Of a DNA stretch of 23,557 nucleotides, positions 1 to 23,557 are shown piece by piece. Position 1 is the stretch's first letter. Every line of letters starts with the position of its first letter. A program made the position numbers and the translations under genes. The stretch spans positions 1-23,557 of IMG/VR virus record IMGVR_UViG_3300029448_000449, one strand, 5' to 3'. The DNA comes from a virus. Under the pieces are notes generated by a model that did not search any database, had not been told where the DNA came from, and saw only the letters and a list, made by a program, of their open reading frames with translations.

Positions 1-177
1 GGAAATACTACAACTAACTTTACCTTAAAAGCTAAAAGTAGTTGGACTAATGCTAACTTAGTAGCAATATGCCCTGTATCAGAATGGGATGTAGTTTTTG
101 CTAGTCAAGTAGATAGCGTTATAACTAACCCACCAGTAGAAAGCACACCAGACCAAGCATTTAGCGTACCTAGTTAA
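1..177 (+). CDS. C-terminal end of an unrecognised phage protein (5' partial)
   Basis: Frame 1 is open from the first base to a TAA at 175-177, giving the last 58 residues of a protein that begins outside the window. The piece is rich in Thr, Asn, Ser and Val, with alternating polar and hydrophobic residues and a Pro/Ser-rich end, which looks beta-rich and would suit an extracellular or virion protein. No motif allows a family call. It is followed after two bases by the oxygenase-like gene on the same strand, so both are likely co-transcribed. Confidence 0.6.
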   Translation, partial: GNTTTNFTLKAKSSWTNANLVAICPVSEWDVVFASQVDSVITNPPVESTPDQAFSVPS

Positions 178-179
178 GT

Positions 180-884
180 ATGGACGGACATTCTTTTCAG
201 ATGCACACTATGCCTGCGGTATATGTGCTAGAAACACAAATGCCAAAAGATATGATTGATAGCGTTAATGATTATATGGATGAGTATAAACATGATAAAA
301 ACAAACAATCATTAGCTAATACTTTAGTAGGGCAAATAGATAAAGGAGAACAGTTACTGTTAGACCACAATGATAAAAGAATGGTTGAGTATAATAATTT
401 TATCTGCAGCCTTGGTGCTGAATATATCAATCATTTTGCTGCTTCGGGTAATAGTCTTAAAGGTCCTAAACAAGTTCAAATAGACGAAACCTGGTCAGTA
501 CATAGTTACGATGGTGACTACAATCCAATACACGACCACGGAACTAAAACATTAATGGGTATATCAACAACAGCTTGGACTAAAGTACCACCACAAATAG
601 GTAATGTTAATGCTCAATCACCAACTTATTCGCTATACAACGAAAGTGGACATTCAGACGGCTGTATTGCTTTTCAATATGGGCAAACTTCTCTTATAGA
701 TAGTGAAAGATTAAAACCTGCCCAATCATTTGTTATGACCCCTGAAGTAGGAAAACTATTAGTATTCCCTTCTTGGTTGTCACACATGGTCTATCCCTTC
801 AAAGGTGAAGGAGAAAGACGAACCATCGCATCCAACTTAAATTGTTGGGATGTGCAACAACCAACACCAGAGGAGGTGCAATAA
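180..884 (+). CDS. 2-oxoglutarate/Fe(II)-dependent oxygenase-like protein
   Basis: This 234-residue protein resembles the phage 2OG-Fe(II) oxygenase family (TIGR02466/PF13759-like). The first iron-ligand region is NPIHDHG around residues 116-121, with His118 and His120. The distal half has FPSWLSHMVYP at 196-206, with His202 as second ligand region, followed by RR at 213-214 as the likely 2-oxoglutarate carboxylate anchor. The spacing and the 'FP-W-H-V-P' signature fit the double-stranded beta-helix fold. Enzymes of this group use O2 and 2-oxoglutarate to hydroxylate protein, nucleotide or small-molecule substrates; the substrate cannot be told from sequence. ATG180 lies two bases after the previous stop and lacks a clear ribosome site; ATG201 (Met8) is an alternative. 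The gene ends in TAATG, shared with the next start. Confidence 0.75.
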   Translation: MDGHSFQMHTMPAVYVLETQMPKDMIDSVNDYMDEYKHDKNKQSLANTLVGQIDKGEQLLLDHNDKRMVEYNNFICSLGAEYINHFAASGNSLKGPKQVQIDETWSVHSYDGDYNPIHDHGTKTLMGISTTAWTKVPPQIGNVNAQSPTYSLYNESGHSDGCIAFQYGQTSLIDSERLKPAQSFVMTPEVGKLLVFPSWLSHMVYPFKGEGERRTIASNLNCWDVQQPTPEEVQ

Positions 885-1123
885 TGTCTAATAAAGACAA
901 ACAAGAAGAAAATAAAGCTGTTATCGGGGATAAAGAAATTCTAGAAACAGAAATGACTGAACAGCAAAAATATCTTGCAAATCAAATAACAGATTTGAGA
1001 AACAAAAAAGCTAAACTATCGTTCGATATGGATCAAATAGAAGCCGCTTTAACTGTTTTTCAAAATACATTCATAGCTTCAACTAAAGAAGAAGCTGATA
1101 AAAACTTAGAGGAGAAAAAATGA
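884..1123 (+). CDS. Small coiled-coil phage protein of unknown function
   Basis: A 79-residue, charged, probably all-helical protein. Residues 15-60 show heptad-like spacing (LANQITDLRNKKAKLSFDMD, then QIEAALTVF), as in a short coiled coil. The start is ATG884, which overlaps the oxygenase stop as TAATG and is preceded by a strong AGGAGG eight bases upstream; a longer in-frame start at 842 is rejected because it has no ribosome site and lies deep in the oxygenase gene. It ends in ATGA overlap with the next small gene. No enzymatic motif is visible. Small proteins of this type are common beside phage tail and lysis genes. Confidence 0.75.
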   Translation: MSNKDKQEENKAVIGDKEILETEMTEQQKYLANQITDLRNKKAKLSFDMDQIEAALTVFQNTFIASTKEEADKNLEEKK

Positions 1124-1278
1124 TTGTAGAAATAGTTATGTGGGTAACCACAATAGTAACGGTTGCTAGTTTAATAGCGGCTTCAACACCAACACCAAAA
1201 GATGACGCATGGATTGGCAAACTATATAAGTTTGTTGACTTATTAGCCTTAAACATAGGTAAAGCAAAACAAAAATAA
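1120..1278 (+). CDS. 52-residue single-pass membrane protein
   Basis: ATG1120 overlaps the preceding stop by four bases (ATGA) and has GGAG at 1111-1114. The product begins with a hydrophobic helix (about residues 3-21, MIVEIVMWVTTIVTVASLIA), then a TPTPKDDAW turn, then an amphipathic segment ending in a Lys-rich tail. This is the organisation of many tiny phage membrane proteins, some of them holin-like; the sequence does not say more. Neighbours on both sides are also small and membrane- or coiled-coil-type, suggesting a cluster of envelope-acting accessory proteins. Confidence 0.75.
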   Translation: MIVEIVMWVTTIVTVASLIAASTPTPKDDAWIGKLYKFVDLLALNIGKAKQK

Positions 1279-1280
1279 TA

Positions 1281-1463
1281 ATGCCTACGGTAAAGGAAAC
1301 ATTAGCAGAACTTAACGCACACGAAAGAGAGTGTACTATTCGTTATGAATATATCGAAAAAAGATTAGACGAAGGTTCTGCTAAATTTAAAAGATTAGAA
1401 ATGTTGTTATGGGGGGTTTATCCATTTATACTAGGCTCTATAGTTTTCGCTGCTTTTATATAG
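1281..1463 (+). CDS. XhlA-like small membrane protein (putative lysis accessory)
   Basis: A 60-residue protein with an N-terminal charged helix, likely a coiled coil (residues 1-40, including HERECTIRYEYIEKRL), followed by one hydrophobic helix at the C-terminus (about 42-60, LLWGVYPFILGSIVFAAF). This layout matches the haemolysin XhlA-type phage proteins, which sit in the membrane with the coiled coil in the cytoplasm and assist holin/endolysin lysis. It starts at ATG1281, two bases after the previous stop, without a strong ribosome site. The family call rests on architecture, not on an alignment. Confidence 0.65.
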   Translation: MPTVKETLAELNAHERECTIRYEYIEKRLDEGSAKFKRLEMLLWGVYPFILGSIVFAAFI

Positions 1464-1472
1464 GAGATACTA

Positions 1473-3347
1473 GTGCCTTTACAAAAACTTTTATTTAAAC
1501 CAGGAATAAATAAAGAAGGAACTGCTTACTCTAACGAGGGAGGATGGTTCAATTCTAATTTAGTTAGGTTTAGAAAAGGACTGCCTGAAAAAATAGGTGG
1601 TTGGGTAAAAGCTTCTCCCAACAGTTTTAAAGCATCAGGTAGAGCACTTCATGCTTGGGTAGATTTAGACGGTACTAAATATTTAGGTTTAGGAACTACT
1701 TGGAAATATTACGTTAAAGAAGGTGAAGTTTATAATGACGTAACTCCTATACGTGCAACAACTACAAACGGAATAACTTTTGCTGCTACCGATGGCAGTG
1801 CTACTATAACAGCAACTGATACGTCTCATGGAGCAGTTACAGGAGATTTCGTAACTATTTCAGGAGCTGTAAGTTTAGGTGGTAATATTACTGCTACCGT
1901 TTTAAATCAAGAACACCAAGTTGTTTCAGTACCTACTTCAAACACATACACGTTTACTGCATCAGCTACAGCAAACTCTAGTGACAGTGGTAACGGTGGA
2001 TCAGGGGTTGACGGTGCTTATCAAATAAATGTAGGACTAGACGTTTATGTTCCTTCTACAGGTTGGGGTTCTGATTACTGGGGAGCAGGTACATGGGGTA
2101 GTGTTTCTGCTTTAAGTTCTACAAATCAATTACGTCTTTGGTCTCATGATAACTTCGGAGAAGATTTACTTATGTGCCCTCGTGGTGGTAATGTTTTTTA
2201 TTGGGATGAAAGCAGTGGCACTGATAATAGAGCAGTGGCTTTATCAGCTCTTACAGGTGCAAATTTAACACCTACATTAGCATTACAGGTTATGGTGTCT
2301 GACGTAGATAGACACGTTATTTGTTTCGGTGCGGACCCTTTAAATGCAGGAGGCACAGCTAGAACAGGAGCAATAGACCCTATGTTTATAGCTTGGAGCG
2401 ATCAAGAAAGGGTAGAAGAATGGGAACCGCTTCCAACAAATACGGCAGGTTCTTTTAGGTTATCCGCAGGTTCAGCAATAGTAGGAGCAACAAGAGCTAG
2501 ACAAGAAACACTTATTTGGACAGATACTTCTTTATATTCAATGACTTTTGTAGGTCAACCTTTTACTTTTTCGGTTAATTTAGTTAATGAAGGCGTGGGT
2601 CTTGTTGGACCTAACGCTATGGTAAATACTCCTAAAGGTGTGTTTTGGATGGATAAAAAAGGTTTTTACACATACTCAGGACAAGTTCAAGAACTTCCAT
2701 GTAGTGTAGACGCTTACGTTTTTGATGATTTAAACCAAACACAAAGTTATCAAATATTTGGTTTTGTTAATAAAGCATTTAATGAAGTAGGTTGGTTTTA
2801 TTGTTCTTCAGGAACAACAGTTATAGATAGATATGTTACCTATAACTATGAAGAAAATATTTGGATGATTGGAGAACTTTCTAGAACCGCTTGGTTAGAC
2901 GAAGGAATTTTTTCCGAACCTAAAGCAACGTCTACAGACGTTAATTATGTGGGTTATTGTTATAACCATGAATCAGGTGTAGATGACGATGGTTCTGCTA
3001 TGACTAATGTTTTTATAGAGTCTAGTGATTTTGATTTAGGAGAGGGAGACGAGTATCAATTTATTAGTAGAGTTATCCCCGATATTAAATTTATAGGAAA
3101 TGGTGATACAGGCTCTGGTGGTCAAACTTTAGATATTGTTTTAAAAAGAAGAAACTTTCCAGGAGAAGATTTAACAACTGCCGTAACAGGTTCTTGTACA
3201 TCAGTGACTACTAAAATAGATACTAGGGTTAGAGGAAGACAAGCAGTATTAAGACTTCAGTCTAATGATACAGACACAACAGTTATTGGAATGAGTTTTA
3301 GAGCAGGAGCTACACGTATAGAAACCCAAGCAGACGGTAAACGATAA
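1473..3347 (+). CDS. P22 gp10-like tail accessory / packaged-DNA stabilisation protein
   Basis: A 624-residue beta-rich protein. The N-terminus (FNSNLVRFRKGLPEKIGGW, about residues 27-45) is the hallmark of the phage stabilisation protein family typified by P22 gp10, which closes the portal channel and forms the tail-machine stem after DNA packaging. Further repeated beta-propeller-like blades follow, for example GWGSDYWGAGTWG near 196-208 and repeated 'W' and 'DR-V' segments. Residues about 95-180 form a Thr/Ser/Gly-rich, Ig-like insertion. The start is GTG1473 with AGGAG at 1462-1466. It overlaps the next gene by one base (TAATG). P22 gp10 is 472 residues, so this protein is longer, mainly through the insertion. 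Confidence 0.7.
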   Translation: MPLQKLLFKPGINKEGTAYSNEGGWFNSNLVRFRKGLPEKIGGWVKASPNSFKASGRALHAWVDLDGTKYLGLGTTWKYYVKEGEVYNDVTPIRATTTNGITFAATDGSATITATDTSHGAVTGDFVTISGAVSLGGNITATVLNQEHQVVSVPTSNTYTFTASATANSSDSGNGGSGVDGAYQINVGLDVYVPSTGWGSDYWGAGTWGSVSALSSTNQLRLWSHDNFGEDLLMCPRGGNVFYWDESSGTDNRAVALSALTGANLTPTLALQVMVSDVDRHVICFGADPLNAGGTARTGAIDPMFIAWSDQERVEEWEPLPTNTAGSFRLSAGSAIVGATRARQETLIWTDTSLYSMTFVGQPFTFSVNLVNEGVGLVGPNAMVNTPKGVFWMDKKGFYTYSGQVQELPCSVDAYVFDDLNQTQSYQIFGFVNKAFNEVGWFYCSSGTTVIDRYVTYNYEENIWMIGELSRTAWLDEGIFSEPKATSTDVNYVGYCYNHESGVDDDGSAMTNVFIESSDFDLGEGDEYQFISRVIPDIKFIGNGDTGSGGQTLDIVLKRRNFPGEDLTTAVTGSCTSVTTKIDTRVRGRQAVLRLQSNDTDTTVIGMSFRAGATRIETQADGKR

Positions 3348-3673
3348 TGGCTAAATTATTAGAAACAAAACTTCCAACAGCTATAGGACCTATTGACCCT
3401 GCAATATTTAATCGTTTAGTTAGAGTATTAGAATTAAGTTTAAATAGAGTTGACGTAGGATCAACAGTAAATGTTAATGAAACAGAGAGAAATATTAATC
3501 AGTTTAATACAGGCGATATTATTTGGAATTTAGCAACACAACAATTACAACTGTGGACAGGAACAACATGGGTAGATATATATTCGGGAACCGAAAAAGG
3601 AGTTCAGGGAACAATGTCTCTTGGACAAATAAGTGTGTCGACTGGTGGCGATACAACAATAAAAATACCATAA
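3347..3673 (+). CDS. Hypothetical phage protein, probably virion- or tail-associated
   Basis: A 108-residue protein with a helical N-terminal half (residues 15-40, FNRLVRVLELSLNRVD) and a beta-rich C-terminal half containing IIWNLATQQLQLWTGTTWVDI around 58-78, which looks like a small surface-fold motif. Its start shares TAATG with the stop of the gp10-like gene, implying translational coupling and a related role in the tail. No catalytic motif is visible. A second reading frame inside the gene is only an upstream extension of the lysozyme frame. Confidence 0.7.
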   Translation: MAKLLETKLPTAIGPIDPAIFNRLVRVLELSLNRVDVGSTVNVNETERNINQFNTGDIIWNLATQQLQLWTGTTWVDIYSGTEKGVQGTMSLGQISVSTGGDTTIKIP

Positions 3674-3684
3674 AAGGGGATATT

Positions 3685-4131
3685 ATGGATATGAAAAAAC
3701 TACAAGAAGAATTAACTTTCGATGAGGGCTGTATCGATAAAATATATCTCGATCATTTAGGTTATCCGACATTTGGTATAGGTCATTTAATATTAGAAAC
3801 AGATCCAGAACATGGACAAGATGTAGATACACCAGTATCTGAAGAACGGATAACTGATTGTTTTGAAAAAGACATACAAAATGTTATAAATGATTTAAAT
3901 AGAAACATGGATTGGTGGAAAGATTTACCAGAAGATTTACAAAGAGTTATGGCTAATATGTGTTTTAACTTAGGTATAACTAGGTTATTAAAATTTAAAA
4001 AGTTTTTAGGTGCGATGGAAGACCATAACTGGGACAAAGCCGCAGTTGAAATGTTAGATAGTCGTTGGGCTATACAAGTCGGTCCACGAGCTATAAGATT
4101 AAAAGATAGAGTATTAAAAGGAGAAATATAA
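3685..4131 (+). CDS. Endolysin, T4-type lysozyme (glycoside hydrolase 24)
   Basis: A 148-residue muramidase that cleaves the glycan of peptidoglycan for host lysis. The N-terminus aligns with T4 lysozyme: FDEG carries catalytic Glu14, YLDHLGYPTFGIGHL carries Asp23 and Thr29, matching T4 Glu11, Asp20 and Thr26. The C-terminal lobe also aligns (MANMCFNLG near 93-101; DSRWAIQVGPRA near 128-139). T4 lysozyme has 164 residues, so this is slightly short but complete. ATG3685 is preceded by AGGGGA at 3675-3680; an upstream in-frame ATG at 3523 is rejected because it would add residues unlike any lysozyme. There is no signal peptide, so release should need a holin, and several candidates lie downstream. 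Confidence 0.92.
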   Translation: MDMKKLQEELTFDEGCIDKIYLDHLGYPTFGIGHLILETDPEHGQDVDTPVSEERITDCFEKDIQNVINDLNRNMDWWKDLPEDLQRVMANMCFNLGITRLLKFKKFLGAMEDHNWDKAAVEMLDSRWAIQVGPRAIRLKDRVLKGEI

Positions 4132-4253
4132 TGCCAGGAATGAAAAAAGCTAAAGGCTATAAAAAAGGCGGAGCAATAAAAAGTTCTAAATATAAGAAAA
4201 AAGGTGGCTCTAAGAAAAGAGTCATGAAAAAGAAGAAAAGCAAGAAGAAGTAA
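4131..4253 (+). CDS. 40-residue lysine-rich protein
   Basis: ATG4131 overlaps the lysozyme stop as TAATG, and GGAG lies just upstream. The product has 19 Lys and one Arg in 40 residues and no acidic residue, with Gly/Ser spacers (YKKGGAIKSSKYKKKGGSKK). Such a peptide should be disordered and bind nucleic acid or membranes electrostatically. It could neutralise packaged DNA, be a minor virion component, or act on the host nucleoid; none can be chosen. The reading frame is precisely packed between two genes, which supports it being real. Confidence 0.65.
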   Translation: MPGMKKAKGYKKGGAIKSSKYKKKGGSKKRVMKKKKSKKK

Positions 4254-4928
4254 GTGCCTTCCCTTATAAGTAATATCCCACATTTTAAATGCTGGGTACG
4301 TAGGGAATTTACTGCTAATCACCAAAAATATCATGGAGAGTTTCTTCATGCAATAGCTTTTGCCGTAAACACTATACCCGACAGGTCGTTAAGCTTTCAA
4401 GTTGTTTTTACAGGTTGTGAAAGAGAGTACGATGATTGGGATGAAGGTAATATACACGGAGGGGCTATGTGGGCTAGAATGCCTATACAGGGATTAATAG
4501 CAGATATACCTGTAGAAGAATGGGCTACACCTATGGAAGATCATATTTGTCAGCCTTGGGATTGCGAATCCAGAGATCATTCAGTCATAGTTATGGATAG
4601 AGTTAGTTCTAGTCCATGGCTTTGCAAAATAGACGGAAAGTTTTATACTGGTAAATATATGTTTACGGTGGACTATACGAATAACGCTATTGCTGATTGT
4701 CCTGCACAACACAAACAATCTCATGTATTATATATTACAGAAGATTGCGAATGGAAAGGCAACATAGTTGCTTTACCAAATAACAGGGTAAGAGCTACTA
4801 GTCCTGCGTTATGGGTGACTGGAGAAGGAGCACCAGATTTTACTCCTTCACAACACACTCACTCTGCAGAAGGACATGAGAGTTATCTAGACCCATCAAT
4901 AACTTTTAATAACTTATACGAGGATTAA
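4254..4928 (+). CDS. Unrecognised 224-residue Cys/His/Trp-containing protein
   Basis: GTG4254 follows the previous stop directly, with only a weak purine-rich ribosome site. The protein starts ISNIPHFKCWVRREF and is rich in Trp, His, Cys and acidic residues. Visible segments are HGEFLHAIAFAVNTIPDRSLSFQVVF (a helix then a strand), DDWDEGNIHGGAMWARMPI, and near the C-terminus SPALWVTGEGAPDFTPSQHTH. The distribution of His and Cys could suit metal binding, but there is no recognisable zinc or iron motif. It has the look of a conserved globular phage protein, possibly in the virion. No function is assigned. Confidence 0.75.
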   Translation: MPSLISNIPHFKCWVRREFTANHQKYHGEFLHAIAFAVNTIPDRSLSFQVVFTGCEREYDDWDEGNIHGGAMWARMPIQGLIADIPVEEWATPMEDHICQPWDCESRDHSVIVMDRVSSSPWLCKIDGKFYTGKYMFTVDYTNNAIADCPAQHKQSHVLYITEDCEWKGNIVALPNNRVRATSPALWVTGEGAPDFTPSQHTHSAEGHESYLDPSITFNNLYED

Positions 4929-4930
4929 TT

Positions 4931-5125
4931 ATGGCAGCGAAAAAGAAAACACATAAAACTAAAGATGGCAGAACAGCTAAGAAAGGTCTTTATTACAATA
5001 TAAATAAAAAACGTAAAGAAGGCAGAAAAATGCGTAAGAAAGGAGCTAAAGGTGCACCAACTGCTGCTGCTTTTAAACGTTCTGCTAAAACAGCTAAAAA
5101 GCCTAAAAAGAAAAGTAAAAAATAA
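4931..5125 (+). CDS. Small lysine/arginine-rich basic protein
   Basis: A 64-residue protein made mostly of Lys, Arg, Ala and Gly, with only two acidic residues. It begins KKKTHKTKDGRTAKKGLYYN, has a KKRKEGRKMRKKGAKGAPTA core and ends in a poly-lysine tail. ATG4931 has GAGGA at 4920-4924 with good spacing. The composition suggests nucleic-acid binding or charge neutralisation of packaged DNA, as with histone-H1-like tails; this is inferred from composition alone. The next gene encodes another basic protein. Confidence 0.75.
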   Translation: MAAKKKTHKTKDGRTAKKGLYYNINKKRKEGRKMRKKGAKGAPTAAAFKRSAKTAKKPKKKSKK

Positions 5126-5127
5126 TA

Positions 5128-5427
5128 ATGGCTGCAAAACGTAAAGAAAAGTCTATAAAGCGTACTACTAAAGGCAAAGGTGCGAATTACCGACCTACAA
5201 AAAGTGGTGCGGGTATGACTAAGAAAGGCGTTAAAGCATATAGAAAAAAGAATCCTGGTAGTAAATTAAAAACAGCTGTTACAGGAAAAGTTAAAAAGGG
5301 AAGTAAAGCAGCAAAAAGAAGAAAGTCTTACTGTGCTAGAAGTGCAGGACAGATGAAGAAATTTCCTAAAGCGGCTAAAAATCCTAATTCAAGATTGCGA
5401 CAAGCAAGAAAAAGGTGGAAGTGCTAA
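5128..5427 (+). CDS. Basic DUF6321-like phage protein
   Basis: A 99-residue, strongly basic protein. The pattern AGMTKKGVKAYRKKNPGSKL (about residues 28-47), then KGSKAAKRRKSYCARSAGQM (57-76) and the ending RKRWKC matches what I recall of the DUF6321 family of marine phage and cyanophage proteins. One Cys lies in the conserved SYCAR segment and one is the last residue. Its role is unknown; the charge suggests nucleic-acid contact. ATG5128 lies two bases after the previous stop without a clear ribosome site, suggesting translational coupling. It overlaps the nuclease start as TAATG. Confidence 0.78.
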   Translation: MAAKRKEKSIKRTTKGKGANYRPTKSGAGMTKKGVKAYRKKNPGSKLKTAVTGKVKKGSKAAKRRKSYCARSAGQMKKFPKAAKNPNSRLRQARKRWKC

Positions 5428-5852
5428 TGTATGAATATGGTTGTACAGTTGAAAGAGTGGTTGATGGTGACACTATTGACGTTGTTTTGGATCTCGGGTT
5501 TGATATTAGGTTTAAGTCTCGTGTTCGTTTATATGGTATTGATACTCCCGAGTCACGTACTCGTGACAAAGATGAAAAAGTTAGAGGAAAAATGGCAGCG
5601 GCTTTTTTAAAAGAAGCTGTAGATAACGGTGCTAAAGTTGTTATAGAAACTAAGTTAAAAGATTCTAGAGGTAAATACGGTAGAGTTTTAGGAAACGTTG
5701 TTGTTGACGGAGTAAATATAAACGAAGCGTTAATAAAAAACTTTTTAGCAGTAGCTTATTTTGGTCAATCTAAAGACGAGGTAGAAGCAGAACATTTAGT
5801 TAATAGAGAAAAATTAATAGAATTAGGTAAATTTACACCAGTAGAGGTTTAA
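5427..5852 (+). CDS. Staphylococcal nuclease-like thermonuclease (SNase domain)
   Basis: A 141-residue single-domain nuclease. VVDGDTIDV is the family N-terminal strand; RLYGIDTPE carries Arg34, Asp39, Thr40 and Glu42, and DSRGKYGRVLG carries Arg86, matching Arg35, Asp40, Thr41, Glu43 and Arg87 of the S. aureus enzyme. It should be a calcium-dependent phosphodiesterase acting on DNA or RNA. There is no signal peptide, so it would act in the cytoplasm, for example in host nucleic-acid breakdown for phage synthesis. ATG5427 overlaps the previous stop and has AGGTGG at 5413-5418; an in-frame GTG at 5415 lies inside that ribosome site and is rejected. Confidence 0.9.
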   Translation: MYEYGCTVERVVDGDTIDVVLDLGFDIRFKSRVRLYGIDTPESRTRDKDEKVRGKMAAAFLKEAVDNGAKVVIETKLKDSRGKYGRVLGNVVVDGVNINEALIKNFLAVAYFGQSKDEVEAEHLVNREKLIELGKFTPVEV

Positions 5853-5853
5853 T

Positions 5854-6201
5854 ATGGAAGAACAAATAATTACTGAAGACGGTATCGTAGCAAAAAACAA
5901 ACCAATAAAAAGAAAATTAGAACTTGATATAGACGTAACTCCTAAAAACAATGGAGAAAACCCATTTATTAAATGGGTACACCTTGCTAAAACTATAGAC
6001 GCTTGGCGTATCTTTCCTAGAATATTCGTAAGTGTTTATATAGTCTTACTTTACAAAGTAGTTATTTGGTTTATGGAACTTCCTGAACCTAACTTAGAAC
6101 AAGCAGGTCTTGTGTCTATTGTTGTAGGAGCTATGGCAGCAGTGTTTGGAATATACGCAGGAACATCAGGACAAAGTAAAAAATTTAAAGGCGAAGATTA
6201 A
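5854..6201 (+). CDS. Two-helix holin-like membrane protein
   Basis: A 115-residue protein with a charged, probably cytoplasmic N-terminal half (residues 1-50) and two hydrophobic helices at about 56-74 (IFVSVYIVLLYKVVIWF) and 84-103 (AGLVSIVVGAMAAVFGIYAG), joined by a short ELPEPNLEQ turn; the tail is charged (SKKFKGED). This matches class II holin topology, in which small membrane proteins form lesions that let the endolysin reach the wall. Its position shortly after the endolysin and before more small membrane proteins supports a lysis role. A GAGG site precedes ATG5854. Confidence 0.65.
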   Translation: MEEQIITEDGIVAKNKPIKRKLELDIDVTPKNNGENPFIKWVHLAKTIDAWRIFPRIFVSVYIVLLYKVVIWFMELPEPNLEQAGLVSIVVGAMAAVFGIYAGTSGQSKKFKGED

Positions 6202-6386
6202 TGAAAGTATTTGCTACTGAATTTAAAGTCGGTGATAAAATATATGATGGACCTTATATCTATGCTAATTCTTTTGAAGAAGCAGAAATGGAAGCAGTAG
6301 TTTATGGTGTTATTGTTGTTGGTATAGTAACAGCTATTATCAGTAATGAAGAAGAAGGTACGGAATGGAACAGGGTTTTGCATTAA
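6201..6386 (+). CDS. Small hypothetical phage protein
   Basis: A 61-residue protein starting at a TAATG overlap with the holin-like gene. It has a compact alpha/beta look: FATEFKVGDKIYDGPYIYAN, then an EEAEMEAV helix, a hydrophobic strand (VYGVIVVGIVTAII) and a polar end. I read it as a small soluble globular fold rather than a membrane protein, although the Val/Ile stretch at about 34-47 could be membrane-associated. No function is recognised. Its last 22 bases overlap the following gene. Confidence 0.65.
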   Translation: MKVFATEFKVGDKIYDGPYIYANSFEEAEMEAVVYGVIVVGIVTAIISNEEEGTEWNRVLH

Positions 6387-6661
6387 TAGCTGAAGTCGGT
6401 ATTCCTATTGCAGGTGCATTAGTTATGGCGTATTTTATCTTTTTAGTTATGAAACAACTTATGGATGGTTTAGTTGATGAAATTAAAACAGTACAAGGTA
6501 TTACTAAAATGTTGATTACTAGAGCGTCTATTATGAACAACGATATGATTCGTATTGATACAAGCGTATCTAGTGCTTTGAATATACCCCCTGACCTAGA
6601 TAGAATAGCTAGAGCAGAAAATTTTGTAGAAGACGGGAAGATAGATGCTAGGAGAGATTGA
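6365..6661 (+). CDS. Holin-like protein with N-terminal membrane helix (paralog 1)
   Basis: A 98-residue protein: one hydrophobic helix at about residues 5-28 (LIAEVGIPIAGALVMAYFIF), then a long helical, coiled-coil-like region (MDGLVDEIKTVQGITKML, MNNDMIRIDTSVSSAL) and a charged tail. The next gene encodes the same architecture with matching landmarks (LIAEVGIPI against LIAEFGFPV; NNDMIRID against DQDMIRLQ; VSSAL against VNTVL), so the two look like tandem duplicates. ATG6365 has GAAGG nearby and overlaps the previous gene by 22 bases. A holin, antiholin or membrane-tethered scaffold role is possible; sequence does not decide. Confidence 0.65.
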   Translation: MEQGFALIAEVGIPIAGALVMAYFIFLVMKQLMDGLVDEIKTVQGITKMLITRASIMNNDMIRIDTSVSSALNIPPDLDRIARAENFVEDGKIDARRD

Positions 6662-6945
6662 TGGACATAGCTCAATTAATAGCAGAGTTCGGTTTTCCTG
6701 TAGTAATGGTAGTAGGACTAGGTTATTTTGTTTATTATGTATGGCAAACAATAACGAATACAATAGATCCAGCAGTACAGGAAATGAAAGGCACAATTAT
6801 AAGATTAACAGACCAACTTCGTTTATTAGACCAAGACATGATAAGATTACAACAAAAAGTCAATACAGTATTACAGCTAAAAGAGCAGGAGGTATTGAGT
6901 GATGATAAAAAAGAAAACAACGAAAAAACAAAAAGAGGAAGTTGA
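6661..6945 (+). CDS. Holin-like protein with N-terminal membrane helix (paralog 2)
   Basis: A 94-residue protein with a hydrophobic helix at about residues 4-27 (LIAEFGFPVVMVVGLGYFVY) and a coiled-coil-like helical region to about residue 75 (MKGTIIRLTDQLRLLDQDMI), ending in a Lys/Asp-rich tail. ATG6661 overlaps the previous stop as TGATG with AGGAGAG at 6650-6656; an in-frame TTG at 6658 is too close to that site. Its end overlaps the csgF-like gene by 44 bases. It pairs with the preceding paralog, perhaps as a hetero-oligomer or a holin/antiholin couple. Confidence 0.65.
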   Translation: MDIAQLIAEFGFPVVMVVGLGYFVYYVWQTITNTIDPAVQEMKGTIIRLTDQLRLLDQDMIRLQQKVNTVLQLKEQEVLSDDKKENNEKTKRGS

Positions 6946-7411
6946 AAAAGTTTTAATAACTAGAGTTATGGTAGTTATCGGAATAATGTTGTTTGTGGGA
7001 ATATTCTGTCAAAACCTTTGGTCAGACCAAATAGTACATAAATTTAAGTCTCCTAGTTTTAATGGTGTTGGCACATCATCTCATTACCTAACTATAGAAA
7101 ACCAAGAGTACACACGTAAACTTACTATTAAAGAAGAAATCAAAGCATTACAAGAAGAAATAGAAAGAGAAAAAGAAAATAGTACATTAGCTAGATTCAT
7201 GAGGAATCTCGAATCACGTGTCTATGCTGAGTTATCTAGACAGTTGGTAAACAACCTCTTTGGAGAAACACCTCAAAGTTCGGGTACAATAACCCTAGAA
7301 GGCAACACCATTGAATATACAAGTGATGGTGTGACATTAACACTAAAGATAACGGAAGCAGATGGAACGATCACTGAGATTACAATTCCTATTGGTACCT
7401 TTACTTTCTAG
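6902..7411 (+). CDS. csgF: CsgF-like curli secretion-channel partner
   Basis: A 169-residue protein resembling CsgF, which plugs into the CsgG pore and couples export to fibre nucleation outside the cell. After a hydrophobic helix (about 22-39) comes IVHKFKSPSFNGVG (44-57), matching the FxFxNPxFGG start of mature CsgF that inserts into the CsgG barrel. The C-terminal half matches too: RFMRNLESRVYAELSRQLVN, then IEYTSDGVTLTLKITEADG and a final ITEITIPIG. Oddities are a 20-residue basic n-region before the hydrophobic helix and an inserted charged helix (about 76-95). AGGAGG at 6887-6892 serves ATG6902; GTG6899 is possible. The end overlaps csgG by 50 bases. Confidence 0.78.
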   Translation: MIKKKTTKKQKEEVEKVLITRVMVVIGIMLFVGIFCQNLWSDQIVHKFKSPSFNGVGTSSHYLTIENQEYTRKLTIKEEIKALQEEIEREKENSTLARFMRNLESRVYAELSRQLVNNLFGETPQSSGTITLEGNTIEYTSDGVTLTLKITEADGTITEITIPIGTFTF

Positions 7412-8198
7412 TTGTTCTATTTTTGATCAGTATCAAGATACGTACGAACAGAGATTTAAGGCACACGACGTAGTTTCTATTCAGGAACTACAGTCTCCTT
7501 ATTTACGTGATGTAGACGTTCCTGAAGTTAGTCCTGTTGTTGCGGTATATCCTACCGCCTTTACCGACCAAACTGGTCAAAGAAAAAGCAATAGCGAGTT
7601 TGCTTTATTTAGTACAGCTATAACACAACAACCAAACGCATTACTTATACGAGCTTTAAAACACGCAGGCAATGGTAATTTCTTTAGAGTAGTAGAAAGA
7701 GTTGGTTTAGATAACTTAACCAAAGAAAGACAACTAATACGTTCTGCTAGAGAACAATTTGCTAGTGATGAAGAAAAGAAAAAACAATTAGCTCCTTTGT
7801 TATTTGCTGGTATCTTAATAGAGGGTGCTGTTATTTCTTACGAAGCTAATCTAGAATCTGGTGGTATTGGAGCTAGGTATCTTGGAATTGGCAACAGCGT
7901 ACAATACAGGGAAGATAATATAACTATAAGTTTACGTATGATTTCTGTGGCTACAGGAGAAGTATTATTAGAAGTGATGAGTCAAAAAACTATTTTTAGT
8001 TATGGTAAATCGAACGATGTTTTTAGGTTTATAGAAATGAACACTGACCTTGTAGAAATAGAATTAGGTAATGCAAGAAATGAGTCTTCTACTATTGCTT
8101 TAATGAAAGCTATAGAAGGAGGCGTATTAGAAATAATAAAACTTGGTTATGAGCGAGAGTACTGGGTTTTACAAAAAGAAGAAAAGATGGTAGAATGA
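7362..8198 (+). CDS. csgG: CsgG-like outer-membrane curli secretion lipoprotein
   Basis: A 278-residue protein close in length to E. coli CsgG (277). The signal peptide ends in a lipobox, LSSC, with lipidated Cys18. Conserved stretches include DQTGQRK (69-75), FSTAITQQPNALLIRALK (83-100), VERVGLDNLTKERQLIRSAR (111-130), LIEGAVISYEANLESGG (152-168), IGARYLGIGNSVQYRED (169-185) and SVATGEVLLEV (195-205), all aligning with CsgG. CsgG forms a nonameric outer-membrane pore that exports unfolded curli subunits. The constriction loop differs: it is one residue longer, keeps the Phe (Phe83) but has no Tyr. ATG7362 lies inside the csgF end with GGAAG upstream. Confidence 0.9.
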   Translation: MERSLRLQFLLVPLLSSCSIFDQYQDTYEQRFKAHDVVSIQELQSPYLRDVDVPEVSPVVAVYPTAFTDQTGQRKSNSEFALFSTAITQQPNALLIRALKHAGNGNFFRVVERVGLDNLTKERQLIRSAREQFASDEEKKKQLAPLLFAGILIEGAVISYEANLESGGIGARYLGIGNSVQYREDNITISLRMISVATGEVLLEVMSQKTIFSYGKSNDVFRFIEMNTDLVEIELGNARNESSTIALMKAIEGGVLEIIKLGYEREYWVLQKEEKMVE

Positions 8199-8202
8199 GA
8201 TT

Positions 8203-8934
8203 ATGATGATGAAGAAGTGCATACAACTTTTGTTATGTCTTGCTTTATTTCCGTTATTTGCGGCGGATAACGAGATATATGTAGATCAGTCTGGTACTGG
8301 GGCGAATATAGACCTAGAACAATTAGGTATATCTAATATTATAGGTGGTCTAAACTCTACAGCAGGAAGTTTGACTGCTTTTGATTTAGACGGCGATACT
8401 ATGACGTTAGACATTAATATGATTGGTGCAACTAACAAATTCCTCGGTGATATAAACGCTAGTACTTTTACAGGGTTATATAATTTTACTGGTGGTAGTA
8501 ATACTTTTACTATACAAGTAGACCCAACTAACACTTACAGTTCTGCTGGTTCTGACCAAAACGTAGCAGTTACAGGTAGTAGCAATACCTTCACATTAAA
8601 TCAAGGAACTACCGCAATAGCAGCAAACTTAAATTTAGATTGGATTATTCAAGGTTCTAATAACACAGTTACATCAAATATTAATATTGATGGTGCTACA
8701 AACTACATGGATATTGATGGTTCTGATAACGCAGTAACTTACACAGGTACTGGTGTTAATGCTTCAGCAGGTGGGTATTTTTACCTAGACCATACAGGCG
8801 GACAAAGAACATTTAATATTCAACAACTGAGTACCCAAGACAATGACTGGCTCAAGATTATATCAATCGGTGGTAATTCTGCTTCTACTGTGTGTGTCGT
8901 TCAAAACGATCAAGGCACAAGCACTTCCTGCTGA
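8203..8934 (+). CDS. Secreted protein with curlin-type repeats (candidate fibre subunit)
   Basis: A 243-residue protein with a Sec signal peptide (MKKC, LLLCLALFPL, cut near FA-AD at about 20-22). Directly after the cut is a curlin-type repeat pair: NEIYVDQSGTGANID then LEQLGISNII, giving the I-V-Q-G-N and L-Q-G-N spacing of CsgA/CsgB. Later segments are weaker but similar (GSNTFTIQ, GSSNTFTLNQG, LDWIIQGSNNT, FNIQQ, VCVVQNDQG). The whole mature chain is Gly/Asn/Thr/Ser-rich and beta-prone, as in a solenoid. It ends with Cys231 and Cys243. Next to csgF and csgG it is the obvious export substrate. Three ATGs (8203, 8206, 8209) compete as start. The last 92 bases overlap the FecR gene. Confidence 0.72.
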   Translation: MMMKKCIQLLLCLALFPLFAADNEIYVDQSGTGANIDLEQLGISNIIGGLNSTAGSLTAFDLDGDTMTLDINMIGATNKFLGDINASTFTGLYNFTGGSNTFTIQVDPTNTYSSAGSDQNVAVTGSSNTFTLNQGTTAIAANLNLDWIIQGSNNTVTSNINIDGATNYMDIDGSDNAVTYTGTGVNASAGGYFYLDHTGGQRTFNIQQLSTQDNDWLKIISIGGNSASTVCVVQNDQGTSTSC

Positions 8935-9961
8935 TATTGGGGATATATCTGAGCTAAATGGTTCAGCACAAATAGTTAGAGATAAACCATACGACGCTAA
9001 TTTAAAGTTTGCTATTCAAAGTAATGACGAAGCTATTACTAAAGACGGCAGAATGGCTATTACGTTCCTTGATGATTCTACGGTAAAACTTACTGAACAC
9101 TCACAATTACTTATAGACGAATATATTTACGACCCTGATCCTAGTAAAGCAAAAATGGCTCTTACTTTTGGTTTAGGTACTGCTAGATTTATTACAGGTA
9201 ATTTAAACCGCATAGATAAACAAAATATTACACTTAAAACTCCTACAGCTAATATTGCAATTCGTGGAACAGATTTCACAGCGACTGTTGATGAGTTAGG
9301 ACGTTCGCTTATTATTTTACTCCCAGACCCTTTTGGTTTATCTAGCGGAGAAATAGAAGTAGTTACTGCTATGGGTACTGTTTTATTAAACAAGCCTTAT
9401 CAAGCTACTACTGTAAGCGTTTTTGAATCAGCTCCTACTAAACCTGTTATCCTGGATTTAACACTAGACGTTATAGATAATATGTTAATTGTTACACCTC
9501 CTAAAGAAGAACAAAGTATTGAAGAAGAAACTACAACAGCACAAACAGATAGCGTATTAGATTTTAACGACTTAGATATAGATTACCTTGCAGAAGATTA
9601 TTTAAAAGAAGACAGTTTAGAATTTACAGAACTAGATATAAATTATCTTGATGTAAATTACCTAGAAGATTTATTAAATGTGCTTGATGCGTTAGCTATA
9701 GCTGATGAAGAAGACCAGTTAGCACAAGCAACCAGTACACAGATTAGTGGTACTTTATTAGGTAAAGACCCTGACACACAGATAACAACTTTAATAACAG
9801 GGAATGTTATTAGTTTACGAAGACAGGTGAATGAATCAGTTCAAGTTGATTTAGACGGCGGTAACTCGTATACGGTTATTTTGATACAGGACGGAGTATC
9901 TAATATAATTAAAGTTAATGGAGGAAGTGATAGCGTAATTACTATTACTCAAAATGATTAA
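8843..9961 (+). CDS. Secreted FecR-domain protein with acidic repeat and curlin-like C-terminus
   Basis: A 372-residue protein. A signal peptide (residues 1-25/27, core VVILLLLCVSF) is encoded entirely in the overlap with the upstream gene. Residues about 34-150 are a FecR domain: ISELNGSAQIVRD, DGRMAITFLDDSTVKLTEHS, LTFGLGTARFITG and LKTPTANIAIRGTDFTATVD. FecR domains act as extracytoplasmic signal sensors or relays. Residues 241-280 are an acidic linker with a 20-residue duplication (LDIDYLAEDYL / LDINYLDVNYL). Residues 338-372 are curlin-like (VILIQDGVSNIIKVNG, then SVITITQND). No membrane helix follows the signal peptide, so it is periplasmic, surface-bound or exported. It ends in TAATG with the cyclase gene, the pairing expected of a sensor unit. 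Confidence 0.82.
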   Translation: MTGSRLYQSVVILLLLCVSFKTIKAQALPADIGDISELNGSAQIVRDKPYDANLKFAIQSNDEAITKDGRMAITFLDDSTVKLTEHSQLLIDEYIYDPDPSKAKMALTFGLGTARFITGNLNRIDKQNITLKTPTANIAIRGTDFTATVDELGRSLIILLPDPFGLSSGEIEVVTAMGTVLLNKPYQATTVSVFESAPTKPVILDLTLDVIDNMLIVTPPKEEQSIEEETTTAQTDSVLDFNDLDIDYLAEDYLKEDSLEFTELDINYLDVNYLEDLLNVLDALAIADEEDQLAQATSTQISGTLLGKDPDTQITTLITGNVISLRRQVNESVQVDLDGGNSYTVILIQDGVSNIIKVNGGSDSVITITQND

Positions 9962-11694
9962 TGAAAAAATTAATAATACCTATATTAGCCATACTTGTAT
10001 TACCTTTATTATTTCAAACAACACCTACAGAAATACTTAAATTAAAAACGTTTGATGCTTTAATACAAAAACAAGAACCTTCTGGTAATTTTGTTATATT
10101 GAATATAACAGAAGATGATGTAGAAAGAGAAGGTGGTTATCCATTACCTAGAGAACGTTTAGCAGATATACAATTAGAAATATTAGGTAAAGGAGCTATG
10201 GGTGTTGGTTGGGTTATCTCATTTCCACAAGCAGATAGAATGGGAGGGGATGAACGATTTGCTAGTACGTTAGGTTATGCTCCTAGTGTAATAGCTACGT
10301 TCGAAGACGGTAATCAAAATTATCCTAAAACAACAGGCACAGTGATCAAAGGACCCGATGTTGGTGGGCTTTCTTCTACAGGAGTAAAACAAAACTTTTA
10401 TTTGTACGATAAAATACCACAAGGAGTTGCTATAGCTCCTACGGAAGTAGACCAACTAGTTAGACGTATTCCGCTTTTATTAAGAACTCCTGACGGTTGG
10501 GCGGCTTCTTTTGGTACTCATGTGTTAAAAAGTTTGACAGAAGCTCGTACTTATATTATTACGACTAATGAAAACGGTGTACAAGAGATAGCTGTTAGGG
10601 GTATACCACCAGTCAAAACAGATAGTCTTGGTCGTAAATGGATTAGTTGGGTAGATACACCACAAACAGATTTACAAGAAATGAATGTAAATGGTAAGTT
10701 TGTATTTGTAGGTGTTACTGCTAACGGTGTGATGCCACAAGTCGCAACTCCTGTTGGTTTATTAGAACCACATAAAATACAAGCAGCATTAGCAGAATCA
10801 ATACTCATACAAAACAGTCCTTATATACCTGATTACGCATTAGCTTTAGAACTTTTAATATTTATAGCGTCTGTGGGACTTATATGGGCGTTTATAAGCT
10901 ATTTAGGGATAACGTGGGGCGTAAGTCTAGCTTTACTTACGATGGCTTTAACGGGCTTATACGGTTATTACACAATAACTACAGGTGTTTTGATAGATGT
11001 TACGTGGTCTTTAGTATCGCAGTTTATCGCAGGAGCTATAGCTTTCTATTTAAGGTTTAGAGAACAATACAAACTTAGACAACAAATAAAGAAACAGTTT
11101 GAACATTATCTTGACCCAAGACAAGTTAAACGTCTACAAAAAGACCCTAGTTTGTTAAAATTAGGCGGAGAAAAAAGAAGATGTACTTTCTTGTTCACAG
11201 ACGTTAGAGGATTCACAGCGTTATCTGAAACACTTCCACCAGAAGAAGTAACTTCTATAATGAACAAAGCGTTAACAATACAATCAGATGCAGTACAAAA
11301 ATATGGAGGTATGGTCGATAAATACATAGGTGATGCTATGATGGCTATATTCAACGCACCTATAGATTTAAAACACCATGAACAGGTAGCGGTTAAATGT
11401 GCTAGAGAAATACAAGAAAATATAATAAACGCTAATATTGGTGTAGAGATTGGTGTTGGTGTAAATACTGGAGAAGCCGTAATTGGCAACATGGGTAGTG
11501 ATACTAGATTCGATTATTCGGCTATCGGAGACGCTGTTAATACTGCTGCTAGATTAGAATCAGCAACTAAAGAAGCGGGTGTAAATATACTAATAGGGAA
11601 AGAAACAGAGCTTTACTGTGGTATAACACTAAAACCGTTAAAACCAATAAAAGTAAAAGGTAAAGAAAAACCTTTAAAAATATACACTTTTTGA
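9961..11694 (+). CDS. CHASE2-domain class III adenylate/guanylate cyclase
   Basis: A 577-residue membrane receptor cyclase. A first helix (3-19) leads to an extracytoplasmic CHASE2 sensor (about 20-290, with FVILNITEDDVEREGGYPLP and VGWVISFPQADR). Three helices follow (about 294-312, 319-339, 343-364), then a short coiled region and the cyclase domain (about 405-577). Active-site elements are all present: FTDVRGFT with metal Asp414, DKYIGD with Lys454 and metal Asp458, DYSAIGD with Ser520 at the purine-selecting position, and NTAAR with Asn527 and Arg531. Lys plus Thr/Ser is the class IIIb adenylate cyclase pattern, so cAMP is the likely product. It is translationally coupled to the FecR gene. 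Confidence 0.92.
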   Translation: MKKLIIPILAILVLPLLFQTTPTEILKLKTFDALIQKQEPSGNFVILNITEDDVEREGGYPLPRERLADIQLEILGKGAMGVGWVISFPQADRMGGDERFASTLGYAPSVIATFEDGNQNYPKTTGTVIKGPDVGGLSSTGVKQNFYLYDKIPQGVAIAPTEVDQLVRRIPLLLRTPDGWAASFGTHVLKSLTEARTYIITTNENGVQEIAVRGIPPVKTDSLGRKWISWVDTPQTDLQEMNVNGKFVFVGVTANGVMPQVATPVGLLEPHKIQAALAESILIQNSPYIPDYALALELLIFIASVGLIWAFISYLGITWGVSLALLTMALTGLYGYYTITTGVLIDVTWSLVSQFIAGAIAFYLRFREQYKLRQQIKKQFEHYLDPRQVKRLQKDPSLLKLGGEKRRCTFLFTDVRGFTALSETLPPEEVTSIMNKALTIQSDAVQKYGGMVDKYIGDAMMAIFNAPIDLKHHEQVAVKCAREIQENIINANIGVEIGVGVNTGEAVIGNMGSDTRFDYSAIGDAVNTAARLESATKEAGVNILIGKETELYCGITLKPLKPIKVKGKEKPLKIYTF

Positions 11695-11702
11695 TATATA
11701 AT
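11673..11702 (+). promoter_or_regulatory. Putative sigma70-like promoter for the downstream virion genes
   Basis: A perfect TATAAT lies at 11697-11702, with TTTAAA at 11673-11678 as a four-of-six match to TTGACA and an 18-base spacer. It sits at the end of the cyclase gene and just before the longest intergenic gap of the window, where a new transcript for the structural genes would be useful. In AT-rich DNA such matches also arise by chance, so location is the main support. Confidence 0.35.
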
Positions 11703-11710
11703 CAATGTAT

Positions 11711-11771
11711 CAGCTATTGTGCTGCAGCTTACGGGGTGAGCTTTAACTCGCAAATACGTGTAAACACGCTG
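11711..11771 (+). promoter_or_regulatory. Structured 5' leader with three short hairpins
   Basis: The gap between the cyclase stop and the next start is GC-richer than its surroundings and holds three consecutive inverted repeats: CAGC/GCTG (11711-11714 with 11721-11724), GTGAG/CTCGC (11736-11740 with 11747-11751, one G-U pair), and CGTG/CACG around a TAAA loop (11757-11760 with 11765-11768). A competing pairing AGCT/AGCT (11726-11729 with 11739-11742) would exclude the second hairpin, and CAGC 11711 could instead pair with GCTG 11768-11771, closing a junction just before the GGAG ribosome site. It may be a translational control element or mRNA-processing site. No known riboswitch class was recognised, and no T-run supports a terminator. 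Confidence 0.35.
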
Positions 11772-11779
11772 GAGAACCA

Positions 11780-11887
11780 ATGACTGGAGTAGATAAAAAG
11801 ACATATCTAAAGAAAAAAGGGAGTCGCTCTGACTTCTATATTTACACGTCTAAAGGAAAGAAACAAAAAACTAGGAGCCGATTCTAG
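11780..11887 (+). CDS. 35-residue basic peptide
   Basis: ATG11780 has GGAGA at 11771-11775, and the frame ends at a TAG that overlaps the next start as TAGTG. The peptide is rich in Lys, Arg, Ser and Tyr (VDKKTYLKKKGSRSDFYIYT, ending KTRSRF). It is the first gene after the putative promoter and structured leader, so it could be a leader peptide controlling the downstream genes by coupling, or another small basic phage protein like those at 4131-5427. The clean junction and ribosome site favour a real gene. Confidence 0.55.
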   Translation: MTGVDKKTYLKKKGSRSDFYIYTSKGKKQKTRSRF

Positions 11888-12435
11888 TGAGCACAACATT
11901 AGTTAAAAATCCTGAACTGTCGTATCAAGAAGCTTGTGAGTTTTTCGATTATAAAGAAAATAAAATAAAATTCCAAAACAAAATTAAACAGTTTGAAGCA
12001 GCGATTACTAAACACTGCGAAGAAAATAACAATCAAGAACTAAACGAAAAAGTAAAAGGAGATGTGGAAGGAGTTATTTCACATGATTTTGCAGATGGAC
12101 AATACATAAGAACAGCAGTAGCTCCTAAAAATACTTTAGTATCAACTAAGATACATGCTAAAAATCATCCATTCTTTTTAATGAAAGGAGATATATCAAT
12201 ATTTGGTGAAGACGGCGTAAAACGTATACAAGCACCTTTTCATGGAATAACAGAAGCAGGAACAAAAAGAGTTTTATATGTTCATGAAGAATGCACTTTT
12301 ATAACAGTACATAGAACAGACTGTTTAACAATAGACGAAGTAGTCGCTGAAATAACAGTGGCTGATTTTTCTGATTTAAAATTAACAGGAATAGATACAA
12401 AACAAATAGATAATCTTATGGATCAAATATCATGA
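11887..12435 (+). CDS. Cupin-fold phage protein
   Basis: A 182-residue protein. The N-terminal 60 residues are helical and charged. Residues about 75-145 have the look of a cupin barrel: VSTKIHAKNHPFFLMKGDIS (His90, His94, Gly101), then IQAPFHGITEAGTKRVLYVH (His119, His133) and TFITVHRTD (His142). Small phage cupin-like proteins of this kind are frequent near tail genes and may be structural rather than enzymatic; several His could still bind a metal. GTG11887 has AGGAG at 11873-11877. It overlaps the next gene as ATGA, so translation is coupled. Confidence 0.6.
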   Translation: MSTTLVKNPELSYQEACEFFDYKENKIKFQNKIKQFEAAITKHCEENNNQELNEKVKGDVEGVISHDFADGQYIRTAVAPKNTLVSTKIHAKNHPFFLMKGDISIFGEDGVKRIQAPFHGITEAGTKRVLYVHEECTFITVHRTDCLTIDEVVAEITVADFSDLKLTGIDTKQIDNLMDQIS

Positions 12436-13415
12436 GTTTAGCAGTAGTAGCAACAGCAGTAGCGGTAAACGTAGCAAGTAATGTTATAAGTAGAAAGATT
12501 GCTGGCGACCCTGAGATGCCTGCACAAATCGGTAGTGGTACTTCACCCTCATTAAGTCCTGGACCTGAAATGGAAATATCTCCTGTTGCAGGTAGCCAAG
12601 TACAAGAGTTTGGAGATTTTCAGTTTGAAAACTTAGCCGCTCCTGAAGACGGTCAACAAGAAATGATATTAAACCAATTACAACAAGCGGGCATAGACGT
12701 AGCTGATTTAGATCAATACGGTATTGCAGGTATGGCTGTAGGTGGTTATTTAAATAGAGCTAACGGCGGTAATTTAGGTATTATGGAACTATTAAAAGAA
12801 GAAGGTTTAATTCCTGAAGACCCACCTGAAATGACAACAGGTGTTTTAGACGTAGATTTTTCTGAAATAGAATCACCTAAACCTGAAGATTTATTAGAAG
12901 ACCAAATGTTTGCAGATTTAAGTCCTGAGATAACTCCTCCAGAACTTCCTGATTTAGAATTAACTAAAATGCAAGAAATGCAACAATTCATGGAGAGTCA
13001 AGACCCTCTAGTTGCTGACGCTATGACTAAAGGATTAGGAAATATAGGTACAGCATTGTTTGAACGGTTATTAGGTGGCGACGATAAACCTAAAGGCAGT
13101 ATGGTTAGAACTGAAACACTTCCTGGAAATGCTGCTAGAAGAAGATCAAAATTAAAAATGAATCCTATAGGTGGTTCAACTGTTACTTTTGCTAACGAAG
13201 GTACAGTATTACAAAGACCTATGTTCATGCCTCATGGCGGTGCTATGTATGGTGCTGGAGGTCCTAAAGATGATTTGATTCCTGTTATGGCGAGTAATGG
13301 AGAATATATGTTATCAAAAGCGGCAGTAGACGCAGCAGGTGACGGCAGTCACGCTATGGGTATTGCTAGATTAAACGCATTTAACGAAGCAGGTAATAAA
13401 AGATATGGCGTCTAG
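12432..13415 (+). CDS. Probable virion protein with phage C-terminal motif
   Basis: A 327-residue protein. It opens with a short Ala/Val-rich helix (residues 2-20), followed by a long acidic, Pro/Glu-rich, low-complexity centre with many PE, PELP and EDL steps. The C-terminus has a motif frequent in phage structural proteins: GAGGPKDDLIPVMASNGEYM then LSKAAVDAAGDG, the 'GG-D-IP-ML-GE-V' pattern. The preceding HGGAMYGAGG stretch resembles Gly/Met motifs at the ends of later genes. I infer a virion or tail component; no enzyme is visible. It overlaps both neighbours, by 4 and 11 bases. Confidence 0.6.
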   Translation: MSLAVVATAVAVNVASNVISRKIAGDPEMPAQIGSGTSPSLSPGPEMEISPVAGSQVQEFGDFQFENLAAPEDGQQEMILNQLQQAGIDVADLDQYGIAGMAVGGYLNRANGGNLGIMELLKEEGLIPEDPPEMTTGVLDVDFSEIESPKPEDLLEDQMFADLSPEITPPELPDLELTKMQEMQQFMESQDPLVADAMTKGLGNIGTALFERLLGGDDKPKGSMVRTETLPGNAARRRSKLKMNPIGGSTVTFANEGTVLQRPMFMPHGGAMYGAGGPKDDLIPVMASNGEYMLSKAAVDAAGDGSHAMGIARLNAFNEAGNKRYGV

Positions 13416-15261
13416 AGAAGAACAAGAATATTCCAGTCAAGCCCCCGCCCCGTATATAGGGCAGTTTTTACAACAGGATATATTCCCGTTTGCACAACAG
13501 TTTTTAAGACAACAGTTTCAAAATTTAGGTGAGGCGGATTCTAGTCCGTTTACATACACAGGACAAAGGGTAGCTGATTTTGATCCTAGAGAACTTTATG
13601 GAATGGAACTTGCTGATCAAGCGATTGGTAGTTATAGACCATATCTAGGAGCACAAGCAGGTTTACTAGACGAAGCAGCAGGAATATCTAGAGGAGCATT
13701 AGCTAGAGGACAAGATGAAATAACCGCAGGTCTTGGTGCAGGTAGAGGATTATCTGGGTTAGGAGCAGGAATTACACAAGACGCAAGTTTTGATCAATCA
13801 GGTAGAGGTCTTATAGAAGGTGCTAAATTTGGTCAATCAGGTAGAACCCTTATTGGTGGAGGAGTTCCTTCTTTTGGAGAAGCTCAACGGTTAACAAGAG
13901 CAGGAGCACCTAATTTAGATTTAGCTAGAATGGAAACTGCATCAGCAAGACCAGATTTTAGAGGTGCAAGAGCAGGTTTAGCAGGTTCAGCAGCAGAACT
14001 TGCAGGAGCAAGACCAGATTACGGTGGAGCGAGAGGAGCTTTAAGTAGAGCAGAGCTCAGTGGTTATGGTTCTACTGGTCGTTTTGATCCTAGAGGAATA
14101 GGAAGTTTTTATAATCCGTTTGAAGAAGATGTAGTACAACAAACATTAAAAGATGTTAGAGAAGGTTTAGCTAAAAGCGATATGGGTCTTAGAGACCAAG
14201 CTGTTAGTGCAGGAGCTTTCGGTGGTGCTAGGTCAAGAATGAGACGTGATGAACTAGCAGAAAATGTAGCAAGAGGAGCAGCAGAACAAGTAGGTGCTAT
14301 TCGTAGTGGTGGTTATCAAGACGCGGCTAATAGAGCACAACAAGCATTTGAATCACAACAAGCTAGACAGGCAGGTCTTGCAGGATTACAATCAGGATTA
14401 GCAGGTATAGAAGGAGGCTTCGCAGGACAACAAGCACAGACAGCTTTAGGTAGAGCACAACAATTAGGTTCGTTAGCAGGTCAAGAAGCAGGTTTTGCAG
14501 GACAAGAAGGTTCTGCAGCATTAGCTAGAGGAAGACAGTTTGGAGACCTTTCTACAACAGAAGCTCAAAACGCATTAAGTAGAGCAGCACAACTAGGTAG
14601 TTTAGAAGCACAACAAGCACAAGCTAAATTAGCAACAGGTCAAGCATTAAATGCTTCAGAACAAGCAGCAGTTGATAACGCTATGGCTAGAGGTCAACAA
14701 TTAAACACATTAGACCAACAACAGTTTGCTAATCAATTACAACGTGGAGCACAACTAGGTTCATTAGGACAACAACAGTTCGGTATGGGTTTACAAGGCG
14801 GTCAAGGTTTAGCAGGACTGGGTCAACAAACTGCAGGTGCATTAAGTGGTTTCGGTGGTCAGTACGGTGGCATGGCTAGTTTATTACCACAACTACAACA
14901 ACAAGATATTTCATCAATGATGGGTATGGGCGGACTAGGTAGAGGTAGACAACAATCTCTAATGGATTTAAATTACCAAAACTTTACAGGTCAATACAAC
15001 TTACCTATGCAAACATTACAAAATGTTGGAGCACTTACAGCTTCTCTTGGACCTATGGCAGGTGGTTATGGTTATGCGGGCGGTGCACCAACAACTAACA
15101 CTAGTTATACTCCACAAGGAATGATGGGTACAGGTTTAATGAATCAAGGTATAGCAGGTCTTCAAAATCCTGGTCAAATAAATCCTGGTCAAATAAATCC
15201 TGGATTTAACTTTCCTAGTTTTGATTTTAGCGGACTAGGTGGATTAGGGAGCATATACTAG
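13405..15261 (+). CDS. Large Gln/Ala/Gly-rich virion (internal or tail) protein with 18-residue repeats
   Basis: A 618-residue protein. The N-terminus (APYIGQFLQQDIFPFAQQFL, about 15-34) and the segment NPFEEDVVQQTLKDVREGL followed by DQAVSAGAFGGARSRMRRDE (237-283) form a pattern I recognise from many marine podovirus tail or internal proteins. Two short duplications occur earlier (FDQSGRGLIEGA/FGQSGRTLIGGG; ARPDFRGARAGL/ARPDYGGARGAL). Residues 334-472 form an 18-residue repeat array (separate entry). The C-terminus is Gly/Met/Asn/Pro-rich with NPGQI repeats. I infer a structural or DNA-ejection role. ATG13405 lies inside the previous gene. Confidence 0.65.
   Translation: MASREEQEYSSQAPAPYIGQFLQQDIFPFAQQFLRQQFQNLGEADSSPFTYTGQRVADFDPRELYGMELADQAIGSYRPYLGAQAGLLDEAAGISRGALARGQDEITAGLGAGRGLSGLGAGITQDASFDQSGRGLIEGAKFGQSGRTLIGGGVPSFGEAQRLTRAGAPNLDLARMETASARPDFRGARAGLAGSAAELAGARPDYGGARGALSRAELSGYGSTGRFDPRGIGSFYNPFEEDVVQQTLKDVREGLAKSDMGLRDQAVSAGAFGGARSRMRRDELAENVARGAAEQVGAIRSGGYQDAANRAQQAFESQQARQAGLAGLQSGLAGIEGGFAGQQAQTALGRAQQLGSLAGQEAGFAGQEGSAALARGRQFGDLSTTEAQNALSRAAQLGSLEAQQAQAKLATGQALNASEQAAVDNAMARGQQLNTLDQQQFANQLQRGAQLGSLGQQQFGMGLQGGQGLAGLGQQTAGALSGFGGQYGGMASLLPQLQQQDISSMMGMGGLGRGRQQSLMDLNYQNFTGQYNLPMQTLQNVGALTASLGPMAGGYGYAGGAPTTNTSYTPQGMMGTGLMNQGIAGLQNPGQINPGQINPGFNFPSFDFSGLGGLGSIY
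14404..14820 (+). repeat. 18-residue (54-base) coding repeat array
   Basis: Within the Gln/Ala-rich virion protein the motif (A/Q)QLGSL recurs at residues 352, 377, 395, 413, 431, 449 and 467, with a degenerate copy at 334. From 377 the spacing is exactly 18 residues; the 352-377 step is 25, that is 18 plus a 7-residue insertion. The spacer usually ends in ARG, SRA or QRG. Eighteen residues make five turns of an alpha helix, so each copy should present the same face. Confidence 0.75.
15166..15195 (+). repeat. Two perfect 15-base tandem copies
   Basis: AATCCTGGTCAAATA occurs twice in a row (15166-15180, 15181-15195) and a third time in diverged form from 15196. In frame it encodes NPGQI-NPGQI-NPGFN near the C-terminus of the Gln/Ala-rich virion protein, a recent slippage-type duplication. 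Confidence 0.85.
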
Positions 15262-16944
15262 GTGGCTAACGGTAATAGAGGCATAGGAGGGTTTTTACCT
15301 TTTCCAACTTTTGGTGGCGGTAAAGAAAGTGGTGGTATAACACCTGTTAAACTAGCTCCGACACAGATGAGGTTTCCTACAGCAGGTAGGTTTGCTAGAC
15401 GTGCACCTGAACCTGAATTAAAAGAAACAATAGCTCCTTTCTTGCCGATAGCGGTGGAAGGGATTATGAATTTAATTCAAGGTAGACCTGAAATGATGAC
15501 TGATGCACAATATTTAGATAGTATCGGTGGGTTGAGTGGCGGCACTGATTTAGACGATGTATTAGGTGATAAACAAAAAATGGCACAACTACAAACGTAT
15601 AAACAATTTGGTGAGCCTGAGAAAAAAGATACTTTTGGTGCGGATGAAATAATCAATATGATTATAGGTAGCCAAATGGGTAGAGGTGCAAAAGAATATG
15701 CTGCTACTTCTAGAGCTATCGATGCACAAAAAGAAAAATCTAGATTAACAACTGCAACAAACAGAGCAGCTTTTACAAAAGAAGCATTAAAAGATATAAA
15801 CAATTTACAATACAAAACATTTGAAGACGTAGATAAAGCTAGGTTAGGGATTAATGATTACCGTTCTGGTTTTGTTGACCCTAGAGGTGACGTTTATGTT
15901 ATGAAAGATGATAAATCAGGGTACGCAAACATAAAAGAACTAGAAGGTAATTGGATAGAACAAAAATATAAACCAACAACATCATTATCTAGTCAATTAA
16001 AAGACCCACGTCTAGTTGATTTAAGTAAAAAAGATGGAGAACTAAACGCTAAAGATACTGCTTTATTAGGAACTATGACACTTACTAACGAAATGGTTAG
16101 AATGCTTGATAAAGGTATAGCAGACCCTAAACAAAATCCATTAACCACAGTAACTAGTATTGGTAACTTTTTAAATAGTGCAACATCTAATGCAAACCAA
16201 GTATTATCTTATGTAGGTGGCGGAGACGTAATGAGAGCTTTTGCTACTGCAGACGATATACAAAATAACGTAGCAGGGTCAAACGGTAGAGAAGGCTCTG
16301 GTCAATTAGCTAAACAATTATACCAAGCTATACAGTCTGGTGACGATGAACAGATGTTAGCGGCTATGGAGGCTTTTGAAAAAGGTAATCCAGAAGTTAG
16401 TTTTAGAGCTTCGTTAGGGGACATGGCGTATAACAATGTAAGAACTAGAGCTACGATGTTACAGTTAGCTTATGCAGCAGCAGCGGCTAATGGTCAAACA
16501 GGTAGAACATTATCTGATAAAGATTTAGCTTTCCATTTACAAATGGTAGGTTTCGGTGCTACACAAGATGCACAAACAGCTAAAGATAATATATTAGGTT
16601 TTGTAGATACATTAGTTAGACAAACAGATAACGTGATACAAGGAACTATATCATTAAACAACATACAAGCAGGTCGTTATGATTTAGGTGATCAAATGTT
16701 TACAAGTATTCTTGCTGGTTATTGGCAACCTCCTGTAGTTGATGGAGCTCCTGATTTTACTAATACGCAAAATTATGAATTTAAAAACTTTTACACACGT
16801 TACAGTAGAGTACCTGATGTTGTAAGTTATCAAAAACATCAAAGACGTGCAGGAACAGAATTTAATCCTAATCAAGGAACAACGGCAGTAAACCCAACTA
16901 CTCAATTAGAAGAAGATTTAAAAGCGATAGAGCTACTGTATTAA
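15262..16944 (+). CDS. Probable internal virion protein
   Basis: A 560-residue protein starting at GTG15262 directly after the previous stop, with AGGGAG at 15246-15251. The N-terminal 60 residues are Gly/Pro-rich (FLPFPTFGGGKESGG). The rest is mostly helical, with a charged Lys/Ala-rich stretch at about 150-185. The segment ATMLQLAYAAAAANGQTGRT followed by LSDKDLAFHLQMVGFG, about 400-435, resembles conserved stretches in internal virion proteins of marine podoviruses. No hydrolase or transglycosylase motif is visible. Its place between two large structural-type genes supports a virion role. Confidence 0.6.
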   Translation: MANGNRGIGGFLPFPTFGGGKESGGITPVKLAPTQMRFPTAGRFARRAPEPELKETIAPFLPIAVEGIMNLIQGRPEMMTDAQYLDSIGGLSGGTDLDDVLGDKQKMAQLQTYKQFGEPEKKDTFGADEIINMIIGSQMGRGAKEYAATSRAIDAQKEKSRLTTATNRAAFTKEALKDINNLQYKTFEDVDKARLGINDYRSGFVDPRGDVYVMKDDKSGYANIKELEGNWIEQKYKPTTSLSSQLKDPRLVDLSKKDGELNAKDTALLGTMTLTNEMVRMLDKGIADPKQNPLTTVTSIGNFLNSATSNANQVLSYVGGGDVMRAFATADDIQNNVAGSNGREGSGQLAKQLYQAIQSGDDEQMLAAMEAFEKGNPEVSFRASLGDMAYNNVRTRATMLQLAYAAAAANGQTGRTLSDKDLAFHLQMVGFGATQDAQTAKDNILGFVDTLVRQTDNVIQGTISLNNIQAGRYDLGDQMFTSILAGYWQPPVVDGAPDFTNTQNYEFKNFYTRYSRVPDVVSYQKHQRRAGTEFNPNQGTTAVNPTTQLEEDLKAIELLY

Positions 16945-16945
16945 T

Positions 16946-19900
16946 ATGGAAGTTACTCAACAACAACTAGACGAATTTTATGCTTTAAGAACTGAAGCAG
17001 CGAATAGTTTAGCTAGTAAAACTCTTAAAGATAATCCTAATGTTACTTACGGTCAGTTATTGTCACCTAAAGAATTAGAATTAGCGACTCATGTATTTAG
17101 TCCTGATATTAAATCAAGAGCTTCTCTTATTTATGAACCAGAACAAATTGCAAAGATAGAATCTGCTGTAAACTGGGAACAAAGGGTTTCTCCTTATAAT
17201 AGAGCACCTATCGAATACGATATGTATGAACGTCATCCTGAGTATATGGAACAGCTAGATTATTTTAATAGTCCTGAAGCTCAAGAAAGAAGAAACATAA
17301 TAAAAATTCGTGGTAATTATCCTCAAGATTATCAACCACTAGAACCTATAGCTCCTTTTGGTATAGAAAAATCTAAAGAAATAGCAGGTCTTGGTTTTGA
17401 TCCTTCTCCAGATAACCAACTTCAGTTTGATAGTGCTGGTGATGCTTTTAAATTTAATAACATGGTTGCTTTTGGTCCTCGTAAAATGACAAAAGAACAA
17501 TATCAAAGACTAGGAGAACAGTTTGGATTAAAAGGTGATTATGTTTATATAAACCCTAGTAAACCTTCCTTGGGGGTAGCTTTTAAAGCAGAAGGCGAAG
17601 AAGATTTTAGAATAATAAACTCTCCTGAAATAACATTAGACGATACTATGCGAATTATAACTCAAGAGTTTCCAGCTATTGCAGGAGATGTTGGTTTAAC
17701 TCTTTACGGAGCTAGTAAATTTACAACACCTACAGGATTAGCAGGTGGTGTCATAGGTAAACTTGGTAAAGTTTTAGGTTTATCAGGTGCTTCGGCTATC
17801 GGTGCAGCAGGTGGCGATTATGTACGTTTGTTAGTGGGTTCTGCTATGGGAGCTCATGATTTAACAGCTGAAGAAATGTTAAAAGAAGCAGGAGTTATAG
17901 GTGCTTGGGCTTTTGCTGGCACAGCAGGTATAACATTATCATCTAGAGCAATAACAAAAGCATATAAAGCGATACTGGGAAAAGATGTTCCTCCTGGAAT
18001 GTTAGAACAAATAGACGATGCTTTACAAGCGTCTAGACAAACAGACGCAGCAGGTCCAGGATTATTATATGGTGATGACGTTTCTGTACAACAAATTAGA
18101 AGTCAAATAAATAAATTAGCTGATAACTATGGAGCAGAGTTCGGGAAAGGTTATAACCCAACAATGACCGCACAAGCAGGCACACAATCAGCAGCTGATT
18201 TAGAAACAATATTTTTAAAATATGCTGACGACCCTAATTTAAGAGAACTATATACTCAAATAAAAGGCGGAAACCAAGAAGTTATAGATGAGTTTGTAAG
18301 AACTCTAAACGAAAAGATTGGACCTTCTATTAGTGGTATAGACGACGCAACAGGAGCAACAGTTTCAGAAGGTCTTAGAGTGTTAGCTCAAAAAGATATA
18401 GACTTATTTAACGAACAAGCGTTCGAAATGATTAATCAAGTAAGACGTCAAGTTGGTGGTGCTGATGATGCAGCAGCTGCTGGAGACGCTATACTAAGAC
18501 AAGTAGATAACCCACAAGCGTCTAGTGGTCCTATATTCGAAAGAACACAAACTAGATTAAATCAAATTAAAAAAGGATATTTAGAACCTTTTAATGAAGG
18601 ATGGACTACTGCTTTAAATAACCCACGTTATGCTAACTTAAAAACAGGTGCAGGATATACAAGAGCTCCTGCTCAAAAATGGTTAAATGCAAGGAAAGGA
18701 GAATCGAATAATCTTTTCCGTTCTTCACAAGGCGACGAAGCAGTAAAAGAACTATACACTTTATTACCTGCGGGAACGAAAGAAACTATAAACAGGTTAC
18801 GTGGTATTGGTAAAAAAGGATTTGAATCACCTAACTTTACTTTAAACGAATTAAACTCTGCTAGAGTTGCATTGAACGACTTTGCTAGTAATTTACCTGA
18901 TGGTAAACAAAGTATTGCAAGATTAGCTAGAGAACTTGAACGTGGTTTAGAAGATCAAATGAATGTTTTAGTTAGAGAAGGTGCTTCTGCTGAGTCAGGA
19001 ATACCTATGACACAAAAAGCTACGTTAAACAAATGGATAGATGAAAACAAATACGGTGATGATTTAAGACAAGCTTGGAGTAGCCAAAAAGAAGCATTAG
19101 AACTATCTAATAGTCAAGCTATAAGGTCTATTTTACAACAAGACCGTCCTGAGAAAATAGCTGAGTATATGTTTAATACTGTTGCTAAAGGCAGTAAAAG
19201 AAATAAACCTATGACTGACTTTATGACGGTGTTAAAAAGAGAAGGTTCTGATGAAATACTACAAATACAAGAAGGATTAGCAGCATATATACAAAGAGAA
19301 GTATTAGACGCTCCAGATTTATCAGCGTTACAAATAGCTAGACAATATAGAAAATTTGTAAAAGAAAACGAAGGAACATTACGAGCTGTATTTGGTGATA
19401 AAAACTTTGCTTCTAGGTTTTATAATCCAAAAGGATTTGATAAAGTTATTAAAGGTATAGAAAAAACTAATGAAGACATACTTAGAATAGAAGCACGTTT
19501 TGGTATGGCACAAGCAGGAGAACCTGATAAAAAGATAACAAACATAGTAGAAAGTATTTTAGCTACAGGTAAAACACAAAAACAATCAGGACGTATTTTA
19601 GATGATATTGAATATCTTGCTTCTATTACTAAAAACAATCCAGAACTAGCTGAACAAGTAGCACAAGTTACCAAAAGATATTTATTATCAGATATTATCA
19701 CACCTAGACAAGGCGGTGGTTTTCAAATAAATGGGGCTAGTTTAGATAAACTTCTTAAAGAAGGCTTCGGTCCTGAAGAAGTTGTTGGTCCTCGATTAAC
19801 TTTTGATAGTTTTATGACGCCTTTATTAGGTAAAAAAGCAGGCAAAGAATTTATTGAAAATTTAAAAATATTAAACAGCATGGTTCAACGAGAAGCTGGT

Positions 19901-20323
19901 GTTACGCCCTCAGAAGGTATTCAAAAAGTTATTACAGGCGGAGAATATATTGTAGGTAATAATATTGAAGGTGCTAGAATGTTACAAAGATTATTAATAC
20001 CACCGTTAACACAAACAGGTAGAAGAATAACAGCTATTTCTTCTAGGCAAGCAGAAAACTCTCGTAAATTTATTGGTCGTATGTTGTTAGACCCTGAGTT
20101 GTTTCAAAGAACTATGCAGTTTGCACAAGGTAGAGAAAGCACTCAAAAATTTATAAGTTTTTTAACATCTTATAATATGGTTGCTGCTAACGATATAGGA
20201 AATGAAATGAAGTATTACGATACAGAAGATAAAGTACAAAAAACTCCAGAGGAATCTGACAGGTTACAAAATTTAACACCTCCTGTTCCTGAAAGAATTT
20301 TAGAAATGACAGGAGGAATATAA
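16946..20323 (+). CDS. Very large probable internal virion / DNA-ejection protein
   Basis: At 1125 residues this is the largest protein of the window. The N-terminal 230 residues are mixed alpha/beta and rich in Tyr, Pro and Glu. Residues about 240-340 form a Gly/Ala-rich hydrophobic zone (GLAGGVIGKLGKVLGLSGAS, AIGAAGGDYVRLLVGSAMGA, GAWAFAGTAGITL) that could insert into or cross a membrane. The remainder to 1125 is almost wholly helical and charged, with coiled-coil-like stretches. The design resembles large internal virion proteins of podoviruses that are ejected with the genome and line a trans-envelope channel. A tape-measure role is the main alternative. No muralytic motif is seen. Confidence 0.6.
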   Translation: MEVTQQQLDEFYALRTEAANSLASKTLKDNPNVTYGQLLSPKELELATHVFSPDIKSRASLIYEPEQIAKIESAVNWEQRVSPYNRAPIEYDMYERHPEYMEQLDYFNSPEAQERRNIIKIRGNYPQDYQPLEPIAPFGIEKSKEIAGLGFDPSPDNQLQFDSAGDAFKFNNMVAFGPRKMTKEQYQRLGEQFGLKGDYVYINPSKPSLGVAFKAEGEEDFRIINSPEITLDDTMRIITQEFPAIAGDVGLTLYGASKFTTPTGLAGGVIGKLGKVLGLSGASAIGAAGGDYVRLLVGSAMGAHDLTAEEMLKEAGVIGAWAFAGTAGITLSSRAITKAYKAILGKDVPPGMLEQIDDALQASRQTDAAGPGLLYGDDVSVQQIRSQINKLADNYGAEFGKGYNPTMTAQAGTQSAADLETIFLKYADDPNLRELYTQIKGGNQEVIDEFVRTLNEKIGPSISGIDDATGATVSEGLRVLAQKDIDLFNEQAFEMINQVRRQVGGADDAAAAGDAILRQVDNPQASSGPIFERTQTRLNQIKKGYLEPFNEGWTTALNNPRYANLKTGAGYTRAPAQKWLNARKGESNNLFRSSQGDEAVKELYTLLPAGTKETINRLRGIGKKGFESPNFTLNELNSARVALNDFASNLPDGKQSIARLARELERGLEDQMNVLVREGASAESGIPMTQKATLNKWIDENKYGDDLRQAWSSQKEALELSNSQAIRSILQQDRPEKIAEYMFNTVAKGSKRNKPMTDFMTVLKREGSDEILQIQEGLAAYIQREVLDAPDLSALQIARQYRKFVKENEGTLRAVFGDKNFASRFYNPKGFDKVIKGIEKTNEDILRIEARFGMAQAGEPDKKITNIVESILATGKTQKQSGRILDDIEYLASITKNNPELAEQVAQVTKRYLLSDIITPRQGGGFQINGASLDKLLKEGFGPEEVVGPRLTFDSFMTPLLGKKAGKEFIENLKILNSMVQREAGVTPSEGIQKVITGGEYIVGNNIEGARMLQRLLIPPLTQTGRRITAISSRQAENSRKFIGRMLLDPELFQRTMQFAQGRESTQKFISFLTSYNMVAANDIGNEMKYYDTEDKVQKTPEESDRLQNLTPPVPERILEMTGGI

Positions 20324-21543
20324 TGGCTATTAGAGGATTAGCAGGCATACGAGGACTTGGTCGTCCTAGGAATGATTTTATGTCTATTGAAAGAGAACCC
20401 GAGTTTAGGGTTCCGTCTTTCGATTACACAGCTCCTACTATTAACGAAGACGCTATTAATAAAGCTCTTGAAGCAGTAACTGTTAGAAAAGAAGCAAACG
20501 ATGCAATTAATAATGCAACTGATCAATACGAAGCTGATGTTGCTGATTTTAAAAACACACAAGCAACTGAAATAGAACAAGGCATAGCTGCGCTTCCTGA
20601 AATATTAAATTTATCAGAAACTCCTTTCGTTCCTGAAGGCATAGGTTCGTTTACACCCCCAAGCGACCCAATAATATCACGTATGCCGAATGAAAATGCC
20701 GTACCTTTTATACCATTTAGAAGAGACGAACAAGTATTCGTACCTCCACCGTCTATACAAGATTTAGATGAAAGAGATTTTAGAGATACTATAGATGATG
20801 ATTTTCTACCTACCCCTGATATTATTCCAGCAACAGACCCTGTAATTAATCTTCCATCTGATGACTTTTTAACAGGTGGTGAGCCTTCAATTAATTTACC
20901 TGTTTTTAAAGGTGAGGGAGGACGAGAAGACTTTGTAAGAGATTTTGATGATACTGGTTTTGGAGATTATATAATAAAAGATCCAATTATTCCACCTATG
21001 ACACCTCCCGTAGATTTACCTATCGATAATCCATATATAAATATTTTTAAACCACCAATAAATATGCCTCCTATTTTTGATGATATAGGTTATCCACCAT
21101 TTGATGATATAGGTTATCCACCATTCGATCCACCGATTATACCGCCTGATAACCCACCAATCACAGACCCTGATCCTATAGATCCAGGTATAGCTGATTT
21201 AATAAAAGCACCAACAGGACCAATAAATTATTACACAGGTAAACGAGTAAGTAATCCTTATACACCGTATTCGACTGATAGTGGAGCAGCACCTTTAACT
21301 AGAACAATGAATCCTAGAACATTTGGTCAGGCTCCAGGGTTTGAACGTAAACAACCTGAACCAATAATAATAAAACCACCAAGAGAACTTCCACCTAAAC
21401 CACCACAAGTTCCTCCTCCTGTGTATAGATTAAACGCAGGCGGAGGAATAAACAATAACGGCATCATGAGGTTGCCGCAAAGCCAACAAGGTGATACACT
21501 AACAACACAGGTATTCCAAAGCGGATTCCGACCAAGGAGATAA
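20323..21543 (+). CDS. Proline-rich probable virion protein
   Basis: A 406-residue protein beginning at a TAATG overlap with a strong AGGAGG site. After a basic start (GLAGIRGLGRPRND) comes a short helix (about 45-85). The centre and C-terminal half are dominated by Pro, Asp and Ile, with runs such as PPFDPPIIPPDNPPITDPD and two identical FDDIGYPP units. This should be an extended, largely disordered rod. The end, YRLNAGGGINNNGIMRLPQS, resembles the Gly/Asn motifs ending other proteins of this block. I infer a structural protein, perhaps a linker or minor tail component; nothing more specific is visible. Confidence 0.6.
   Translation: MAIRGLAGIRGLGRPRNDFMSIEREPEFRVPSFDYTAPTINEDAINKALEAVTVRKEANDAINNATDQYEADVADFKNTQATEIEQGIAALPEILNLSETPFVPEGIGSFTPPSDPIISRMPNENAVPFIPFRRDEQVFVPPPSIQDLDERDFRDTIDDDFLPTPDIIPATDPVINLPSDDFLTGGEPSINLPVFKGEGGREDFVRDFDDTGFGDYIIKDPIIPPMTPPVDLPIDNPYINIFKPPINMPPIFDDIGYPPFDDIGYPPFDPPIIPPDNPPITDPDPIDPGIADLIKAPTGPINYYTGKRVSNPYTPYSTDSGAAPLTRTMNPRTFGQAPGFERKQPEPIIIKPPRELPPKPPQVPPPVYRLNAGGGINNNGIMRLPQSQQGDTLTTQVFQSGFRPRR
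21076..21123 (+). repeat. Two perfect 24-base tandem copies
   Basis: The 24-base unit beginning TTTGATGATATAGG and ending TATCCACCA is present at 21076-21099 and 21100-21123 without mismatch. It encodes FDDIGYPP twice in the proline-rich protein and is followed by a partial third copy (FDPP). The length, a multiple of three, keeps the frame. Confidence 0.9.
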
Positions 21544-21545
21544 TT

Positions 21546-22205
21546 ATGGACCCTAATCAAAAATTAACAGGCATAACACAAATGGCACCCCCTTCTATGA
21601 TGGGCGGACAACCACCTATGGGTGCACCAAAACCACCAATGCCACCTATGGGTGGAGCAAAACCCCCTATGCCACCTATGGCGGGCGGTGGAGCACCTCC
21701 TATGCCAGAACCAGGAATGGGTGAAATGGCTATGGAAGGACAACCTATGGAAGAACCAGGAATGAATCTAGAACAAGATTCAATGATGTTAGCTGAAGCT
21801 GTAGTAGGTAGAGCACAAGGCGATGTAGGTGCTGCTATTGCTGTATTAGATAATGCAAAAGCTATGTTGATTGCTAGTGTTGAAGGCGGCGGTCAAGAAC
21901 CTCAAATGATGGAAAACGGTGGTGAGTTAAAACCAGTGCCTGAGGGTAAAAAAGGAGCAGGATTAAGAGCATTACCTGACGATGTTAGAAACAACATGGG
22001 TTTTATGAATATGGGTGGACCTTTGTACGCTGCTGAGGGTATGGCTATGGGCGATACTGATGTATTAAGACAAATGATTATGGAAAACTTACAAAAACCT
22101 GCTATTCAAGAACAAGCTATGAATAATGTTATGGGTCAAATGAGTCAAGGTGTTGCTGATAAAGATAAAGCTATGGCTGATCTTATGAAGTTTAAGATGT
22201 CTTAA
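21546..22205 (+). CDS. Met/Pro/Gly-rich probable virion protein
   Basis: A 219-residue protein starting at ATG21546 with AAGGAG just upstream. Residues 12-75 are a low-complexity Met/Pro/Gly region (PPMPPMGGAKPPMPPMAGGG). A helix follows at about 77-112 (MMLAEAVVGRAQGDVGAAIA), then the segment GLRALPDDVRNNMGFMNMGG (about 138-157), a pattern I have seen in marine phage structural proteins, and a Met/Gln-rich helical tail. It is the last gene of the forward-strand block, and its stop codon overlaps the stop of the opposite-strand helicase gene. I infer a virion or scaffold role. Confidence 0.6.
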   Translation: MDPNQKLTGITQMAPPSMMGGQPPMGAPKPPMPPMGGAKPPMPPMAGGGAPPMPEPGMGEMAMEGQPMEEPGMNLEQDSMMLAEAVVGRAQGDVGAAIAVLDNAKAMLIASVEGGGQEPQMMENGGELKPVPEGKKGAGLRALPDDVRNNMGFMNMGGPLYAAEGMAMGDTDVLRQMIMENLQKPAIQEQAMNNVMGQMSQGVADKDKAMADLMKFKMS

Positions 22206-23557
22206 CCTATCCAGTCTTTCCATTTCTCGTCACCAAGAACTTCTTGTGCTAAACTAAGTTTGTTACGTAAAGCTTTTACAATCTTTTCGTCAACCGTTCC
22301 TTTAGCTACTAAATCAATATAAGTCACTTTATTAGTTTGTCCTATACGATGAGCACGGTCTTCAGACTGTAGTCGTTTTTCTAAGTCGTAGTTATTACTG
22401 TAATAGATAACATTACTTGCTTCAGTAAGTGTTATACCATAACCACCTGTTTGTGTATTACTAATTAAATACTGTAGGTCTGAGTTTGGATCTTGAAACC
22501 TTCTAATTATTTCTTGTCGTTCTTGGTCTGGTGTTTCTCCGTAATACGTAGCCACACTATCAACACCTGTTAATCCATGTAATGTTTTTAATATTCGTTT
22601 TATATCATATTGATAGTTAGCCCATATGATAGTTTTACCTTGTACTTCTTCTAGCACGTTGATTAACTCATCTAAACGATTGCTTTTAACTTCTACTTCT
22701 TCACCGTTGTCGTGTCTAACGAAACCACAAACAACTTGGTGTAGTCTAAGTATTTGTGTAAGAACAGATGTTACACTAACTATTTCATGAGAATCTAGTT
22801 CAGCGATAGCATAGTCTTTTAGTTCTTTATAAACTTTCTTTTGTTCAGGAGTAAGTTCTACTTCTCTTCTTTGATATACTTTATCAGGAAGGTCTAAACA
22901 TTCTTTCTTTAGCACTCTGTAAGAGAACTCATTTACATTATTAGTTAGTTCTTCTAAGTTTTGATAACCTACAACTTGTCTAAAAGACCTAGTTCCCATT
23001 TTACGATTGATTAATTTAGCGTATCTATTTTGAAAAGAATAGAATGATGTATAACCTAACAACTGCGGTGATAAGAAACTGCTTTGACTATATAAGTCTA
23101 ATGGTGATTGGGTAACAGGGAATCCTGTAAGTATTCTTCTGTATTTAGTATTGATAGCTAACTTCAATAAGTTTTTAGTTCTTTGAGCTTTAGGATTTTT
23201 TATAGTAGTTGACTCATCTACAGCTATTAAAACATTATGTGCTAAGATAAATTTCTCTACAAAAGCTACACCTTTTTTAGTGCTGAAAGCTTCTACATTA
23301 ATAATAAGTATTTTTAAATCATGTCCTACTTCAAACAATTTAGTTAGTTCTCTTTTTTGTTTTAAGGTAGGTGCTGGATTCCATACACCGATATGTTTTT
23401 CTATATGATCAGGCATATGGGTAGGTATTTCTTTTTCTGACCAGTTTCTATAAACACCTTTAGGTGCGATTATTATTGCAGCGTTGATACCGCCTTTGTC
23501 ATAAAGCATAGCTACATTATCTATAAGGACTTTAGATTTACCAGTACCCATTTCCAT
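22202..23557 (-). CDS. SNF2-family DEAD/DEAH-like helicase (5' partial at window edge)
   Basis: The visible 451 residues cover nearly the whole two-domain motor. Walker A is MGTGKS (3-8), the Walker B box reads VDEST (113-117) instead of DEAH, motif III is LTGFPVTQSP (143-152), and motif VI is QSEDRAHRIGQ (397-407), the QxxxRxHRxGQ signature of SNF2 ATPases. The Met at the edge is four codons from Walker A, so the true start and the Q-motif region lie beyond the window. Phage SNF2-type proteins act as ATP-driven translocases in replication, recombination or transcription. It is the only gene on this strand and probably starts the early or replication region. A weaker match to motif III (usual GTP) is GFP. 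Confidence 0.88.
   Translation of the reverse strand: MEMGTGKSKVLIDNVAMLYDKGGINAAIIIAPKGVYRNWSEKEIPTHMPDHIEKHIGVWNPAPTLKQKRELTKLFEVGHDLKILIINVEAFSTKKGVAFVEKFILAHNVLIAVDESTTIKNPKAQRTKNLLKLAINTKYRRILTGFPVTQSPLDLYSQSSFLSPQLLGYTSFYSFQNRYAKLINRKMGTRSFRQVVGYQNLEELTNNVNEFSYRVLKKECLDLPDKVYQRREVELTPEQKKVYKELKDYAIAELDSHEIVSVTSVLTQILRLHQVVCGFVRHDNGEEVEVKSNRLDELINVLEEVQGKTIIWANYQYDIKRILKTLHGLTGVDSVATYYGETPDQERQEIIRRFQDPNSDLQYLISNTQTGGYGITLTEASNVIYYSNNYDLEKRLQSEDRAHRIGQTNKVTYIDLVAKGTVDEKIVKALRNKLSLAQEVLGDEKWKDWIG

Follow-up and report, generated by a model that had tools for sequence, protein, structure and literature searches.

A curli cluster in pelagimyophages was reported by Zaragoza-Solas et al. in 2020 (PMC7029224), and in the paper on phage Melnitz CsgG/CsgF was modelled, lysis control was proposed, and no clumping was seen in culture (PMC9004378). 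In 2022 Wittmers et al. described the full module, FecR and adenylate cyclase among its genes, both in podoviruses of the HTVC023P type and in pelagimyophages; they found T8SS in nine HTVC023P-type podovirus genomes and published the co-occurrence of the module, its global ocean distribution, its expression in metatranscriptomes and its transfer across families (PMC9599517). FecR also occurs with CHASE2 sensors in a Campylobacterota cAMP cluster (PMC9239204) and in the Burkholderia BiofilmReg operon, which is needed for biofilm (PMC5192318). Our literature search found no experiment on any of the module's proteins.

The stretch of viral DNA analysed here (the window; an entire IMG/VR record of 23,557 bases) carries such a module. 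A sequence-only reading of the window had regarded the combination as undescribed, a view that the 2022 publication of the cluster, FecR and adenylate cyclase included, overturns. Because that paper had described the complete module, the finding is a correct re-discovery (PMC9599517). The module is already known; what we add concerns the small proteins without a kinase domain, the export and tail of FecR, the cyclase residues, a receptor search and the bacterial loci.

The phage and its module genes

By its sequence, the window phage is an HTVC023P-related podovirus. Its structural protein at 1473-3347 matches those of the Pelagibacter phages HTVC023P and HTVC027P, along with those of Roseobacter phages and phage DSL-LC04, so the host is probably SAR11-like. 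Five genes follow one another on the plus strand at 6899-11694, in the order CsgF, CsgG, curlin-like, FecR and cyclase; their presence and position, as first read from the letters, were confirmed; Pfam matches bear out the identity of four, and a family alignment agrees with the curlin-like reading of the other. No regulatory RNA or tRNA was found in the window, and promoters and terminators inside the module were in no excess over shuffled sequence.

The CsgF-like gene (6899..7411, starting at GTG 6899 or ATG 6902) has a Pfam CsgF score above the cut-off (E 7.8e-15), and the N-terminal motif F-x-x-P-x-F-x-G of its product is invariant. The same region is the CsgG-binding part of E. coli CsgF. 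The CsgG-like gene (7362..8198; Pfam CsgG E 1.2e-45) encodes a putative outer-membrane lipoprotein pore with the lipobox LSSC, and its profile aligns with E. coli CsgG structures over most of the length (E 3e-66). The next gene (8203..8934) encodes a curlin-like (CsgA/B-type), presumably exported repeat protein with a signal peptide, recognized by alignment with the HTVC008M and Melnitz curlins. Its repeats are degenerate: the window protein has no Pfam Curlin_rpt match of its own, one of 19 members of the curlin-like family matches Curlin_rpt (1.6e-4), and the Melnitz counterpart does so at 8.6e-6. The invariant Q/G/N positions of the curlin pattern are kept across the family in the alignment that includes HTVC008M and Melnitz. 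An AlphaFold model of the protein is all-beta (pLDDT 79); a Foldseek search returned nothing significant, with weak matches that were largely beta-helices, and neither the curlin nor the FecR profile found a convincing relative among solved structures. A CsgE gate was sought with Pfam in the ten proteins encoded at 5854-12435; none matched, even with E values as high as 1 allowed. Most likely, the curlin-like protein is exported via a CsgG/CsgF pore, and this half of the system rests on strong homology.

The FecR-domain gene (8843..9961; Pfam FecR E 2.2e-9) encodes a protein whose N-terminus is a signal peptide, and both this signal peptide and the C-terminal tail are conserved. Pfam found the FecR domain alone, with no anti-sigma part, and no sigma factor was found among the neighbouring proteins scanned. 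Given the signal peptide and the lack of an anti-sigma part, the protein is unlikely to work as a classical FecR. A role as an iron or anti-sigma regulator was discarded in view of the topology and the missing domains. The last 30 residues in the window, YTVILIQDGVSNIIKVNGGSDSVITITQND, resemble a curlin repeat (~9865-9955). When the non-FecR matches to a profile of the myovirus-type tail were ranked, 17 of the first 20 were curlins; column-shuffled versions of that profile gave a mean of 0.57 curlins, with 1 of 60 reaching 17 and none of the 60 reaching the best score. The podovirus-type profile was weaker (curlins were 10 of the top 20, a number equalled by 4 of 60 shuffles). Together these matches are suggestive of a curlin-like repeat in the FecR tail. 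No such tail was seen in the four bacterial FecR neighbours of CHASE2 cyclases that were inspected. The AlphaFold model of FecR was too poor for use (pLDDT 49.6).

The last gene of the module (9961..11694; Pfam CHASE2 1.5e-22, Guanylate_cyc 1.5e-19) encodes a predicted class III, adenylyl-type nucleotide cyclase fused to a CHASE2 sensor, with one transmembrane segment, a periplasmic CHASE2 domain, further transmembrane segments and a cytoplasmic cyclase domain. The window protein has D414, K454, D458, S520, N527 and R531. Of 58 sequences, 57 retain the two metal-binding Asp residues, the base-selecting Lys and the transition-state Asn and Arg; their second base-selecting position is Ser or Thr. 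The exception is the Melnitz cyclase, where Ser replaces the transition-state Asn and Asp occupies the other base-selecting position in the alignment. Among solved structures, adenylate cyclases are the closest relatives. The window enzyme thus looks catalytically intact, and we infer adenylyl specificity from its active-site residues.

Ahead of CsgF on the plus strand lie two genes for small one-transmembrane proteins: a coiled-coil-like copy of 98 aa (6365..6661; phrog_18771 E 7e-24) and a second copy of 95 aa (6658..6945; phrog_18771 E 4.9e-26, phrog_4898 'holin' E 1.3e-5). By position, the gene at 6365..6661 is the 'HK' of Wittmers et al. The small proteins of the window and of HTVC008M are 93-98 aa long with one transmembrane segment, and homologues occur in both HTVC008M and Melnitz; in four fully testable myovirus-type loci a small protein is encoded between CsgF and CsgG. 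Pfam found no HisKA or HATPase kinase domain in the small proteins of the window or HTVC008M. With this length and without a kinase domain, the label 'histidine kinase' (PMC9599517) is ruled out for these genes. The single transmembrane segment and the weak PHROG holin match (E 1.3e-5) hint at a possible holin; the small gene accompanies the module in myophages too. The sequence-only reading had placed these holin-like genes outside the module as its border. Homologues head the module at every testable locus of both types (podovirus 64/64, myovirus 74/74). Both genes (6365-6661 and 6658-6945) are members of the module rather than a mere border. On the other side, a tail-fibre-like virion gene (11887-12435) lies outside the module border.

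Inheritance of the module in phages, and its counterparts in bacteria

Relatives of the window's CsgG are encoded by 414 stretches in IMG/VR. Each scan covered 80 loci, the closest relatives of its seed, so the counts describe the podovirus-type family and its myovirus cousin rather than all CsgG-bearing viruses, and a gene was scored only at loci whose contig extends far enough. With the window CsgG as seed (podovirus-type), we found the small gene in 64/64 loci, CsgF in 68/68, curlin in 70/70, FecR in 63/63 and the cyclase in 38/38. The CsgG of HTVC008M (myovirus-type) gave 74/74, 76/76, 60/60, 39/39 and 17/18 for the same genes, and a second curlin gene was common in these loci. Seeding with the cyclase returned FecR in 37/37, curlin in 33/33, CsgG in 23/23 and CsgF in 22/22. 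The sole exception was a myovirus-type locus (L209) with no cyclase nearby. The presence and order of the genes far exceed chance, being maintained in practically every relative that could be tested; the window itself carries the HK-like gene(s), CsgF, CsgG, CsgA/B, FecR and AC in the conserved pelagiphage order.

The gene junctions are conserved as well. The CsgF-CsgG overlap is 50 bp long in 67 of 75 loci and the curlin-FecR overlap 92 bp in 57 of 65; in 50 of 58 loci FecR and the cyclase are spaced by -1, -4 or 0 bp. The proposal of a single tightly coupled unit, for which a search of virome contigs for the five families had been suggested, therefore held up: the families were found together in all testable relatives but one, co-occurrence is near-complete in both directions, and the overlaps are conserved. 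We conclude that the module is one strict unit inherited together in both phage types. Within it, the distances of FecR and CsgG correlate at r 0.73, 0.74 and 0.92 in three samples, and those of FecR and the adjacent cyclase at a lower r of 0.51, 0.51 and 0.64; the cyclase co-diverges with the other module genes less than is mostly seen among those genes.

In bacteria the two halves were found apart. CsgF occurred in 7 of 386 alphaproteobacterial genomes, and the 18.5-kb CsgF loci of five of the seven carried CsgF, CsgG and mostly also curlin matches, with no match to FecR or a CHASE2 cyclase within ~9 kb. CHASE2 was present in 186 of the 386 genomes; 30 CHASE2 loci were examined together with 1.5 kb on either side, and FecR adjoined the cyclase in four. 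These four loci, together with the Campylobacterota (PMC9239204), bear out the earlier statement that FecR stands beside CHASE2 cyclases in bacteria. The phage module has the look of a fusion of two bacterial modules. Loci of bacterial origin were rejected as an account of the seven genome-contig matches, all of which carry the phage-type module (complete, cut by the contig end, or without the cyclase); these have the appearance of phage contigs that ended up in bacterial genome bins.

A candidate mechanism and its rivals

We lean, by a modest degree, towards a pelagiphage curli module that exports a curlin-like protein, pairs FecR with the CHASE2 cyclase in a coupled sensor, and alters the host surface. 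CsgG and CsgF would form an outer-membrane pore in the infected cell, through which the curlin-like protein would reach the surface. Periplasmic FecR may touch the curlin or the pore through its curlin-like tail and act on CHASE2, so that cAMP production by the inner-membrane cyclase would follow the state of export. How FecR is coupled to CHASE2 and what the phage gains are the more conjectural parts; the likely benefit would be a changed surface of the infected cell, through an amyloid coat, aggregation or superinfection exclusion. The points that speak for this explanation are the domains and their order, the co-occurrence, the overlaps, the cyclase active site, the export and tail of FecR, the FecR-CsgG co-divergence, the bacterial FecR-CHASE2 pairs, and the earlier publication of the module with its metatranscriptome expression (PMC9599517). 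Against it stand the absence of clumping with Melnitz (PMC9004378), the missing CsgE, the degenerate curlin and its lack of a significant fold match, the weak podovirus-type tail signal, the scarcity of cNMP receptors, the lower co-divergence of the cyclase and the Asn loss in Melnitz.

A cAMP signal would have few places to go. None of 14 related phage records, two of which are the complete genomes of HTVC008M and Melnitz, contained the cNMP-binding domain PF00027; among 78 Pelagibacteraceae genomes it occurred in five, and only one of those matches is a CRP-type regulator. If the host is SAR11, a cAMP report would thus be without a known receiver. The earlier suggestion that the module reports by cAMP fares accordingly in part: the cyclase active site looks intact, and the receptor side is lacking in those phage records and nearly so, with one CRP-type regulator, in the host genomes. 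The same 78 genomes gave two class III cyclase (PF00211) matches. Both are phage-module contigs, which rules out native SAR11 class III cyclases as their source. A more specific form of the sensor model can be offered tentatively, and we consider it possible but doubtful: FecR would be an amyloid-state sensor whose tail docks on the exported curlin or the pore and tunes the CHASE2 cyclase, giving a cell-surface-to-cAMP circuit with a receiver that is not CRP-type, in hosts without native class III cyclases and almost always without CRP.

The missing CsgE gate among the module proteins would also fit an open pore, in which CsgG/CsgF admits larger nutrients or cofactors (cobalamin, siderophores) or leaks, and curlin is secondary; such an uptake or leakage pore was put forward by Zaragoza-Solas et al. 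and Wittmers et al. (PMC7029224, PMC9599517). A pure pore would need neither curlin nor CsgF, and their presence counts against it: the curlin-like protein is encoded in all testable loci (70/70, 60/60 and 33/33), and myovirus-type loci often have a second one. We regard this reading as unlikely. An independently acting cyclase that merely travels alongside a curli unit of CsgF, CsgG, curlin and FecR has its attractions in the lower co-divergence of the cyclase, the myovirus-type locus without a cyclase nearby and the separate bacterial loci; its presence in 38/38 and 17/18 testable loci, the presence of CsgG in all testable cyclase-seeded loci, and the adjacency of FecR and CHASE2 elsewhere (bacterial loci; PMC9239204, PMC5192318) make two such units quite improbable.

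Under a lysis-timing reading, proposed for Melnitz (PMC9004378), the moment of lysis would be set by a pinholin- or secretin-like device built from CsgG/CsgF together with the small one-helix proteins. A holin-annotated PHROG matches the small proteins (E 1.3e-5), and of the 29 podovirus-type loci that could be tested, 12 have an endolysin relative no more than 6 kb upstream, as does the window. However, 17 of the 29 have no such endolysin there (other endolysin families would be missed), the HTVC008M and Melnitz modules have a gene for an ssDNA-binding protein on one side and genes for the tail or baseplate on the other, and FecR, curlin and cyclase are left unexplained. We therefore give a lysis device very little credence.

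Pelagiphages are among the most abundant ocean viruses. A module that gives streamlined hosts a new surface protein and an otherwise unmade second messenger would alter what infection does to the cell. Under the export-and-sensing model, an exported FecR that ends in a curlin-like tail, a cyclase that seems to have no known receptor and the lack of a kinase make for a narrower, testable scheme, which takes the place of published speculation on iron and kinase regulation.

Comparison with known systems

The window shares with the E. coli csg system (type VIII secretion) the CsgG pore, CsgF and a curlin-like exported protein. Unlike E. coli csg, its module has no CsgE found, a single degenerate curlin, and FecR and cyclase in addition. 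The Campylobacterota and Burkholderia clusters resemble the other half, with an exported FecR-domain protein beside a CHASE2 membrane sensor; no curli genes are reported in either, the sensor output in Burkholderia is a kinase, and the Campylobacterota cluster has a cAMP phosphodiesterase and a TPR protein alongside.

Among phages, the curli operons of HTVC008M and Melnitz have the same gene order as the window (PMC7029224, PMC9004378), with CsgG identities to the window's of 43% and 39%, respectively. They differ in that the phage is a myovirus and a second curlin gene lies between FecR and the cyclase, and the Melnitz cyclase, unlike the window's, is without the transition-state Asn. The HTVC023P-type T8SS module has two curlins whereas the window has one, and its description takes the small proteins as histidine kinases and FecR as an iron regulator and does not name CHASE2 (PMC9599517). 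Like the window, it has one or two small proteins ahead of csgF, and it shares with it the phage type and the gene order CsgF, CsgG, CsgA/B, FecR, adenylate cyclase.

Basic reading frames and the contig end

Two adjoining genes of the window (4931-5125 and 5128-5427) encode small proteins of 64 and 99 aa that are very rich in Lys and Arg, and a further basic reading frame of 35 residues, MTGVDKKTYLKKKGSRSDFYIYTSKGKKQKTRSRF, lies between the cyclase and tail-fibre-like genes (11780-11887). Gene orientation switches at a DNA helicase gene (22202-23557), which is encoded on the opposite strand and extends to the contig end.

Module genes in bacterial bins and a Salmonella phage record

Contigs bearing the phage module, complete or partial, are found in GTDB genome bins labelled Maricaulis, Neomarinimicrobiota, Flavobacteriaceae, Rhodobacteraceae and Pelagibacter (loci L084-L090 and L109). 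These contigs probably represent phage contamination of the MAGs, which could misdirect analyses of the module's origin. A CsgG gene with 43% identity to that of the window also occurs in OR851715.1 ('Salmonella phage S.Kent 1-2-1'), a very short phage entry of 1499 bp that carries no annotation; this gene is possibly host chromosomal DNA.

CHASE2 and cyclase genes elsewhere

In two Pelagibacteraceae (SAR11-family) genomes, G013 and G017, the CHASE2 domain is fused to a SpoIIE phosphatase rather than to a cyclase (L301:3049-5085 and L302:3469-5469). The cyclase of Methylophilales phage Melnitz (L002:7917-9968) may, judging from its residues, be inactive or altered, because Ser replaces the transition-state Asn and Asp occupies the second base-selecting position.
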